From Sulfitobacter sp. SK011 (GTDB taxonomy: Bacteria; Pseudomonadota; Alphaproteobacteria; Rhodobacterales; Rhodobacteraceae), in NCBI RefSeq assembly GCF_003352065.1, contig NZ_CP025803.1, forward strand, positions 2,149,574 to 2,213,573: a stretch of 64,000 nt of DNA, in the 5' to 3' direction. The position numbers were made by a program, and so were the translations under genes. Position 1 is the first letter of the stretch, and the number at the start of each line of letters is the position of its first letter. Below the pieces are notes generated by a model. That model ran no database searches, was not told the DNA's origin, and worked only from the letters and a program-made list of their open reading frames with translations. This document shows, piece by piece, positions 1-64,000 of this stretch.

Positions 1-34
1 TTGTTTTTGTGTGTTTAAATACGACGCACACCGC

Positions 35-62
35 TTGACGTGGCAAACCGCATGTTTATAAC
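35..62 (+). promoter_or_regulatory. Probable sigma-70 promoter of rplM-rpsI
   Basis: TTGACG at 35-40 and TATAAC at 57-62 are separated by 16 bases, close to the sigma-70 consensus. They sit about 65 bases before the rplM start, which leaves a leader of roughly 55 bases. No other hexamer pair of this quality was seen before rplM. Function is inferred from the match and the position. Confidence 0.7.
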
Positions 63-85
63 CCGCCCATCACATGAAGGCATCG

Positions 86-117
86 CCCGTTTGGCCGTGC
101 TTTTACCATCAAACGGG
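86..117 (+). promoter_or_regulatory. Hairpin in the rplM leader
   Basis: CCCGTTTG at 86-93 and CAAACGGG at 110-117 form a perfect 8-bp stem with a 16-base loop, between the predicted transcription start (near 69) and the rplM ATG at 126. The 3' arm includes the GGG that is the only purine-rich stretch at Shine-Dalgarno distance, so the stem could limit ribosome access. Autogenous control by L13 is known in other bacteria; applying it here is inference. Confidence 0.45.
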
Positions 118-125
118 AAATTCCG

Positions 126-587
126 ATGAAAACCTTTTCTGCAACACCGGCAGACATCGACAAGACATGGATCATCATCGACGCCGAAGGCGTTGTTTTG
201 GGCCGTCTTGCGTCGATCATTGCCACGCGCCTGCGCGGCAAGCACAAGCCGTCATTCACCCCTCACATGGATTGCGGCGACAACGTCATCGTCATCAATG
301 CCGAGAAAATCCAGATGACCGGCAAGAAGCGCGAAGAAAACTTCTATTGGCACACCGGCCATCCCGGCGGGATCAAGCAGCGCACCAAGGCACAGATCCT
401 GGAAGGCGCGCACCCCGAGCGGATCGTGACCCAAGCCGTCAAGCGCATGTTGCCCGGCAACCGCTTGTCACGCCAGATCATGACCAACCTGCGCGTCTAT
501 GCAGGCACTGAGCACGGCCACGAGGCGCAAAGCCCTGTCGTTCTGGATGTGAAATCAATGAACTCTAAAAACACGCGGAGTGCATGA
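126..587 (+). CDS. rplM: 50S ribosomal protein L13
   Basis: The 153-residue product reads as a full-length uL13. It opens with a [14 protein letters not shown]-type N-terminus, followed by the VLGRLAS segment and the [16 protein letters not shown] region typical of the family, with the alphaproteobacterial C-terminal extension. L13 is an early-assembly protein of the large subunit that binds 23S rRNA. The ATG at 126 follows a promoter and a leader hairpin. The stop codon overlaps the rpsI start in an ATGA arrangement, so the two genes form the usual L13-S9 operon with translational coupling. Confidence 0.97.
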
Positions 588-1078
588 GCATGGCTGACGA
601 AATCAACACACTCGAAGACCTGGCCGAAGTTGCAGGCGTTGCCGCAGCTCCAGAGGTTGAATTGCCCCCCCGCGAGCCCGTCCGTGACGAGCTGGGCCGG
701 GCTTATGCCACAGGCAAGCGTAAAGATGCGGTTGCCCGCGTCTGGATCAAGCCGGGTTCCGGCAAGGTCACCGTCAACGGCAAGCCGCAGAACGAATATT
801 TTGCACGCCCTGTTTTGCAGATGATCTTGGCACAGCCTTTCTCGATCACCGACCGGGTTGACCAGTTCGACGTGGTTGCCACAGTCAAAGGTGGCGGTCT
901 GTCCGGTCAGGCCGGTGCGGTTAAGCATGGCGTGTCCAAAGCATTGCAGCTTTATGAACCCGCTTTGCGCGGTGCCCTGAAAGCAGCAGGCTTCCTCACA
1001 CGCGACAGCCGCGTGGTGGAACGTAAGAAATATGGTAAGGCCAAGGCGCGTAAGAGCTTCCAGTTCTCCAAGCGTTAA
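584..1078 (+). CDS. rpsI: 30S ribosomal protein S9
   Basis: The product is 164 residues. After an acidic N-terminal extension of about 35 residues, common in alphaproteobacterial S9, comes the core [14 protein letters not shown] motif and the [10 protein letters not shown] segment. It ends in the basic tail [10 protein letters not shown], which reaches towards the decoding site in uS9 proteins. The ATG at 584 overlaps the rplM stop. An in-frame ATG at 590 (MADEIN) is an equally plausible start. A hairpin with a T-run follows directly and closes the operon. Confidence 0.97.
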
Positions 1079-1101
1079 GTTTACCTACGATTATTGCAAA
1101 G

Positions 1102-1132
1102 AAGGCCGCCTCTGTTTGGGGTGGCCTTTTTT
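1102..1132 (+). terminator. Rho-independent terminator of rplM-rpsI
   Basis: AAGGCCGCC at 1102-1110 pairs with GGTGGCCTT at 1120-1128 (one G-U pair). The stem runs straight into a T-tract, 24 bases after the rpsI stop. Confidence 0.85.
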
Positions 1133-1163
1133 ATGTCGACGCGCTGACGCGCGCCGACCGGAA

Positions 1164-1231
1164 TGGGGGCGCTGCCCCCAAACCCCCGCGGTATTTTTGA
1201 AAAGGGTGAAGAGGCTGGGGGTTTTCAAAAA
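1164..1231. repeat. Palindromic intergenic element, Rhodobacterales type
   Basis: TGGGGGC-GCT-GCCCCCA (1164-1180) is a 7-bp hairpin. It is followed by CCCCC, a GGTATTTTTG core, and a perfect 10-bp inverted pair, TTTTTGAAAA (1194-1203) with TTTTCAAAAA (1222-1231). From memory, the GGGGGCxCTGCCCCC...GGTATTTTTGAAAA pattern recurs between genes in many roseobacter genomes, so I read it as a dispersed repeat. A shortened relative lies in front of hemB. Confidence 0.55.
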
Positions 1232-1276
1232 CAGCAGCGATATTATGTGAAGCGATGACACGCTTAGGAAACAAAG

Positions 1277-2293
1277 ATGAAGTACTCCGTTCTTGACCTG
1301 GCCCCGATCCCTGACGGGTCAGAGGCAGCGCAGGCCATTCGAAATACAGTTGATTTGGCCAAGAGCGCCGAAGGCTGGGGCTATCACCGGTATTGGATGG
1401 CAGAGCATCACAACATGCCCGGCATCGCCTCGGCGGCAACATCGGTGCTGATTGGCCATGTGGCAGGCCAGACCCAAAGGATGCGCATCGGGGCGGGTGG
1501 GATCATGCTGCCCAATCATGCGCCCCTGGCCATTGCAGAGCAATTTGGCACATTGGCGGCGATCCACGGCAACCGGATTGATCTGGGGCTGGGCCGCGCG
1601 CCGGGTGGCGATGAGGCGGTCTATCACGCCTTGCGACGGGGCGGTGATGACTTCCCGGGAGCTGTAACCGAATTGAGGGGCTATCTTGGCGATCCGCGCC
1701 CCGGTGCCCCGGTGCGCGCGATACCGGGCGAGGGCAGCCATGTGCCGATCTGGATTCTTGGGTCATCGCTTTATGGCGCGCAACTGGCGGCACATTTTGG
1801 TCTGCCCTATGCCTTTGCATCGCATTTTGCGCCGGACGCGCTGGAAGAGGCGCTTTATCTTTATCGGAGGGACTTCAAACCGGCGACACCGGAGGCCAAG
1901 CCCTATTTCATGTTGGCGGCCAATGTCTTTGCCGCTGATACAGATGCGGAAGGCGCGTATCTGCGCACCTCAATGCAACAGGCGTTTGCGCGCATGCGGA
2001 CCGGCAAACGGGGCAAACTGCCGGGACCTGTTGAGGATATTGACGCAGAGATTGGCACCCCTGTTCGGCGCGCCGTAGACCAGATGCTGCGGGTTTCGGC
2101 CGTTGGATCGGCAGAGACGGTTAAGCGGCAATTGGCTGAGATGATCCAGTCCTATCAGCCGGATGAGATTATTCTGACCGGGCAGATACATGATCATGAC
2201 GCGCGGCTCAGGTCGTTTGAAATTGCGGCTGGTGTGATGGCGGATTTGACAGGTGATCAGGACGCGCAGTTGGCGAGGGCGGCAAGTCGGTAA
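1277..2293 (+). CDS. LLM class flavin-dependent oxidoreductase (luciferase-like)
   Basis: The 338-residue protein has the bacterial luciferase-like TIM-barrel pattern: [11 protein letters not shown] at the N-terminus, [12 protein letters not shown] near residue 40, the [13 protein letters not shown] strand near residue 75, and [12 protein letters not shown] near residue 105. It matches the MsnO8/YhbW-like subgroup, FMN-using monooxygenases of mostly unknown substrate. The ATG at 1277 follows GGAAACAAAG. The 3' end overlaps the end of the convergent small gene at 2257-2562 by 37 bases. The substrate cannot be told from sequence or context. Confidence 0.9.
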
Positions 2294-2562
2294 TAGGTGC
2301 GGCTGCTTTCAGCCTTTCGCACGTCGATACAGGTTTCGTCGATCAGCCATTGCGCCATCGCAAATGACTGGGCCCGCACAGCGATGTTTGAGCCGTCTGG
2401 CAGAGCGACGACCGCACGCACATCAAAACGCAGCTCATCCGAGGTATCGAACGTCGACAGAACTTTGCCCGTCGTATAGCCCGCATGCACGTGATGGTCA
2501 GGCGTGCGGTAGATGAAATAGGCAGCGCTTGCGATTGTGAAAACCAATCCAGCAACAATCAA
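2257..2562 (-). CDS. Conserved-looking small single-pass membrane protein
   Basis: The 101-residue product has one hydrophobic N-terminal segment (about residues 2-20), followed by a soluble region with the phrase [20 protein letters not shown] and one Cys (near 79). I do not recognise the family. No in-frame ATG exists after the upstream stop, so translation most likely starts at TTG 2562, preceded by GGGGCA. It lies 55 bases downstream of the TetR gene on the same strand and is probably the last gene of a ppk2-tetR-this unit. Its end overlaps the convergent oxidoreductase. It looks like a periplasm-facing anchored protein, but this is inference. Confidence 0.6.
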
Positions 2563-2617
2563 TGCGCCCCATTCCTAGGCCGGATATTGCCAACGTTGCG
2601 GCAGCATCCGCACAAAC

Positions 2618-3235
2618 CTATTCATCTGGCCGAACCAGACCGAGCCCCCGCAGATATATCCCGATGCCGCTTTCCAAAAGCTCATCAGCCGGGAACGGCG
2701 ATGCCCGGCCCGGGGAGTTGCGGGCGAAAAGTTCGACCACACCGTGGCTCATTGCCCAGATATGCGCGGAAAACATCGACGCAGGCGGGCGTTTGTCAGC
2801 CGGAATATGTTGGCTGAGGTCGGCGGCGGCCTGTTCCAGCACCCCATTGGCACGGTTGGCAACAGCGGCCAGTTCCGGTGTCCTGTTAACCGAAATGCCA
2901 CTTTCAAACATCGCGATGTAATGGCCGGGGTATTTGCGCGCAAAAGCAAGATAGGCGCGACCCGTCGCTTCAAACGCCTTGAGCGCCGAAGGTTGGCCGG
3001 ATTGGTAGGCAAATTCCATCAGATCGGCAAAAATCTCGTAACCCTGCATCGCACCTTCGGCAATCAGGTCTTCGCGCCCCTCAAAATGCCGGTAAACAGC
3101 CGCCGGGGTCACACCCGCCTGTTTGGCAGCCTCAGAGAGGGTAAAGCCGGTGGGCCCGCGCAACTCAATCAACTCAAGCGCTGCATCAATTAGCGCCTGT
3201 CTGAGATTGCCGTGGTGATAGCCGCGTTTAGGCAT
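2618..3235 (-). CDS. TetR/AcrR family transcriptional regulator (WHG-type C-terminus)
   Basis: The 205-residue protein starts MPKRGYHHGNLRQALIDAA. Its N-terminal HTH (about residues 10-55) has the signature GFTLSEAAKQAGVTPAAVYRHF and KREDL-like wording. The C-terminal part contains WAMSHGVVELFA, matching the WHG-type ligand domain of TetR proteins. The ATG at 3235 was chosen because it begins the usual KRGYHHGNLR motif and overlaps the ppk2 stop by 8 bases; the frame is open further upstream, inside ppk2. Co-transcription with ppk2 suggests a local or stress-related regulon; the ligand is unknown. Confidence 0.88.
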   Translation of the reverse strand: MPKRGYHHGNLRQALIDAALELIELRGPTGFTLSEAAKQAGVTPAAVYRHFEGREDLIAEGAMQGYEIFADLMEFAYQSGQPSALKAFEATGRAYLAFARKYPGHYIAMFESGISVNRTPELAAVANRANGVLEQAAADLSQHIPADKRPPASMFSAHIWAMSHGVVELFARNSPGRASPFPADELLESGIGIYLRGLGLVRPDE

Positions 3236-4097
3236 CCCAGATGTCCGGTCCGCCACAGATCGACGTATCGATTGGCCCGATGGCCTTCTTGTTTTTTTGT
3301 GGGTAATCAAAGGTGTGCAAGATAACCCTAATGGCATTAAGCCGCGCGCGGCGTTTGTCATCGGACCGGATCACTGTCCAGGGGGCATTTTCGGTATGAC
3401 TGCGGGTCAAGGTTTCCTGGATCGCGGTGGTATAGGCATCCCATTTCGTCAGGCCTTTGACGTCGATGCTGCTGAGCTTCCATTGCTTGAGCGGATCACG
3501 TTCGCGCGCCAGCATGCGGCGCAGCTGTTCGGCACGCCCTACGTTCAACCAGAATTTGAAAAGATGGATGCCATCTTCTGCCAACATCGCCTCAAACGGG
3601 TTGACCTGTCTAAAGAAATGCGCCCGTTGGTTGTCAGTGCAAAAGCCAAAAACCGGCTCGACGACGCCGCGGTTATACCAGCTGCGGTCAAACAAGATCA
3701 TTTCACCGGCTGAGGGCAGGTGTTTGATATAGCGCTGAAAATACCATTCACTTTGTTCCGTTTCGGTGGGTTTGGACAAGGCGACGACCCGGGCCGCACG
3801 TGGGTTCAGATGTTCCAGTATCCGGCCAATTGTCCCTCCCTTGCCAGCCGCATCTCGGCCCTCAAACACCATCGCGATACGCGTGCCGCTGTCGCGGACC
3901 CATGACTGCAGTTTGACCAGTTCGATCTGGAGCTTCTTATAGTCTTTTTCGTACCGCTTGCGCGCCAACCGGTCGCTGTGCGGATACGAGGCCGCCAGAA
4001 TATCATTTTTGTCCGCGCCGCGAATGGCATTGCGGATATCTTCCGGGGCATCATTTTCAAAAAACGCGCTGATCGCGCCGTCAAAGGGCAGGTCCAT
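3228..4097 (-). CDS. ppk2: Polyphosphate kinase 2 family protein
   Basis: The 289-residue product is a single-domain PPK2. The P-loop Walker A GRDAAGKGG lies at residues 80-88, and the Walker B/lid stretch MILFDRSWYNRGVVEPV at about 133-149. PPK2 enzymes move phosphate between polyphosphate and nucleotides, usually making GTP or ATP from NDP. The length and one-domain layout fit class I (NDP-phosphorylating). The ATG at 4097 has a strong AGGAGG six bases upstream. The gene overlaps the tetR start by 8 bases, so the two are translationally linked. The preferred nucleotide cannot be read from the sequence. Confidence 0.93.
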   Translation of the reverse strand: MDLPFDGAISAFFENDAPEDIRNAIRGADKNDILAASYPHSDRLARKRYEKDYKKLQIELVKLQSWVRDSGTRIAMVFEGRDAAGKGGTIGRILEHLNPRAARVVALSKPTETEQSEWYFQRYIKHLPSAGEMILFDRSWYNRGVVEPVFGFCTDNQRAHFFRQVNPFEAMLAEDGIHLFKFWLNVGRAEQLRRMLARERDPLKQWKLSSIDVKGLTKWDAYTTAIQETLTRSHTENAPWTVIRSDDKRRARLNAIRVILHTFDYPQKNKKAIGPIDTSICGGPDIWDA

Positions 4098-4148
4098 ATG
4101 GCCTCCTGAAATTCGGTGTCTGATCTTATATATGGGATGTTAAGCCGA

Positions 4149-5108
4149 TTAACGCAAACCCGCACGCGTTGCGGCACGCCCAATGGCGTCGACAACGGTC
4201 TCAGGGTTGGTGTGGTGCGGCATGTGGCCGAGGCCCGGCAATAGTGTCAGTGCACCATTCGGTACGTCGTTTATCAAAACCTCGGCATGAACGGCGGCGG
4301 GCACAATGGTATCCGCATCCCCGTGCAGAATTTCAATCGGCATGGTGAGGGTGCCGTATTGTTTTTTCATTTCAATGATATAGGGTAAAAGCCCGTTGAC
4401 CTGTTGCGCATTGGCGCGGGTTGATGCACGGCGCAGCGTGAGGCCCGAACCGATATGGTCGACATAGCCTTCGGGCGGGTCTTGCGGTGCAAAGATGGAA
4501 CTGACGCTGGCGTCCACAACGCTCTCTGGCAAATAGGCCGTGACCAGAGGGATCAGCACAGCACCGCCAAGCGCCGAACTGGTTGCTGCATAGACCCAGC
4601 CAAGGCTGCCGGGCCAAGGTTCGGATGCGGCAGACACCAGCACCAGCGCCGCGGTATCACTCGGCCGGGCCAAGCCCCATGCCAAGGCCACAGCGCCGCC
4701 ATAAGAGTGGCCCAGAACAACCGGGTTCTTGACGCCGATCTGGTCGGCGGCCCTTTGCAGGATCGCCGCCTGTTCCTGCGGCGTCTCTGACAGGGTGTTC
4801 CAGGCACCAGCGGTGCCGGGCAAACGCCCGGTCCAGCCCATTCCGGGGCGGTCAAAGGTGATGACCCGGTAATGGTCGGTGAGGTGCCCGGTCAGGCCAA
4901 AGGTAAAATCGCGCAGATTGCCGCTCGCCCCATGGATCAGCACCAGATCGGGACCTGTTCCGCTCACATGGACATGCACCGGAACGCCGTCGGTCATGAC
5001 GATCTCGCCAATCGCCGGATATTGTGCCTCTGCGGTGGTCTCGCGCGCATTGGCGCGCCATTGGGTCAGTGCAATCACCGCGATGAAGCATCCGAAAAAC
5101 AAATACAC
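4149..5108 (-). CDS. Alpha/beta hydrolase, membrane-anchored
   Basis: This is an alpha/beta-hydrolase fold: the oxyanion segment LVLIHGASGNLRDF, the nucleophile elbow GHSYGGA (catalytic Ser), an acid in HGDADTIVP, and a late His in PGLGHMPHH. I chose the GTG at 5108, two bases past the metA stop and preceded by GGGGGTTAA. It gives 319 residues beginning [15 protein letters not shown], one membrane anchor. The frame is open to an ATG at 5189 inside metA, which would place a hydrophilic stretch before the anchor. It is probably co-transcribed with metA. The substrate is unknown. Confidence 0.85.
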   Translation of the reverse strand: MYLFFGCFIAVIALTQWRANARETTAEAQYPAIGEIVMTDGVPVHVHVSGTGPDLVLIHGASGNLRDFTFGLTGHLTDHYRVITFDRPGMGWTGRLPGTAGAWNTLSETPQEQAAILQRAADQIGVKNPVVLGHSYGGAVALAWGLARPSDTAALVLVSAASEPWPGSLGWVYAATSSALGGAVLIPLVTAYLPESVVDASVSSIFAPQDPPEGYVDHIGSGLTLRRASTRANAQQVNGLLPYIIEMKKQYGTLTMPIEILHGDADTIVPAAVHAEVLINDVPNGALTLLPGLGHMPHHTNPETVVDAIGRAATRAGLR

Positions 5109-5109
5109 C

Positions 5110-6027
5110 TTAACCCCCAATGCTGGAAATCTCGTAAGGAGTAGATTGATATATCTCGTTGATCCAATTGCCATAAAGCAGATGCGCATGACTGCGCCAC
5201 CGGTTGACTGGCATCAGCGACGGGTCATCGTTTGGATAATAATTGCACGGCACGTTGATCGGCGTTCCAGCCGCAATATCGCGGTCATATTCCTGCTTAA
5301 GCGTGTCCCGGTCATATTCAAAATGATTAAAGACATAGAGCGCGCGGTGGCCCGGATCTTCGATCAGACAAGGGCCAACCTCGTCACTCCCAAGTAACGT
5401 CGTGAGACCGGGTTTCGCGTCCACTTCGGCCTGTTTCATTTCAGTCCAGCGCGATACGGGCATCACACAGTCATCGGAAAAGCCGCGCAAGAACGGCGAT
5501 GACGTCGCCAGGTTCTTGTGACGGAAACAGCCGAAAGCCTTGGCATCCAGCAGATGCTTTTTGATGCCGTGGAAATGATGGATCATCGCCATGCCACCCC
5601 AACAGACCCCAAAGGTGGCGTGCACGTTGGTTTGCGTCCATTCCATCACTTGGGTGAGTTCGTCCCAATAGGTCACTTCTTCGAATGGCATATGTTCGAT
5701 CGGCGCGCCGGTGATGATCAACCCGTCAAATTTCTGGTCCGTGACCTCTTCAAACGGGTGATAAAAGCTTTCCATATGTTTGGCGGCGGTATTGCGGGTC
5801 TGGTGACCGGACATGCGCAACAAGGTCAGTTCGATCTGCAGGGGCGTGGCACCGATCAGACGGGCAAATTGGTTCTCCGTCTGAATTTTCTTGGGCATCA
5901 GGTTCAAAAGCGCAATGCGCAGCGGGCGAATGTCCTGCCGTGCGGCCAGTTCCTCGTCCACCACCATCACGCCTTCGCGCGTCAGCACGTCATAAGCGGG
6001 CAGGGTGGATGGTATCTTGATGGGCAT
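5110..6027 (-). CDS. metA: Homoserine O-acyltransferase MetA (predicted O-acetyltransferase)
   Basis: The 305-residue protein matches the MetA family (PF04204) over its full length. Catalytic Cys142 is in FGVCWGG, and the N-terminal block [21 protein letters not shown] is characteristic. It activates homoserine for methionine synthesis. Residue 111, in [14 protein letters not shown], is Glu. In published work on Bacillus cereus and E. coli MetA, Glu at this position goes with acetyl-CoA and Gly with succinyl-CoA, so O-acetylation is predicted despite the common succinyltransferase label. An unusual leader precedes the gene, and an alpha/beta hydrolase follows after 1 base. Confidence 0.95.
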
Positions 6028-6042
6028 GGGACACTTTCGCTA

Positions 6043-6107
6043 TCTTGGATGCTTTAGATAGACCGCGACATTGACCCTGCCAAGAGGGCGCACATCACGA
6101 AGGGGTC
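6043..6107 (-). promoter_or_regulatory. Structured metA leader, possible SAM-II-type riboswitch
   Basis: Read on the minus strand, GACCC (6107-6103) pairs with GGGTC (6077-6073). TCTTGG (6085-6080), inside that loop, pairs with CCAAGA (6048-6043), giving an H-type pseudoknot just before metA. A competing hairpin CTATCT/AGATAG uses the same 3' bases. A CTAAAGC motif lies at 6057-6051. SAM-II (metA motif) riboswitches in alphaproteobacteria have this topology and a similar CUAAAG element, but the conserved core is only partly matched. Confidence 0.4.
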
Positions 6108-6123
6108 AGGCAGATTGCACAGA

Positions 6124-6984
6124 TCAACCGGCGGCGGGCAAGGTGGTGGCAATCAGGTCAACAAAATCGTCCTCACTGCGCAGCGTGCCGATCTGGTCCG
6201 GGGTGATGGTCACCCCCCATTTTGCCATGGCGGCATAGCGGGGTTGCCGATGGGTCAGGGCCTTTGCATAGGTCCATCGAATGAAAGCATTGGGGTCAAC
6301 ATCATCCTCTGAGCATTTGTTTTCGTTCAGATATTCCTGCCAGACGCGCTCAAGGAATTCAGGTTGATAGGCCATCGGTTTCGGGGCTTTGTCAAAGCGA
6401 CGGATCAGTTCCTGAGTATGCGCATCGTCGCCTTTGATCCAGACCAGCAGGCATTCCTCCGACAGCGCATTCAGCAGGGGATCCTGCGGGTCGCCGGGAT
6501 CAACCCATTCACAGATCGACCCCCCGGTGTCGCAGATAAAGTGGTCATAGCCATAAAGAGTCTGCGCACGGGCCGAGAAATAACCGGTGTCCAGCAACGC
6601 GGAAATTTCGGCCTGTTTGAATAACTCCTGACGTTTGGCATATTCCGCCATTGGCAAACCACCCTTGTCCGGATCGCCGGGTTTGCCCAACCAGGTCGCC
6701 ACTGGGCTGAGGTTTTCGAAGGTGATGTTTGAGCCGATATAGATGCTGTCACTCAAAAGCAGATCACGCAGAAACGGCACTTTCATCGCTTCTGCCTTGG
6801 CATTGTCGGCAATGGTTTCGCCCAGATAGCGGGTGCCGATCCGGTAGTCGATTGAATAGTGAAACCAGTTCTCTGAGCCGCGCAACAGGCCGGAAAGATG
6901 GGTTTTTCCCAATCCCGACATGCCGAACACCAGCACTTTGCGATGGGCGGCATCGCGCCATTCTTGGGCAGAGGAATACAGCAT
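6124..6984 (-). CDS. P-loop ATPase/kinase-like protein of unknown function
   Basis: The 286-residue protein starts with a P-loop module: KVLVFGMSGLGKTHLSGLL with Walker A GMSGLGKT at residues 21-28. A separate ICDTGGS segment (around residue 152) could be the Walker B region. Acidic and aromatic stretches dominate the C-terminal half. I recall close relatives annotated only as ATPase in Rhodobacterales. The substrate and pathway cannot be inferred. It is transcribed in the same direction as metA, ending 96 bases before the metA start, so it may share the transcript or hold the metA promoter inside its 3' end. The ATG at 6984 lies 17 bases after the preceding gene's stop. Confidence 0.75.
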   Translation of the reverse strand: MLYSSAQEWRDAAHRKVLVFGMSGLGKTHLSGLLRGSENWFHYSIDYRIGTRYLGETIADNAKAEAMKVPFLRDLLLSDSIYIGSNITFENLSPVATWLGKPGDPDKGGLPMAEYAKRQELFKQAEISALLDTGYFSARAQTLYGYDHFICDTGGSICEWVDPGDPQDPLLNALSEECLLVWIKGDDAHTQELIRRFDKAPKPMAYQPEFLERVWQEYLNENKCSEDDVDPNAFIRWTYAKALTHRQPRYAAMAKWGVTITPDQIGTLRSEDDFVDLIATTLPAAG

Positions 6985-7001
6985 AAATTCGGGTCCGTTG
7001 A

Positions 7002-7928
7002 TCAGCGTTTACCCTGAGTACCCCAGCCGTGCAGCAGACGCCAGATGCGGCCATCAAGCACCATCAATCCAAGGGCAAGCAGTGCAAAACCGCCAAACGC
7101 CGACGCGCGCAGCGTTTCGTCGCGCACCCATGCCCCAAGAACGATAGCCACGGGTGCGACCAGCAAAGTCACCAACATCAGATTGCCACTGCCCGCCATG
7201 CTCAGCACCCGGTAATAGAGCAGATAAGCAAACGCCGTGGCCGCCAGCGCGTAATAGGCAATCGCCAGCAACGTCGGTGTTTGCAGGTTCAACGTTAGCG
7301 GCCCTTCAATCAGCCATGCAGCGGGCAGCATGATCAAGGTCGCCCCGGTGACCATACCCGCTGCCGCCACCTGCGGCGGCTGATCTGACAGCATTTTGCG
7401 CGCCCAGACGCCCGCCAGCGCATAAGACACGGTGCCCGCGATGACGGCCAGTTGCGCCAGCGACCGAATGTCGAAATTACGCAGGTTTTCCAGACCGATG
7501 GCCGTGGCGACACCTGCAAAGCCCAGCATGACGCCCACGGCCTTGCGGGTTGAAATGCGTTCATCCGCAAAAAAGATCGCCGCGGCCAGCACCCCGAATA
7601 TGGCGGTTGCGGCGTTCAGGATCGAGGTCAGACCGCTTTCAATGTGCAATTGCCCCCAGGCCATCAAGCCAAAGGGAATGACGTTGTTCAACAAACCCAT
7701 GCCCAGAAAAGCAGTCCAGACGCGCGGCTCACTCGGCAAGGGCAACCGCATCACCGCAACGGCAATCCAAAGTGCAATCATCGCCCATCCAACGCGGTGC
7801 GCGACCGAGGTCAGCGGCCCGATTTCGTCCAGCGCCACGCGAACGGCCAAAAACGAGGCCCCCCAGAGCAGAGCCAACACCAACATTTCGGTCCATGCGC
7901 GTGAAGATATGGTTTTTTGGATCATCAT
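7002..7928 (-). CDS. DMT superfamily (EamA) transporter
   Basis: The 308-residue protein has about ten hydrophobic segments arranged as two EamA repeats, each carrying the family's small-residue-rich helices (for example ALLWGASFLAVRVALDEIGP at the N-terminus and AIFGVLAAAIFFADERIS before the repeat boundary). EamA proteins export or exchange metabolites such as amino acids across the inner membrane; the substrate is not predictable here. The start is ambiguous between tandem ATGs at 7928 and 7925. The stop is 17 bases before the next minus-strand gene, consistent with one transcript. Confidence 0.9.
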   Translation of the reverse strand: MMIQKTISSRAWTEMLVLALLWGASFLAVRVALDEIGPLTSVAHRVGWAMIALWIAVAVMRLPLPSEPRVWTAFLGMGLLNNVIPFGLMAWGQLHIESGLTSILNAATAIFGVLAAAIFFADERISTRKAVGVMLGFAGVATAIGLENLRNFDIRSLAQLAVIAGTVSYALAGVWARKMLSDQPPQVAAAGMVTGATLIMLPAAWLIEGPLTLNLQTPTLLAIAYYALAATAFAYLLYYRVLSMAGSGNLMLVTLLVAPVAIVLGAWVRDETLRASAFGGFALLALGLMVLDGRIWRLLHGWGTQGKR

Positions 7929-7984
7929 GCCAAAGCACTATCCCAGACCGCACCCGTCGGCGACCCGGTTCATGCGCAAGACAT

Positions 7985-8016
7985 GAAAAAAGCCCGGCGT
8001 TTTTGACACCGGGCTT
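7985..8016 (-). terminator. Rho-independent terminator of the FadL-type porin gene
   Basis: AAGCCCGG (7990-7997) and CCGGGCTT (8009-8016) form an 8-bp stem. On the minus strand the stem is followed by six T residues, 22 bases after the porin stop codon at 8039. Confidence 0.85.
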
Positions 8017-8038
8017 TCTCAGTCAGATTTCGTTTTGA

Positions 8039-9157
8039 TTAGAAGTTGTAACCGATCTTGAAACCGATCGATACAGCGGAGTTATCTGTAAATGCCGCAC
8101 GTGGCGCGCCGCCGGTCTGGGCGCGGGCATCACCGATATTTGTGTAGCGAATACCAGCTGAGATATCCAAGTTGTCGGATGCCTGATACTTTGCGCCCAG
8201 TGTAATGTATTTTGCGCCATCTGTTGGGGACAGCGGGGAGACAAGGTCATCCCCGTTTTCTCTTTGGTAGCCGATTGCGACAGAGCCGGACCACTGGTCG
8301 TTAAACCTGCGGCCAACACCGATCTCATAATCGGTTGAATCTTCAATATTGGTCAGGCTGGTGCCGGCAGGTGTGTTGGCACCGAAAAACGCCGGAATGG
8401 CACGTGTATCGCTATACCGCGCATAGCGGATTGAACCGAACACCAATGTGTCTTTTGCAACACCGGTCTGGAACTCAAGATTGAGGCTTTCTGGTGTTAC
8501 AACTTCTGTCAGGCCGGGAGGTGCAACAGGTACCCCGCCAAATGTTTCATTTGTTGGCAAATCATGGGTGATCTTTGATTGATACGTAAGCGCCACACGC
8601 AATGCGATTTCGGGCTTTTCATAAGCCGCGCCAAGCAAAAACCCAAAAGCACCAGCTGCGTCAAGTTTGGCGCTATAGCCGTTCAATCCGGCGTAAGCGA
8701 CACCGCGCAATGAAACGTCAGCTTCGATTTCCTGGTAGCGCAAACCACCATGGACGCTGAAATTGTCATTGAACTTGTAACGGCCAAGGACTGTGAAAGC
8801 GATACTGTCGACGACAGCTTGGGTGCCGCCAAGTGACGGGGAGGTCGCAATGACAGGATAGCTGATGTCCGCGCCAAATGGTTCGTCAACGATCATCGCG
8901 ACAGAGATCTTGTCGTTGATCTCGTAACGCAAACCACCACTGAGGACGCTAAAGTTACCCCCGACGTTCCCGGTTGTAGCTGTCGAACCCAGGTCCGTGC
9001 CATCAAGGCTGGGATCAGCTGCCCCGAAGCTCAACTCGAATCGGTTGCCGCTCTCAAAGATGATGCCGATATCTTGGTTCGACCGATCAATGCCGCCAGC
9101 CTGTGCGGCGAATGCGGATGCGGTCAGGGCTGTTGTAGCCAGAATAAATCTCTTCAT
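8039..9157 (-). CDS. Outer-membrane protein of the OmpP1/FadL family
   Basis: The 372-residue protein has a cleavable signal peptide (MKRFILATTALTASAFAAQA). Alternating beta strands follow, and it ends with a C-terminal Phe in FKIGYNF, the outer-membrane insertion signature. The early segment GNRFELSFGAADPSLDGTD and the later phrase VAIGYQRENGDD resemble FadL-like barrels, which let long-chain fatty acids or other hydrophobic compounds cross the outer membrane. The ATG at 9157 has GGAGGAGTG seven bases upstream; the frame is open 39 bases further but without a signal peptide start. It is monocistronic, with its own terminator. Confidence 0.9.
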   Translation of the reverse strand: MKRFILATTALTASAFAAQAGGIDRSNQDIGIIFESGNRFELSFGAADPSLDGTDLGSTATTGNVGGNFSVLSGGLRYEINDKISVAMIVDEPFGADISYPVIATSPSLGGTQAVVDSIAFTVLGRYKFNDNFSVHGGLRYQEIEADVSLRGVAYAGLNGYSAKLDAAGAFGFLLGAAYEKPEIALRVALTYQSKITHDLPTNETFGGVPVAPPGLTEVVTPESLNLEFQTGVAKDTLVFGSIRYARYSDTRAIPAFFGANTPAGTSLTNIEDSTDYEIGVGRRFNDQWSGSVAIGYQRENGDDLVSPLSPTDGAKYITLGAKYQASDNLDISAGIRYTNIGDARAQTGGAPRAAFTDNSAVSIGFKIGYNF

Positions 9158-9289
9158 TATCACTCCTCCCCAGAAGTTCCCCGTCGCGAGGTACAATCAT
9201 AGGGTGTGCGCGGGATGAACGTGTTATGTGGACAGATGTGCCATTCGGTCAATTCGTGACGCTAGGGCACATTTGTTCGTGACCCTACG

Positions 9290-10165
9290 TTACGGCTTTT
9301 GAGCAACACTTTTGCGCGTCTCAAACCAGATATTAAGGTAATTCCCGGCAAAAATCACCACAGCTCCGACAAAAACCAAGATATCCAGCGATTCTTGATA
9401 GAGCAGCATCCCCAGGACCGCGATAACCGGCAGGCGGATGAAATCAATCGGGACGACGACAGTTGCGGGCGCAATCGACAGGGCGTTGGTCAGGCAATAA
9501 TGCGCAAGCAGGCCGCACACGCCAATCAGCGCCAGAAACGGCAGGCTGGCGGCGTCCGGCAGGGCGATGTCGCCGTCATATCCAGCGGTAATCAACCCAA
9601 AGACCAATTGCATTGTGGTCAAGTAAAACAGAATGCCGGTGATGGTCTGGGTCCGCGTCAGGCGTTTGGTGAACATGATCGTCAGCGCAAAAAAGATCGC
9701 AGAGGATGCCGCAGCAATCAGACCGGCGTTTATCCCGTCGATGCTGGGCCGGGCGACAATCAGGATGCCGATAAAGCCCATGATCGCGGCAATGCCACGC
9801 ATAAAGGTCAGCCGTTCACCCAAGATCAGCGGCGACAGCACGATCACCCAAAGCGGGGAGGTAAATTCAAGCGCAAAGACCTGCGCCAGCGGAATGACAG
9901 TCACCGCATAGAACCACAGGTTTTGCCCGGTAAAATGCGCCAGATTGCGAATGACCTGCTGGCCCATGTTGCGGGTGTTGATCTGACGCCATGCCCCGGT
10001 GGCAAATGCGACGATGATCACAACGAATACGCCAAAGGCGCTGCGGTACATCATAATCTCAAATGTGTCGAACCGCGCGCCCAGTTCCCGCCCGGCTATG
10101 GCCATGGCAGAAAACGACGCAATTGACCCGATCATCCAAAGTGCGGCGCGCAGGGTTGTGCTCAT
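9290..10165 (-). CDS. DMT superfamily (EamA) transporter
   Basis: The 291-residue membrane protein has ten predicted helices in two EamA repeats. The first repeat contains FTGQNLWFYAVTVIPLAQV and the segment ALEFTSPLWVIVLSPLILGERL, the typical helix 4-5 pattern of roseobacter EamA proteins; the second has SIAPATVVVPIDFIRLPVIA. It is a metabolite exporter of unknown substrate. It differs clearly from the EamA gene at 7002-7928, so it is not a recent duplicate. It starts 57 bases downstream of the guaA stop on the same strand. Confidence 0.9.
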   Translation of the reverse strand: MSTTLRAALWMIGSIASFSAMAIAGRELGARFDTFEIMMYRSAFGVFVVIIVAFATGAWRQINTRNMGQQVIRNLAHFTGQNLWFYAVTVIPLAQVFALEFTSPLWVIVLSPLILGERLTFMRGIAAIMGFIGILIVARPSIDGINAGLIAAASSAIFFALTIMFTKRLTRTQTITGILFYLTTMQLVFGLITAGYDGDIALPDAASLPFLALIGVCGLLAHYCLTNALSIAPATVVVPIDFIRLPVIAVLGMLLYQESLDILVFVGAVVIFAGNYLNIWFETRKSVAQKP

Positions 10166-10222
10166 GTCATGGGGTCCAAATCAGGCAATTCCGCGCGGTG
10201 AAACGCCATTCGCGCCAGTACA

Positions 10223-11797
10223 TTATTCCCACTCAATGGTGCCCGGTGGCTTGGAGGTGATATCATAAGTCACCCGGTTGATGCCCGGCACCTCATTGAT
10301 GATGCGTGTTGCCGTTTCACCAAGGAAATCATGCGTGAACGGATAATAATCCGCTGTCATCCCATCGACGGATGTCACCGCGCGCAAGGCGCAGGCAAAA
10401 TCATAGGTCCGGCCATCGCCCATCACACCAACGGTGCGCACGGGCAGGATCGCGACGAAGGCCTGCCAGATCTCGTCATATAGCCCGTGTTTGCGGATCT
10501 GGTCGATGTAGACCGCATCGGCCTCGCGCAGAATATCAAGCTTGGGACGGGTGATTTCACCGGGGCACCGGATCGCAAGACCGGGGCCGGGAAACGGATG
10601 GCGGCCGATAAAGCTGGCGGGCAGGCCCAATTCACGGCCCAGAGCGCGCACTTCGTCTTTGAACAACTCACGCAGGGGTTCAACCAGTTTCAACCCCATC
10701 TTTTCAGGCAGGCCACCGACATTGTGGTGGCTCTTGATCGTCACTGAAGGGCCACCAGAGAAGGACACCGATTCGATGACATCGGGATAGAGCGTGCCTT
10801 GTGCCAGAAACGTCGCATCGCCCACGGCCTTGGCGTGTTTCTGAAACACGTCGATAAATAGCTTGCCAATGATTTTTCTTTTTGTTTCCGGGTCACTTAC
10901 ACCGTCAAGTTCACCCAGGAACAGTTCCTGTTCATCGGCATGGATCAACGGCATGTTATAATTGTCGCGGAACATGGTGACGACTTCCTCAGCCTCACCT
11001 TTGCGCAGCAACCCATGATCGACAAACACGCAGGTCAGCTGATCGCCAATCGCCTCGTGGATCAACACCGCAGCGACAGAGGAATCGACACCGCCAGACA
11101 GCCCGCAGATGACCTTTTGATCGCCAACCTGCGCACGGATCGCGGCAATCGCTTCTTCACGGTAGGCGCGCATGGTCCAGTCGCCTTTGAACCCGGCCAG
11201 TTTGACAAAGTTCTCATAGAGCTTGGCCCCATTGGGCGTGTGATGAACCTCTGGGTGAAACTGAACCGCGTAAAAATTTCGTTCCGTATCGCCGGTGATG
11301 GCAAAAGGTGCGTTGGGCGAGGTGCCATAGACCTCAAACCCCGGTGCGATTTCGCTGACATGGTCACCGTGGCTCATCCAGACCTGTTCACGGTCGGCCT
11401 CAAACCATCCCTCCAGCAGCGCCAATTTACGCGCCTCAGGGGTCACGTACGCGCGGCCAAATTCAGCGGTGCCATGGCCGCGTTCCACTTTGCCGCCAAG
11501 ACACTGCATCATCACCTGCTGGCCATAACAGATACCAAGGATCGGCACGCCCAAATCAAAAACCGACTTTGGCGGCATCGGTGCGCCCTCGGTAAAGACA
11601 GAAGACGGGCCACCTGAAAAGATCACTGCTTTTGGCGCAAAATCAGCCAGAAACGCGTCCGTGACCGCGTTAAAGGGGTGAATTTCGCAAAACACGTGCA
11701 ATTCGCGCAGGCGGCGGGCGATCAGTTGCGTCACCTGGCTGCCAAAGTCGATGATCAGCAGGCGGTCATGGTCGGCGGGGGAAATGATATCTGTCAT
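10223..11797 (-). CDS. guaA: GMP synthase (glutamine-hydrolysing)
   Basis: The enzyme converts XMP to GMP using glutamine and ATP, the last step of guanine nucleotide synthesis. The N-terminal class I amidotransferase domain shows [18 protein letters not shown] and the nucleophile in GICYGQQ. The ATP-pyrophosphatase domain shows the SGGVDSS loop, and the dimerisation domain ends in the typical KPPGTIEWE. The start was set at ATG 11797 ([12 protein letters not shown], 524 residues), matching family length. An ATG at 11833 would add twelve residues with no family support. The region to mttB (11798-12002) is divergent, with no clear promoter by eye. Confidence 0.96.
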
Positions 11798-12002
11798 GGC
11801 TGTCTGATTATGCGCGGGCGGCGAGGGTGGCAAGAGGTGAAGGGGCGCGGGGTGCGTGTCGGGCTGGATATCTTGGCCGAAAAAACGACTTCTTCACTTT
11901 GGGTCATGTCGCTTTTTTCTCAGTCTAGCCGTTATCCGCGCGAAGGGTGCGTGGGGAATGGGATACCTACGGGGCAACAGTTGGCACGAGAGGGGATACA
12001 CA

Positions 12003-13541
12003 ATGGCGGAATCAGCACGGCGGGCTCGGGGCGGCGGCGGTGCCGCACGGCGCGCAGAGCGCAGCGCAGTGTCGTTTGAGACGGCAAAGTATATTGAGCG
12101 CAATATTCCCAATTTCGAAGTGCTGAATGAAGAGGCGCTTGAGATTATTGAGCGCAACGCGGACATCATTCTCGAAGAGATTGGCGTGAATTTCCCGGAC
12201 AACCCAGAGGCATTGGACCTGTGGCGCGCCGCTGGCGCGTCGGTTGACGGCGACCGCGTGCGTATCCCCAAAGGCCTGGCCCGTGAGCTGTGCAAAACCG
12301 CGCCTTCCGAGTACACGCAACATGCCCGCAACCCGGCGCGCAATGTTGTGGTGGGCGGCAAGAACCTTGTCTTGGCACCCGTCTACGGCCCGCCCTTCGT
12401 ACGCGACGCTGTGGGTGGTCGCCGCTATGCCACGATGGCGGATTTCAACAAGTTTGTGAAACTGGCCTATATGTCGAAATGGCTGCACCATTCTGGTGGT
12501 ACAGTGTGCGAGCCGACGGATATTCCGGTGAACAAACGCCATCTCGACATGCTTTATGCGCATATGACGCTTAGCGATAAGCCGTTTATGGGATCTGTGA
12601 CCGAACCCAGCCGCGCGCAGGACAGCGTCGATATGTGCGGCATCCTCTTTGGTGAGGACTTTGTTCAGAAAAACACTGTGATGACTTCGCTCATCAACAT
12701 CAACTCACCGATGACATTTGACGATGTGATGATGGGCGCGCTCAAAGTCTATGCCGAGAATAACCAAGCCTGCATCATCTCGCCGTTTATCGTCGGCGGG
12801 GCGATGGCACCGGTATCGGTGATGGGGACGCTGACGCAGGTCATGGCCGAAGTTCTGGCGGGCATCGCCTATAGCCAATTGGTGCGCAAGGGCGCGCCGG
12901 TGATCTTTGGTGCCTTTGTGACGTCGATCGACATGAATTCCGGTGCGCCGACATTTGGCACCCCCGAGGCGGCGCATATCACCTATGGTGCCGGTCAACT
13001 GGCACGGCGCATGAACCTGCCGTTCCGGTCTGCTGGATCCTTCTGTGGCTCCAAGTTGCCGGATGCGCAGGCGGCCTATGAAACTGCGAACAGCCTGAAC
13101 ATGGGGCTGTTGGCAGGGGTAAACTTCATGCTGCATTCATGTGGGTGGCTTGAGGGCGGTCTGGTCAGTTCCTTTGAAAAATTCGTGATGGACGCGGATC
13201 AATTGGGCGCGCTTCATCATATCGCAAAGGGCGTTGATATAGACGAGAATGCCCAGGCCATGGATGCGATCCGCGAAGTGGGTCCGGGTGGCCATTACCT
13301 TGGCTGTGCGCACACTCAGGCCAATTTCAAGGCGGCATTCTGGAAGTCCGACCTGCTGGATTACAAACCCTTTGAGACATGGGAAGACGAAGGCGCACGC
13401 GACACGCAAGCCCTCGCGTCAATCCGGGTTGAGAAGATGTTGGCCGATTATCAGCAGCCAGCGCTTGATCCAGCGATCCGCGAGGCACTCGATGCCTATG
13501 TGGCGCAGAAAAAAGCGGCCGAGCCCGACAGCTTTATGTAG
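12003..13541 (+). CDS. Trimethylamine methyltransferase family protein (MttB superfamily, non-pyrrolysine)
   Basis: The 512-residue TIM-barrel protein belongs to the COG5598 MttB-like superfamily. It shows NIPNFEVLNEEALEIIERNAD at the N-terminus, GSVTEPSRAQDSVDMC near the middle and the GPGGHYLGCAHTQANF block near the C-terminus. Members move a methyl group from quaternary or tertiary amines, such as glycine betaine or proline betaine, to a corrinoid protein. There is no in-frame amber codon, so no pyrrolysine, unlike true trimethylamine methyltransferases. The start ATG has GAGAGGGG upstream; the frame is open to 11856 over an R/S-rich stretch. No corrinoid protein or activator is nearby. 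The substrate is unknown. Confidence 0.88.
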   Translation: MAESARRARGGGGAARRAERSAVSFETAKYIERNIPNFEVLNEEALEIIERNADIILEEIGVNFPDNPEALDLWRAAGASVDGDRVRIPKGLARELCKTAPSEYTQHARNPARNVVVGGKNLVLAPVYGPPFVRDAVGGRRYATMADFNKFVKLAYMSKWLHHSGGTVCEPTDIPVNKRHLDMLYAHMTLSDKPFMGSVTEPSRAQDSVDMCGILFGEDFVQKNTVMTSLININSPMTFDDVMMGALKVYAENNQACIISPFIVGGAMAPVSVMGTLTQVMAEVLAGIAYSQLVRKGAPVIFGAFVTSIDMNSGAPTFGTPEAAHITYGAGQLARRMNLPFRSAGSFCGSKLPDAQAAYETANSLNMGLLAGVNFMLHSCGWLEGGLVSSFEKFVMDADQLGALHHIAKGVDIDENAQAMDAIREVGPGGHYLGCAHTQANFKAAFWKSDLLDYKPFETWEDEGARDTQALASIRVEKMLADYQQPALDPAIREALDAYVAQKKAAEPDSFM

Positions 13542-13563
13542 GCTGGCTGCCCGTGCCGCAGGG

Positions 13564-13866
13564 TCAACCTGCGACTTCGGCAATTTGTGAGGCCTTCAGC
13601 ACGCGGGCCTCACCCACCATCGCGATCAGAACGTCAATGTGGCGGATCAGGCTATAACCTGCATCCGCCGCTTTGCGTTGGGCGTTCAACTCCGCCTCAA
13701 TCTCCATCAGCTTGAGCAGGGCGGCACCGTGCCGGGGCAACACGCCATAGCCCAGGAGCCGGGGCAGGTGGTTCGTGCGCGAATATCCCTCTGCTCCGAT
13801 GCGCGCGGCGCGCATCATCAGACGAGGGCGGTGGAGCGTGTGCAGCATGGAAATCAGATCTTGCAT
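13564..13866 (-). CDS. DUF6477 family protein
   Basis: The 100-residue protein matches the small family I recall from Rhodobacteraceae as DUF6477. The diagnostic N-terminus is LISMLHTLHRPRLMMRAARIG, followed by GYSRTNHLPRLLG. It is arginine- and leucine-rich, without signal peptide or membrane segment. Function is unknown. The ATG at 13866 was chosen because it begins the conserved block; the 66 bases upstream are open but unlike the family. It is convergent with the mttB-like gene, 22 bases from its stop. Confidence 0.75.
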   Translation of the reverse strand: MQDLISMLHTLHRPRLMMRAARIGAEGYSRTNHLPRLLGYGVLPRHGAALLKLMEIEAELNAQRKAADAGYSLIRHIDVLIAMVGEARVLKASQIAEVAG

Positions 13867-14025
13867 GGTCGGTCCTTTGGTCACTTGGTGGGAGGCGGTC
13901 AGAATCGCCTTGTCCTCAGCACAGTGGCACAACCCATGCGGGTGTTGCGCGGCGCGATAGGGACCCGCGCGGTGCTTTCATAACTGTTTATCTTTTAGAA
14001 ACAATGATTACCAAACCGCCTCATT

Positions 14026-14041
14026 TTAACGAATGGGTAAC
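14026..14041 (+). promoter_or_regulatory. Possible CtrA-like site
   Basis: TTAA at 14026-14029, a 7-base spacer, then GTAAC: one mismatch from the CtrA consensus TTAA-N7-TTAAC. It lies 81 bases before the HTH gene at 14122. A single near-match can occur by chance. Confidence 0.25.
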
Positions 14042-14083
14042 AGATACAGCCTTAGGTTGTGTCGATAAAATTGTCTGTAACTT

Positions 14084-14092
14084 TGTGGATAA
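14084..14092 (-). promoter_or_regulatory. DnaA box
   Basis: TGTGGATAA on the plus strand is the exact reverse complement of the strong DnaA box TTATCCACA. It sits 30 bases before the HTH gene start, with the weaker relative TGTCGATAA about 25 bases upstream. Too few boxes for an origin; a regulatory role is possible. Confidence 0.4.
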
Positions 14093-14121
14093 CTTTCCTT
14101 AGACGGGAGAAAGATGCAGGA

Positions 14122-14343
14122 ATGGAAACCCCAGACATTCTGAAACTGCCGGGATGGGTGCCCACCGGGGCGCTGCATTATCTGGCCCATACTGAACGTG
14201 GTCAGCCGATCCGCGCGCTGGCCCGTGTGGCGGGTTGCCATGCGTCAACTGTCATGCGGCAAATCCGGCAAATTGAAACGCGCCGGGATGATCCGCTTGT
14301 TGACGCCGCCCTGCGCAAGCTGGGGTCGGTGCCGCTGAGTTAA
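14122..14343 (+). CDS. Helix-turn-helix fragment, N-terminal part of a split HTH-DUF6456 gene
   Basis: The 73-residue reading frame contains LPGWVPTGALHYLAHTERG followed by an HTH (IRALARVAGCHASTVMRQIR, about residues 28-47). This pair normally opens a single protein of roughly 370 residues in Rhodobacteraceae. A TAA at 14341-14343 stops it, yet the same frame continues open into the DUF6456 part at 14386. ATG 14122 begins the conserved block. Either a nonsense mutation has split the gene, the two halves are made separately, or the base is a sequencing error. DnaA- and CtrA-like sites lie upstream. Confidence 0.65.
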   Translation: METPDILKLPGWVPTGALHYLAHTERGQPIRALARVAGCHASTVMRQIRQIETRRDDPLVDAALRKLGSVPLS

Positions 14344-14385
14344 ACGCCCCAAACATCATACAAAACAAGCAAGGAATGCGCCCCG

Positions 14386-15246
14386 ATGGCCAAAACGCCA
14401 ACCGATGCCCTGCCAGATGAAGCCACATTGACGCGCGAAGCGCTGCGCATATTGCGGCGTTTGTGCGAAACCGGTGCCGTCCTGGCGGTTGCCGCTGAAA
14501 TGGAAAAAGCCGTCGTTGTGCGCGACCTGGCCAGCGGTGGCAGCACCCGCACAGCCGTGGTGGCGTCAAATGTGGCGCAGGCATTGGCGCTCAAAAACTG
14601 GATTGCTGCCGGGAATACCGGCCGGATCATCCGGTATCACATCACCGCCGCCGGACGCGCCGCACTGGACGGGATGTTGGAGAACCTGAAAGAGCCGGTT
14701 CCAGCGCAACAGGGATTTGCCGAGGCGCAAGCCGCGTTTTCCGGGGCACAAGATACATGGGATGATGACGCAGAAGGACAGGACACGGCCACCCAACGGG
14801 CGAAATACAATCTGGCTGAAAGCCCTCTGGCCGCTCTGGCGCGGCGCCGTGATGCAAAGGGCAAACCGTTTTTGCGCGATGATTTGGTCCATGCGGGTGA
14901 AAGGCTGCGCGAGGATTTTGAGCTTGCACAGATGGGCACGCGGGTCACGCAAAACTGGGATAATTTCCTGACACCGGGCACGGGTGGCGCGACAAAACGC
15001 GGCGGTGGCATCGTTGACGCGCCCTCGGCCGCGCGTGCGCGGGTTGCAGCCGCACTCGCCGATCTGGGACCGGGGTTGTCGGATGTTGTATTGCGCTGCT
15101 GTTGTTACCTCGAGGGGTTGGAGACAACGGAAAAACGGCTGGGTTGGTCGGCGCGGTCAGGTAAGATCGTGCTACGGATCGCGCTGATGCGTCTTAAGCG
15201 GCATTACGATGAAACCATCGGGCCGGGCGGGCCGATGATCGGGTAG
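14386..15246 (+). CDS. DUF6456 domain-containing protein, C-terminal part of a split gene
   Basis: The product has 286 residues. It begins with the module LPDEATLTREALRILRRLCE and a winged-helix-like segment (MEKAVVVRD, then TAAGRAAL). It ends with the DUF6456 domain (residues about 140-280), including SPLAALARRRDAKG, HAGERLREDFELAQ and a terminal HTH-like LGWSARSGKIVLRIALMRLKRHY, reminiscent of sigma-factor region 4. It is in the same frame as the HTH fragment ending at 14343; only 14 codons and one stop separate them. AAGGA lies 12 bases before the ATG, so independent translation is possible. Probably DNA-binding; role unknown. Confidence 0.8.
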   Translation: MAKTPTDALPDEATLTREALRILRRLCETGAVLAVAAEMEKAVVVRDLASGGSTRTAVVASNVAQALALKNWIAAGNTGRIIRYHITAAGRAALDGMLENLKEPVPAQQGFAEAQAAFSGAQDTWDDDAEGQDTATQRAKYNLAESPLAALARRRDAKGKPFLRDDLVHAGERLREDFELAQMGTRVTQNWDNFLTPGTGGATKRGGGIVDAPSAARARVAAALADLGPGLSDVVLRCCCYLEGLETTEKRLGWSARSGKIVLRIALMRLKRHYDETIGPGGPMIG

Positions 15247-15336
15247 GGCTTTGTGCGTGGTCCGGGTTTGATGTTTTGCAGGAGTGCGGAAACGGGTTAC
15301 TGAGCAGGCGCGTGCAAAAGCGTTCTGGTGAGGTGG

Positions 15337-15350
15337 TTGACTAAGATCAA
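15337..15350. promoter_or_regulatory. FNR/FnrL-like binding site
   Basis: TTGACTAAGATCAA matches the FNR-type palindrome TTGAT-N4-ATCAA with one mismatch. It stands 107 bases upstream of the PagL-like outer-membrane gene. FnrL is the oxygen-responsive regulator of Rhodobacterales. Binding here is inferred only from the match. Confidence 0.45.
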
Positions 15351-15456
15351 TCGCGCGGGGGCTGATTGTGAAAGGGTTTGTGCAATGTTCATGCGTCTTA
15401 TGACCTCTGCCCTGATCCAAAGAGCAGTTGACCCCGCCCTCTGAAAGCAGATTTTC

Positions 15457-16050
15457 ATGCGTCTTCCCACCCCACATTTCAGGCTGCCGATCCGCAAGAT
15501 AGTCACTGTTGCGTTTTGTGCGCTGGCGACGCCTCTGGCCGCGCAGCAGGGGGCGTGGACTGGTGCGGTTTTTGGGGGTGTTCTGACCAGCAATGACTTT
15601 GAAGAGGTTTTTCAGCCCAACCAAATCGACTTTGTCGACAGTCAGATCGCAGGGGTGATTCTGGGCTATGAATTGCGTCTGCCCGACGACCGCTGGACGC
15701 TGGGGGCCGAGTTGCAGGTGGCAAAGCATTTTGGCATTCAGACCCATACGGAAATAAATGTGCCGGTGGTGCTGCGCTATCATCCACGCAATCCGTGGCC
15801 GCGCCCTTTGGAAAGCGTGGCATTTGGTATCGGAGGGTCGCATGCAACTGCGCTGCCACAGGTGGAAATCAACAACGACGGCGCGACCCGGCGCAATTTG
15901 ATCTATTGGTTGTTCGAAGTCGAATTTGCCACCCCGCAGCCAAGTGACACGGTATTTCTGCGATTGCACCACAGATCGGATGCCTTTGGGCTTCTCGATC
16001 CACCGGCGGGATCAAATGGGGTTGTGTTCGGGCTGCGTCGTTCATTTTAG
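15457..16050 (+). CDS. PagL-like outer-membrane protein (acyloxyacyl hydrolase family candidate)
   Basis: The 197-residue protein has an N-terminal signal peptide (hydrophobic stretch about 15-28, cleavage after LAAQQ). Amphipathic beta strands follow, and it ends in FGLRRSF with a C-terminal Phe, as in outer-membrane barrels. The last strands read FLRLHHRSDAFGLLDPPAGSN, comparable to the HxSNAG region of lipid A 3-O-deacylase PagL, where His and Ser are catalytic. A His and Ser are present but the Asn-Ala-Gly is changed. Lipid A modification is therefore a guess. An FNR-like palindrome lies upstream and no terminator was seen. Confidence 0.7.
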   Translation: MRLPTPHFRLPIRKIVTVAFCALATPLAAQQGAWTGAVFGGVLTSNDFEEVFQPNQIDFVDSQIAGVILGYELRLPDDRWTLGAELQVAKHFGIQTHTEINVPVVLRYHPRNPWPRPLESVAFGIGGSHATALPQVEINNDGATRRNLIYWLFEVEFATPQPSDTVFLRLHHRSDAFGLLDPPAGSNGVVFGLRRSF

Positions 16051-16173
16051 GTGCGCCAGGACCGTTCCACAACTGGGCCGGGCAGCAGCCATGCAAAAGG
16101 TCACAGTACCTTTCCCATTCAGTTGTTTGTGTTAAATAGGGTAAAGCAGTGAACCCGAACAAGGTGCCGAACC

Positions 16174-17127
16174 ATGCGTGATCTGAAAATCCCCGAGCAG
16201 CGTCACCCCGAAAAAGCGCGCAAGCCTGACAATGCGCAGCCGAAAAAGCCAAGCTGGATCAGGGTCAAGGCACCTGGCGGCAAGGGCTATGCCGATACCG
16301 CCAAGATCATGCGCGATCATAAACTGGTCACGGTGTGCGAAGAGGCGGGATGCCCAAACGTTGGCGAATGTTGGTCCCAAGGCCACGCCACGATGATGAT
16401 CATGGGCGAGGTCTGTACCCGCGCCTGCACGTTCTGCAACATTGCGACCGGCAAGCCACCCGAAGATCTGGATGTATTTGAGCCGGGCCGCGTGGCGGAT
16501 GCCGTTCAAAAGCTGGGTCTCAATCACGTGGTTATCACATCAGTGGACCGCGACGATGTTGCGGACGGCGGTGCGGAGCATTTTGCCCAGACCATCCGGG
16601 CCATCCGCAAACGGTCGCCTGACACTACCATTGAAATTCTGACCCCTGATTTTATCCGCTGTGACCCATCAGTACTTGAGATCGTGGTCGAGGCGCGCCC
16701 TGATGTCTTTAATCACAACCTTGAAACAGTCCCGGGGCTGTATCCCGAAGTGCGCCCCGGCGCGCGGTATTTCCATTCATTGCGGCTGTTGCAGCGGGTC
16801 AAGGAACTGGACCCCTCGATGTTCACCAAGTCGGGCATCATGGTGGGGCTTGGCGAAGACCGCCAGTCGGTCATTCAAGTCATGGAAGACATGCGCGCCG
16901 CTGACATCGATTTTCTGACCATTGGGCAATACCTGCAACCCACGCCAAAGCACCACCGGGTCGATCGGTTTGTACATCCGGATGAATTTGCGGCCTATGA
17001 AAAGGCGGCCTATGGCAAAGGGTTCCTGATGGTTTCGGCCACGCCGCTGACGCGCTCAAGCTATCATGCGGGCGATGATTTTGCGCAGTTGCGCGCGGCA
17101 CGCCAGAAAAAGCTGGGCATTTCCTGA
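16174..17127 (+). CDS. lipA: Lipoyl synthase
   Basis: A radical SAM enzyme of 317 residues that inserts two sulfur atoms into octanoyl groups on lipoyl domains. The auxiliary-cluster cysteines are at 55, 60 and 66 ([12 protein letters not shown]), and the radical SAM cluster cysteines at 81, 85 and 88 (CTRACTFC). The C-terminal Ser ligand lies in [11 protein letters not shown]. The length is normal. ATG 16174 is preceded by AAGGTG. Alone in its unit; the next gene is convergent, ending 27 bases away. Confidence 0.97.
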
Positions 17128-17154
17128 CAAGCTGAATTTCGCGATTGCGACCGG

Positions 17155-18045
17155 TCACTCGACCGCCGGTATCGCCTTGAGGTAAGCTGCAATCGCGGCC
17201 CGGTCGCTTTGTGGCAGTTGCGCGAGGTTGCTGACCACTTCGGCCATCTCGCCCCCTGCGCTGTCATACTCAGGTGTAAAGCCAGACGTGAAATATTCGA
17301 TCAGATCTGCCTCTGACCAATTAAGCTTGGCGGGTGTGATGTTGGGAATTGTGCCTTTGCCCGACGGGTTCGGCGCGCCGGACAACCACGCATCCCGGTT
17401 CAGCCCGCCAAGGGCGTTGCGAGGTGTGTGGCATTCGCCGCAATGGGACAGGCCTTCGGCCAGATACCGCCCGCGCGCGACCTCATCAGAAAGATCGCCA
17501 TCCAGTACAAATTCTTCTGACCCAAACAGCATTTTCCATAGACCCAATCCGCGCCGGATGTTGAACGGAAACGACACATCGTGCGCTTTGGAGGGGATTG
17601 CTGAGGCAGGCAGGCTTTGCATGTAAGCAAAGAGGTTGATCACATCCTGTTGGTCAAGATGCGTGTAGGCGGTATAGGGAAACGCCGGATAATAATGGCT
17701 GTTGTCGGGCGAAACGCCTTTGGTGACCGCACGCGCAAATTCAGCCAAGGTCCAGGCACCAATCCCGTGATCCATGTCAGGTGAAATATTGGGCGCATAA
17801 AACGTACCGAAATCGCTGGGAAAGGGCAGACCACCGGCCAACACCAGTTTTGCGTCCTCTGTGGCACCCGGAACAGCATGGCAGGACACACATCCACCAG
17901 CCGCTAACACCAACTTGCCTGCCTCGGGATCAGGGGCCGTTCCCTGACCAAAATTGGGGTCAAGGGCAGCAGGGGCCGTCAGGGCAAAAAAGCCCCCGGC
18001 GGCGAGGGCCGCACAGGCCAAACCTGCTGTTAGAAACCTGCGCAA
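17155..18045 (-). CDS. Di-heme cytochrome c
   Basis: The 296-residue protein begins with a signal peptide (MRRFLTAGLACAALAAGGFF). It carries two CxxCH heme-binding motifs, CVSCH at 52-56 and CGECH at 202-206, each in its own cytochrome c domain. It resembles the c-type cytochrome subunits that accompany membrane-bound sugar or alcohol dehydrogenases, but no dehydrogenase is next to it. It should act as a periplasmic electron carrier. It begins 3 bases after the stop of the cytochrome c' gene, so both heme proteins are on one transcript. Confidence 0.92.
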   Translation of the reverse strand: MRRFLTAGLACAALAAGGFFALTAPAALDPNFGQGTAPDPEAGKLVLAAGGCVSCHAVPGATEDAKLVLAGGLPFPSDFGTFYAPNISPDMDHGIGAWTLAEFARAVTKGVSPDNSHYYPAFPYTAYTHLDQQDVINLFAYMQSLPASAIPSKAHDVSFPFNIRRGLGLWKMLFGSEEFVLDGDLSDEVARGRYLAEGLSHCGECHTPRNALGGLNRDAWLSGAPNPSGKGTIPNITPAKLNWSEADLIEYFTSGFTPEYDSAGGEMAEVVSNLAQLPQSDRAAIAAYLKAIPAVE

Positions 18046-18048
18046 GGC

Positions 18049-18513
18049 TTAGTTCTTTGGGCCGCGGAATGTATCGTGACATGCCTTGCAAGCCCCGCCG
18101 ATGGCACCCATGCCTGCTTTTACCGCATCCAGATCGGCGGCATCCATCATGTCGGCGCTGGCCTTTTCCAGTGCTGCAAATTTCTCCGCAAAACCGGCCG
18201 CATCCGTCCAGATTTCAGCCTTGGCGCGGGACCCTTCGATGGCACCCTGTTCGGTGCCTGCGATCCATAATGAAGTCCCGTCCAACTTCGCCAGCGCATT
18301 CAGGTTTGCCGCTGCTGAAGCCACCAACGCCGCGTCAAATTCAGCGTCCCCCTTGGCAATGTCACCCAACAACCCGGTGTTATAGCTGATCATTTGCATC
18401 TGTGCATGGCGGGCGGCGACCGCCTTGTCGCTCGCGGTTGCGGCAAGGCCGGCGGTTGCCACAATGGCAATGCTTAACCCGATGGCAAATGGAAGGCGCG
18501 GTAAAGATGTCAT
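18049..18513 (-). CDS. Cytochrome c prime family protein
   Basis: The 154-residue protein has a signal peptide followed by an all-helical region. The single CKACH heme site (142-146) is near the C-terminus, the arrangement of cytochrome c' four-helix bundles. Such proteins bind NO or act as electron carriers in the periplasm. ATG 18513 has AGGAGAAC seven bases upstream and opens the signal peptide; the frame extends to 18570 without such a signal. It lies directly upstream of the di-heme cytochrome. The physiological partner is not evident. Confidence 0.88.
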   Translation of the reverse strand: MTSLPRLPFAIGLSIAIVATAGLAATASDKAVAARHAQMQMISYNTGLLGDIAKGDAEFDAALVASAAANLNALAKLDGTSLWIAGTEQGAIEGSRAKAEIWTDAAGFAEKFAALEKASADMMDAADLDAVKAGMGAIGGACKACHDTFRGPKN

Positions 18514-18610
18514 ATAGTTCTCCTTTGTTGATCCGAACCTAACATAAGGCATTCCCGCAGGAGTAAACATTTCCGTGAGCGTCTGGGCCGTTTTGAAAGG
18601 GGCGAAATGA

Positions 18611-18784
18611 TCAGAATTTGCGCGGTATCCGTTCTGCGGTGGCCCAGTCCGGCCACCAGCCCATCCATTCGAGGCCCCAAATCGCAGCCGCCAGTGCGAT
18701 CACGCCAAACACCAGCTTGACCCGTGTGGGTGACGGGGGATTGCGCGCCCATCGCGACATGCGGAAGAGCCAATTCGGGTTCAT
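18611..18784 (-). CDS. Conserved 57-residue membrane protein overlapping hpt
   Basis: This short gene reads [20 protein letters not shown] at its start, then one membrane helix ([15 protein letters not shown], about 23-37) and a Trp-rich end ([18 protein letters not shown]). The start ATG at 18784 overlaps the hpt TGA in an ATGA junction, so it is translationally coupled to hpt. I recall near-identical small proteins in other Rhodobacteraceae at the same place. No function is known. The N-terminal basic segment and single helix suggest an inner-membrane peptide. Confidence 0.75.
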
Positions 18785-19317
18785 ACAAACCGCACCTTAC
18801 CAATAAACGGCAGGTTGCGGTTGCGTTGGGCAAAGTCGATCCCGTAACCCACGACAAATTCGTCGGGGATTTCAAAGCCGGTCCAGTCGGCTTTCATATC
18901 GACCTCGCGACGGCTTGGCTTGTCCAGAAGCGCGATGGTTTTAAGGCGGGCAGGTTCGCGCGATTTCAGCAGGTTTGTAACATGATGCAGCGTGTGACCG
19001 GTATCGACGATGTCCTCAACCAACAACACGTCACGCCCTTCAATTGCGCCGCGTAAGTCTTTGAGAATGCGCACTTCCCGGCTGCTTTCCATGCCATCAC
19101 CATAGCTTGACGCCTCAAGGAAATCGACCTCGATCGGCAGGTCCAGCTCGCGCACCAGATCCGCGATGAACACGAATGAACCACGCAACAATCCCACCAC
19201 AACCAGTTTGTCCGTGCCTTCGAATTCGTCGCGAATGGCGCGGCACAATTCTTCGATTCGGGCGGCAATGGATTTGGCCGAGATCATTTCGTCTATGACA
19301 TACGCGCGATCTGGCAT
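18781..19317 (-). CDS. hpt: Hypoxanthine phosphoribosyltransferase
   Basis: The 178-residue enzyme converts hypoxanthine (and usually guanine) plus PRPP to IMP or GMP in purine salvage. The PRPP-binding signature [13 protein letters not shown] lies at 98-110, and the flexible-loop region [10 protein letters not shown] at 70-79. The ATG at 19317 begins MPDRAYVID. The divergent RatA-like gene starts 67 bases away, and the 57-residue membrane gene overlaps the stop. The length is normal. Confidence 0.94.
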
Positions 19318-19384
19318 GGCTTTGCCCTTGAATTTATGCAGTGAAACAGTGAGATAGGGCTAACGCTGTAAGCACCGGAAATCA

Positions 19385-19840
19385 ATGCCTACCCATTCAG
19401 AGACCAAGTCGCTGCCTTACACCGCGCAACAGATGTACGATCTGGTTGCGGATGTGGGCAAGTACCCCGAATTCCTGCCATGGACTGCTGCTGCGCGCAT
19501 CCGGTCCAACGAAGACCGTGGCGATCATCGGGTCATGGACGCCGATCTGGTGATCAGTTTCAAAGTATTTCGCGAACGCTTCACCAGCCGGGTTGTGCTG
19601 TGGCCTGAGACAAAGAGAATTCATACTGAATATCTGAACGGGCCGTTCAAGCACATGCTGTCGAATTGGGCGTTTGAAGACACAGATGGTGGATGCAACG
19701 TGCATTTCGATGTCGATTTCGAATTTCGCAACGCCATTTTGCAAAAGATCATTGGCGTGGTGTTCAACGAGGCGATGACCCGCGTCGTGCGTGCCTTTGA
19801 AAGCCGCGCCGCCGAACTTTATGCCCCAGTTGAGCCATGA
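19385..19840 (+). CDS. RatA/COQ10-like START-domain protein
   Basis: The 151-residue protein matches the RatA/COQ10p family of START-fold lipid-binding proteins: THSETKSLPYTAQQMYDLVADVGKYPEFLPW at the N-terminus (shown here only as a pattern), LPWTAAARI, and the final FNEAMTRVVRAFESRAAELY helix. Alphaproteobacterial members are usually named type II toxin RatA, but the relationship to mitochondrial COQ10, which aids ubiquinone delivery, is a better guess in a gene without any antitoxin partner. It overlaps the MmgE/PrpD gene by ATGA. Confidence 0.87.
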   Translation: MPTHSETKSLPYTAQQMYDLVADVGKYPEFLPWTAAARIRSNEDRGDHRVMDADLVISFKVFRERFTSRVVLWPETKRIHTEYLNGPFKHMLSNWAFEDTDGGCNVHFDVDFEFRNAILQKIIGVVFNEAMTRVVRAFESRAAELYAPVEP

Positions 19841-21111
19841 CGGTTACGGATCAGCTGATTAAATTTGCCGCTGTGACCCCGCCACAAGACGCGCTGACGA
19901 TGATGCGGCTGTCACTATTTGACTGGGCGGTATGTGGTATTGCAGGTGCGCGCGCACCGGACTTTGATGAATTTGTGGCAGCACAACTGGCGCGCGGGCA
20001 GGGGCCGGCGACGGTGATTGGTGGCGGCACAGCACCTGCTGCCACGGCGGCGTTGATCAATGGGACGCTATCCCATGCGCTTGATTATGATGACACGCAT
20101 TTTGCCCATATTGGTCATCCGTCGGTCGCCGTGATCCCGGCCGTTCTGGCGCTGGCTGAAGAGGTCGATGCGCCGATGCATGAGGCGGCTGAGGCCGCGA
20201 CAATCGGTATTGAGGCGTCGATCCTCACCGGTCTCTGGCTGGGCCGTGCGCATTATCAGGTGGGGTATCACCAGACCGCCACCGCCGGGGCATTTGGGGC
20301 CACCCTGGCCACCGGGCGCCTGTTGGGTCTTGATCCGTCAGAGATGCGGCACGCCCTTGGGCTATGTGCGTCGATGGCATCGGGCCTGAAGGCACAGTTT
20401 GGCACCATGGCCAAGCCGCTCAACGCGGGGCTCGCCGCGCGTACCGGGGTTGAGGCGACGCTTTGGGCACATGCGGGCATGACTGCGGCCCATGACGGCA
20501 TGGCGGGCCCACTGGGGTTTGCCGCAACGCACCAGGGTCAAAACGAAGATATCCGTCCGGGCAAGGGCGATTGGCACATCACCACAATCAGCCATAAATT
20601 TCACGCCTGTTGTCATGGCCTGCACGCCATGCTTGAGGCATTGGGCGACCTGCGGCTGACCTCAGAAAACGTGTCCGGAATTCATATTCGCACCCATCCG
20701 CGCTGGATGTCGGTTTGCAATATCGCCGAACCAACCACCGGACTTGCCGCCAAATTCAGCTATGCCCAGACCGCCGCGATGAAACTTGCGGGCCATGATA
20801 CCGGTGCGATCGCCAGCTTTTGCGATGCGATCTGTGTCGATGATGAAGTGCGCGCACTGCGCGAAAAAGTCAAAGTGTCCCAAGACGACCGTTTGACTGA
20901 AACCCAGGCGGAAATCACGGTGACCGAAAGCACCGGCGCATTGCGGCGGTTGCGGCATGATTTGATGACACCGATGAGCTTGGCAGAACGGGCCGAGAAA
21001 TTGGGTGCAAAAGGGGTTGCCTTGTTGGGCGATGCCCGCGCCGATGATCTGTGGCAGATCGCGCAGGGCGAAAACCTGCGCGATCTCACCGATCAACTGC
21101 TCATGTCATAG
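19837..21111 (+). CDS. MmgE/PrpD family protein
   Basis: The 424-residue protein belongs to the MmgE/PrpD fold of 2-methylcitrate dehydratase and relatives. The pattern includes GTLSHALDYDDTHF (about 75-88), GYHQTATAGAFGATLATGRLLG (about 147-168, quoted loosely) and HKFHACCHG near 253. It lacks a methylcitrate gene neighbourhood, so the substrate is open; family members also act on other hydroxy acids. The start overlaps the RatA-like stop by four bases, so the two are coupled. Its 3' end overlaps the convergent amt gene by 19 bases. Confidence 0.88.
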   Translation: MTVTDQLIKFAAVTPPQDALTMMRLSLFDWAVCGIAGARAPDFDEFVAAQLARGQGPATVIGGGTAPAATAALINGTLSHALDYDDTHFAHIGHPSVAVIPAVLALAEEVDAPMHEAAEAATIGIEASILTGLWLGRAHYQVGYHQTATAGAFGATLATGRLLGLDPSEMRHALGLCASMASGLKAQFGTMAKPLNAGLAARTGVEATLWAHAGMTAAHDGMAGPLGFAATHQGQNEDIRPGKGDWHITTISHKFHACCHGLHAMLEALGDLRLTSENVSGIHIRTHPRWMSVCNIAEPTTGLAAKFSYAQTAAMKLAGHDTGAIASFCDAICVDDEVRALREKVKVSQDDRLTETQAEITVTESTGALRRLRHDLMTPMSLAERAEKLGAKGVALLGDARADDLWQIAQGENLRDLTDQLLMS

Positions 21112-22274
21112 GCCCGTTCGCCGTGCACGCTGAGGTCGAGGCCGTTGGTTTCAATCTCAAGATCCACGCGCATCGGAATGATGGCCCGGCAGATCACGAT
21201 CAGGCCCAGCGTGACCACCGTCGTAAACGCGCCCACGATCACCAGCGACCCAAGTTGAGCGGCCCATGTGCCAGCACCCAGCACCGCGATCATGATTGTG
21301 CCGAATATTCCGCCAACACCGTGCACCGCAAAAACATCCAGCGTGTCGTCAATCTTGAACCGGTTGCGGATCAGCACAACCGCTTCCTGACACAAGATAC
21401 CTGCCACAGCACCGATCAAAAGCGCGGCCCAAGGCCCGACAAACCCGGAGGCAGGTGTGATTGAGGCAAGCCCGGCGATGGTGCCCGTCACGATGCCGAC
21501 GAGTGAGGCTTTGCCAAACTTGATCCGTTCCCACAGCGCCCAGGTGAGCGACGCAGTCGCGGCGGAGATATGGGTGACGGTGATTGCCATTGCGGCACCG
21601 CCATCAGCGGCCAGTTGCGACCCGCCGTTGAACCCAAACCAGCCGACCCACAACATCGCGGCCCCGATCATTACAAAACCGGGGTTGTGTGGCGGTGTTG
21701 TCTGATTCTTGCGCGGTCCAAGGAAAATGGCGATGATCAATGCTGCCAGACCTGCTGTCTCATGCACCACGATGCCGCCCGCGAAATCCCTGACGCCCGT
21801 TTCACCAAAAATACCACCATCGGCCAACATGCCGCCGCCCCAGACCCAATGCACGACAGGCGCATAACAAATCAGCATCCACAGGCTTGAGAACAGCAGC
21901 ATAAAGCCAAAGTTGATCCGTTCGACGTAGGCACCGACAATCAGGGCGGGGGTGATGATCGCGAACGTCATCTGGAACGCAAAGAACAGGATTTCCGGCA
22001 GACTGCCGCTTAGGCTGTCCGAAGTCACCCCGTTCAGGCCCGCCTTGGCCAAGCCTCCCCAAAGCCCGCTCTCGCTGGGGCCAAATGCGATTGAATAGCC
22101 GACAAAAAACCACAGCACGCTCATCAGACAGGCGATGGCATAACAATGCATGAACACGCTCAACACGTTGCGCGCGCGCACAAGCCCGCCGTAAAACAGG
22201 GCCAGCCCCGGGAGCGTCATAAACAAGACAAGGGCAGTGGCGGTCATGATCCATGCGGAATCGGCAGCATTCAT
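21093..22274 (-). CDS. amt: Ammonium transporter
   Basis: The 393-residue protein has eleven hydrophobic helices. Its first helix contains LPGLALFYGGLVRARNVLS, and the pore region includes the two conserved His positions in VVHWVWGGG and AVHGVGGIFG. It carries ammonium across the inner membrane. It starts directly with MNAADSAW and has no cleavable signal, unlike enteric AmtB. GGAGAGACACC precedes the ATG at 22274. There is no glnK next to it, although the usual partner of Amt is the PII protein GlnK. Confidence 0.94.
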   Translation of the reverse strand: MNAADSAWIMTATALVLFMTLPGLALFYGGLVRARNVLSVFMHCYAIACLMSVLWFFVGYSIAFGPSESGLWGGLAKAGLNGVTSDSLSGSLPEILFFAFQMTFAIITPALIVGAYVERINFGFMLLFSSLWMLICYAPVVHWVWGGGMLADGGIFGETGVRDFAGGIVVHETAGLAALIIAIFLGPRKNQTTPPHNPGFVMIGAAMLWVGWFGFNGGSQLAADGGAAMAITVTHISAATASLTWALWERIKFGKASLVGIVTGTIAGLASITPASGFVGPWAALLIGAVAGILCQEAVVLIRNRFKIDDTLDVFAVHGVGGIFGTIMIAVLGAGTWAAQLGSLVIVGAFTTVVTLGLIVICRAIIPMRVDLEIETNGLDLSVHGERAYDMSS

Positions 22275-22410
22275 TGGTGTCTCTCCGGGCAGTCAAAAGT
22301 ATGGGAGAAGCTCAAAGCCTGCGCGGACTGCATGGGAAAGGATCAGAGCGCCAATTAATTATGCAAAACTGCAATTGCACAACATTTGGGCGGCTCCGGT
22401 GCCGCTCTGC

Positions 22411-22893
22411 CTAATTTGAGGGCGCTTGTGCAACCGCCTGCGCAAGAAGCGCCAGCGCATGATCGCGGGCCTTGATGCGGACCTGAGCGCGTCCCAAAGC
22501 ACCAAAATCATGGGTTTCGCTGTGCTGCTTGCTGGCTGTGGCCAAACCGAAACACACGCGGCCTTCGGGTTTGTGATCCGATCCGCCGGGGCCAGCAATC
22601 CCGGTGATGGACACCGCGATCTGTGCATCTGATCGGGACAGGGCCCCTTGCGCCATCTCCTGCGCGGTCTCTTCTGATACCGCACCGTGGTCGCGCAATG
22701 TTGCGGCTGACACGCCCAGTAAGTCGATCTTGGCGGCGTTGGTGTAGGTGACGAAACCGCGGTCAAACATCGCAGACGATCCCGGCAGATCGGTGAGTGC
22801 CGCGGCAAGCATGCCGCCCGTACAGCTTTCTGCGCAGGTGATCATGATACCTTTTTTGATAGCCTCAGCAAGGAGTTGGGCGGGGATGCTCAT
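22411..22893 (-). CDS. CinA family protein (nicotinamide-nucleotide amidase)
   Basis: The 160-residue protein consists of the stand-alone CinA C-terminal domain. It shows the AESCTGGMLAAALTDLPGSS motif (with residues in MITCAESCTGG) and a later TGIAGPGGSDHKPEGRVCFG block. Such proteins deamidate NMN in NAD recycling. ATG 22893 lies four bases after the pgpA stop; the frame is open further inside pgpA. It is the last gene of the ispDF-pgpA-cinA unit. Confidence 0.9.
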   Translation of the reverse strand: MSIPAQLLAEAIKKGIMITCAESCTGGMLAAALTDLPGSSAMFDRGFVTYTNAAKIDLLGVSAATLRDHGAVSEETAQEMAQGALSRSDAQIAVSITGIAGPGGSDHKPEGRVCFGLATASKQHSETHDFGALGRAQVRIKARDHALALLAQAVAQAPSN

Positions 22894-22897
22894 TCGG

Positions 22898-23386
22898 TCA
22901 CGTCCCGTGATAGAGCGCCGCAAGGGCCATCACACCAATCGCGGCAAACACGCCGGCAAACACATCATCCAGCATCACACCCATCGCGTCACCGCGCCGA
23001 TCCGCCCAGCCCACGATCCATGGCTTCCAGATATCGAACAGCCGGAACAGCGCAAAGGCCGCGATCCAACCGGGCCACATCGCCAGAATGCTGATCTGCA
23101 TCGACCACGCGGCATAGCTGAGCGGCAAGAGTGCAATCCACTGCCCGACCAATTCATCCACGACAATCTCTGATGGATCATGATCGTCCGACCCTTGGGT
23201 CATTTTTGCGGTTGCCCACCACCCAATCAAAAACGCTGCGACCACGCCGAAGATCAACAACGGAAACCCGCCGATGATATGGACAAGCCACGCATAGGGC
23301 AGGGCGACCAGTGACCCCCATGTGCCGGGTGCCGGACGGATGTATCCGACGCCCAAAAGCGTTGCAGTCAGCTGGGCAATTTTCAT
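22898..23386 (-). CDS. pgpA: Phosphatidylglycerophosphatase A
   Basis: The 162-residue membrane protein matches PgpA. It opens with [19 protein letters not shown], followed by an acid-rich helix [17 protein letters not shown], and ends with helices carrying [26 protein letters not shown]. It removes phosphate from phosphatidylglycerophosphate to make phosphatidylglycerol in the inner membrane. Its start overlaps the ispDF stop in ATGA, and cinA follows after four bases. Confidence 0.93.
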
Positions 23387-24513
23387 GATTTCACCAATGT
23401 TGCTGTGGCCATTGCGGCGATCCCTTCACCGCGCCCGGTAAACCCAAGCCGCTCGGTTGTGGTTGCCTTGACCGACATGCGGGCAATGTCGATGTCGAGG
23501 ATGTCCGCCATCACTGCGCGCATCGCAGCGCTGTGCGGGCCCACCTTGGGGTGCTCACAAATCAGCGTGCAGTCGACATGGCAAAGCGTAAAACCCATCT
23601 CGCGGGCCAACCCGACCGCATGGCGCAGAAACACATCACTTGATGCGCCTTTCCATTGCGGATCAGAGGGCGGGAAATGTTGGCCAATGTCGCCCATCGC
23701 CAGCGCCCCGTAAATCGCGTCTGTCACCGTGTGCATCCCGACATCAGCATCAGAATGACCGACAAGCCCCTGATCATATGGGATTTTTACGCCACAGAGC
23801 ATTACATGATCGCCGGGGCCAAAGGCATGCACGTCAAAGCCGTTGCCAGTGCGAATGTCCATTCTGTTCTCCAATATCCGGGCCGCGCGGGCGAAATCAT
23901 CTGCGGTGGTGATTTTGATGTTGTCCGCATCGCCCGGGGTCATCGTGACGGTGATCCCAGCGGCGCGCGCAACCTCCACATCATCCAAAGCGGTGCCCGC
24001 ATAGGTGTCGTGCGCGGCGCGTATTGCGGCCACTTCGAAACCTTGCGGCGTCTGTGCCGCGAAAAGCCCGGCGCGGTCTGTGGTGCCGGTGATGCGGCTA
24101 TCTGCACCGCGCCAAAGCGCGTCTGTGATCGCCAGTCCCGGTGCCGCCGCAGGGGCGGTGACAAGCGCGTCTAGCACGCCAGAAATGACCTGTGCCGACA
24201 CGCAGGGCCGTGCGGCATCATGGATCAGCACATGCGTTTCATCTCCCAACGCAGCGAGGCCGTGGCGCACCGATGTGGCACGATCTGCGCCCCCTTCGGC
24301 GACAGTGATCCCCTGATCCTCAAACGCAGCGGCATGGGCCATGTCATCAGGATGCAGGACCACCACAATGCGGTCGATCCCCGGATGATTTTGAAAAGCG
24401 GCCAATGTGTGATCAATCACCCGCGCGCTGGCCAGCATTTGCCACTGCTTTGGCTTATGCCCGCCCGCACGAGTGCCGCGCCCGGCGGCAACGATCAGCG
24501 CTGTTGTTGTCAT
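23383..24513 (-). CDS. ispDF: Bifunctional IspD/IspF isoprenoid synthesis enzyme
   Basis: The 376-residue fusion combines two MEP-pathway activities. Residues about 1-220 are IspD, the CDP-ME synthase, with [13 protein letters not shown] at 5-17 and HDAARPCVS near 105. Residues about 221-376 are IspF, with metal-binding [14 protein letters not shown] and [11 protein letters not shown]. It has both IspD and IspF, but IspE, which acts between these steps, is encoded elsewhere. Fused IspDF is normal in alphaproteobacteria. ATG 24513 begins [11 protein letters not shown]; the earlier in-frame ATG 24564 lacks family support. Confidence 0.95.
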
Positions 24514-24582
24514 GGATGAGTGGCCTTTTGCATGATGTCTGTCTAGGCAAAGCAGGGCAGGCACGCAATCACCGCGATATTC

Positions 24583-24599
24583 TGCCTATAATTTAGGCA
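24583..24599 (+). promoter_or_regulatory. Inverted repeat around a perfect -10 box before dusB-ntrBC
   Basis: TGCCTA-N5-TAGGCA (24583-24599) encloses a consensus TATAAT at 24587-24592. The bases at -35 position (around 24564-24569) do not match consensus, so activation may be needed. TAGGCA occurs once more at 24544-24549. The site is 105 bases before the dusB start. An operator overlapping the -10 is the simplest reading; the protein is unknown. Confidence 0.5.
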
Positions 24600-24703
24600 T
24601 ACCTCGGCAAGCGACCGCATTTTACCTGCCAATTTCATTGAGCTTGCAGCACCTTGGCGCTAAACCACCCCAATGGCCGCAAGGATTAAGGATTAAGCAT
24701 GTG

Positions 24704-25690
24704 ATGCCCCCATCGCTGCCTTTCGACTCACCTCACCCGGTATTCCTGGCCCCGATGGCCGGAATCACCGATTTGCCCAACCGAACGCTTGTCGCGTCCT
24801 TCGGTGCCGGGTTGGTGGTGTCCGAGATGGTGGCGAGCCATGAACTGCTCTGTCGCCGCCCTGGCACCCGCGAAAAAGCCGAGCTGGGACTGGGTATTGA
24901 AGGCACCGCCGTTCAGATCGCCGGGCGCGAGGCAGAACCGATGGCCGAAGCCGCCCGGATGATCGAGGCGCAGGGCGCGCGGATCATCGACATCAACATG
25001 GGCTGTCCCGCGAAAAAGGTCACACAAGGGGCGTCCGGATCGGCGCTGATGAAAACGCCGGATCATGCGCTGCGCCTGATCGAAGCGGTTGTGGGGGCCG
25101 TCAAGGTGCCGGTGACGCTCAAGACCCGGCTTGGGTGGGATGATGCGATGCTGAACGCGGCCGAGATTGCGGTGCGCGCCGAGGCGGCGGGCATTCGGAT
25201 GATCACCATTCATGGCCGCACCCGGTGCCAGTTTTACAAAGGTCACGCCAATTGGCGCGCGATCCGCCAGATCAAGGATGCGGTGCAAATCCCCGTCATT
25301 GCCAATGGCGATATTGTCGATACGGCAACCGCGCGAACGGCACTTGAACAAGCGGGCGCTGACGGCGTGATGATCGGGCGCGGTGCGCAGGGCAAGCCGT
25401 GGCTTTTGGCGCAGATTGCCCACGATATTTACGGCACCCCGGCACCGACGATCCCGTCAGGGGCAGCTTTCACAGACATGGTTGCAGGGCATTATGCGGC
25501 CATGCTGTGCTTTTACGGCGAGACATTGGGCCACCGTGTCGCACGCAAACATCTGGGCTGGTACATGGATACCTGCGGCACGCCTGCCGATCTGCGCCGT
25601 GCGGTGCTGACCGCAAAAACGGTGGCACAGACGCAAGCCTTGATCGCGCAGGCGATGCAAGGGGATGCAGATATGGTGGCCGCGGCATGA
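24704..25690 (+). CDS. dusB: tRNA-dihydrouridine synthase B (NifR3)
   Basis: The 328-residue flavoenzyme reduces uridines in tRNA to dihydrouridine. It shows LAPMAGITDLPNR (FMN site), the catalytic Cys in INMGCPAKKVT, and TIHGRTRCQFYKG. It is the NifR3 protein that classically opens the nifR3-ntrB-ntrC operon of Rhodobacter. I chose ATG 24704 (or the adjacent GTG 24701), after AAGGATTAAGGATTAAGC; the frame is open from 24638 without family support. The stop overlaps the ntrB start in ATGA. Confidence 0.94.
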   Translation: MPPSLPFDSPHPVFLAPMAGITDLPNRTLVASFGAGLVVSEMVASHELLCRRPGTREKAELGLGIEGTAVQIAGREAEPMAEAARMIEAQGARIIDINMGCPAKKVTQGASGSALMKTPDHALRLIEAVVGAVKVPVTLKTRLGWDDAMLNAAEIAVRAEAAGIRMITIHGRTRCQFYKGHANWRAIRQIKDAVQIPVIANGDIVDTATARTALEQAGADGVMIGRGAQGKPWLLAQIAHDIYGTPAPTIPSGAAFTDMVAGHYAAMLCFYGETLGHRVARKHLGWYMDTCGTPADLRRAVLTAKTVAQTQALIAQAMQGDADMVAAA

Positions 25691-26760
25691 AATCAGACTT
25701 GCGCATCTGGGCCTCATTGCCGGTTCCTGCAGTGATCATCGCGCCCGATGACAAGATCATCGACATCAACCCGGCTGCCGAAGGGTTTCTCAATGCGTCA
25801 ACGAAATCGGTTGTGGGGGTCCCGGTCTGGGATATCATCGCAATTGATGACCCGTTCGAGGTGGCTTTTGCACGGTCACGTGAACAGGGTACACCGCTGT
25901 TCGTGAATGACGTGGATGTGGGCTCGGGTCAACGTGCGCCTTTGCAATGCGGGTTGCAGATTGCGCCGCTGGCCGAGGCGCCCGGTCATATGATCATGAT
26001 GATCACGCCGCGCGAATTGGCCGGGCGCATGACCCAGAATCACACGGTGAAATCCGCCGCAAAATCCGCCATCGGCATGGCCGAAATGCTGGCTCACGAA
26101 ATCAAGAATCCGCTGGCCGGCATCACCGGTGCGGCGCAGCTTCTGTCAATGAACCTTGCGCCGGATGAGTTGGAGCTGACGGACCTGATCGTTGCCGAAA
26201 GCCGCCGTATCGTCAAACTGCTGGAGCAGGTTGAGCAGTTCGGAAATCTGACCGAACCCGTGCGCCAGCCCGTCAACCTGCACGATGTGCTGGACCGCGC
26301 ACGCCGCTCGGCACTGCTGGGTTTTGGCGCGCAGATGAAGATAATTGAGGATTATGATCCCTCCTTGCCCATGGCTTTGGGCGACAAGGACCAGTTGCTG
26401 CAGGTAATTCTGAACCTGCTGAAAAATGCATCAGAAGCGGCGGGCGAGGGCGGGGGCACCATCCGTCTACACAGCTACTTTGAACATTCATTCCGGTTGC
26501 GCCGATCTGATGGGTCAGGCCAATCGCTGCCTTTGCAGATCGAAATCATCGACGATGGCCCCGGATTGCCCGAACACATCAAGGGCGATGTGTTTGATCC
26601 GTTCGTTTCGGGTCGTGAAAACGGCACCGGCCTTGGGCTGGCTTTGGTCAGCAAGATCATCTCGGAACACGGCGGCTGGATTTCGGTCACGTCGGTGCCT
26701 GGCAAAACCGTGTTTCGCATTTCGCTATCCCGCGCCCCTTTAGAATCGGAGAAGACATAA
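25687..26760 (+). CDS. ntrB: Nitrogen regulation sensor histidine kinase NtrB
   Basis: The 357-residue soluble kinase has an N-terminal PAS domain (about 1-115), an H-box with the phospho-His in [12 protein letters not shown] (His near 138), the N-box NLLKNASEA near 242, and the G-boxes DDGPGLPE and GTGLGLALV. With PII protein input it phosphorylates or dephosphorylates NtrC in response to nitrogen status. The start was set at ATG 25687, where it overlaps the dusB stop. The long frame upstream of it lies inside dusB. It ends in TAATG with ntrC. Confidence 0.96.
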
Positions 26761-28127
26761 TGGATGGTACCGTTCTGGTCGCAGACGACGACCGCACGAT
26801 TCGCACCGTTTTGACACAAGCGCTGACCCGCGCAGGATGCAAGGTGCATGCCACCTCAAGCCTGACGACCCTGATGCGTTGGGTCGCTGAGGGCAAAGGC
26901 GATTGTGTGATCACCGATGTCGCAATGCCCGATGGCAACGGGTTGGAGATGCTACCGAAGATTTCACTGGATCGGCCTGATCTGCCGGTGATTGTTATTT
27001 CGGCCCAAAATACGATCATGACGGCGATCAAGGCGGCAGAAGCGGACGCCTTTGATTATCTGCCCAAGCCATTTGATTTACCCGACCTGATGAAACGCAC
27101 CGCACGGGCGCTGGACCGGGACGGCACGCCAAAGCGTGCGATGCCGACCGGTGATGGTGACGCTCAGGACGAACTGCCGCTGGTGGGGCGCACCCCGGTG
27201 ATGCAATCGCTCTACCGCGTTGTGGCGCGGGTGATGAATGCGGATCTGCCGGTATTGATCTGGGGGGAAAGTGGTACGGGAAAATCGCTGATCGGCAAGG
27301 CGATACACGACTATTCCGACCGCCGCAGCCTGCCGTTTGTCACCGTAACAGCCGGCGATCTGCAAGACTTAGAGGGGCCAGCGCGGGTGCTGGCGCGGGT
27401 GCGTGGGGGGACTTTACTGATTGATGAGATCGGCGACATTCCCCAAACCCTTCAGGCGCGTATTGCGCGGATGATGGATGCACCGGGTGAATACAGCCCC
27501 CGGTTTCTGGCGACCAGCCAGACCGATATGGCCGCCGCGATGAAAGACGGCACCTTGCGCCGTGATCTTTATTATCGGTTGTCCGGGGCGACGCTGCATG
27601 TGCCGAACCTGCGCGACCGGGTTGAAGACATTGACCTGCTTGCCACGCATTTTCTGGAGCGTGCCGAGGGCGGCAATACCGGGGCGCGGCGTCTGTCCGA
27701 GGGGGCGATTAAAGTCTTTGCCAACTATCCCTGGCCGGGCAATGTGCGGCAGTTGGAACATGCGATGCGGCAATTGGCGCTGACCAGCCGCGCGCCCCAG
27801 ATTACCCAGACCGAGGCCGAGCAGGTGTTGGGCGCGCAGCCCGATCAGGAGCCACTGCATGCCCAGGCCAGCACCGAGCGTCTGGGCGCTTCGGTCGAGC
27901 GGCATTTGCGGCGCTATTTCGATTTGCACGGCACGTTGTTGCCGCCGCCGGGCCTTTACAGCCGCATTCTGCGCGAAGTTGAGGCTCCTTTGATTGAAAT
28001 CGCTCTGGCCTCAACCGCTGGAAATCAGGCGAAATGTGCCGATCTGCTTGGCATCAATCGCAATACTTTGCGCAAGAAGATCACCGACCTCGATATAGAG
28101 GTGACACGCGGTCGTAAAATGATGTAA
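26760..28127 (+). CDS. ntrC: Nitrogen regulation response regulator NtrC without the sigma-54 loop
   Basis: 455 residues: receiver with phospho-acceptor Asp53 ([13 protein letters not shown]), AAA+ domain with Walker A GESGTGKS at 169-176 and Walker [10 protein letters not shown] at 218-226, then a Fis-type HTH ([19 protein letters not shown]). The spacing between the Walker motifs is about 16 residues shorter than in enteric NtrC, and the GAFTGA motif that contacts sigma-54 is missing. This is the Rhodobacter capsulatus condition, where NtrC works with sigma-70 polymerase. The start overlaps the ntrB TAA. Confidence 0.96.
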
Positions 28128-28228
28128 AAGGGCCACATAACCGTGGCCATCAGGTATCAACCCTGATCAGGACCACAAAATATGGCGGTAGGTGCGTGCG
28201 CGCACCACATCATCGGTGAGGAGAGCGG

Positions 28229-30454
28229 GTGGCAACCCGGTCACGCAGTTTTACACTGGAACGTCTCGGTCGTTTGCGCCGGATCAAGCGTGTGCGCAAT
28301 GGCTTCACGTTGGGTCTGGTCGTGCTTGGCCCGGTTCTGGCAATGGCAACCTATCTGATCCTTGGTCCCTTGGGCCAAAGCGCGAATACGCCGGGCTTGC
28401 GGCTGATCCTGTTGCTCGATCTCGTTTATGTGCTGCTGATTGCGGCCCTTGTGCTGGCACAGGTCGCCCGTCTGATTGCAGCACGGCGCGCCAAATCCGC
28501 AGGATCACGACTGCACCTGCGGCTGACCGGGGTCTTTGCGCTGATGGCGTTGATCCCGACTGTGACGGTCGCGGTGTTTGCGGGGCTTACGGTCAATGTC
28601 GGGCTAGAGGGCTGGTTTTCGGACCGCGTCAGCGGTGTGGTCAGCAATTCACTGGACGCCGCGCAAGCCTATGAGGCAGAGCAGCGCGAAGACCTGATCT
28701 CGGATGCTGTCGCTCTTGCGCGCAGCATCGACAACGCGCGGCGGCAAGGCATTTCGCTTAGTGACAGTGAACTGCTCGGCGAAGGACAGCGGCAAATCCA
28801 GCGCGGGCTGCGCGAGGCCTATCTTATTGATGGCACGGCACAAATCAGGGCGCGCGGCGACCGGTCTTATCTGTTTGATTTTGAGGAACCGACAACCAGC
28901 CAGATGGAGGCGGCGGCATCTCAAGAGGTGCTGGTCATCGAAGATTGGCCCAACAATGAGTTCCGCGCGCTTGTTTCGATGGCGTCATTTGTCGACCGGT
29001 ATCTCTATGTCAGCCGGGACGTGGACGGCGAAATCCTGTCCTTGCTGGACGAGACCAAAGAGACGGTGCGCCTTTACCAGCAGTTGGAATCAGACCGTGG
29101 ACGGTTGTTGTTTGAATTTGCGCTGGTTTATCTGGCCTTCGCCGTGATCCTCATTCTGGCCGCCGTCTGGTTGGGCCTGTGGTTTGCGGAACGTCTGTCT
29201 GGGCCTGTGGGGCGGTTGACCGGGGCCGCACAACAGGTCGGGGCCGGGGATCTGAACGTGCAGGTCCGCGAAGAAGACGGCGATGACGAAATTGCGATGC
29301 TGGGCCGGTATTTCAACCAGATGACCAAGCAGCTTAAGGGTCAGCGCGAGACGCTGCTCGACAACACCCGCCAGATTGAACGCCGCCGCCGCCTGTTTGA
29401 TTCGGTCCTGAGTTCGGTCACTTCCGGGGTTGTGGGGCTCGACCCGGAAGGCTGCGTGACATTCGTCAACCGCTCGGCGATGCGGCTTTTGGATTGGACC
29501 GAGGAACAGCAATCGCTGGCACTGACAGTTGCCGTGCCGGAATTTGGTCCGCTCTTTGACACAGTGATCTCAGGCCCCGGCGAGGTGGCACAGGGCGAAG
29601 TCAAAGTGTCCCGTCAGGGATCAATGGAAAACCTGCTGGTCCGCATGGCCACGCGGCGCGGGGACGATGGCGGGCTGGAAGGCTACGTTGTGGCATTTGA
29701 CGACGTGACCGATTTGGTCAGTGCACAGCGAATGGCAGCCTGGGGCGACGTGGCGCGCCGGATCGCCCATGAAATCAAGAACCCCCTGACGCCCATTCAG
29801 CTGAGCGCGGAACGCATCCGGCGCAAATTCGGCCCCAAGGTCGGGGAGGATGCGGACGCGCTGGAACAGATGACGGGTGTGATCATCCGCCAGACTGGCG
29901 ATCTGCGCCGCATCGTTGACGAGTTTTCCAAATTTGCGCGGATGCCTGAACCTGAGACATCCGTTCAGGACATCAAACAATTGGTCCGTGACGCCGTGTT
30001 GTTGCAGCAAACCGGACAGCCCGGGGTCAAGATCCGGGCCAATTTGCCGGATGATCCGGTTATGGCGCAGATTGACGGCACAATGATCTCGCAGGCGCTG
30101 ACAAACCTGATTAAGAACGCAGGCGAAGCCATTGAATCCCTGATCGAAAAAGGTCCGCCAGAGGGGCTGATCCCGCAAATCAACCTGACCCTTACGACAG
30201 ATGAGACAAGCGCGATATTGACGATTGCCGACAATGGCATCGGCCTGCCTGAAGACCGGGCCGCACTGTTTGAGCCCTACGTCACGACCCGGAGCGAAGG
30301 CACAGGTCTGGGCCTGCCGATCGTCAAGAAGATCATCGAGGAACACGGCGGCACGCTTGTCCTCGACAATGCGCCCGTTTTTGACGGGCAAAACCATTTT
30401 GGGGCCATGGCGGTGATCACGCTGCCTTTGCTCCCCCATGTAACGACTGAGTAG
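28229..30454 (+). CDS. ntrY: Nitrogen regulation/envelope sensor histidine kinase NtrY
   Basis: The 741-residue inner-membrane kinase has two N-terminal helices (about 25-45 and 60-85), two further helices flanking a periplasmic sensor region (about 95-290), a HAMP linker and a PAS domain (about 385-485). The H-box [21 protein letters not shown] has its His near 515, and the ATPase region shows NLIKNAGEA, DNGIGLPE and GTGLGLPIV. It phosphorylates NtrX and is tied to nitrogen, redox and envelope control. A GTG start at 28229 follows GAGGAGAGCGG. Confidence 0.95.
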   Translation: MATRSRSFTLERLGRLRRIKRVRNGFTLGLVVLGPVLAMATYLILGPLGQSANTPGLRLILLLDLVYVLLIAALVLAQVARLIAARRAKSAGSRLHLRLTGVFALMALIPTVTVAVFAGLTVNVGLEGWFSDRVSGVVSNSLDAAQAYEAEQREDLISDAVALARSIDNARRQGISLSDSELLGEGQRQIQRGLREAYLIDGTAQIRARGDRSYLFDFEEPTTSQMEAAASQEVLVIEDWPNNEFRALVSMASFVDRYLYVSRDVDGEILSLLDETKETVRLYQQLESDRGRLLFEFALVYLAFAVILILAAVWLGLWFAERLSGPVGRLTGAAQQVGAGDLNVQVREEDGDDEIAMLGRYFNQMTKQLKGQRETLLDNTRQIERRRRLFDSVLSSVTSGVVGLDPEGCVTFVNRSAMRLLDWTEEQQSLALTVAVPEFGPLFDTVISGPGEVAQGEVKVSRQGSMENLLVRMATRRGDDGGLEGYVVAFDDVTDLVSAQRMAAWGDVARRIAHEIKNPLTPIQLSAERIRRKFGPKVGEDADALEQMTGVIIRQTGDLRRIVDEFSKFARMPEPETSVQDIKQLVRDAVLLQQTGQPGVKIRANLPDDPVMAQIDGTMISQALTNLIKNAGEAIESLIEKGPPEGLIPQINLTLTTDETSAILTIADNGIGLPEDRAALFEPYVTTRSEGTGLGLPIVKKIIEEHGGTLVLDNAPVFDGQNHFGAMAVITLPLLPHVTTE

Positions 30455-30468
30455 AGTGGAGAAAACCG

Positions 30469-31884
30469 ATGAGTGACATTCTGATTGTAGACGATGAACG
30501 CGACATTCGCGAACTGATCTCGGATATTCTGGAGGATGAGGGGTACAACACCCGGCTGGCCGGCAACTCTGATGACGCGATGGCCGCGATCAATCTGGAA
30601 CCACCATCGCTGATGGTGCTCGATATCTGGCTGAAAGACAGCCGCATGGACGGCATTGATATCCTCAAGGCGGTCAAGCGGGATAACCCGGATGTGCCGG
30701 TGGTGATCATCTCTGGTCACGGCAATATCGAAATTGCTGTCGCCGCGATCAAACAGGGGGCGTATGATTTCATCGAAAAGCCCTTTAATATCGATCAGCT
30801 GTTGGTGGTCATCCGCCGCGCCATGGAAACCTCGCGGCTGCGGCGCGAGAACCAGAGCCTCAAACGCCGCGATGTGACCAGTTCAGAAATGATCGGTGCC
30901 TCGGCTGCGTTCCGGGCGTTGATTGGCCAGCTCGACAAAGTTACAAAATCCAACGGCCGGGTGATGCTGACCGGACCTGCCGGGTCAGGCAAGGAAGTCG
31001 CCGCGCGCTATATTCACGCACAATCGGCCCGCGCCTCGGCCCCGTTTGTCACGGTCAATTGTGCCGGTGTGGAGCCGGACCGCATGGAAGAGGTGCTGTT
31101 TGGCCGCGAAAATGCAGAGCGCGGTGTGGAACCGGGTTTGCTTGAGCAGGCGCATGGCGGCGTTATCTATTTTGATGAAGTGGCGGATATGCCGCTTGGC
31201 ACCCAGTCAAAAATCCTGCGGGTGTTGGTGGATCAGCAATTCACCCGTGTTGGCGGCAACGACAAGGTGCGCGTCGATCTGCGCGTTGTGTCGAGCACAA
31301 ACAAGGACCTCGACGCCGCCATCAAGGCTGAAACCTTTCGCCAGGAATTGTTTCACCGCCTGAACGTCGTGCCCATTGCCGTCCCGGCGCTTGAGGAACG
31401 GCGTGAAGACATTCCGCTTTTGGCGGAACACTTCATTGCGGAAATGCACAAATCGCAAGGTTTGCCACAGCGTGAATTGAGCGAGGATGCGATTGCGCTG
31501 CTGCAGACAATGATCTGGCCAGGCAACGTGCGTCAGCTCAAGAACCTTGTGGAACGGGTGTTGATCCTGGGCGATGGCACCGGCCCGATTGAGGCCCGCG
31601 AATTGCCGGGCGAGGATGATCACAGCGAAGAAGATGGCCGTGTCGTGTTGTCGGGTGCCTTGGCAACCTTGCCGCTCCGCGAGGCGCGCGAGGCTTTCGA
31701 ACGCGAGTATCTGCTGACCCAGATCAACCGGTTTGGCGGCAACATCAGCCGCACGGCAAACTTTGTCGGCATGGAGCGCTCAGCCCTGCACCGCAAGCTC
31801 AAGTCACTGGGCGTGGTGACATCTGCCAAATCCGGCGTGCGGGTGGCTCATGTGGATGTGGATGAGGACGAGGGCGTCGAGTAG
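30469..31884 (+). CDS. ntrX: Response regulator NtrX without the sigma-54 loop
   Basis: The 471-residue partner of NtrY. The receiver has phospho-acceptor Asp52 (VLDIWLKDSRMDG), the AAA+ domain has Walker A GPAGSGKE near 169 and Walker B VIYFDEVADMP, and the C-terminal Fis-like HTH is SRTANFVGMERSALHRKL. Where other family members carry GAFTGA, this one reads LFGRENAERGVEPGLLEQ, so it should not open sigma-54 promoters. The ATG follows GGAGAAAACCG, 14 bases after ntrY. A convergent gene ends 60 bases away. Confidence 0.95.
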   Translation: MSDILIVDDERDIRELISDILEDEGYNTRLAGNSDDAMAAINLEPPSLMVLDIWLKDSRMDGIDILKAVKRDNPDVPVVIISGHGNIEIAVAAIKQGAYDFIEKPFNIDQLLVVIRRAMETSRLRRENQSLKRRDVTSSEMIGASAAFRALIGQLDKVTKSNGRVMLTGPAGSGKEVAARYIHAQSARASAPFVTVNCAGVEPDRMEEVLFGRENAERGVEPGLLEQAHGGVIYFDEVADMPLGTQSKILRVLVDQQFTRVGGNDKVRVDLRVVSSTNKDLDAAIKAETFRQELFHRLNVVPIAVPALEERREDIPLLAEHFIAEMHKSQGLPQRELSEDAIALLQTMIWPGNVRQLKNLVERVLILGDGTGPIEARELPGEDDHSEEDGRVVLSGALATLPLREAREAFEREYLLTQINRFGGNISRTANFVGMERSALHRKLKSLGVVTSAKSGVRVAHVDVDEDEGVE

Positions 31885-31944
31885 GGGCCCGATCCCCAAT
31901 CGATTGAGATGATCTCTTCGGCGCAATGCCTGACCACTGACCGC

Positions 31945-32949
31945 TTAGCCCGCGCCGAGGTCGCCCAGAACATCGACACCCTGCATCTTTAGAAAATGCA
32001 GCATGTCAATAAATACCCAGTTTTCCGCCAGCTTATCACCTGCGCGGCGGTAAATATCGACAACGCGCATGTCGGCACGGGTGTCAGTGCCCGCAATACC
32101 CATGAACCCGCCGGCATTTGTCAGCGTCAGGTTTGGCCAGCCAAAGAACCCGCCATAGCTGCCTTCAGCCATCCGGCAGAGGTGGCCGTTGAAGACCCGG
32201 TCATTGATGTGGCGGCGAAACGGGCCTTGGTGCTGTTCGATGTAGCGGTCAATCGTATAAGTGGCCCCGATGCCTTCGGGCCCCCACCACAGCATGTCTT
32301 CGGTCCAGTTTTCAGACAATTCTTCATGCGGCGTGCGTTCTGTCGGGTTCTCATTGGCGGCTGAGATGGCCCCGATCATCCGGTCAATCAATGCGAGGGT
32401 CTTTTTGCCTTCGGGCGCATCGCAAGCATCCAACAACCGCCCATCATGGGTGCGCGGGCCGGGCTGCACCAAATGCGCTGCTGTTTGATTTGGAAACCTG
32501 TTCGCGCCCGCCTGTGTCATCAGGTGCAACAGATCACAAAACATCGCCGTCTCAACGATGCGGCCGTTCTCAACGCGGTTAAATTCTGCATAGCGCAGCA
32601 TCGCGATCTTGCGGCTGGCGGGAATGTTCAGGAATGGCGCATCAAAAAGCCCCATCAAATGCCCCATCGACACAGTCCATGTGGAATTGAACCCATCAAT
32701 TTCATTTAATCCGGCAAAGAATATGTCCTCTCGGCGTTGCAGGCTGGTGAAACTGCGCAAAAGCGGGGACCAAAATGCCTCGGCGGCCCCATTGGGACCG
32801 GTCTGTGTTTCAAACGGATGCACCCCGCGCCAGATGCAAGTCTCAGCGCAGCGTTCTGCCAGAATGTGCGCGATTGTTTCTGGGGTGGCTTTTTCCAGCG
32901 CGGCATAATGCGCCTGAACCAATACTTTGGCATCTTGTAGCTGGGACAT
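31945..32949 (-). CDS. SnoaL/NTF2-like protein, two tandem domains
   Basis: The 334-residue protein seems to contain two NTF2-like (SnoaL) domains. The first spans about 10-150 (AHYAALEKATPETIAHIL, then YAEFNRVENGRIVETAMFCDLLHLM). The second spans about 190-330 (YTIDRYIEQHQGPFRRHIND, then ADMRVVDIYRRAGDKLAENWVFIDMLHFL). The paired endings FCDLLHLM and FIDMLHFL support duplication. Such folds bind or isomerise small hydrophobic compounds. The ATG at 32949 was chosen over 32976 because the conserved part begins there; its Shine-Dalgarno is weak. Function unknown. Confidence 0.8.
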   Translation of the reverse strand: MSQLQDAKVLVQAHYAALEKATPETIAHILAERCAETCIWRGVHPFETQTGPNGAAEAFWSPLLRSFTSLQRREDIFFAGLNEIDGFNSTWTVSMGHLMGLFDAPFLNIPASRKIAMLRYAEFNRVENGRIVETAMFCDLLHLMTQAGANRFPNQTAAHLVQPGPRTHDGRLLDACDAPEGKKTLALIDRMIGAISAANENPTERTPHEELSENWTEDMLWWGPEGIGATYTIDRYIEQHQGPFRRHINDRVFNGHLCRMAEGSYGGFFGWPNLTLTNAGGFMGIAGTDTRADMRVVDIYRRAGDKLAENWVFIDMLHFLKMQGVDVLGDLGAG

Positions 32950-33039
32950 GTCACAGATCTTTTTTGGGTGATTCACCTGCCAACACTAGTTTCATGCACA
33001 CGTGTGCACCAGCAAATACTGGTGGCGTCCCCGCGAAAC

Positions 33040-33513
33040 CTAACCGCGGGTCACAATCTGAAAAGAACCATCAGAATTGCGGATCACACAGGAATTGCGA
33101 TTGAGGTTCGGCAGCGTGGTTGTTGCCCGTGCAGGCGTGGCGCGTGCAATGCTGTCAGGGCAGGGTGGAATGCTCACCGGGGCATAGCCTTTGTCAGCCA
33201 TACATTGCGCTTCAACACGCTTGCGCAGGCCGTCGTTGGGGTCAAAGGTTACAAGTTCACCGGGAATATAACGGCCTGGCCTTGTGACACATGTGCCCGC
33301 CGCATTGCAGACCCGGGATCCCGGAATATAGCGCGGCGGCGTGCGGCGCACCTGGGTTGACGATGGCACCTCGCGCAGGGCCCGTGTCTGACAGGCGGTT
33401 GTCTGTCTCTCAAGCGCGTTCACCGAAACGCCGGGTTTGTAATAGGTGTTAAGCGGCGCGCATCCAACAAGGAACAAGACACCCGCAAGACCCATCAAAT
33501 GATAATGTTTCAT
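33040..33513 (-). CDS. Putative lipoprotein, conserved in Rhodobacteraceae
   Basis: The 157-residue product starts MKHYHLMGLAGVLFLVGCAPL, a signal peptide with lipobox LVGC, so it should be lipid-modified at Cys19 and anchored to a membrane. The mature part contains YYKPGVSV, a proline/arginine-rich middle with PRYIPGSRVCNAAGTC, and six further cysteines that may form disulfides. No family name is recognised. ATG 33513 was chosen because it opens the signal peptide. It is divergent from trkA with about 150 bases between them. Confidence 0.75.
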   Translation of the reverse strand: MKHYHLMGLAGVLFLVGCAPLNTYYKPGVSVNALERQTTACQTRALREVPSSTQVRRTPPRYIPGSRVCNAAGTCVTRPGRYIPGELVTFDPNDGLRKRVEAQCMADKGYAPVSIPPCPDSIARATPARATTTLPNLNRNSCVIRNSDGSFQIVTRG

Positions 33514-33665
33514 GGCATCATTCTGCACCAAATCAGCGCGGAGCACAATTCTATTGCCCCTTGCCTTGACCTGCGTCTTGGCTTCTAACCGATCCCAATT
33601 GTACTGTGGGTGCTCGACCCGGCACGCGGTAGGGACGACATGCGACAACGGCAAAAGGTGCAGTC

Positions 33666-35042
33666 ATGAAAGTGATCATATGCGGCGCGGGACAGGTCGG
33701 TTGGCAGATCGCACGCCATCTCAGCGGTGAGAAGAACGATGTCACCGTTGTGGACAACAACGCCGATCTGGTGCGCCGTGCAACCGATACGCTGGACGTG
33801 CAGGGCATCGCAGGTTTTGCGAGCTATCCTGACGTGCTTGACCGGGCGGGCGCGCGGGATGCGGATATGATCATCGCCGCGACCCATTCCGACGAGGTCA
33901 ACATGGTGACCTGTCAGGTCGCCCATTCGGTCTTTGGAATCAACCGCAAGATCGCGCGCCTGCGCAGCCAATCCTATCTCGATGCAATCTACTCTGATCT
34001 TTACCGCCGCGATCACATGCCGATCGACGTGGTGATCAGCCCGGAAAAAGAAGTTGCGGCGGCGGCCCTGCAACGATTGGCCGCCCCCGCGGCCTTCGAC
34101 ACCGAAGTGTTCATGGATGGCAAAGCGCATTTGCTGGGCATCACGATCAGCGGCGATTGCCCGGTGATCAACACGCCCCTGCGCCAGCTGACAGATCTGT
34201 TTTCAACCCTGCGCGCGGTGGTGGTTGGCGTGCGCAGGGACGGGTCGCTTTTTGCCCCTGAACCCAAGGACCAGCTTTTTGCCGGCGACGATTGTTATGT
34301 CTTTTCCCACAAAGACGACATCCCCCGCACAATGGAGATTTTTGGCAAGAAGACCACCAAACAGGAACGCGTGGTACTGGTCGGTGGCGGCAATGTCGGC
34401 CTGACTGTGGCGCAGCATCTTGAGGCGGGACCAACCCGAATGCGGACCAAGGTGATTGAGAAAAACCGCGCCTGTGCCGAACGTGCCGCCGAAGCGTTGG
34501 AACGCACCATCGTGCTGAATGGTGATGGTCTGGATGCCGCGCTATTGGCAGAGGCGGGGATCGCGCGCGCTGATGCAATGCTGGCCATAACGGATGACGA
34601 CAAAACCAACATGCTGGCGTGCGTGCGCGCCAAGGCCGAAGGCTGCCCGTATGTGATTGCGCTGATCAACGACCCGACGTTGGTTCCGCTGATGACGCCG
34701 CTTGGCATTGACGCCTATATCAACCCCCGTGCCACCACGGTCAGTTCCATCTTGCGCCACATCCGTCATGGCCGGGTCCGCGCCGTCTATTCCATCGGTG
34801 ATGCCGAGGCGGAGGTGATTGAGGCCGAAGTTCTGTCAACCTCACCGATTGCGGGCAAACAGGTGTCAGAGATTGATTTTCCAGAAGGCGTCCTGATCGG
34901 GATGCTGCGCAAGGGCGACAAGGTGATGCGCCCTGTCGGATCAACCCGGATTGATGAAGGCGATGTTATCGCGCTTTTTGCATTGGCTGAGGATGTGCCG
35001 AAGGTTGAACAATTGATGCAAGTTTCCATCGACTTCTTTTAA
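33666..35042 (+). CDS. trkA: Trk potassium transport regulatory protein TrkA
   Basis: The 458-residue cytosolic protein is built of two RCK units. The first nucleotide-binding site is MKVIICGAGQVGWQIARHLS, and the second is VVLVGGGNVGLTVAQHLEAG (around residue 236). TrkA binds NAD(H) or ATP and gates the TrkH channel. The ATG follows AAAAGGTGCAGTC. It is 24 bases before trkH, so they form an operon. This gene block sits between ntrYX and hfq in Rhodobacterales. The length is normal. Confidence 0.95.
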   Translation: MKVIICGAGQVGWQIARHLSGEKNDVTVVDNNADLVRRATDTLDVQGIAGFASYPDVLDRAGARDADMIIAATHSDEVNMVTCQVAHSVFGINRKIARLRSQSYLDAIYSDLYRRDHMPIDVVISPEKEVAAAALQRLAAPAAFDTEVFMDGKAHLLGITISGDCPVINTPLRQLTDLFSTLRAVVVGVRRDGSLFAPEPKDQLFAGDDCYVFSHKDDIPRTMEIFGKKTTKQERVVLVGGGNVGLTVAQHLEAGPTRMRTKVIEKNRACAERAAEALERTIVLNGDGLDAALLAEAGIARADAMLAITDDDKTNMLACVRAKAEGCPYVIALINDPTLVPLMTPLGIDAYINPRATTVSSILRHIRHGRVRAVYSIGDAEAEVIEAEVLSTSPIAGKQVSEIDFPEGVLIGMLRKGDKVMRPVGSTRIDEGDVIALFALAEDVPKVEQLMQVSIDFF

Positions 35043-35066
35043 CCGCAAGAGGGACACTGTTTCGCT

Positions 35067-36605
35067 GTGAGCCGCCAAAGCTTTATCCGCGCCACGACGC
35101 TGCAACTGCCGCTGTTTTTGCAGCTGTTCGGCCTTGCATCGGTGTCGATGATCGTGCCTGCGGTTTACAGTCTGGTTGTGCGTGATCTTGAAGCGTCACG
35201 GGCGTTTTTCTATACCGGGTTGCTTGGGGTGATTGCGTTCACCATGATTGCCATTGCCCATGCGGGACGCACTCCCCGGCATGGTGCGTTGGGGCCGCTT
35301 ATGTCGCTTTTTGCGGCCTTTGTGTTTCTGCCGATCCTCTTTGCCATTCCCTTTGTCGAGGCGCTGCCAACAACTCTGTTTCTGCATGCGTATTTCGAGA
35401 TGGTGAGCGCCATTACCACGACCGGTGCCACCATGTTTCGCGATCCAGACCGGCTGACGGATACGTTGCATTTGTGGCGCGCACAGGTTGGCTGGATGGG
35501 GGGCTTGTTGATGTGGGTCGCGGCCTCGGCGATTTTGGCACCGCTACACCTTGGCGGGTTCGAGGTGACGTCGCAGGCTGAACCGGGCAGGCGCGACCAG
35601 ACTGACAGCAACCGCATGGCCCCTATGAACCCCAGACACCGTTTGGCCCGCAGCGTGCAGGCATTGGCACCCATCTATGTGGCGCTCACGCTGGTGCTGT
35701 GGCTTTTGCTGCTGGCCAATGGCGAACGGCCGCTGGTGGCCCTGTGTCACGCCATGTCGGTTCTGGCGACATCAGGCATTTCGCCGATTGGCGGGGTGCA
35801 AACGTCAGATGTCGGCGTTGCGGGCGAGGCGGTGATGCTGTTGTTTATGCTCTTTGCCTTGTCGCGCCTGACCTTTTCCAAAGACACAGTGACCGCGACC
35901 CAGGGCGGGCTGATGACCGATCCCGAGTTCCGGATTGGACTTTTCATTGTCATCGGGGTGCCGCTAGTCCTTTTTGGGCGGCATTTTCTGGGGGCCTATG
36001 ATGTTGAATCCATGGATAATCTGGGGCAGGCGGCCTATGCATTCTGGGGCGCTGTATTTACGGTTATGTCGTTTCTCACGACCACCGGTTTTGTCTCTGA
36101 ACATTGGAGCGAGGCCCAAAGCTGGTCCGGCCTTGCCACGCCGGGGCTGATCCTGATGGGACTGGCGCTGATCGGTGGCGGTGTGGCCACCACGGCAGGC
36201 GGGGTAAAATTGCTGCGCGTCTTTGCGCTGTATCAGAATGGCTCGCGCGAGATGGAGCGGCTTGTCCATCCCAGTTCGGTCAGCGGTGCGGGCGCGTCGG
36301 GGCGACGATTGCAAAGCAATGGGGCGTTTATTGCCTGGATATTCTTCATGCTGTTCGCGATCTCTCTTGCGGCCATCACCTTGCTGTTGACTTTGGCGGG
36401 CACAGATTTCGAGCAGGCACTGGTTTTATCGGTGTCCAGCCTCGCAACCACCGGGCCATTGACCGAATATGCGGCGGATGCACCCATAAAACTGATCGAA
36501 CTCAGTCTCACGGCAAAAGCCGTTTTATGTGGCGCGATGGTGCTGGGACGCCTTGAAACACTGGCGATTATTGCGCTTTTGACACCCGACTTGTGGCGCG
36601 CCTGA
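35067..36605 (+). CDS. trkH: Trk potassium channel subunit TrkH
   Basis: The 512-residue membrane protein carries four P-loop repeats with the selectivity-filter glycines, recognisable in ITTTGATMF (near 115), VLATSGISP (near 235), LTTTGFVSEHW (near 340) and LATTGPLTEY (near 460). It forms the K+ conducting subunit with TrkA. A GTG at 35067 is used; GAGGGAC is 12 bases upstream, so a later start cannot be excluded. It follows trkA closely and precedes hfq by 131 bases. Confidence 0.94.
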   Translation: MSRQSFIRATTLQLPLFLQLFGLASVSMIVPAVYSLVVRDLEASRAFFYTGLLGVIAFTMIAIAHAGRTPRHGALGPLMSLFAAFVFLPILFAIPFVEALPTTLFLHAYFEMVSAITTTGATMFRDPDRLTDTLHLWRAQVGWMGGLLMWVAASAILAPLHLGGFEVTSQAEPGRRDQTDSNRMAPMNPRHRLARSVQALAPIYVALTLVLWLLLLANGERPLVALCHAMSVLATSGISPIGGVQTSDVGVAGEAVMLLFMLFALSRLTFSKDTVTATQGGLMTDPEFRIGLFIVIGVPLVLFGRHFLGAYDVESMDNLGQAAYAFWGAVFTVMSFLTTTGFVSEHWSEAQSWSGLATPGLILMGLALIGGGVATTAGGVKLLRVFALYQNGSREMERLVHPSSVSGAGASGRRLQSNGAFIAWIFFMLFAISLAAITLLLTLAGTDFEQALVLSVSSLATTGPLTEYAADAPIKLIELSLTAKAVLCGAMVLGRLETLAIIALLTPDLWRA

Positions 36606-36651
36606 CACGCATTGGCGTCAATCTGCACATGGTGCGGGATATTTGGGCTGG

Positions 36652-36731
36652 AAACTCGCTGCAACGCACGACATACTCAATCCAATGGGGGTCTCCGGTC
36701 CGCGGATGCCAGCAAGAACAAAAGCGAGTTT
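36652..36731 (+). promoter_or_regulatory. Long-range inverted repeat in the hfq leader
   Basis: AAACTCGCT (36652-36660) and AGCGAGTTT (36723-36731) are perfectly complementary over 9 bases, and the second copy ends five bases before the hfq ATG. Pairing would cover the hfq ribosome-binding region. Chance occurrence over such a span is roughly one percent by my estimate. Confidence 0.35.
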
Positions 36732-36736
36732 GAACT

Positions 36737-36976
36737 ATGGCGTCTGACAGACAGAACCTTCAGGATGCATTCCTGAACCACGTGCGCAAGACCAAGGTTC
36801 CGGTCACAATTTTTCTGATCAACGGTGTAAAACTGCAAGGTGTCATCACATGGTTTGACAACTTCTGCGTGTTGTTGCGCCGCGATGGTCAGTCACAACT
36901 GGTTTATAAGCACGCCATTTCGACGATCATGCCAAGCCAGCCGATCTCGCTTTACGAGGGCGAAGACGCGAATTGA
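36737..36976 (+). CDS. hfq: RNA chaperone Hfq
   Basis: The 79-residue protein is the standard Hfq: Sm1 motif ([27 protein letters not shown], given only as a landmark) and Sm2 motif HAISTIMP with the YKH Tyr-Lys-His signature. It forms a hexameric ring that pairs small RNAs with mRNAs. The ATG is preceded by AAAGCGAG, which can be paired to an upstream segment. The stop overlaps the hflX start. The short C-terminal tail is typical of alphaproteobacteria. Confidence 0.97.
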
Positions 36977-38271
36977 GCCGTCCACCGTTTCAGATTGACG
37001 ACACGGATGGCCCGCGCGTCACCCGTGCTTGGGTTCTGCATCCAGAGATAAAATCAGACAATGACCGCCGCGCCCCGGTGCCGGCACTGGCCGAAGCCGT
37101 GGCATTGGCCAAGGCGCTGCCGCAACTTGAAGTGGTCGGTGCCGACGTTGTGCCGCTGCGCACGGTGAGTGCCGGGATGCTGTTTGGCTCTGGCAAGGTC
37201 AAGGAACTGCACGACACGTTGGAAGAGGCCGAGATCGAACTGGTGTTGGTTGATGGCCATGTCAGCCCGGTGCAGCAGCGCAATCTGGAAAAAGCCTGGG
37301 GCGTCAAACTGCTTGATCGTACTGGGTTGATCTTGGAAATTTTCAGTGACCGCGCAGCGACCCGCGAAGGGGTGTTGCAGGTCGAAATGGCCGCCCTCAA
37401 CTATCAGCGCACGCGACTGGTGCGGGCATGGACCCACCTTGAACGCCAGCGCGGCGGATTGGGGTTTGTCGGTGGTCCGGGCGAAACCCAGATTGAATCA
37501 GACAGACGCGCCATCGACGAACAATTGGTGCGCTTGCGCCGCCAGTTGGACAAGGTGGTGAAAACCCGCGCATTGCACCGCGCTGCGCGTGCCAAAGTGC
37601 CCTATCCGATTGTGGCTCTTGTGGGCTATACAAACGCCGGGAAATCGACGCTGTTCAATCGCTTAACCGGCGCGGACGTCATGGCGAAAGACATGCTCTT
37701 TGCCACGCTGGACCCCACGATGCGGTCGCTGGTGCTGCCTGACGGGCCAGAGATTATTCTCAGTGACACAGTTGGATTTATCAGCGATCTGCCGCCCGAA
37801 CTGGTTGCGGCGTTTCGCGCCACTCTGGAAGAGGTGCTGGCCGCTGATATCGTCTGTCATGTGCGTGATATTTCCCATGCCGAGACCGAAGAACAGGCGC
37901 AGGATGTGCGCGACATTCTGGCATCATTGGGCGTTCCCGCCGAAACCCGGACTTTCGAGGTGTGGAACAAACTGGATCTCTTGCCGGCTGAGGCCGCCGA
38001 AGCGGTGCGCGCCCGCGCTGAGCGGGACGAAAACGTGCTGGCAATCTCAGCGATCAGCGGCGAAGGACTTGATACGCTGCAAAAGGTGATTGCGAAGGCG
38101 TTGCAGGGTGCTGTGCGCGAGGCGGAACTCACCCTGAGCTTTGCCGATGGCAAAAAGCGTGCATGGCTCTTTGCGCAAGAGGTTGTTGAGGATGAACGCC
38201 AGACAGATGAGGGTTTTGATCTGACTGTGCGCTGGTCCGCTGCTCAGGAAGCTCAGTTTCAAAGACTGTAG
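36973..38271 (+). CDS. hflX: GTPase HflX
   Basis: The 432-residue GTPase has an N-terminal HflX domain (about 1-200, with the TRAWVLHPE and [16 protein letters not shown] patterns) and a TRAFAC G domain: G1 GYTNAGKST near 218, G3 DTVGF near 266, and G4 NKLD near 334. HflX splits stalled 70S ribosomes under stress. It starts at TTG 36973, overlapping the hfq TGA, so it is coupled to hfq. Family length and gene order are normal. Confidence 0.94.
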
Positions 38272-38366
38272 GTTGATGCCTTTCCCAAATTTTTTCACGA
38301 AATGGGTCGGATTCCCCAAGCACCGCCCCATATCGTTTGCCAGACATGAAATTGCCGGGGTTCCAA

Positions 38367-38768
38367 ATGACGTACATCATCTTATACATCGCAACATTCG
38401 CGATCTTTCTGGGTCTCGATTATCTCGGCCTGAGCTATCTCATCAAGCCGACCTTTGAAAAAGATATTGGCGGGTTGTTGCTTGACCAGTTCCGCGTTCT
38501 GCCTGCATTTGTGTTCTATGCATTCTACATCGCGGTGCTGTTGTGGTTTGTGTCGCTGCCCGCGCTGGACGGGGACAAGAGCCTCATGTGGGTCTTGGGC
38601 AATGCAGCACTGATCGGCGCGATGGCCTATGGGACCTATGAGTTTACCAATCTGGCGACGCTTAAGGACTGGACCTGGGCCATGGTGGCAACTGATTTCA
38701 CCTGGGGGATTTGCCTGACGGCGGTGTCGGCCACGGGTGGTGTGTGGATCGCGCGGGCCGTGACCTGA
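38367..38768 (+). CDS. DUF2177 family membrane protein
   Basis: The 133-residue membrane protein matches DUF2177. It has four hydrophobic helices, with FLGLDYLGLSYLIKPTFEKDIG after the first (a family mark) and ATDFTWGICLTAVS in the last. Function is unknown. ATG 38367 (MTYIILY) was chosen; GCCGGGG precedes it. An upstream ATG at 38337 would add ten residues with no family match. It is convergent with the pseudouridine synthase gene, 3 bases between stops. Confidence 0.8.
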   Translation: MTYIILYIATFAIFLGLDYLGLSYLIKPTFEKDIGGLLLDQFRVLPAFVFYAFYIAVLLWFVSLPALDGDKSLMWVLGNAALIGAMAYGTYEFTNLATLKDWTWAMVATDFTWGICLTAVSATGGVWIARAVT

Positions 38769-38771
38769 GCC

Positions 38772-39335
38772 TCAAGCACCTGTTTCAGACGACCAGCGCC
38801 ACGCGCCGGGGCGCAGATCATTCAGGTGCCAATCGCCGATCTGGCTGCGGATCAACCGCAGGGTGGGCAGCCCGACATGCGCGGTCATGCGGCGCACCTG
38901 CCTGTTGCGCCCCTCGCGAATGGTAATCTGCAACCAGGCATCTGGCACGGACTTGCGAAACCTGACTGGTGGATCGCGGTCCCAAAGCCCGGCCGGCGGA
39001 TCAATTTGAGTGACCACTGCCGGGGCTGTCTTGCCGTCTTTGAGCACCACGCCCCTGCGCAGATCATCCAATGCTGCGGCATCTGGCGTCCCTTCGACCT
39101 GAACCAGATAGGTTTTGGGGCGCTTGTATTTGGGGTGGGCGATGCGGGCCTGCAGCGCGCCATTATCCGTCAGCACCAGCAATCCCTCGCTGTCTTTGTC
39201 GAGCCGTCCTGCGGGATAGAACCCCGGTTCCTCAATATAAGCCGACAAGGTGGGCCGCGCTGTGCCAGCTGTGCCCTTGTCAGTGAACTGCGACAGCACA
39301 CCGTAAGGTTTGTTGAATAGGATAACCCGGTTCAT
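38772..39335 (-). CDS. Pseudouridine synthase, RluE/RsuA family
   Basis: The 187-residue protein has the RsuA/RluE fold. The N-terminal [15 protein letters not shown] is a landmark. The catalytic Asp is in the motif [13 protein letters not shown], and the C-terminal pattern is [22 protein letters not shown]. Without an S4 domain and with this length it resembles RluE, which makes pseudouridine 2457 in 23S rRNA. The ATG overlaps the stop of the penicillin acylase gene (TAATG), so both are on one mRNA. An earlier ATG exists at 39428 inside that gene. Confidence 0.9.
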
Positions 39336-41800
39336 TATTGCGCAGGCGTGAGCACAGTCACGCCAACCGCCGCCGCCCGCGCAAGCCCTTCGTCCAGCGA
39401 CATGGGGATGTATTCCCCGCGCCGCCACAGCTGGGCCATGTCGTCATAGTGACGCGACAGAAAATGCCCCGACTGCCCGGTGGAGGTGACAAAGACCGAC
39501 GAATCCGGATCGGCAAAATCATAAACCCCGCGATAGCCCGCACCGTGCACGTTCTGGAAAGGATCAGGGTCAGTGCCCTTGGTCCGCCCGCGCTGCAGGG
39601 TGTGGTCGCCGCCTGATGTCGATTGCAGGATGTTCACAAAATACCGCAGCACCGGCACCTCACCCAGCACAGCGTGATTGTGTGTTGCCTGATGCGCGTC
39701 CCCCCAGCGCAGGGATTCAAGTTGTGATCCCCATGTCTCATTGATCCACAAAAGTGCATCATCCAACGCCAGACGCGCCATGTCCGAGCAGGTCTCCACC
39801 GGGGCTGATTGCAGCACGTCACACCAGACCGCAGCACCGTCAACGTCACGATAGACCCGCTCGATAAACAATGGCTCAACATGGTCAAACTCATCCGCAA
39901 GCGGCCCCAGTTCGTCCTGGATCAGCCGGTCCTGCAAGGCCCGTATCCATGCGGCATAGATCAAAGGTTCCGGCAGGTGTTCGTTCATTTCGCCCGACCA
40001 TCCGGCCAGCAAAGACAGGGCGCGCTGGCGTTGCCGTTCGGCAGTGCCGTCCGCCGCGGCCTCTCCGGTGAACCACAACTCGGCACCGATCAGCGGCAGC
40101 AGCGACCGTGCGGTAAAACTCACCGTATCAAGTTGCGCTTCGATAAAACTGTCTCGGGTGTGAACCTGCCGGTTCTGCATCAACCGTTGCCAGCGCTGCA
40201 CCCGCTGGGTGTCGCCCCACAGGTAAGACACATGGTTGGGGAACGGTCGGTCCACGGTTTTGTTGTTGGTATTGCCAAGAATACCACCCGAGGGTGCGAC
40301 AAATTCGGGGTTGGCGGTGAACGGCATGATGCCGTCCCAGCGGTTTGATGCGATCCAACCGGGCGAGGGCATGCGTCCCTTGCTTTGATGACCGGCATCC
40401 CGGCGCGGCAAGGCACCGATGGTTTTCATGGCGATGCGATCGCGGTCCGCCAGCATCAGGTTCTGCGCCGGGGCCACATAGCCCGCCGAAGCGGCGATGC
40501 CATCCTCGATGGTTTTTGCCTCCATCAGGGCCATGGCGGCGGACAGCGACGTGTCGTTCTCGCTAAGCACAGTCCAGTTGACGGATGTGACATGGCCGGG
40601 CGGCGTGATGGAGGATAGATTGTAATGACTGCCGGGCAACACCGGGCCATTATCGGTCCAGCGCAGGGTCACGGTCACCGGATCGGCGTCTTTTACGGTG
40701 ATAATGGACGACCGGGTCACAAACTTTTTGAACCCGTCTGGTGTGCGGTATTCCTCTGGGTTGTACGGGTTGATCTCTTCGATATAGACATCTTGATCGT
40801 CGACATTGGCGGAAGTCAGACCCCAGCCCAAATCGGCACTGCGCCCGGTCAAGACCACCGGCATCCCCGGAATGGTCGCCCCAATCACCCCGCCAGAGGA
40901 AAGCTCAAGCCGCGCCAGATACCAGATCGACGGTGCCGTGAAGCCAAGATGCGGGTCATTGGCCAGAAGTGTCCCGCCAGACGCCGACCGCGACGGTGCC
41001 GCCGCCCAGGCATTTGACGCCCCGGAAAACGCCAGATGTTTGAACGGCGAGAGTGGATGCGCATCAAGCGGGATGTTGTCGGCAAAGCGTTTGACCCCCG
41101 GTGCAAGGGCGGCATATTCCGGTAATGCGGCAACCCCCGTTCCCGGGGCATCGGGCAGGATATCGACCAGACGCTTTTGATCCGGCAACGCCAGCGAGGT
41201 CCGCGCCCGGATCACTTCGGCCTCCAGATGGCCGGAGAGCTGCAATCCCATGAGTTTCACAATTGCGACGGAATCCGCAGGGCTCCACGGGGCCATTGGC
41301 GCGTTGAACAACCACATTTCAGGGGCACCGCGACCCAGTGCTTCGGAATTGATCTGATCCAGACGCGCGTTGACACCGGTGGCATAGGCCTCAAGTGCGG
41401 CGCGGGTCTTCGGATCCAACGCCTCAACCGACCTCACGGCAGCCCTGTAGATATCAAAGCGGCGCAACAATTGGTCGGTGTTCAATGTGGCAGTGCCAAA
41501 GACTTCGCTCAGACGCCCTTGGGCGGTGCGCCGCAGCATGATCATTTGCCACATGCGGTCCTGTGCATGGGCAAAGCCAAGGCCATAGTACACGTCCCGA
41601 TCAACCGCGCCGAAAATATGCGGCACATTGGCATTGTCGCGCACGATTTCCACAGGCGCAGTCAGCCCATAAACCGCAACCTCGTCATTGTAATCGGGCA
41701 GGGACCGCGAGGCGAGCCAATAGACCAGCCCCGTGACCACAACTGTCAGCACAATCAGCAAGGCCGCTAGACGCACAAGCCAACGAAAGATCAGGGCCAT
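39335..41800 (-). CDS. Penicillin acylase family protein (Ntn hydrolase)
   Basis: The 821-residue precursor has an N-terminal membrane anchor or signal ([20 protein letters not shown]). The alpha part follows, with [20 protein letters not shown] as a landmark. The cleavage/catalytic site is GASNAWAA at Ser262, which becomes the N-terminal nucleophile of the beta chain; the Asn of the site is present. Similar proteins hydrolyse beta-lactam side chains or acyl-homoserine lactones, so quorum quenching is possible but not shown. ATG 41800 was chosen for its signal anchor. It is coupled to the rluE-like gene. Confidence 0.92.
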
Positions 41801-41900
41801 GGATTGCTCCGGGTAAATGCAGGGCGCCGATTGACCAAGGCGCATGAGGTGTTAGGTGTTGGGTCTCGCAATATCGCAACTGAATGACAAGGAAAAGCAG

Positions 41901-42773
41901 ATGGCAAAGCTCGCATTTTTGGGACTTGGGGTAATGGGCGGTCCAATGGCCGGGCATCTGCAAAAGGCGGGCCATGATGTGACCGTCTATAACCGCACCG
42001 CCGAAAAGGCGCATGCATGGGCCAAGTCATATGGTGGCACCGCCGCGTCAACACCACGCGAGGCCGCAAAGGATGCTGATTTTGTCCTGGCATGTGTCGG
42101 CAATGACGATGATTTGCGCTCGGTCTGTCTGGGCGATGAGGGCGCGTTTGCGGGCATGACCAAAGGCGCGGTATTTGTCGATCACACCACTGTTTCAGCC
42201 GCCGTGACCCGCGAACTTTACGAGGCTGCGGATGCAGTACAGATCAGTTTTGTCGACGCACCCATATCCGGCGGTCAGGCCGGCGCGGAAAATGCGCAAT
42301 TGTCGATCATGTGTGGCGGCGATCAGGGGGCGTTTGACCGCGCACAGCCGGTGATGGACGTCTATTCAAAGATTTGCCGGCGCATTGGCGACAGCGGCGC
42401 GGGCCAAATGACCAAGATGTGCAATCAGATCGCCATCGCGGGCGTGGTGCAGGGCTTGTCCGAAGCGCTGCATTTTGCCGAGAAGGCGGGCCTTGATGGC
42501 CGTGCAGTGGTTGAAGTGATCAGCCAGGGGGCCGCCGGCTCGTGGCAAATGGCCAACCGCTATGAGACGATGCTGGACGACAAGTTTGACCACGGTTTCG
42601 CTGTGGATTGGATGCGCAAAGACCTCGGCATCTGTCTGGATACCGCCGATGAAACCGGTGCCAGCCTGCCCATCACCGCGCTGGTCGATCAATTCTACAA
42701 GGATGTGCAAAAACTGGGTGGTGCACGCTGGGACACGTCCAGCCTGATCAAACGGTTGCGGGCAATGGGGTAG
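41901..42773 (+). CDS. NAD(P)-dependent beta-hydroxyacid dehydrogenase
   Basis: The 290-residue protein is of the 3-hydroxyisobutyrate dehydrogenase family. The Rossmann motif is FLGLGVMGGPMAGHL at residues 5-19, substrate-binding DAPISGGQAGAENAQL is near 123, and the catalytic Lys is in GAGQMTKMCNQI. Members oxidise hydroxyisobutyrate, tartronate semialdehyde or glyoxylate-type substrates. ATG 41901 is preceded by AAGGAAAAGC; the frame extends to 41856 upstream. Divergent from the penicillin acylase gene. The specific substrate is unknown. Confidence 0.92.
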   Translation: MAKLAFLGLGVMGGPMAGHLQKAGHDVTVYNRTAEKAHAWAKSYGGTAASTPREAAKDADFVLACVGNDDDLRSVCLGDEGAFAGMTKGAVFVDHTTVSAAVTRELYEAADAVQISFVDAPISGGQAGAENAQLSIMCGGDQGAFDRAQPVMDVYSKICRRIGDSGAGQMTKMCNQIAIAGVVQGLSEALHFAEKAGLDGRAVVEVISQGAAGSWQMANRYETMLDDKFDHGFAVDWMRKDLGICLDTADETGASLPITALVDQFYKDVQKLGGARWDTSSLIKRLRAMG

Positions 42774-42915
42774 CGGTTGCTAGGTTTTGCTTGTATTGGT
42801 GGCCCCACTTCCAAGGTCTGCTTAGAGCCCTAAGTCACTGATGCTGCAGCCTGCATGAATGACGGGTCTGCATACAAGGCTGTTGGCAATGCTAGATTTG
42901 TTGTAGTGGTAGTTC

Positions 42916-43404
42916 ATGACACCTGAGCATCTAAGAACACGAACGCCTGAACAACTCGAAACAATTATTATCCGCCATCGCGAAGCCGGGAAGATGGGCG
43001 AGCCTCTTTGCGTCAAAGCGATGGCCGAGTTGTCAACGCGAACTGTTAAGGGCTTCAATTTAAAGCTGGCGGTTGATCATCTGATCGAAGCGGCAAGAAC
43101 GGAAACGCCCACCGACTTTAAGCAGATTGCGATTGCGTCAGGTGTGTTCGATCCGGATACGCAGAAGTGGGGCCAATGGGTGAACAGCGCGTTGAGCCTT
43201 GATCGGATGTGCATATATTGCAGGTCTCACAACTTGCCGCAACTTACGGCGATGCTCGGCAATGCAGGTGGCAAGGTAAACGATGCTGTTACGATAGGCT
43301 TCTTAAAAGGGCTGGACGCAGCAGGAATTGATTACAAGGGCGAACCGAGAGCGATTTATGACGAGCACCGGTTAGCTTGCATTCAATGGGCCAAGTCAGC
43401 ATGA
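42916..43404 (+). CDS. Uncharacterised protein of an accessory two-gene module
   Basis: The 162-residue protein has two parts. An N-terminal helical stretch (about 10-60, TPEQLETIIIRHREAG then AMAELSTRT) is followed by a segment with FKQIAIASGVFDPDTQKWGQ and RSHNLPQLTAML. The layout reminds me of unnamed alphaproteobacterial accessory proteins whose C-terminal half carries a short wHTH-like motif with a conserved P-[IL]-[ST] segment. Cys residues at about 97 and 100 (CIYC) might bind metal. It is coupled by ATGA to the nuclease-like gene after it. No known name. Confidence 0.6.
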   Translation: MTPEHLRTRTPEQLETIIIRHREAGKMGEPLCVKAMAELSTRTVKGFNLKLAVDHLIEAARTETPTDFKQIAIASGVFDPDTQKWGQWVNSALSLDRMCIYCRSHNLPQLTAMLGNAGGKVNDAVTIGFLKGLDAAGIDYKGEPRAIYDEHRLACIQWAKSA

Positions 43405-44045
43405 GCAACGCTGCCCAGATTACGGGCAACTGTGCGATTTATCATGTCGCGGCAAAGCTGTCGCGACTTGCATGGGCGGTGTCAATGACGACTCGTAACG
43501 CCCGCGGTGCAGACATGTTTGCGGTCAACAAGGACGAAAGCGGTGTCCATCCGATACAGTCGAAGGGCCTCTCAAAAAAGTCCGCTGTGCCTCTTGGCAC
43601 TAGTTTAGAACGGCTGCGGTCAAGGTGGTGGGTGATCACGGTAGGAGCCGGGTCAGACACGCCCGTTTGCTATGTACTGACTTTGGACGAAGTGAAAGAG
43701 CACGCGAGTCAAGACAACGGCAAAAACCGTGCGTTCTGGCTTGAGGCTAAGAATTACATGCTGCCTGAATTCGAAGAGGCCTGGTGTAGGCTTGGCGACC
43801 CGGCTGGTGAGGAAATCCCGCCTATGACTGCCACAGGCTTTGATGTGGGCGAAGTGATCGAAGAATACAGGCATGGCAGAGTAACTGCCCGAAAACACGT
43901 CAGCGGTTCCTTCACAACCTTAGTGGATGGAGTGACGCAGCCGGCGCGGCAGCATTTGATCACAATCCGTGACGAAATGGGTTTGCCGGATAAGGCAAAC
44001 AACACAACGCGTTCTCTAGGCGCACAAATTTTCGGTTCTTTATAG
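43401..44045 (+). CDS. PD-(D/E)XK nuclease-like protein of unknown role
   Basis: The 214-residue protein shows the order expected of restriction-endonuclease-like folds: helix YHVAAKLSRLAWAVS, strand with Asp38 in RGADMFAV, then strand IQSKG (Gln53, Lys55) taking the place of the (D/E)xK. It is close to fold-level Mrr/VSR-like or DUF4365-type proteins in which Gln replaces Glu. The N-terminal Glu of the helix is missing, so activity is uncertain. ATG 43401 overlaps the previous stop. Part of a two-gene module. Confidence 0.6.
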   Translation: MSNAAQITGNCAIYHVAAKLSRLAWAVSMTTRNARGADMFAVNKDESGVHPIQSKGLSKKSAVPLGTSLERLRSRWWVITVGAGSDTPVCYVLTLDEVKEHASQDNGKNRAFWLEAKNYMLPEFEEAWCRLGDPAGEEIPPMTATGFDVGEVIEEYRHGRVTARKHVSGSFTTLVDGVTQPARQHLITIRDEMGLPDKANNTTRSLGAQIFGSL

Positions 44046-44210
44046 CTTTTGGCCCAAAATGCTTTTGCACAAAGCAGTCATTGGCGTAGCCGCAGCGAAA
44101 GCTAACTTTGTCCGCACAGCCGGTATTATAGCGAACAATTCAGACACATCTGATAAAAAAGCGGACAAATAAATCGCCCGCTTCCAAAAGCATGATCTTC
44201 TCGAAAGAAG

Positions 44211-44780
44211 TTACGGAATAATCCGCGAATATTTGGTGCCCTCCAGCGTCGCGCCAATGCGCAGGCCGGCCCGACCAAAGACCGCTGCCAGAACCGGGGC
44301 CAGGACGGTGGTTGTGTCTGCGGCCACGCTGTCGCCCTTGTCAGAGATCACGTATTCCAGATCGGCACCCGCCGCCCAACCGGGGGAACGGCGGAAATCG
44401 GTCAGCGCCTGTTCGGTCATGAAAAACAGCACATGCGCATATTGCTGCGCGCCGATTTGCAGACCACCGGATGCCTTGGTCACGGAATAATAATCAACGG
44501 TGGTGTCATTAACGCGCAAGGCACCCCGACCATAGGCACCGCCAAAGCCCAGACCCGCTTCTGTCACCAGCGGCATGACCAGCAGGCCATTGGCCTTGGC
44601 GGCAAGGTTTTGGGTGTTTGGAAAGCTGCGGTACATCTCTGACAATGTCGCATCGACCCGCGCATCAATCATCGCCCCACCGCGACCGCCCACGCCGTTG
44701 CCGCATGCTGCGGTCACGCCCACACTTGCCAACGCGCCAAAAGTGAATACGCGCCGCGAGAAAATCGGATTTTTCATCAT
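44211..44780 (-). CDS. SYLF (Ysc84-type) domain lipoprotein, probably Tat-exported
   Basis: The 189-residue protein begins with an export signal containing SRRVFTF, a twin-arginine-like sequence, and a lipobox VTAAC at the signal end (Cys near 26). The mature part shows the SYLF pattern: NLAAKANGLLVMPLVTEAG, GGLQIGAQQYAHVLFFM, and a C-terminal block with LEYVISDKGDSVAAD. SYLF proteins bind lipids. ATG 44780 and 44777 are adjacent candidates; AGGCAGT precedes them. The AraC gene ends 217 bases upstream. Confidence 0.86.
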   Translation of the reverse strand: MMKNPIFSRRVFTFGALASVGVTAACGNGVGGRGGAMIDARVDATLSEMYRSFPNTQNLAAKANGLLVMPLVTEAGLGFGGAYGRGALRVNDTTVDYYSVTKASGGLQIGAQQYAHVLFFMTEQALTDFRRSPGWAAGADLEYVISDKGDSVAADTTTVLAPVLAAVFGRAGLRIGATLEGTKYSRIIP

Positions 44781-44997
44781 GTACTGCCTGTAATTGTTGC
44801 CTGCTGCCGGTTCGCCCGACTTGTCAGGAACATTAAGCAAAAATATGCCGGTTGTCATGCGTTTTGGGGCAGGTAACGATAAAGTTGGCGGATTAGTGCC
44901 TTTTCATGGGGAAAAGAACCAACGCGAGGACGGCTAAACGGACGAAGTCGCCGTTATTCGTTGAAATCTGAACGTCCGCATCTGCAATATTGGGAAC

Positions 44998-45870
44998 CTA
45001 TGATGCCCGGGCAAGATGGTGTTTTGGCGAGCAACCGAATTTGCGGGAATAGTCCCGGCTAAAGTGTGTGGGGCTCTCGTAGCCAACTTCAAAACTCGCA
45101 ACGGAAACCGAAGGGACGCCCTTTGCCAAAAGCGCGCGCGCTTGGATCATCCGCAAGTCCTTTTGATATTGTAGCGGTGTGGTTCCAGTCACTGATTTGA
45201 AGTGTTCGTGAAACGACGACTGGCTCATGCCTGCTATTTGGGCGAGGTCACCCACCACCAATGGGTCGCAAAAATTAGCTCTGATTTGCTGAATTGCTCT
45301 GGAAATACGGCTGGCATGGCTGTCCACCGACAACAGGTTCCTCAACATGCCGCCAATCGGCGACATAAGAAGGCGAAAGTGTATTTCCTTCAGGATCATC
45401 GGCCCGAGGACCTGCGCATCCAGCGGCGCGTCCATCAAATCGAGGTAGCGTTCCATTGGCTCTATCCATGCGGGATCGGCCGCGCTGGCTGAAAGGGACG
45501 TTGCATGATGGGCTTCTGATACCGCTTCGCCAACCTGTTCATAGAGACTGCGTAGGACACCTAAGTCGAGGGAAAGTATGAGCGCTCGATAAGGCGTTTC
45601 CGGGCTGGCTTCGGTGATCTTTGACACCACTGGTAAGTCATGGCTGACCACGAGAGCGTCGCCCTCAGCAAGAGACACGCGCCTGTCGCCGATATGCATT
45701 TCTTTCTTTCCCTGTAGAATTAGGCAGATGACAGGATTGTAGACGACCGCCTCGAACGCACTGACTTCACGGCGTTGAAATACATGCGCAGAGGGAAGAA
45801 CTCTGCCGGAATGCTTGCTTTCTCTTAAAGCAAGCTCTGTTGCCAGCTGTTGTAGTTTTTCAAAAGACAT
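44998..45870 (-). CDS. AraC family transcriptional regulator (AraC_N domain)
   Basis: The 290-residue regulator has an AraC_N-type sensory domain (about 15-180, with FEAVVYNPVICLILQGKKEMHIGDR as landmark) and two C-terminal HTH motifs (VGDLAQIAGMSQSSFHEHFK and VSVASFEVGYESPTHFSRDY). This architecture is that of YqhC, which activates aldehyde reductase genes in E. coli. ATG 45870 has GAGGAGGCCGCG upstream. Divergent from an aldo/keto reductase, whose promoter region carries direct repeats; a local activator role is the likely function. Confidence 0.93.
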   Translation of the reverse strand: MSFEKLQQLATELALRESKHSGRVLPSAHVFQRREVSAFEAVVYNPVICLILQGKKEMHIGDRRVSLAEGDALVVSHDLPVVSKITEASPETPYRALILSLDLGVLRSLYEQVGEAVSEAHHATSLSASAADPAWIEPMERYLDLMDAPLDAQVLGPMILKEIHFRLLMSPIGGMLRNLLSVDSHASRISRAIQQIRANFCDPLVVGDLAQIAGMSQSSFHEHFKSVTGTTPLQYQKDLRMIQARALLAKGVPSVSVASFEVGYESPTHFSRDYSRKFGCSPKHHLARAS

Positions 45871-45935
45871 CGCGGCCTCCTCGTCTCATCCATAACAAAT
45901 CCCCTCGTTGAAATCACGCTTTATGCCGAATGATT

Positions 45936-45970
45936 GGAGGAATTGGCAGATATGACGGAGAAATTGGCAG
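45936..45970 (+). promoter_or_regulatory. Direct repeat operator candidate for the AraC regulator
   Basis: GGAGGAATTGGCAG (45936-45949) and GGAGAAATTGGCAG (45957-45970) differ in one base and are exactly 21 bp apart (two DNA turns), between the divergent araC-type and reductase genes, 60-94 bases before the reductase ATG. AraC proteins bind direct repeats with this spacing. Confidence 0.6.
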
Positions 45971-46029
45971 GACAGGACCCGGCCCAACTCCTAGCTTCTC
46001 ATCGAGCAAGATAACGCGCGGAGCACCTC

Positions 46030-46938
46030 ATGTCTGGACCAACAATCACCTTTCCATTGAACTCTGAGACGGCCATCCCGGCGGTCGGCTTCGGCACCTA
46101 TCTGATCTCAAACGACGATGCTGAGTTGACGATCAGTTCCGCCATCGCAGCGGGCTACAGGCACATCGACACTGCCTCCGGTTACCGGAACGAAGAAACC
46201 GTCGGTGCCGGGATCAAGAGTGGTCTGCATAAAGAAGGCATTGCACGCGCCGATCTGTTTGTGACCGCCAAGCTTTGGCCCGGAAATCCGGCTTGGGGCG
46301 ACGCGCCCAAGACCGGGGAGCAAACGCTTGAGGAGTGCGACGCAAGCCTTGCGCGTCTTGGATTGGATTATGTGGACCTCTATCTTATCCACGCCCCCTA
46401 CGGCGGTAACATGCGGCTGGAACAATGGCGTGCCCTGTTGGAACTGAAAGCGCGCGGAAAAGCCCGATCCGTCGGGGTGAGCAACTTTAATGAGGGCCAT
46501 CTTGACGAGATAAAGGCCGCTGGCTTGCCAATGCCCGATGCCAATCAGATCGAATTGCATCCTTGGTCCCAGAAACCGAAACTGCTTTCCTATATGAAGG
46601 CGCACGACATTGCGCCGATTGCCTATAGCAGCCTCGTGCCGCTCTCGACATGGCGGGTCGAAAAAGGGCAGGACAGCGCCAAGACCGACGATATGAAAGC
46701 GGATAGCACCGCGTTCAAAGCCATGGCCGAGAAATACGGTGTTTCAGAAGCGCAGCTTCTGCTGCGTTGGGGGGTGCAGAATGGGTATGCCGTGCTGCCC
46801 AAAAGCCTGAACCCTGACCGGATGCGACAAAACATCGATCTGTTCTCCTTTTCCATTGATGAGGCCGATATGGCGACAATGGCAACTATGGACCGCGGCG
46901 AGGGTGTGGCTTGGGCGTCTGGCGACCCAAGCAAGTAG
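46030..46938 (+). CDS. Aldo/keto reductase
   Basis: The 302-residue enzyme is a TIM-barrel NADPH-dependent reductase. The catalytic tetrad is visible: Asp47 and Tyr52 in HIDTASGYRNEE, Lys81 in TAKLWPG, and His121 in YLIHAPYG. The NADPH-binding C-terminal part has LPKSLNPDRMRQNIDLF. It resembles the 2,5-diketo-D-gluconate reductase group that detoxifies aldehydes such as methylglyoxal. The ATG follows GCGGAGCACCTC. It is divergent from the AraC-type regulator and followed 56 bases later by a secreted SRPBCC gene. Confidence 0.94.
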   Translation: MSGPTITFPLNSETAIPAVGFGTYLISNDDAELTISSAIAAGYRHIDTASGYRNEETVGAGIKSGLHKEGIARADLFVTAKLWPGNPAWGDAPKTGEQTLEECDASLARLGLDYVDLYLIHAPYGGNMRLEQWRALLELKARGKARSVGVSNFNEGHLDEIKAAGLPMPDANQIELHPWSQKPKLLSYMKAHDIAPIAYSSLVPLSTWRVEKGQDSAKTDDMKADSTAFKAMAEKYGVSEAQLLLRWGVQNGYAVLPKSLNPDRMRQNIDLFSFSIDEADMATMATMDRGEGVAWASGDPSK

Positions 46939-46994
46939 ACGCGGCCTCTTTCCTGCCTGCAAATCTTTTAAAACCAGACGCAAATGGAGCGATC

Positions 46995-47570
46995 ATGAAA
47001 CGATCTTGCCTTATCACCTCGACTTTTCTTGCCGCACCGCTGTTGGCGGTTGCGCTAGGTGCGCCGCTGTCCGCAGAAACCTCGTGTGACGCGACCATGA
47101 TGAGCGCCAGCATCGCCCAGCTGAGCGCGACCCATGCGACGGTGAACACATCGGTTCTCATTGATGCCGCGGCCGCAGATGTATGGGCAACCCTGACGGA
47201 TTTCGAAAACATGGCAAGTTGGAGCACCGGCACGTTGCAAACCATGACCGGCGACATCAAAGATGGTGGAAATGTGGTGATCACCTTCATCTTTGGTGTC
47301 GGCGAAAACGGTCAACCGAATTCGAACGAAATTCCACATACGCTGATCTATCAAGAGGGCGAGAAATTCGGTTGGTCTGACCCTTTCCCGGAGGATATCG
47401 GCGGCGGTCGCGATAATCATATCTATCGTGTTGAGACTTGCGGGTATCAGACCTTATTCATTCAATCAGACGAGGTTGTCGACAATCCATATGCCACGGA
47501 TTTCGTCGCGCAGCTTTTACCCATGTATCAAATTTTCAACGCAGAGCTGAAGGCCGTCGTGGAAAACTGA
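46995..47570 (+). CDS. Secreted SRPBCC family protein
   Basis: The 191-residue protein starts with a signal peptide (MKRSCLITSTFLAAPLLAVALGAPLSAE), followed by a START/Bet v 1-like domain: ATVNTSVLIDAAAADVWATLTDFENM is the diagnostic first strand and helix, and the C-terminal helix is TDFVAQLLPMYQIFNAELKAVV. Such folds bind hydrophobic ligands. ATG 46995 has GGAGCGATC just upstream; the frame is open to 46911 within the reductase end. It may belong to the AraC-controlled unit. Function not known. Confidence 0.82.
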   Translation: MKRSCLITSTFLAAPLLAVALGAPLSAETSCDATMMSASIAQLSATHATVNTSVLIDAAAADVWATLTDFENMASWSTGTLQTMTGDIKDGGNVVITFIFGVGENGQPNSNEIPHTLIYQEGEKFGWSDPFPEDIGGGRDNHIYRVETCGYQTLFIQSDEVVDNPYATDFVAQLLPMYQIFNAELKAVVEN

Positions 47571-47681
47571 TCCTGGTATGCTAGCGACGTAAACCTTTTA
47601 TGAGAGGGCTTCGCGCCGCCAATCATAGCGGACATTCTTCACGCTGAAGAAACCGCGTAGGTCTGGCCTCAAACCAGCCAT

Positions 47682-48680
47682 TCACGCAGACAATACTTTT
47701 GCCGCGTCCGGTGCAAAATATGTCAGCACCCCGTCGCAGCCAGCGCGTTTGAACGCCATCAGGCTTTCCATCATCACCCGCTCTTCATCGATCCAACCGT
47801 TCGCGCTGGCGGCTTTGATCATCGCGTATTCGCCTGACACCTGATAGGCAAACGTCGGTGCGCCAAATGCGTCTTTGACGCGCCGGCAAATGTCGAGATA
47901 GGGCAGGCCGGGTTTGACCATGACCATATCCGCCCCTTCGCTGAGGTCGCGCGCCACAAGACGCAGCGCTTCATCACCATTGGCCGGGTCCATCTGATAG
48001 GTTTTCTTGTCGCCGGTCAGCGCGCCCGACGCGCCCACCGCATCACGGAACGGGCCATAGAACGCCGAGGCATATTTGGCGGCATAGCTCAGGATCATCA
48101 CATCTGAATGCCCGGCACTTTCAAGCGCGTTGCGGATCGCGCCAATCCGGCCATCCATCATGTCCGATGGCCCAATGATATCGGCCCCCGCGTCGGCCTG
48201 CGCCAGCGCCATCTTGACCAGTGCCTCGACGGTGCGGTCGTTCACGATGATACCATCCTCCACAAAACCGTCATGGCCATTGATGTTATAGGTGTCCAGT
48301 GCCACATCGCTCATCACCGCCATCTGAGGCACCGCAGCTTTGATCGCACGGATCGCGCGGTTGGCGGGGTTTTGGGGGTCCCAGGCCCCGGCGCAATCTT
48401 CGGTCCGGTCGGCAAGTCCGCTGTAGGGAAAGACGCACATCGCCCCGATCCCCAGATCGGCAGCGGCGCGCGCGGCCTCGGCCACCTTATCCACGGACCG
48501 CCGCATCACGCCGGGCATCGACGGCACCGGTTCTTCAATGCCCTCGCCACTGCGCGCAAATACCGGCCAGATCAGATCCCCAACCGACAGGGCATTTTCA
48601 CGCACCAAAGCCCGGATGGCGGGGGTCGCGCGGGTTCGGCGTAAACGCATAGCGGGAAAGGGGGCGTGAACAGGGTGCAT
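47682..48680 (-). CDS. hemB: Porphobilinogen synthase (delta-aminolevulinate dehydratase)
   Basis: The 332-residue enzyme joins two aminolevulinates into porphobilinogen for heme. The active-site lysines are in SYAAKYASAFYGPFRD and in MVMVKPGLPYLDI, and the metal-binding region FARSGEGIEEPVPSMPGVMR opens the protein. Start at ATG 48680 (MHPVHAPFPAMRLRR). The Shine-Dalgarno GAGG is part of the repeat-like GAGGTATTTTTG directly before the start. A later ATG at 48650 (MRLRRTRATP) may be the real one. Confidence 0.95.
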   Translation of the reverse strand: MHPVHAPFPAMRLRRTRATPAIRALVRENALSVGDLIWPVFARSGEGIEEPVPSMPGVMRRSVDKVAEAARAAADLGIGAMCVFPYSGLADRTEDCAGAWDPQNPANRAIRAIKAAVPQMAVMSDVALDTYNINGHDGFVEDGIIVNDRTVEALVKMALAQADAGADIIGPSDMMDGRIGAIRNALESAGHSDVMILSYAAKYASAFYGPFRDAVGASGALTGDKKTYQMDPANGDEALRLVARDLSEGADMVMVKPGLPYLDICRRVKDAFGAPTFAYQVSGEYAMIKAASANGWIDEERVMMESLMAFKRAGCDGVLTYFAPDAAKVLSA

Positions 48681-48802
48681 GCAAAAATACCTCAAATGGT
48701 GGCCACCTTGGCTTGCCACGAAAAATCACGCGCCTCAAGGGTAGGAATTGCCGCAAACCCCCGCTATGACGACCGGACTTTGCCAATGATGGACGCCAAA
48801 CC

Positions 48803-49330
48803 TTGGACTGGTATCAGATACTTTTTGAACTGATTGACATGCGATCCTTCTCGAACCTGTGGTTCTGGATCGTGCTTGCAGTTGTGTGGTCAACTGCCAG
48901 CCACTGGGTGATTGGCGTGCCCTATGACATGGTGTTGCGCGCGCGCAGACAAGGTGGTCAGGCGCAGGTCGACCTTGAAGACATGGTGCGCATCATGGTG
49001 AACCGGATGATGTACATCGCCCAGCTGTCGGGCCTGTGGTTACTGGGTTTCGGGTGCTTTGGTCTGACCATGCTGGGGCTTCTCGCATTTTACTACAATA
49101 TGGAATTTGCACAGGCGGTGTTCTTGCTGGCCTTTCCGCTGTCGATTGTCGGCATTCTGAGCATATCGACCGCGCGGCTGATCCAGCTTGAGGATGCCAA
49201 GGGCGAACGGTTGCACAAACGCCTGTTACGGCATCGTCTTTACACCCAGATCATTGGGATGGTTGCGATTTTTGTAACGGCCCTGTGGGGCATGTATCAA
49301 AATATGGCAATTGGCCCTCTTGGTGGTTGA
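48803..49330 (+). CDS. Membrane protein labelled component of SufBCD complex
   Basis: The 175-residue protein has four or five hydrophobic helices (about 18-40, 70-95, 105-125, 150-170). I recall it in Rhodobacterales annotated as a component of the SufBCD complex, always next to mfd. The evidence for a Suf link is only that label. Translation probably begins at TTG 48803, because no in-frame ATG occurs before residue 13 and GGAC precedes at a suitable distance. It is 31 bases before mfd and divergent from hemB. Confidence 0.7.
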   Translation: MDWYQILFELIDMRSFSNLWFWIVLAVVWSTASHWVIGVPYDMVLRARRQGGQAQVDLEDMVRIMVNRMMYIAQLSGLWLLGFGCFGLTMLGLLAFYYNMEFAQAVFLLAFPLSIVGILSISTARLIQLEDAKGERLHKRLLRHRLYTQIIGMVAIFVTALWGMYQNMAIGPLGG

Positions 49331-49361
49331 CAGCGCGCCCATCGGTGCCAAATGAGGCCCC

Positions 49362-52300
49362 ATGGCTGAACAGACCAAAATCACCCTTTCCGGCACCCCA
49401 GAAGGTTATGACGCAAAGGCAATCCTGGATGAGATTGCCAAAAAGGGCGTGCCTGTCGTGCATGTCGCGCGCGATGACAAACGCATGGCGGCGATGCACG
49501 CGGCGTTGCGGTTTTTCGCACCTGACATGCCCGTGGTCACATTTCCCGGCTGGGATTGTCTGCCCTATGATCGGGTATCGCCCAATGCCGATATTTCCGC
49601 ACAACGCATGGCCACGCTGGCCGGGTTGGTGCATGGGATGCCGGACAAATACATCCTGCTGACAACCCTCAACGCCGCAACCCAACGCGTGCCTGCGCGC
49701 GCGATCCTGCGCGATGCCGCGTTCAGTGCCCAGGTGGGCCACCGCATTGACGAGGCGGCCTTGCGCACATTTCTGGTGCGGATGGGATTTGTCCAAAGCC
49801 CCACGGTGATGGAACCGGGTGATTATGCCATTCGCGGTGGCATCATTGATATCTATCCGCCCGGTGATCTGGGCCCGGTGCGTCTGGATCTATTTGGTGA
49901 CACATTGGACGGGGCGCGCCGATTTGACCCGGTCACGCAGCGCACCACCGAAAAACTGGACTTGATTGAGCTTGCCCCGGTGAGCGAGGTTATATTGGAT
50001 GAGCCCGCAATCACCCGGTTTCGGCAGAACTATCGCATTGAATTTGGTGCGGCAGGCACCGATGATCCTCTTTACGAGGCAATCTCGGCGGGGCGCAAAC
50101 ATCAAGGTGCCGAACACTGGCTGCCATTCTTTCACGACGATCTGGAAACGCTCTTTGATTACGTGCCAGGTGCCACGGTCACGCTCGATGATCAGACAAC
50201 GCCCACGCGGTTGGCCCGCTGGGACAGCATTGCGGATCAATATGAAACTCGGCGTTTGGCGATGGCGAACCGGTCCAGAATGGACAGCGTTTACAAGCCA
50301 AGCCCACCCGAAGGTTTATACCTGACCGATGAGGCGTGGTTGTTGGCCACAGCGGACCACCGGTTGATCCAGTTCAACCCATTGCCACAACCCACGGGGC
50401 CAGGGGTGTTGGACACTGGCGCGCGGATCGGGCGCAACTTTTCCCCAGAACGGCAACAGGAATCCATCAGCCTTTTTGGGGCCTTGGCAGCGCATATTAA
50501 AGCGAAACTTCAAGACGGGCCGGTACTGATTGCCAGCTATTCTGAGGGCGCGCGCGAACGCCTGACCGGGTTGATAGAGGATGAAGGGTTGGCCGAAGCC
50601 ATTCCGATATCCAATGCCAAACGCCTGGGCAAACGCGGGCTGCATCTGGCGGTCTGGGCGTTGGAACATGGATTTGAGGCACCGTTTGGTGAGGGCCAGC
50701 TGACGGTCATTTCCGAACAGGATGTGCTGGGTGACCGCCTGATCCGCGCTCCCAAACGCAAGCGCCGCGCCGAGAATTTCCTGACCGAAGCACAAAGCCT
50801 CACACCCGGCGATCTGGTTGTACATGTGGACCACGGCATCGGCCGATACCACGGCATGGAGGTAATCACCGCCGCCGGGGCCGCGCATGAATGTCTGGTG
50901 CTTGAATACGCAGAAAAATCCAAGCTTTATCTGCCGGTTGAGAACATCGAACTGCTGTCAAAATACGGCCACGAAGAAGGTCTGCTTGATCGGTTGGGCG
51001 GCGGCGCATGGCAGTCGAAAAAGGCCAAGCTCAAGGAACGCATCCGCGAGATGGCCGATAAGCTTATTCGCATTGCTGCCGAACGTGCCCTGCGCAAGGC
51101 CCCGGTCTTGGAACCACCGCCCGGCATGTGGGACGCATTCAGCGCGCGTTTTCCTTATACCGAGACCGACGATCAATTGCGCGCCATTGGCGACGTGATT
51201 GATGATCTGACCAGCGGCACGCCGATGGATCGACTGATCTGTGGGGACGTGGGATTTGGCAAAACCGAAGTGGCCATGCGCGCCGCGTTTGTCGCGGCCA
51301 TGTCAGGGGTTCAGGTGGCGGTCATCGCGCCCACGACCTTGCTGGCGCGCCAACATTACAAGAGCTTTGCCGAACGGTTTCGCGGCTTTCCAATCAACGT
51401 GCGCCAGCTCAGCCGGTTTGTCAGCGCCAAGGACGCCGCATTGACCCGCGATGGCATGGCGCGCGGCACCGTGGACATCGTGATTGGCACCCATGCGCTG
51501 TTGGCCAAAGGCATCCGGTTTCAGAACCTCGGCTTGCTGGTCATCGACGAAGAGCAGCACTTTGGCGTCGGCCATAAAGAGCGCCTCAAGGCATTGCGGA
51601 CGGACATTCACGTGTTGACCCTGACCGCAACACCAATCCCACGCACCCTGCAACTGAGCCTGACAGGGGTGCGCGACCTCAGCATCATCGGCACACCGCC
51701 CGTCGACCGACTGGCGATCCGGACGTATGTCAGCGAATTCGACACCGTGACACTGCGCGAAGCCCTGTTGCGCGAACATTACCGCGGCGGGCAATCATTC
51801 TATGTGGTGCCGCGCATCAGTGATCTGCCCGAGATTGAGGAATTCCTCAAATCGCAACTGCCTGAACTGAGCTATGTGGTGGCGCATGGTCAGATGGCGG
51901 CGGGTGAACTGGACGACCGCATGAACACCTTTTATGACGGTAAATATGACATCCTGCTGGCCACCACGATTGTTGAATCCGGCCTCGATATCCCCACAGC
52001 GAACACGATGGTCATACACCGCGCCGATATGTTTGGTCTTGCACAGCTCTATCAGATCCGGGGCCGGGTAGGGCGCTCCAAAACCCGCGCCTATGCCTAT
52101 CTGACCACCAAACCACGGGCAAAACTGACCGCCACCGCCGAAAAGCGTCTGCGGGTGCTGGGCTCACTTGATACCTTGGGGGCCGGGTTCACCATCGCAT
52201 CGCAGGACATGGACATTCGCGGGGCCGGAAATCTGCTGGGTGAAGAACAATCAGGCCAGATGCGCGATGTTGGCTTTGAAATGTATCAAAGCATGCTGGA

Positions 52301-52835
52301 AGAAGCGATTGCCAAGATCAAAGCGGGCGAAATGGAGGGCCTGAGCGAAGCAGATGATCAATGGGCCCCGCAGATCAATCTGGGTGTGCCGGTGTTGATC
52401 CCCGAGGCATTCGTCCCCGATCTGGATGTCCGGCTTGGCCTTTACCGCCGCCTGAGCAGCCTAAGCACCAAGGTCGAGCTGGAAGGTTTCGCGGCCGAAT
52501 TGATTGACCGCTTTGGCAAGCTGCCACGCGAGGTGAACACATTGATGTTGGTGGTGCGGATCAAGGCGATGTGCAAACGCGCCGGCATTGCAAAACTGGA
52601 TGGTGGGCCGAAGGGGGCCACGATCCAGTTTCACAACGACAAATTCGCATCACCCGAAGGGTTGGTGTCGTTCATTCAGGATCAACGTGGTTTGGCAAAG
52701 GTCAAAGACAACAAGATTGTCGTGCGCCGGGACTGGAAGAACGATGTCGACAAGATCAAAGGCGCATTTGCCATCGCCCGTGATCTGGCAGAGCACGTGA
52801 TTGCCAAGGAAAAGACGATCGCAAAGCGCGGATAA
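49362..52835 (+). CDS. mfd: Transcription-repair coupling factor Mfd
   Basis: A full-length 1157-residue Mfd. The N-terminal UvrB-homology region (about 10-330) is followed by the RNA polymerase interaction domain near 480-560 (GDLVVHVDHGIGRYHG). The translocase motor has Walker A GDVGFGKTEVA near 628, the helicase motif II DEEQHFG near 729, and the TRG region with QIRGRVGRSKTRAYAY near 895. The D7 C-terminal domain completes it. Mfd removes stalled RNA polymerase and recruits UvrA for repair. ATG 49362 follows TGAGGCCCC. Confidence 0.97.
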   Translation: MAEQTKITLSGTPEGYDAKAILDEIAKKGVPVVHVARDDKRMAAMHAALRFFAPDMPVVTFPGWDCLPYDRVSPNADISAQRMATLAGLVHGMPDKYILLTTLNAATQRVPARAILRDAAFSAQVGHRIDEAALRTFLVRMGFVQSPTVMEPGDYAIRGGIIDIYPPGDLGPVRLDLFGDTLDGARRFDPVTQRTTEKLDLIELAPVSEVILDEPAITRFRQNYRIEFGAAGTDDPLYEAISAGRKHQGAEHWLPFFHDDLETLFDYVPGATVTLDDQTTPTRLARWDSIADQYETRRLAMANRSRMDSVYKPSPPEGLYLTDEAWLLATADHRLIQFNPLPQPTGPGVLDTGARIGRNFSPERQQESISLFGALAAHIKAKLQDGPVLIASYSEGARERLTGLIEDEGLAEAIPISNAKRLGKRGLHLAVWALEHGFEAPFGEGQLTVISEQDVLGDRLIRAPKRKRRAENFLTEAQSLTPGDLVVHVDHGIGRYHGMEVITAAGAAHECLVLEYAEKSKLYLPVENIELLSKYGHEEGLLDRLGGGAWQSKKAKLKERIREMADKLIRIAAERALRKAPVLEPPPGMWDAFSARFPYTETDDQLRAIGDVIDDLTSGTPMDRLICGDVGFGKTEVAMRAAFVAAMSGVQVAVIAPTTLLARQHYKSFAERFRGFPINVRQLSRFVSAKDAALTRDGMARGTVDIVIGTHALLAKGIRFQNLGLLVIDEEQHFGVGHKERLKALRTDIHVLTLTATPIPRTLQLSLTGVRDLSIIGTPPVDRLAIRTYVSEFDTVTLREALLREHYRGGQSFYVVPRISDLPEIEEFLKSQLPELSYVVAHGQMAAGELDDRMNTFYDGKYDILLATTIVESGLDIPTANTMVIHRADMFGLAQLYQIRGRVGRSKTRAYAYLTTKPRAKLTATAEKRLRVLGSLDTLGAGFTIASQDMDIRGAGNLLGEEQSGQMRDVGFEMYQSMLEEAIAKIKAGEMEGLSEADDQWAPQINLGVPVLIPEAFVPDLDVRLGLYRRLSSLSTKVELEGFAAELIDRFGKLPREVNTLMLVVRIKAMCKRAGIAKLDGGPKGATIQFHNDKFASPEGLVSFIQDQRGLAKVKDNKIVVRRDWKNDVDKIKGAFAIARDLAEHVIAKEKTIAKRG

Positions 52836-52858
52836 ACCGGCACCAACGATGGCCCGTT

Positions 52859-53047
52859 CTAGACTGGCATATTGTCAAAAAAATCTTCTTCCTCGTCGGC
52901 GGTGCTGACAGCCGCGTATCTTGGAGGTCTCTTTTGGTTAAGCAAATCGTGCAGGCGTCTTGCCAGCGTTGCTTTCTCCTGGTCACTGGCACGCGACAGG
53001 ATGCGTTCCAAAGCAGAGATGTTGTCATCGAGGGTTGTGGAGGTCAT
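52859..53047 (-). CDS. Small acidic hypothetical protein
   Basis: The 62-residue protein is all-helical and charged: TTLDDNISALERILSRASDQE, LARRLHDLLNQKRPPRYAAV, and an acidic end EEEDFFDNMPV. No membrane segment and no signal. ATG 53047 has AGGGACAC just upstream. It is convergent with mfd (24 bases between stops) and its leader (53048-53254) carries nothing else that I can read, besides a weak hairpin GCCCAT-TTA-ATGGGC at the end of the MFS gene. No name recognised. Confidence 0.6.
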   Translation of the reverse strand: MTSTTLDDNISALERILSRASDQEKATLARRLHDLLNQKRPPRYAAVSTADEEEDFFDNMPV

Positions 53048-53254
53048 GGCAGTGTCCCTTTTGATGCAGATTAAGCAGATCATTCGGGTCAGGCGAACAT
53101 GTCATTTCAGCAGCGCAGACGTGGACCTGACCAAAGCAACAATATGCAGCAAGTTGCGCGCTTAAGCTGAATCATATCAACCTGAAAGTGAATCAAAAGT
53201 TAATCTGGCAGTTATCCGCCCATTAAATGGGCACAGATGGCTCGGGCCTGCGGG

Positions 53255-54487
53255 TTACGCTGCATTTGAGGTTTGCTGCGCCTCCACGCGGCCCATCTGC
53301 AGCATGAGTGCAAAACCGACCGCTGCCATAAACAGCACCGACATGACCAAAGGCGTTGTGGTGCCATCGAACAATGCGCTGATTGGCACAACCACCAAGG
53401 CGGCAATGACTGTTGAGAAAGCCCCCGTGACCGACGCCGCCATGCCAGCGATATGGCCCATCGGTTCCATCGCGATGGCATTCAGATTGCCCAAGGTCAG
53501 TCCGGCCTGAAAGAACAGACAGGTCTGCCAGACCACAAATGCCACAAAGCCATAAGGCTCTGTCAGGCTTGCAAGGCTGAACATCAGCATCGCCCCGGAC
53601 AACAGGATTTGCGCCCCCAGCGTGATCGTTACCAACCGACGCATGCCATAGCGGACAACAAGCAGCGCGTTGATGATACTGGCGCTGCCCGCCACAAGGG
53701 CGATGCCGCCGAACCAAAACGGAAAGCTGGTGGAGCGGTCGAAGACCTGAGAATAGATCGGTTGCACCAGCATCAGTGTGATAATCAGCATCGACATCGC
53801 AAGTGTCTGCACCAGAATGGATATCCGCACGGTGGGGTGGCTGAAAATCTCGACCACAGCAACCCACATCAGGCGCAACCTGAGCGGGCGACGGCGCTCG
53901 ACCGGCAAGGTTTCAGGCAGGCGGATGGCCATCCAACCAGCAATTGTCACCGCAAAGATGATAAACGCCAGAAAAATACCGCGCCACCCGGATACGGAAA
54001 TGATCAGCGCCCCAATCGCCGGTGCAAGCACAGGAACCAGCGTAAAGACCAGCATCACAAACGAAATGATCCGCGCCATTTCACGCCCTACAAACAGATC
54101 GCGAATGATCGCGGCGGACACGACCCGCGGGCCGGATGCGCCCAGCCCCTGAAAGATGCGGGCAATCAGCATGATCTCAAGGGTGGAACTGTACCAAGCA
54201 ACGGCCGCAGAGATGATGTAAATTGCAAGACCGACAAAAACGACTGTGCGCCGTCCATATGCATCGGAAAGCGGGCCTGCGACGAACGTCCCGATACCCA
54301 TGCCCAGAAAGAATGCCGTGAGGATCAACGGCGCGCGTTGCGCCATATCAGGGGCAAGTTCTGCCGCGATTTCAGGCAGTGCAGGCAACATTGCATCCAT
54401 CGAGAATGCTATGGTCGCAAACAGCATTGCGATCATCGCGACAAATTCAACACGGCCCAATTTGAAATTATTGTCTTTAAACGGCAC
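53255..54487 (-). CDS. MFS transporter, Bcr/CflA-type drug efflux
   Basis: The 410-residue protein has twelve hydrophobic helices. The pattern matches Bcr/CflA efflux: TIAFSMDAMLPALPEIAAEL in helix 1, GPLSDAYGRRTVVFVGLAIY after helix 2, and RIFQGLGASGPRVVSAAIIRDL in helix 4-5. Such proteins export drugs or metabolites with proton exchange. The start at ATG 54487 begins MPFKDNNFK. It is the last gene after the small gene at 52859-53047 on the same strand; no regulator lies next to it. The substrate is unknown. Confidence 0.93.
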   Translation of the reverse strand: MPFKDNNFKLGRVEFVAMIAMLFATIAFSMDAMLPALPEIAAELAPDMAQRAPLILTAFFLGMGIGTFVAGPLSDAYGRRTVVFVGLAIYIISAAVAWYSSTLEIMLIARIFQGLGASGPRVVSAAIIRDLFVGREMARIISFVMLVFTLVPVLAPAIGALIISVSGWRGIFLAFIIFAVTIAGWMAIRLPETLPVERRRPLRLRLMWVAVVEIFSHPTVRISILVQTLAMSMLIITLMLVQPIYSQVFDRSTSFPFWFGGIALVAGSASIINALLVVRYGMRRLVTITLGAQILLSGAMLMFSLASLTEPYGFVAFVVWQTCLFFQAGLTLGNLNAIAMEPMGHIAGMAASVTGAFSTVIAALVVVPISALFDGTTTPLVMSVLFMAAVGFALMLQMGRVEAQQTSNAA

Positions 54488-54579
54488 GCAACGCTCCGAA
54501 AAATAATCGGGCCATTTGTGACGCGACTTGGCGTCAGACTTAACCTAAGGTTGCGCGCTGCACAATCAACAAACGTTAA

Positions 54580-54990
54580 TTATGCCAAAGCTGTATGGCG
54601 TGTCCCCAAATGGGCATTCACCTCTTCATGGTCCGGCAGGTAATGCACTTGGGTAATATCACGCAAATCATCACACTGACCGGCCCATGCAGCGCGTATC
54701 GCAAGAACAGAAACATTGTAGTTGATCACGTCGGTATGCTTTTGTTCAAAGCTCTCTTCCGTAATGACACGAGACACGAACCGGCATTTGTCCAGCATTG
54801 CCCGGCGCATCTTAAAAGACTGCAGACAAGGGTGCCCTTGAAGCTGGGCGAAATTATCGCTGGCGCAACCAACGATCAATTCATCCCCAAGTGCCGCCAG
54901 ACCGCGCAAAAGTCTGATGTGATTCTGGCCAAACTGATCAAAGCGACCGTATGTCAAAATGACACGGTGTCGGCCTGCAATCTGGGTCAC
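54580..54990 (-). CDS. TagD-like nucleotidyltransferase with altered HxGH site
   Basis: The 136-residue protein aligns by eye with glycerol-3-phosphate cytidylyltransferase (TagD): YGRFDQFGQNHIRLLRGLA, LIVGCASDNFAQLQG, EQKHTDVINYNV and DDLRDITQVHYLP. The HxGH signature that binds the nucleotide reads GQNH, so the first His and the Gly are changed, and catalytic activity is doubtful. It may be a divergent subfamily of roseobacters. A GTG start at 54990 overlaps the upstream stop as GTGA. Polysaccharide genes are not nearby. Confidence 0.75.
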   Translation of the reverse strand: MTQIAGRHRVILTYGRFDQFGQNHIRLLRGLAALGDELIVGCASDNFAQLQGHPCLQSFKMRRAMLDKCRFVSRVITEESFEQKHTDVINYNVSVLAIRAAWAGQCDDLRDITQVHYLPDHEEVNAHLGTRHTALA

Positions 54991-55187
54991 GGTGTTTCTG
55001 TTTCCGAGGACGCGCCAGAACAGGGGCCCGTTTCATTGCGCCAAACGGCCTTGATCGCGCGTGCCGTGCCGGATTGCCCGCCGATCGTGTCAAACGATCG
55101 CCCAAAGGCCCCAACTGCCACAGATCTTTGATGTTCAGATGGACGTATTTTGACCACCGCGTCCGGTGTTGTGTGCTCGTCTGCCAT
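54987..55187 (-). CDS. Small hypothetical protein, doubtful
   Basis: A 66-residue reading frame (MADEHTTPDAVVKIRPSEHQ start) that overlaps the TagD-like gene as GTGA. It has no Shine-Dalgarno of note and no motif, and ends rich in Ser, Thr and Glu. The overlap is the main support. The 140 bases upstream to the DsbA-like gene hold no clear feature. It could be a leader-type ORF or not a gene at all. Confidence 0.3.
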   Translation of the reverse strand: MADEHTTPDAVVKIRPSEHQRSVAVGAFGRSFDTIGGQSGTARAIKAVWRNETGPCSGASSETETP

Positions 55188-55328
55188 ATTACCCGCTCAA
55201 TTTTTTATTGGATGGAGGCTTTTGCCCCTCATTGACACCAGACTACGGCAACATTTTCTCAGACGCAAAAGGAAATTGGGTATTTCACTGCGGCGGCTGT
55301 CCCCTGGGGCCGTCACATTGGTCGCTGA

Positions 55329-55973
55329 TTATTGCTGTTGCGCAGCGATTTCCGCGATCACCTGTGCCCAAAGCTCTGGCGATTGCGCACCGGGGACGGC
55401 GTGTGTGCCAGCAACGATGAAGGTGGGGACCGAAGTGATGCCCATCTTGCGGCTGTGCGCATCGCGATCCCGAATGTCCTGGGAGTCCACATCCGTTTGC
55501 AAAAGCTTTGTGGTGACGGCGGCGTCCATCTCGATGCTGTCAGCGATATCTGCCAGAACCTCGACATCACCGATATCACGGGCATCGACAAAATAGGCCT
55601 TGAAAAGCGCGGATACCGCCGCTGTCTGACGTCCTTCAATCCCCGCCCAATGGATCAGGCGGTGGGCATTGAGCGTGTTTGGCGTGCGCTTCATCGCTTC
55701 GAAATTGATGGTCAGGCCCGCCGCCTTGGCGTGTTCGACAACCGGCGCATAGGCGCGCACCGCACCTTCCTTGCCGCCAAATTTCCCTTCCAGATACGCG
55801 CGTCTGTCCATGCCTTCGGGCGGCATATCGGGGTTCAGCTGAAAGGGATGCCATTCAATGACAAACGGATGGTTGGGGTGCTCCGTCAGTGCGCGGTCCA
55901 GATGCGCCTTGCCAATATAGCACCACGGGCAAATCGGGTCGGACATCACATCAAGCTTGATCGGTTCACGCAT
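55329..55973 (-). CDS. DsbA family oxidoreductase, FrnE type
   Basis: The 214-residue protein has the thioredoxin-fold insert layout of FrnE/2-hydroxychromene-2-carboxylate isomerase. The redox site CPWC is in MSDPICPWCYIG (about 10-21), with RDAHSRKMGITSVPTFIVAG near the C-terminus (cis-Pro SVPTF). No signal peptide is present, so it is cytoplasmic. The ATG at 55973 overlaps the acyl-CoA ligase stop by 8 bases and begins MREPIKLDVMS. It probably has redox or isomerase activity; substrate open. Confidence 0.9.
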   Translation of the reverse strand: MREPIKLDVMSDPICPWCYIGKAHLDRALTEHPNHPFVIEWHPFQLNPDMPPEGMDRRAYLEGKFGGKEGAVRAYAPVVEHAKAAGLTINFEAMKRTPNTLNAHRLIHWAGIEGRQTAAVSALFKAYFVDARDIGDVEVLADIADSIEMDAAVTTKLLQTDVDSQDIRDRDAHSRKMGITSVPTFIVAGTHAVPGAQSPELWAQVIAEIAAQQQ

Positions 55974-57489
55974 GGTTCTGAGCCTCAAATGCGGCCCTGA
56001 GGGACCGTCGCAGCAATTTGCCATTGGCACCCAAGGGCAACGCTGGCAGGTGAACATAAAGACGCGGCTGTTTGTAACGCGCCAGCTTGCTCCGGGCATA
56101 AAGGTGCAGGGCGGCCTCGTCCAGTGCGGCGGTGGCGGTATAAAAAGCCGCGATCACAAACACATCCGGTTTGATCTGCACCTGACAGACCCCGATACTG
56201 TCCACGCCGGGAGCATCTGCCAATGCGGCCTCAACCTCAAGGGGCGATACCCGAAAGCCACCTGCGTTCATCATGTCATCGTTGCGGCCCAGATACGTGA
56301 TCTGGCCTGTTGCGTCCATCACGCCTTGGTCGCCCGTCAAGAACCAATCACCCTGAAAGCGTGCCGCAGTTTGATCAGGCGCGCCGAGATAGCCCAGCAT
56401 CAGTCCCGGATCACTGCGGTGAATGGCGATGGTGCCGGGGGTATCTGCGGGCTGAGGTCCATCATCGCCCATGATTGCGACCAGGCGGCCCGGTTGCGGT
56501 CGTCCAATCGTGCTCCCAGTGGCCGGGGCACTGGGGCTGGCCGAGATAAAGGTCGAACATTCCGACATGCCAAAGGCTTCATAAACGGCGGTTCCGGTGG
56601 CCTTTTCCCAAGCTGCCCTGACGGTGCCCGCCATTTTTTCACCAGCACTCAGGCCATGTCGCAGATGCGGCAAATTTGGCGGCAGTTCCTGAGCTGCCAG
56701 AACGTGCCGATACACACCCGGTGCCGCGGCAAAAATCGTCGCCTCGTGACGCGCCAGTAAGGCAGGGATGTCATCGGCTAAGGTGCCGGGTGCCGGGATC
56801 AGCGCCGTTGCCCCGATTGTCCAGGGGTCCATCAACCCGGTGCCAAGCGTATAGGTCCAATTGAACGCGCCTGCGTGCAGCACCCGGTCCGATTGGCGCA
56901 AGCCATACCAGCCGTCAAACATCATCTGCCGCGCCCATATGGCACGGTGCGCGTGCATCACAGCCGTGGATTTGCCCGATGTGCCCGAGGTATAGATGAT
57001 ATAGCCAAGCCGATCCGCATCCCCCATGTGCCAGTCGGCAGCGGGCAAGGCCCACATGGCCTGCAACTCCGGCACAGTCAGGATGCAACCGAACGCGGGG
57101 CAGGCGACCTGCGCATCCCGCAGAATGGCGCGGGGGTTCAGATCGTCGATGATCTTGACCACCTCAGCTTCTGTCAGCGCTGCAGAGGTCGGAACCGGCA
57201 CCATGCCGGCGGCCAATGCGCCCAAATAGCAAAGCGGGAAATCAACGGTATTGCCAAGCCGCATCAACAGGGTGTCACCGGGGATAAACCCCGCACGGAT
57301 CAGCCCGGTGGCAATGCCACGCACCGCACGCTCGACCGCACCGAATGTCCAATCCTGATCGCCATCAGGCGACAGCAGTGACAGGGCAACTTTGTCGCGC
57401 AGATCATCCGCCCGCGCCAGCACATGCGCCGCCAGATTGAACGGGCTGGGGCAGGGGCCAAAGGGGCTGGATTGCAGGGGTTCTGACAT
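55966..57489 (-). CDS. Class I adenylate-forming acyl-CoA ligase
   Basis: The 507-residue protein has AMP-binding motifs: the P-loop YIIYTSGTSGKST near 170, the LTGDQGVMD motif near 390, GRNDDMMNAGGFRVSPLEVE near 410-430, and a C-terminal Lys in GANGKLLRRSL. It activates a carboxylate as acyl-AMP and transfers it to CoA. Wording resembles benzoate-CoA or medium-chain ligases. ATG 57489 (MSEPLQSS) was chosen over TTG/ATG candidates further upstream. It is divergent from an XRE-cupin regulator. Substrate not determined. Confidence 0.9.
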   Translation of the reverse strand: MSEPLQSSPFGPCPSPFNLAAHVLARADDLRDKVALSLLSPDGDQDWTFGAVERAVRGIATGLIRAGFIPGDTLLMRLGNTVDFPLCYLGALAAGMVPVPTSAALTEAEVVKIIDDLNPRAILRDAQVACPAFGCILTVPELQAMWALPAADWHMGDADRLGYIIYTSGTSGKSTAVMHAHRAIWARQMMFDGWYGLRQSDRVLHAGAFNWTYTLGTGLMDPWTIGATALIPAPGTLADDIPALLARHEATIFAAAPGVYRHVLAAQELPPNLPHLRHGLSAGEKMAGTVRAAWEKATGTAVYEAFGMSECSTFISASPSAPATGSTIGRPQPGRLVAIMGDDGPQPADTPGTIAIHRSDPGLMLGYLGAPDQTAARFQGDWFLTGDQGVMDATGQITYLGRNDDMMNAGGFRVSPLEVEAALADAPGVDSIGVCQVQIKPDVFVIAAFYTATAALDEAALHLYARSKLARYKQPRLYVHLPALPLGANGKLLRRSLRAAFEAQNHA

Positions 57490-57555
57490 GCCCCCCGCGC
57501 TAGCGCAGCATCGTGCGCGTTGCAAGAGAGCACACGGGCCGCTATAGCCACCATC

Positions 57556-58179
57556 ATGAGCGTTGAGAGCCCAAAAACCCTGATCCAGGTTGCCCGCACG
57601 TCTGGCGAAACTGACGTGGTGCCCCCCATCGATCTGGGCGCGCGGGTCCGCGAATTGCGCAAGGCGCGCAAATGGACGCTTGAACAGGCGGCAAAACAGG
57701 CGGGCCTTGCGCGGTCCACTTTGTCCAAGATCGAAAATGGACAGATGTCACCGACCTATGATGCGCTGAAAAAGCTCGCGGTGGGGTTGGAAATTTCGGT
57801 GCCGCAACTGTTTACACCCCCTGCGGCGGACAAGATCACCGGGCGCATGGCCCTGACCAAATCAGGGGAAGGGGCGGCCAAGGCCACCACCACCTATGAA
57901 CATGAACTCTTGGCCGATACGCTGCGCAAGAAACAGATGTTACCCTACCGCGCCCTCATTCGGGCCCGCGCCATGGAAGAATTTGACGGCTGGGTGCGCC
58001 ACGACGGCGAAGAATTCCTCTATGTCCTGACCGGGGTCATCCGGCTTTACACAGAATTTTATGAACCCGTGGACATGCGCCGTGGTGACAGTGCCTATTA
58101 CGATGCGGCAATGGGGCACAACGTCATATCAATCAGCCATGAAGATGCGACCATTCTCTGGGTCACGTCCCTGGTCTAG
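57556..58179 (+). CDS. XRE family regulator with C-terminal cupin domain
   Basis: The 207-residue regulator has an N-terminal HTH_3 (ARVRELRKARKWTLEQAAKQ then STLSKIENGQMSPTYDALKK, about 28-70) and a C-terminal cupin (about 120-200: HDGEEFLYVLTGVIRLY and MRRGDSAYYDAAMGH). Such regulators sense small carboxylates or amines. Divergent from the acyl-CoA ligase with 66 bases between, so local control of the ligase is likely. ATG 57556 begins MSVESPK. Convergent with the aquaporin gene, 7 bases between. Confidence 0.92.
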   Translation: MSVESPKTLIQVARTSGETDVVPPIDLGARVRELRKARKWTLEQAAKQAGLARSTLSKIENGQMSPTYDALKKLAVGLEISVPQLFTPPAADKITGRMALTKSGEGAAKATTTYEHELLADTLRKKQMLPYRALIRARAMEEFDGWVRHDGEEFLYVLTGVIRLYTEFYEPVDMRRGDSAYYDAAMGHNVISISHEDATILWVTSLV

Positions 58180-58186
58180 CTTTTTG

Positions 58187-58840
58187 TCATTGTTCGTCGA
58201 ACAACGCCTTGAGGGCGAAATGACCAATGCCCACCGCAACCAGCTGCGCCACGATAAAGGCCGGAATATGTGCCGGATTGATGCCCGCGAACGTATCGGA
58301 AAACCCGCGTGCAATGGTGACAGCCGGATTGGCAAAACTGGTTGAGGCGGTGAACCAATAGGCCCCGGTGATATAAAGTGCCACCAGGGTTGGTACGGCT
58401 TCGGCGCGCGCCTTGAGGCCGCCAAAGATCACCATCAGCAGGCCAAAAGTCGCAATCATCTCTGACAGCCACTGCGCGCCGCCTGTTCGGTGCAAAGTCA
58501 TCGACCATTGCCAAACCGGCAGTTCAAACATGAGGTGCGTGACCAACACGCCGATGATCCCGCCCATGATCTGAGCCGCGATGTATCCCAGCATATCGCG
58601 CATCGGCATGCGACCACGCAACGCAAAGGCCAGGCTTACTGCAGGATTGAAATGCGCCCCGGAAATCGGCCCCAGAACCGCGATGATCACATAAAGCATG
58701 CAGCCCGTGGCAATCGCATTGGCCAGAAGTGTGATCGCCACATTGCCTTGCGCCAGCGACGCCCCCATCACGCCAGAGCCAATGACAGAGACCAGCAGCA
58801 GCGCGGTGCCAAGCCCTTCGGCGACCAATCGGCGGATCAT
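58187..58840 (-). CDS. Aquaporin (MIP family), likely arsenite channel
   Basis: The 217-residue membrane channel has two NPA motifs at 65-67 (GAHFNPAVS) and 171-173 (SFANPAVT), six hydrophobic helices and normal aquaporin length. It overlaps the upstream arsenate reductase in ATGA. This arrangement is known from Sinorhizobium AqpS, which lets arsenite leave the cell by diffusion after reduction. The function is inferred from context and could also be water or glycerol transport. Confidence 0.92.
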   Translation of the reverse strand: MIRRLVAEGLGTALLLVSVIGSGVMGASLAQGNVAITLLANAIATGCMLYVIIAVLGPISGAHFNPAVSLAFALRGRMPMRDMLGYIAAQIMGGIIGVLVTHLMFELPVWQWSMTLHRTGGAQWLSEMIATFGLLMVIFGGLKARAEAVPTLVALYITGAYWFTASTSFANPAVTIARGFSDTFAGINPAHIPAFIVAQLVAVGIGHFALKALFDEQ

Positions 58841-59313
58841 GCGATCAACCCGCTTGTGTTCAGGTGGTCCTGCAGGGTGGCACGGTCCATTGTTTCTAGT
58901 GGGGCGGCCAAGAACGCCTCTGCGCGGCGCTGCAATATGTCAAAGGCATCTGCAAATGCAGCTTCTGCCTGATCGGGGGATGCGGCGGCAGGGTCTTCGA
59001 CACCCCAATGCGCGCGCAGCGGTGCGCCGGGCCAGATCGGACAGGTCTCTGCGGCGGCAGATCCACACACGGTGATCACAATGTCCATCTCGGGTGCATC
59101 GTCAGTGCCAAACTCATCCCAGCTTTTTGATCTGAAGCCAATCGTGTCATGCCCCTTGGCGCTGAGCAGAGCGATGGCATGCGGGTTCACCTGACCCGCT
59201 GGCTGGCTGCCCGCGGAATAGGCGGTGACACGGCCCTTTCCATCATGGTTAAGCAGTGATTCCAACAAGATGGAGCGGGCGGAATTGCCCGTACAGAGGA
59301 CAAGGATGTTCAT
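58837..59313 (-). CDS. arsC: Arsenate reductase/low-molecular-weight phosphatase family
   Basis: The 158-residue protein is of the ArsC LMW phosphatase type. The active-site loop is CTGNSAR, Cys7 and Arg13; the redox pair Cys83 and Cys91 lies in VCGSAAAETCPIWPG, as in thioredoxin-coupled arsenate reductases. It reduces arsenate to arsenite. ATG 59313 was chosen over a TTG at 59322. It overlaps the aquaporin start. No arsR or arsenite pump is adjacent. A divergent promoter is not apparent; the next gene upstream ends 76 bases away. Confidence 0.92.
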   Translation of the reverse strand: MNILVLCTGNSARSILLESLLNHDGKGRVTAYSAGSQPAGQVNPHAIALLSAKGHDTIGFRSKSWDEFGTDDAPEMDIVITVCGSAAAETCPIWPGAPLRAHWGVEDPAAASPDQAEAAFADAFDILQRRAEAFLAAPLETMDRATLQDHLNTSGLIA

Positions 59314-59388
59314 GTGGTACAACGCGCCTTTGGAAAGATAGAAGGATACCTAGTCGCCTATCCGCACGACGTTACGGTTTTATGACAC

Positions 59389-61242
59389 TCAGCCTTTGGG
59401 CTCCCACCACCAAACCTCGGGCATGAAATTCGGGCCATCGCCATAGATCGGCAAGGTTTCGGGGTATTTCATCTGGGCGTCATGCGCGATCAACCCCTCG
59501 TTATATTGCCAGAACGGGATCACATAGCGGCCCGCCGTCAGGACTCGGTCAAGCGCACGCACGGCAGCGGTGAAATCCGTCGCATCGCGCGCCGACAGCA
59601 TCGTGTCGATCAAGGCATCAATCGCAGGTGATTTAACCCCCATCAGATTGCGCGATCCGGGTTGGTCAGCGGCCTCTGAGCCCCAATAGAACTTTTGTTC
59701 ATTGCCGGGGCTCAGCGACAGCGCACGGCGAAAGGTGGTCATGTCGAAGTCAAACTCGTTGGTGCGTGCCACAAACTGCGCATCATCCACTGTTTCGATC
59801 TCGGCCGCGATGCCAAGACGGTTGAGCGCTTGCAGGTACAGCTCGGCGATGGCGAGATCCTGACTGCTGCCTTTTGACATGAGGATCTTGAACGACAACG
59901 GTGCGCCATCCGCGCCGCGCATGGTGCCATCCTTGGCGGAATATCCGGCGGCCTCCAATTGCTTGAGAGCCAACCGGATGCCCGCACGGTTGCGCACTGA
60001 GCCGTCGGCCACAGGCAAAGCGTAGCCGTCGATTGTGCCGGGCAACAACTCATCTGCAAAGGGTGCCAGCAATGACGCGACCTCGGTCGGGGCCGGACCG
60101 GGCTGCATCGCCAGTTGGGAATTGGAATAATAGGACGAAATCCGCGGCAACGCGCCGCCGGTCAATGTCTCGTTGATGTATTCAAAATTGAACGCCGCAA
60201 TCAGCGCATCACGCACCCGCCAGTCGTCAAAAGGTGCACGCCGGGTGTTCATCACAAAACCGGTCATGCCGGATGGCTTTTGATGGGCAAAGCTGGATTT
60301 GACCACGTCACCACGTTCAATGGCAGGAAAGGTGTATTGGCTGGCCCAGGTCTCGGCGTTGAATTCGCGCACCGCCGAAATCTCGCCTGCTTTGAACGCC
60401 TCAAAAAGCACCGCGGCATCGCCGTAAAAATCGATGACGATCTGGTCAAAGTTGTTGGTGCCTTTGCGAAACGGCACATCGACCCCCCAATAATCTGCGT
60501 TCCGGTCCAGCACCACTTGCCGACCCGCCTGATAGTCGCGGACGACGTAGGGGCCAGAGCCAATCGGGATCTCAGCCAGCGGGGCATTGGCAAAATCCTT
60601 GCCATCCCACTGGGCCTTGGAAAGGATCGGGCGCATGCCTGCCAAAAGCGCCAACTCACGGTTGTCGGTGTTGAAGGTGAACCTGACAGAACGCGGGCCG
60701 GTTTGTTCAATCTTTTCAATCTGCGACCGCAGCCCGTGGTATTTTGGGTGCCCAACAGTGCCGAGCGTGTCGTAGGAAAAAATCACATCTTCAACCGTAA
60801 CGGGAGAATCGTCGGAAAAGCGGGCGTCCTCCCGCAACGTGAATTCGACCCAGGACCGGTCATCGGGTGTCTCAACCGATTCGGCCAAAAGACCATAAAG
60901 AGCAAACGGTTCATCCCAGGATCGGCCCATCAGGCTCTCGTGGGTGAAGAATGACAACTGCCATGGCACCGTGCCTTTGCGCACGAACGGATTGAGGCTG
61001 TCAAAGCCGCCCGTATTGCCAAGGGTGATCTTGCCGCCCTTGGGGGCATCGGCGTTCACATAAGGCAATGACACAAAATCAGGTGGTAGGGCAGGGTCAC
61101 CGTACATAGATATCCCATGTTGAGGTTCTGCCGCCGCCATCGCACCCCAGAGAATCAGTGAAGAAACGCCCGCAACGCACCGCATCTTTTGGAAAATATT
61201 TATTGCCATTATTGCAACAATCCCGCTCAGCCCTTGTTTCAT
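59389..61242 (-). CDS. ABC transporter peptide-binding protein, YejA-like
   Basis: The 617-residue periplasmic solute-binding protein (SBP_bac_5 family) has a signal peptide, then ISMYGDPALPPDFVSLPYVN and the phrase APKGGKITLG of the YejA group. Family landmarks FTLREDARFSDDSPVTVEDVI and a conserved C-terminal WYW-like motif are seen. YejA binds peptides such as microcin C. No permease or ATPase gene follows on this strand within reach: the next gene downstream is arsC. The start at ATG 61242 has GGAT upstream; ATG 61209 is possible, giving a shorter signal. Confidence 0.9.
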   Translation of the reverse strand: MKQGLSGIVAIMAINIFQKMRCVAGVSSLILWGAMAAAEPQHGISMYGDPALPPDFVSLPYVNADAPKGGKITLGNTGGFDSLNPFVRKGTVPWQLSFFTHESLMGRSWDEPFALYGLLAESVETPDDRSWVEFTLREDARFSDDSPVTVEDVIFSYDTLGTVGHPKYHGLRSQIEKIEQTGPRSVRFTFNTDNRELALLAGMRPILSKAQWDGKDFANAPLAEIPIGSGPYVVRDYQAGRQVVLDRNADYWGVDVPFRKGTNNFDQIVIDFYGDAAVLFEAFKAGEISAVREFNAETWASQYTFPAIERGDVVKSSFAHQKPSGMTGFVMNTRRAPFDDWRVRDALIAAFNFEYINETLTGGALPRISSYYSNSQLAMQPGPAPTEVASLLAPFADELLPGTIDGYALPVADGSVRNRAGIRLALKQLEAAGYSAKDGTMRGADGAPLSFKILMSKGSSQDLAIAELYLQALNRLGIAAEIETVDDAQFVARTNEFDFDMTTFRRALSLSPGNEQKFYWGSEAADQPGSRNLMGVKSPAIDALIDTMLSARDATDFTAAVRALDRVLTAGRYVIPFWQYNEGLIAHDAQMKYPETLPIYGDGPNFMPEVWWWEPKG

Positions 61243-61288
61243 TGAGCCAATCCATAACCGGGGATTCTAGTGTAATCAAACTTTTAAC

Positions 61289-61317
61289 TTGGCGCGCGGC
61301 GACTGAGCGCTTATAAG
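61289..61317 (+). promoter_or_regulatory. Promoter of the sRNA candidate
   Basis: TTGGCG (61289-61294) and TATAAG (61312-61317) are separated by 17 bases, the ideal sigma-70 spacing. The expected transcription start is near 61324. It points away from the binding-protein gene and into the hairpin/terminator unit described next. Confidence 0.55.
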
Positions 61318-61323
61318 GAAGTT

Positions 61324-61401
61324 ACTGCTCGATAGGTTTCTTGCCTGTATGAAACCTGCCTCAATAACTTAACGCCAGCTTCGTGCTGGCGTTTTTTTTT
61401 T
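61324..61401 (+). ncRNA. Candidate small RNA of about 78 nt
   Basis: Between the promoter at 61289-61317 and a strong terminator lies a short transcript unit. It has a hairpin AGGTTTC (61334-61340)/GAAACCT (61351-61357) with a 10-base loop, a 13-base single-stranded linker, then the terminator hairpin and ten T residues. No gene on the plus strand precedes the terminator, so it cannot close a protein operon. An ATG with seven codons (61350-61373) lies inside but lacks a ribosome site. Size and layout are those of Hfq-type sRNAs. Confidence 0.6.
61371..61401 (+). terminator. Orphan rho-independent terminator
   Basis: AACGCCAGC (61371-61379) pairs with GCTGGCGTT (61385-61393) around a TTCGT loop: nine base pairs, then ten T residues (61392-61401). 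It is the strongest terminator in the window, yet no protein gene precedes it on this strand. Confidence 0.9.
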
Positions 61402-61506
61402 GGCACCCTGTTACCTTGGTCTGCGACACGCCACGCAATTGTGCGTTCCCTTTGCGTGTGCGGCAAGGCATGATGCACATGCAGCATAAAGACAAGGAAA
61501 AGACCC

Positions 61507-62292
61507 ATGGCCTATACAATCGACCTCAGCGGTAAAACCGCGGTGATCACCGGATCAAACTCTGGCATTGGCCTTGGTATCGCATGGGAACTGGCCCGCG
61601 CCGGGGCGGATATTGTGCTGAACTCTTTCACCGATCATGACGAAGATCACGCATTGGCCAAAAAGATCGCGAACGAGACCGGGGTCAAGGCGCGCTATAT
61701 CAAAGCGGACATGTCCAAGGGCGACCAGTGCCGGCAGTTGATCAAAGACGCAGGTGTCTGCGATATTCTGGTGAACAACGCCGGTATTCAACATGTCGCC
61801 CCGATCCCCGATTTCCCGGTTGAGAAATGGGATGCCATTATCGCGATCAACATGTCATCGGCGTTTCATACCACCGCTGTTGCCCTGCCAATGATGCGCG
61901 ACGCGGGCTGGGGCAGGGTGATCAACATCGCCTCGGCGCACGGGCTGACCGCGTCACCCTTCAAAGCGGCCTATATCGCGGCAAAACACGGTATTGTCGG
62001 ATTGACCAAGACCACGGCCCTTGAGACGGCCAAAGAAGACATCACCTGCAACGCGATCTGTCCGGGCTATGTGCTGACCCCAATCGTGGAAAAGCAAATC
62101 CCCGACACGATGAAGGAATACAACATGACCCGCGAAGAGGTCATCGAAAACGTGATGCTGACCCGCCAGCCCAGCAAGGAATTCGCAACGGTTGAACAGA
62201 TGGGCGGTACAGCGACATTCCTCTGCTCTCATGCGGCGGCTCAGATCACCGGCACGACAATCAGTGTCGATGGCGGATGGACGGCGCTGTAG
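61507..62292 (+). CDS. bdhA: 3-hydroxybutyrate dehydrogenase
   Basis: The 261-residue short-chain dehydrogenase has the cofactor motif TGSNSGIG at 15-22, NNAGIQH near 90, and the catalytic Tyr156-x3-Lys160 in AAYIAAKHG. The segment VLTPIVEKQIPDTMKEYNMTREEV is typical of D-3-hydroxybutyrate dehydrogenase. It interconverts 3-hydroxybutyrate and acetoacetate in polyhydroxybutyrate turnover. AAGGAAAAGACCC precedes ATG 61507. The patatin gene begins directly after its stop. Confidence 0.93.
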   Translation: MAYTIDLSGKTAVITGSNSGIGLGIAWELARAGADIVLNSFTDHDEDHALAKKIANETGVKARYIKADMSKGDQCRQLIKDAGVCDILVNNAGIQHVAPIPDFPVEKWDAIIAINMSSAFHTTAVALPMMRDAGWGRVINIASAHGLTASPFKAAYIAAKHGIVGLTKTTALETAKEDITCNAICPGYVLTPIVEKQIPDTMKEYNMTREEVIENVMLTRQPSKEFATVEQMGGTATFLCSHAAAQITGTTISVDGGWTAL

Positions 62293-63324
62293 ATGGCCAA
62301 AAAACGCATCAATCTCGCGCTTCAGGGGGGTGGCGCGCATGGTGCGTTCACCTGGGGTGCGCTTGATCGGTTGCTTCAAGATGATGACATTGAGATTTGC
62401 GGGATATCGGGCACATCGGCAGGAGCATTAAATGGAGCAGCGCTCAAGGCCGGGATGATCACCGGTGGTCGGGACAGCGCGCGCGAAAATCTGGCGTGGC
62501 TGTGGGCGCAAGTATCAGGCGTCAGTGATTTGCGTATGGCCTATTGGATGGCTCCTTTTGGGGTTGGGGCCTTAAGTCAGGCGATGGAATATTCCTTGCC
62601 ACAGGCGCTGTCGAACACCCTGACCAGTATCACGTCGCCCTATGCCTACGGGCCGTTCTACCGCAATCCGCTGTCCGATATCGTGGCAAAGTTTGACTAT
62701 GAGAAAGTGTGCAACAGGATTGGTCCCTTGCTGTTTGTCTGCGCCACGCGGGTGCGCAATGGCAAGATCAAGGTTTTCAGTGGCGATGAAATCACCCCCC
62801 AAGCCTTGATGGCATCGGCCTGCCTGCCAACCGTATTTCAGGCCGTTGAGATTGACGACCCCAGCACCGGGCGCCGCGAAGCATTCTGGGATGGAGGATA
62901 TACCGGGAATCCCGCGCTATTTCCCTTTTTTGGCAATGATTTGCCCGACGATATCGTGGTGATCAACATCAATCCACTGGAGCGCGACAGCATCCCCAAG
63001 ACACCGCAACAGATCCAGAACCGGATCAACGAGATCAGCTTTAATTCAAGCTTGCTGCGAGAACTGCGCGCCATCGAATTTGTGCAACGATTGCTGGACG
63101 ATGGCACAATCCCGCAAGGAAAGATGGCGCGGGTCAATGTTCACATGATCGCAGATGATGCGCTGATGGAACAATTGTCAGTGGCAACCAAGATGACACC
63201 AAACCCAGCGGTCATTGCCAGCCTCAAAGAAGCAGGGTTCAACGCGGCGGATCAGTTTCTGGCCAATCATGGCCAGGATATCGGCAAGCGCAGCTCCACT
63301 GATCTGCCGGGCATGTTCAGTTGA
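62293..63324 (+). CDS. Patatin-like phospholipase family protein
   Basis: The 343-residue protein has the patatin fold: the oxyanion loop GGGAHG at 12-17, the nucleophile Ser42 in GISGTSAG, and the Asp of the dyad in FWDGGYTGNP near 199. It lacks a signal peptide, so it acts inside the cell. It starts on the base following the bdhA stop and must be co-translated. Patatins hydrolyse lipids; next to bdhA it might act on polyhydroxybutyrate or its granule lipids, which is inference. The 3' end overlaps the convergent DUF502 gene by 8 bases. Confidence 0.92.
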   Translation: MAKKRINLALQGGGAHGAFTWGALDRLLQDDDIEICGISGTSAGALNGAALKAGMITGGRDSARENLAWLWAQVSGVSDLRMAYWMAPFGVGALSQAMEYSLPQALSNTLTSITSPYAYGPFYRNPLSDIVAKFDYEKVCNRIGPLLFVCATRVRNGKIKVFSGDEITPQALMASACLPTVFQAVEIDDPSTGRREAFWDGGYTGNPALFPFFGNDLPDDIVVININPLERDSIPKTPQQIQNRINEISFNSSLLRELRAIEFVQRLLDDGTIPQGKMARVNVHMIADDALMEQLSVATKMTPNPAVIASLKEAGFNAADQFLANHGQDIGKRSSTDLPGMFS

Positions 63325-64000
63325 CGGTTTCTTCCGTCTTCTGCTGTTCCTTGGCTTTGACGTTTTCCACCAATTTCAGCAGATCCTGCTGTCCATTCGG
63401 ATCAGGCAAGCCGCTTGGGTAGACAAGCCCGGCTGAAATCACCAGTTTCGCGGAATCCTCAACGCTCATGTCCAGTTCAATCACGTCTTTCTTGGGGACA
63501 AACAGCAAAAAGCCGGACGTAGGGTTGGGCGTGGTAGGTAAAAAGACCGACATCACCTCGCCCGACGGGTCCGATTTTTCGGCCACTTCGCCCTTGGCAC
63601 TGGTCGATATGAACCCAAGCGCCCAGATGCCCCGCCGTGGGTATTCGATCAGACACGCCGTTTCAAAGCTGCGCTCGGACTGGGCAAAGATCGTCTCGGA
63701 AATCTGTTTGATCCCTGAATAGATCGTGCGCACCACCGGGGTGCGTTCAACAAGGCTTTCCGCGAACCTGATAAAAGAGCGGCCCAAGAGGCCCTTGGCG
63801 GTCCAGCCGACGATGATGGTAAAGATCAAAAAGATCACAACGCCAAGGCCGCGCACGTTGATCTGCGACGACGGATCGAGGCCAAAGAAGTCCTGAATCA
63901 TCCGGTCGGGGTGATAGGCCTGGGGCACCAGCGGCAACACCCAGCCGTCGATCCAGCCGACCACCGTCCAGATCAGCCACATGGTCAGGCCAACCGGCGC
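63317..64000 (-). CDS. DUF502 family membrane protein, partial at the window edge
   Basis: The frame enters from beyond the right edge and ends at 63317. Its first visible residues, PVGLTMWLIWTVVGWIDGW, lie inside the usual first helix of DUF502 proteins, so the N-terminus (about 15-25 residues) is missing. The ATG at 63982 is internal. Landmarks are VRGLGVVIFLIFTIIVGW (second helix) and ERTPVVRTIYSGIKQISETI, with the family's hairpin. Function is unknown. Confidence 0.9.
   Translation of the reverse strand, partial: APVGLTMWLIWTVVGWIDGWVLPLVPQAYHPDRMIQDFFGLDPSSQINVRGLGVVIFLIFTIIVGWTAKGLLGRSFIRFAESLVERTPVVRTIYSGIKQISETIFAQSERSFETACLIEYPRRGIWALGFISTSAKGEVAEKSDPSGEVMSVFLPTTPNPTSGFLLFVPKKDVIELDMSVEDSAKLVISAGLVYPSGLPDPNGQQDLLKLVENVKAKEQQKTEETVN

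Follow-up and report, generated by a model that had tools for sequence, protein, structure and literature searches.

A near-invariant small RNA gene of Rhodobacteraceae with a conserved complement in the leader of the division and cell-wall operon

Known small RNAs of the dcw leader and the present gene

In Rhodobacter sphaeroides, the leader of the dcw (division and cell-wall) operon yields a small RNA, UpsM, which is 206 nt long, starts 268 nt before mraZ and is reported to be the most abundant sRNA of this bacterium, transcription continuing into mraZ about once in 100 events (PMC5089854). Cleavage of UpsM by RNase E leaves a product of 130 nt (PMC6238624), and another small RNA, StsR, binds both UpsM and the dcw leader, leading to RNase E cleavage (PMC11354728, PMC8307010). 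Here, we describe a gene for a different small RNA, located in a 64,000-nucleotide stretch of the genome of Sulfitobacter sp. SK011 (hereafter, the window, meaning the whole of the DNA that was analysed), that appears to read the same leader. StsR (RSs0827 of R. sphaeroides) is, like the present sRNA, an orphan; it is 72 nt long and binds UpsM and the dcw leader (PMC8307010, PMC11354728, PMC8625941), as the present sRNA is predicted to do. The two differ in sequence, in locus and in leader site, and also in their control, which is exerted by RpoHI/RpoHII in the case of StsR (PMC8307010), whereas the present gene has a promoter of the CTTGG/TATAA type. UpsM itself (RSs0682), that is, the terminated dcw leader (PMC5089854), would be the partner RNA; unlike the present sRNA, it has no independent gene, and it bears the complement of the latter.

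Several other described RNAs come into comparison. Intergenic 60 and Intergenic 134 of Paracoccus denitrificans (80 and 84 nt) have homologues across Rhodobacteraceae; the former has the highest reads among the 16 transcripts of Table 1 in that report, and the latter lies in the same context as a candidate from R. sphaeroides (PMC5107571). Compared by description, both appear to differ from the present sRNA in their range, which is reported to extend to Sphingomonadales for Intergenic 60 and to other groups for Intergenic 134 (PMC5107571), whereas the strong matches to the present sRNA in our sample of the class are confined to Rhodobacteraceae. SorY (RF02651), another R. sphaeroides sRNA, has a similar terminator loop, but the present sRNA scores 18.7 bits with its model, below the gathering score of 111, and is no member of that family. 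No family of Rfam 15 reaches its gathering score in the window, the other best sub-threshold scores being those of RyhB (20.5 of 55) and JA04 (20.5 of 81). The published R. sphaeroides list comprises 79 sRNAs (PMC8625941). Our literature search, which covered texts other than the supplementary lists for R. sphaeroides and Paracoccus, found no description of the sequence or the locus as an sRNA gene; those lists may contain the transcript. The first-pass annotation of the window, made from the sequence, had called the RNA undescribed, and within the bounds of Rfam and this search, the label holds. Nor did the search find any RNA other than StsR described as pairing with the dcw leader. What is new is the partner, the 5' leader of the dcw operon, for which the complementarity described below makes a well supported case.

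Architecture and conservation of the gene

The gene lies on the plus strand, and the predicted transcript of ~76 nt spans 61324..61399, with both ends placed from the sequence; the start was set at the first base of an invariant block, 7 nt past the -10 element, so that the predicted 5' end reads ACUGCUCG. The promoter consists of a -35 hexamer, TTGGCG (61289-61294), with the family -35 motif CTTGG at 61288-61292, and a -10 hexamer, TATAAG (61312-61317), separated by a 17-bp spacer. An A/T-rich element visible in the alignment, TCAAACTTTTAA (61276..61287), adjoins the -35 on the upstream side and could be an UP element or the site of a regulator. The promoter scan does not list this promoter because it accepts only -10 elements ending in T, and the present one ends in G; the terminator is the top-listed match of the terminator scan. 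Within the transcript, a 7-bp hairpin, AGGUUUC-UUGCCUGUAU-GAAACCU (61334..61357), with arms AGGTTTC at 61334-61340 and GAAACCT at 61351-61357 in the DNA, is followed by an A/U-rich linker (61360..61370) and an intrinsic terminator (61371..61401), in which a 9-bp stem (61371-61379/61385-61393) runs into ten T (61392-61401), the first two of these belonging to the stem. The linker is a possible Hfq site and, along with the poly-U tail, accounts for all the Hfq-relevant features of the sequence. The 76-nt strand folds with -24.8 kcal/mol, better than 200 of 200 shuffles (z -5.6); a wider segment of 122 nt folds less strikingly (z -2.1, with 6 of 200 shuffles equally good). All these elements, the promoter pair with its exact spacing, the 7-bp hairpin and the 9-bp terminator with a ten-T tail, had been picked out in the first-pass annotation and are borne out, and the broader proposal made there, of a self-contained regulatory RNA of about 78 nt from near 61324, is supported by the comparative evidence, namely, conservation and terminator covariation.

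The neighbouring protein-coding genes are also disposed largely as the annotation had stated. To the left, on the opposite strand and starting at 61242, is a gene for a 617-aa solute-binding protein (59389..61242; SBP_bac_5, PF00496, E 1.6e-67), and to the right, on the plus strand, a gene for a 261-aa short-chain dehydrogenase (61507..62292; PF13561/PF00106, E 2.4e-51), the start of which at 61507 is separated from the T run by 105 bases rather than the 106 originally given. The former is presumably yejA-like and the latter we take to be BdhA, both names deriving from the first-pass annotation. Beyond the dehydrogenase gene, the genes for a patatin-like phospholipase (62293-63324, plus strand) and a DUF502 protein (63317-63982, minus strand) share 8 bp at their 3' ends.

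The first-pass annotation had pointed to related genomes as the place to look for conservation, and there it is extensive, well above what chance would give. A 131-base query finds the sRNA sequence in every one of the 58 genomes sampled from the genus and in none of 40 from other families. Family-wide, the sRNA is present in 289 of the 295 sampled genomes of Rhodobacteraceae, that is, in 288 of 294 genera, mostly once per genome. When the six family genomes that lack a match were searched again at E 0.1, nothing was found in four, and the weak matches in the remaining two (L097 and L098) both fall in the dcw leader, not in an sRNA. A covariance model matched 15 of 190 genomes of the class; three of these, all from the family, score above 100 bits, and the other twelve, which come from other families and score 25-35 bits, lack all three of the core strings looked for and are probably terminators. 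A scan of viral contigs with a 45-nt core yielded no match.

For closer comparison, 92 loci were examined: 30 of the genus (the window's own included), the 29 best of other genera, 30 from among the weakest and 3 from Cereibacter/Luteovulum. In this set, where the weak loci were picked by eye and where the best-match loci bias the outcome toward identity and the weak loci against it, nt 1-39 of the sRNA are identical to those of the window in 84 of the 92, the remaining eight having 1, 1, 1, 2, 3, 6, 8 and 11 mismatches in ungapped comparison; the flanks on both sides of the sRNA diverge in the alignments. The promoter is recognizable at most of these loci, with CTTGG inside the expected stretch in 73 of the 92 and CTTG in 9 more (neither in 10), TATAA at the -10 place in 64 and an upstream CAAACTT in 65. 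At 87 of the 92 loci, the sRNA is preceded by the solute-binding-protein gene on the opposite strand.

Covariation was assessed in an alignment of 44 sequences (43 rows distinct), composed of the 23 distinct forms found among the first 59 loci, the three sequences from Cereibacter/Luteovulum and 18 weak loci, the other 12 of the 30 being left out. Both stems had been named in the first-pass annotation as candidates for covariation, and this was found for one of them: in the terminator stem, 8 of the 9 pairs show double-sided changes, 98.5% of all stem cells are paired, and 0 of 500 shuffles reach the covariation score. The hairpin stem, with 99.4% of cells paired, is nearly invariant and shows no covariation; because it barely varies, covariation neither proves nor disproves it. 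These patterns indicate that selection acts on the RNA, the most conserved letters of which lie in its 5' half. As far as the sequence goes, the locus has what an independent sRNA gene is expected to have, a promoter of its own and an intrinsic terminator, with no conserved reading frame.

Complementarity of the sRNA to the dcw leader

A search of the strain's 4.19-Mb genome with 14 nt of the sRNA recovered, besides the sRNA itself, a second exact match and a match with a single mismatch. The second exact match (G000:C1:2818449-2818462, outside the window) is situated ~0.25 kb upstream of mraZ and in the opposite orientation to that gene, so the dcw leader bears the complement. At the centre of this complementarity are the hairpin loop and 3' arm, nt 19-36 of the sRNA (UGCCUGUAUGAAACCUGC, 61342..61359), the predicted main pairing segment, which is a perfect complement of GCAGGUUUCAUACAGGCA in the strain's own leader; the leader segment opposite nt 20-27 reads CAUACAGG.

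The mraZ loci were gathered by Pfam PF02381 alone because selection on the result was to be avoided; one was obtained from 18 of the 19 genomes searched in the genus and from 10 of the 12 searched in other families. Among the 18 same-genus leaders, the longest contiguous complement to the 41-nt core of the sRNA measures 18 nt in twelve leaders, 17 nt in one, 12 nt in four and 11 nt in one, and in all of them it falls within nt 19-36. The 10 leaders from other families have 5-9 nt, and none of the 10 reaches 10 nt. Mononucleotide-shuffled leaders, 900 in number, give no more than 10 nt, and 264 stretches taken from the window no more than 9 nt; with the reversed or the same-sense core, the 18 same-genus leaders give at most 8 nt. 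The 20 second sites from other genera, picked among the listed 16-mer matches and thus not an unbiased sample, are all upstream of mraZ, 19 of them exact and one with a mismatch. Two results speak against the pairing. In the 27 genomes where the sRNA is weak or was not detected, a complement to the window's core of at least 10 nt is present in only 19 leaders, and 8 fall below 10 nt, one of these being cut by a contig end. The leaders of Luteovulum azotoformans and Cereibacter johrii have an A-C mismatch inside the long helix.

According to the duplex prediction, pairing extends beyond the main segment to two further ones: nt 2-8, CUGCUCG (61325..61331), would pair with the leader island CGAGCAG and nt 12-18, GGUUUCU (61335..61341), with AGAGAUC, with two G-U pairs, alongside nt 19-36 with GCAGGUUUCAUACAGGCA. 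The cores of the islands occur in the order CATACAGGC, AGATCC, CGAGCA in all 18 same-genus leaders and in none of the 10 from other families; the same order is found in 18 of the 20 selected leaders and in 8 of the 27 from genomes with a weak or undetected sRNA. Most of the Rhodobacteraceae dcw leaders listed for L151-L200 have the third island continuing as CGAGCAGACATCCCCCCAGGTG, past the pairing reach of the sRNA.

The energies are less telling. Predicted duplexes range from -39.0 to -48.5 kcal/mol for the same-genus leaders (n=18) and from -21.2 to -39.1 for those of other families (n=10), so that the ranges touch. The strain's own leader, at -44.5, compares with a mean of -31.1 and a best of -44.6 for 1000 shuffled sRNAs; among 530 stretches of the window, only two that overlap the sRNA itself beat -44.5, and the best other reaches -39.6. 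The duplex energy alone is only moderately extreme and not decisive. The trans-covariation test is mixed: seven genomes combine an altered sRNA body with an mraZ upstream region that could be read, and of their own sRNAs, three (G198, G323, G126) pair better than the window's sRNA does and four (G112, G253, G155, G114) pair worse, the leader of G114 being cut by a contig end. The leader sites are predicted to be about half unpaired (0.49 and 0.53, against 0.43 for the whole leader). The sRNA nt 9-11 and 37-39 are nearly invariant though mostly outside the predicted pairing, and invariance of this degree, even outside it, points to something besides the duplex with the dcw leader that also constrains the sRNA. 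Direct pairing of the sRNA with the dcw leader and UpsM appears highly likely.

Possible action on UpsM and competing readings

Carrying the published 268-nt 5' UTR over to the leader of C. johrii, a close relative, places the long site at nt 54-71 and the start of CGAGCAG at nt 107. The end of the 206-nt UpsM then falls just past a predicted terminator hairpin, and the RNase E cut, transferred from R. sphaeroides by way of the 130-nt product of UpsM, would come near nt 76/77, between the paired segments. The mechanism that we favour is as follows. A trans-acting sRNA of ~76 nt would pair through its conserved body with the dcw leader and hence also with UpsM; the hairpin loop and 3' arm would form the long helix near the 5' end of the leader, after which nt 12-18 and nt 2-8 would pair with the two islands farther downstream. 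Beside the long helix, an unpaired stretch of the leader would remain, holding the putative RNase E cut, and the most likely consequence of pairing would be altered access of RNase E to this stretch, which would set the levels of UpsM and dcw mRNA.

We give a probability of roughly 0.7 to the reading in which a trans-acting sRNA pairs with the dcw leader and UpsM and alters RNase E processing, setting the UpsM/dcw mRNA level. It is built on the gene structure, the conservation and the ordered complementarity, all of which were shown computationally; we infer transcription, Hfq binding, the outcome for RNase E and the effect on cell division. As to the outcome in particular, an effect on RNase E processing or on leader stability seems the most likely one, with somewhat better than even chances, because the pairing is near the cut and StsR provides a precedent. 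The sRNA probably helps to set the activity of cell-division genes, and it would be a concrete partner for the long dcw leader and for UpsM processing. The near-invariance of the first 39 nt of the sRNA at loci from many genera, together with the conserved complement in the dcw leader, suggests that the family as a whole, and not R. sphaeroides in particular, has RNA control of division as a basic feature.

The alternative that survives best reverses the direction of control: UpsM, being in large excess, would act as a sponge that titrates the sRNA, whose real targets would be other mRNAs, and growth-linked dcw transcription would then silence the sRNA. Such a role fits the abundance of UpsM and its read-through into mraZ of ~1 in 100 (PMC5089854), as well as the sRNA being more invariant than pairing with one co-evolving site needs. 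A weak point against it is that the 14-mer search of the strain's genome, with its one exact dcw match and one single-mismatch match, revealed no second conserved complement, and we regard it as less likely than not. Elements of this alternative and of regulation through the dcw leader can be joined in a scheme that we put forward tentatively and hold for somewhat doubtful: the leader would be a junction for two family-wide sRNAs, StsR for stress and stationary phase and the present, growth-linked one, which would control RNase E cleavage at the site flanked by its own pairing segments, with UpsM titrating the sRNA in turn. If this is true, the sRNA would be a missing partner in target-dependent UpsM processing, and the two RNAs would form a mutual switch for cell division across the family.

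The first-pass annotation had also considered that the RNA might be an attenuating leader of bdhA, its terminator governing read-through into the dehydrogenase gene. The same-strand bdhA downstream of the sRNA at 72 of the 92 loci, at a median of ~117 bp past it (range 49-941), could speak for this, but at 20 of the 92 loci the sRNA persists although the flank, read for up to ~1.5 kb, contains no match to bdhA. The constant linkage expected of a cis attenuator is thus lacking, and the sRNA is therefore not part of bdhA; moreover, the invariant body of the RNA has its conserved complement in the dcw leader. We consider attenuation very improbable. The role in carbon storage, which the annotation had floated as its own speculation, gained no support, the conserved complement sitting in the dcw leader elsewhere in the genome.

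Less probable still is a short peptide as the product. The open frame that ATGAAACCTGCCTCAATAACTTAA forms from 61349 would encode MKPASIT, but among the 44 aligned sequences this end is found in 20, whereas 14 run open into the terminator, 8 end otherwise and 2 have no ATGAAACC start, and third codon positions are no less fixed than the first two; the candidate was rejected because the frame is not conserved across the alignment.

StsR-like DNA is present in 220 of the 295 family genomes at E 1e-3, and the genome of the strain has no StsR match at this threshold. Identity of the present sRNA with StsR, for which the shared target leader, the similar size (72 nt; PMC8307010) and the wide occurrence in the family could be invoked, has a negligible chance, being refuted by the sequence: the complement of the published probe (PMC11354728) is absent from the subset of sRNA loci checked, three genomes with the exact StsR probe site carry the present sRNA elsewhere, and the 10-nt StsR complement is at nt 14 and 245 of the C. 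johrii leader, not at nt 54-71. As the positions of the StsR complement and of the present site differ, the leader appears to be read by two sRNAs, each at a site of its own. At 296 nt before mraZ, the leader of the strain itself (L104, reverse strand) retains GAGAACGGGACA, which resembles the end of the Cereibacter leader that is complementary to StsR.

One genome (G226) contains three same-sense stretches resembling the 5' half of the sRNA (CTGCYCGATAGGGTTTCTGCC), at ~1005-1034 of L090, 559-592 of L091 and 1023-1034 of L092, which are possibly mimics of the sRNA or repeats. Each stands behind a G/C-rich inverted repeat, and one precedes a frame that we take to resemble PurA.
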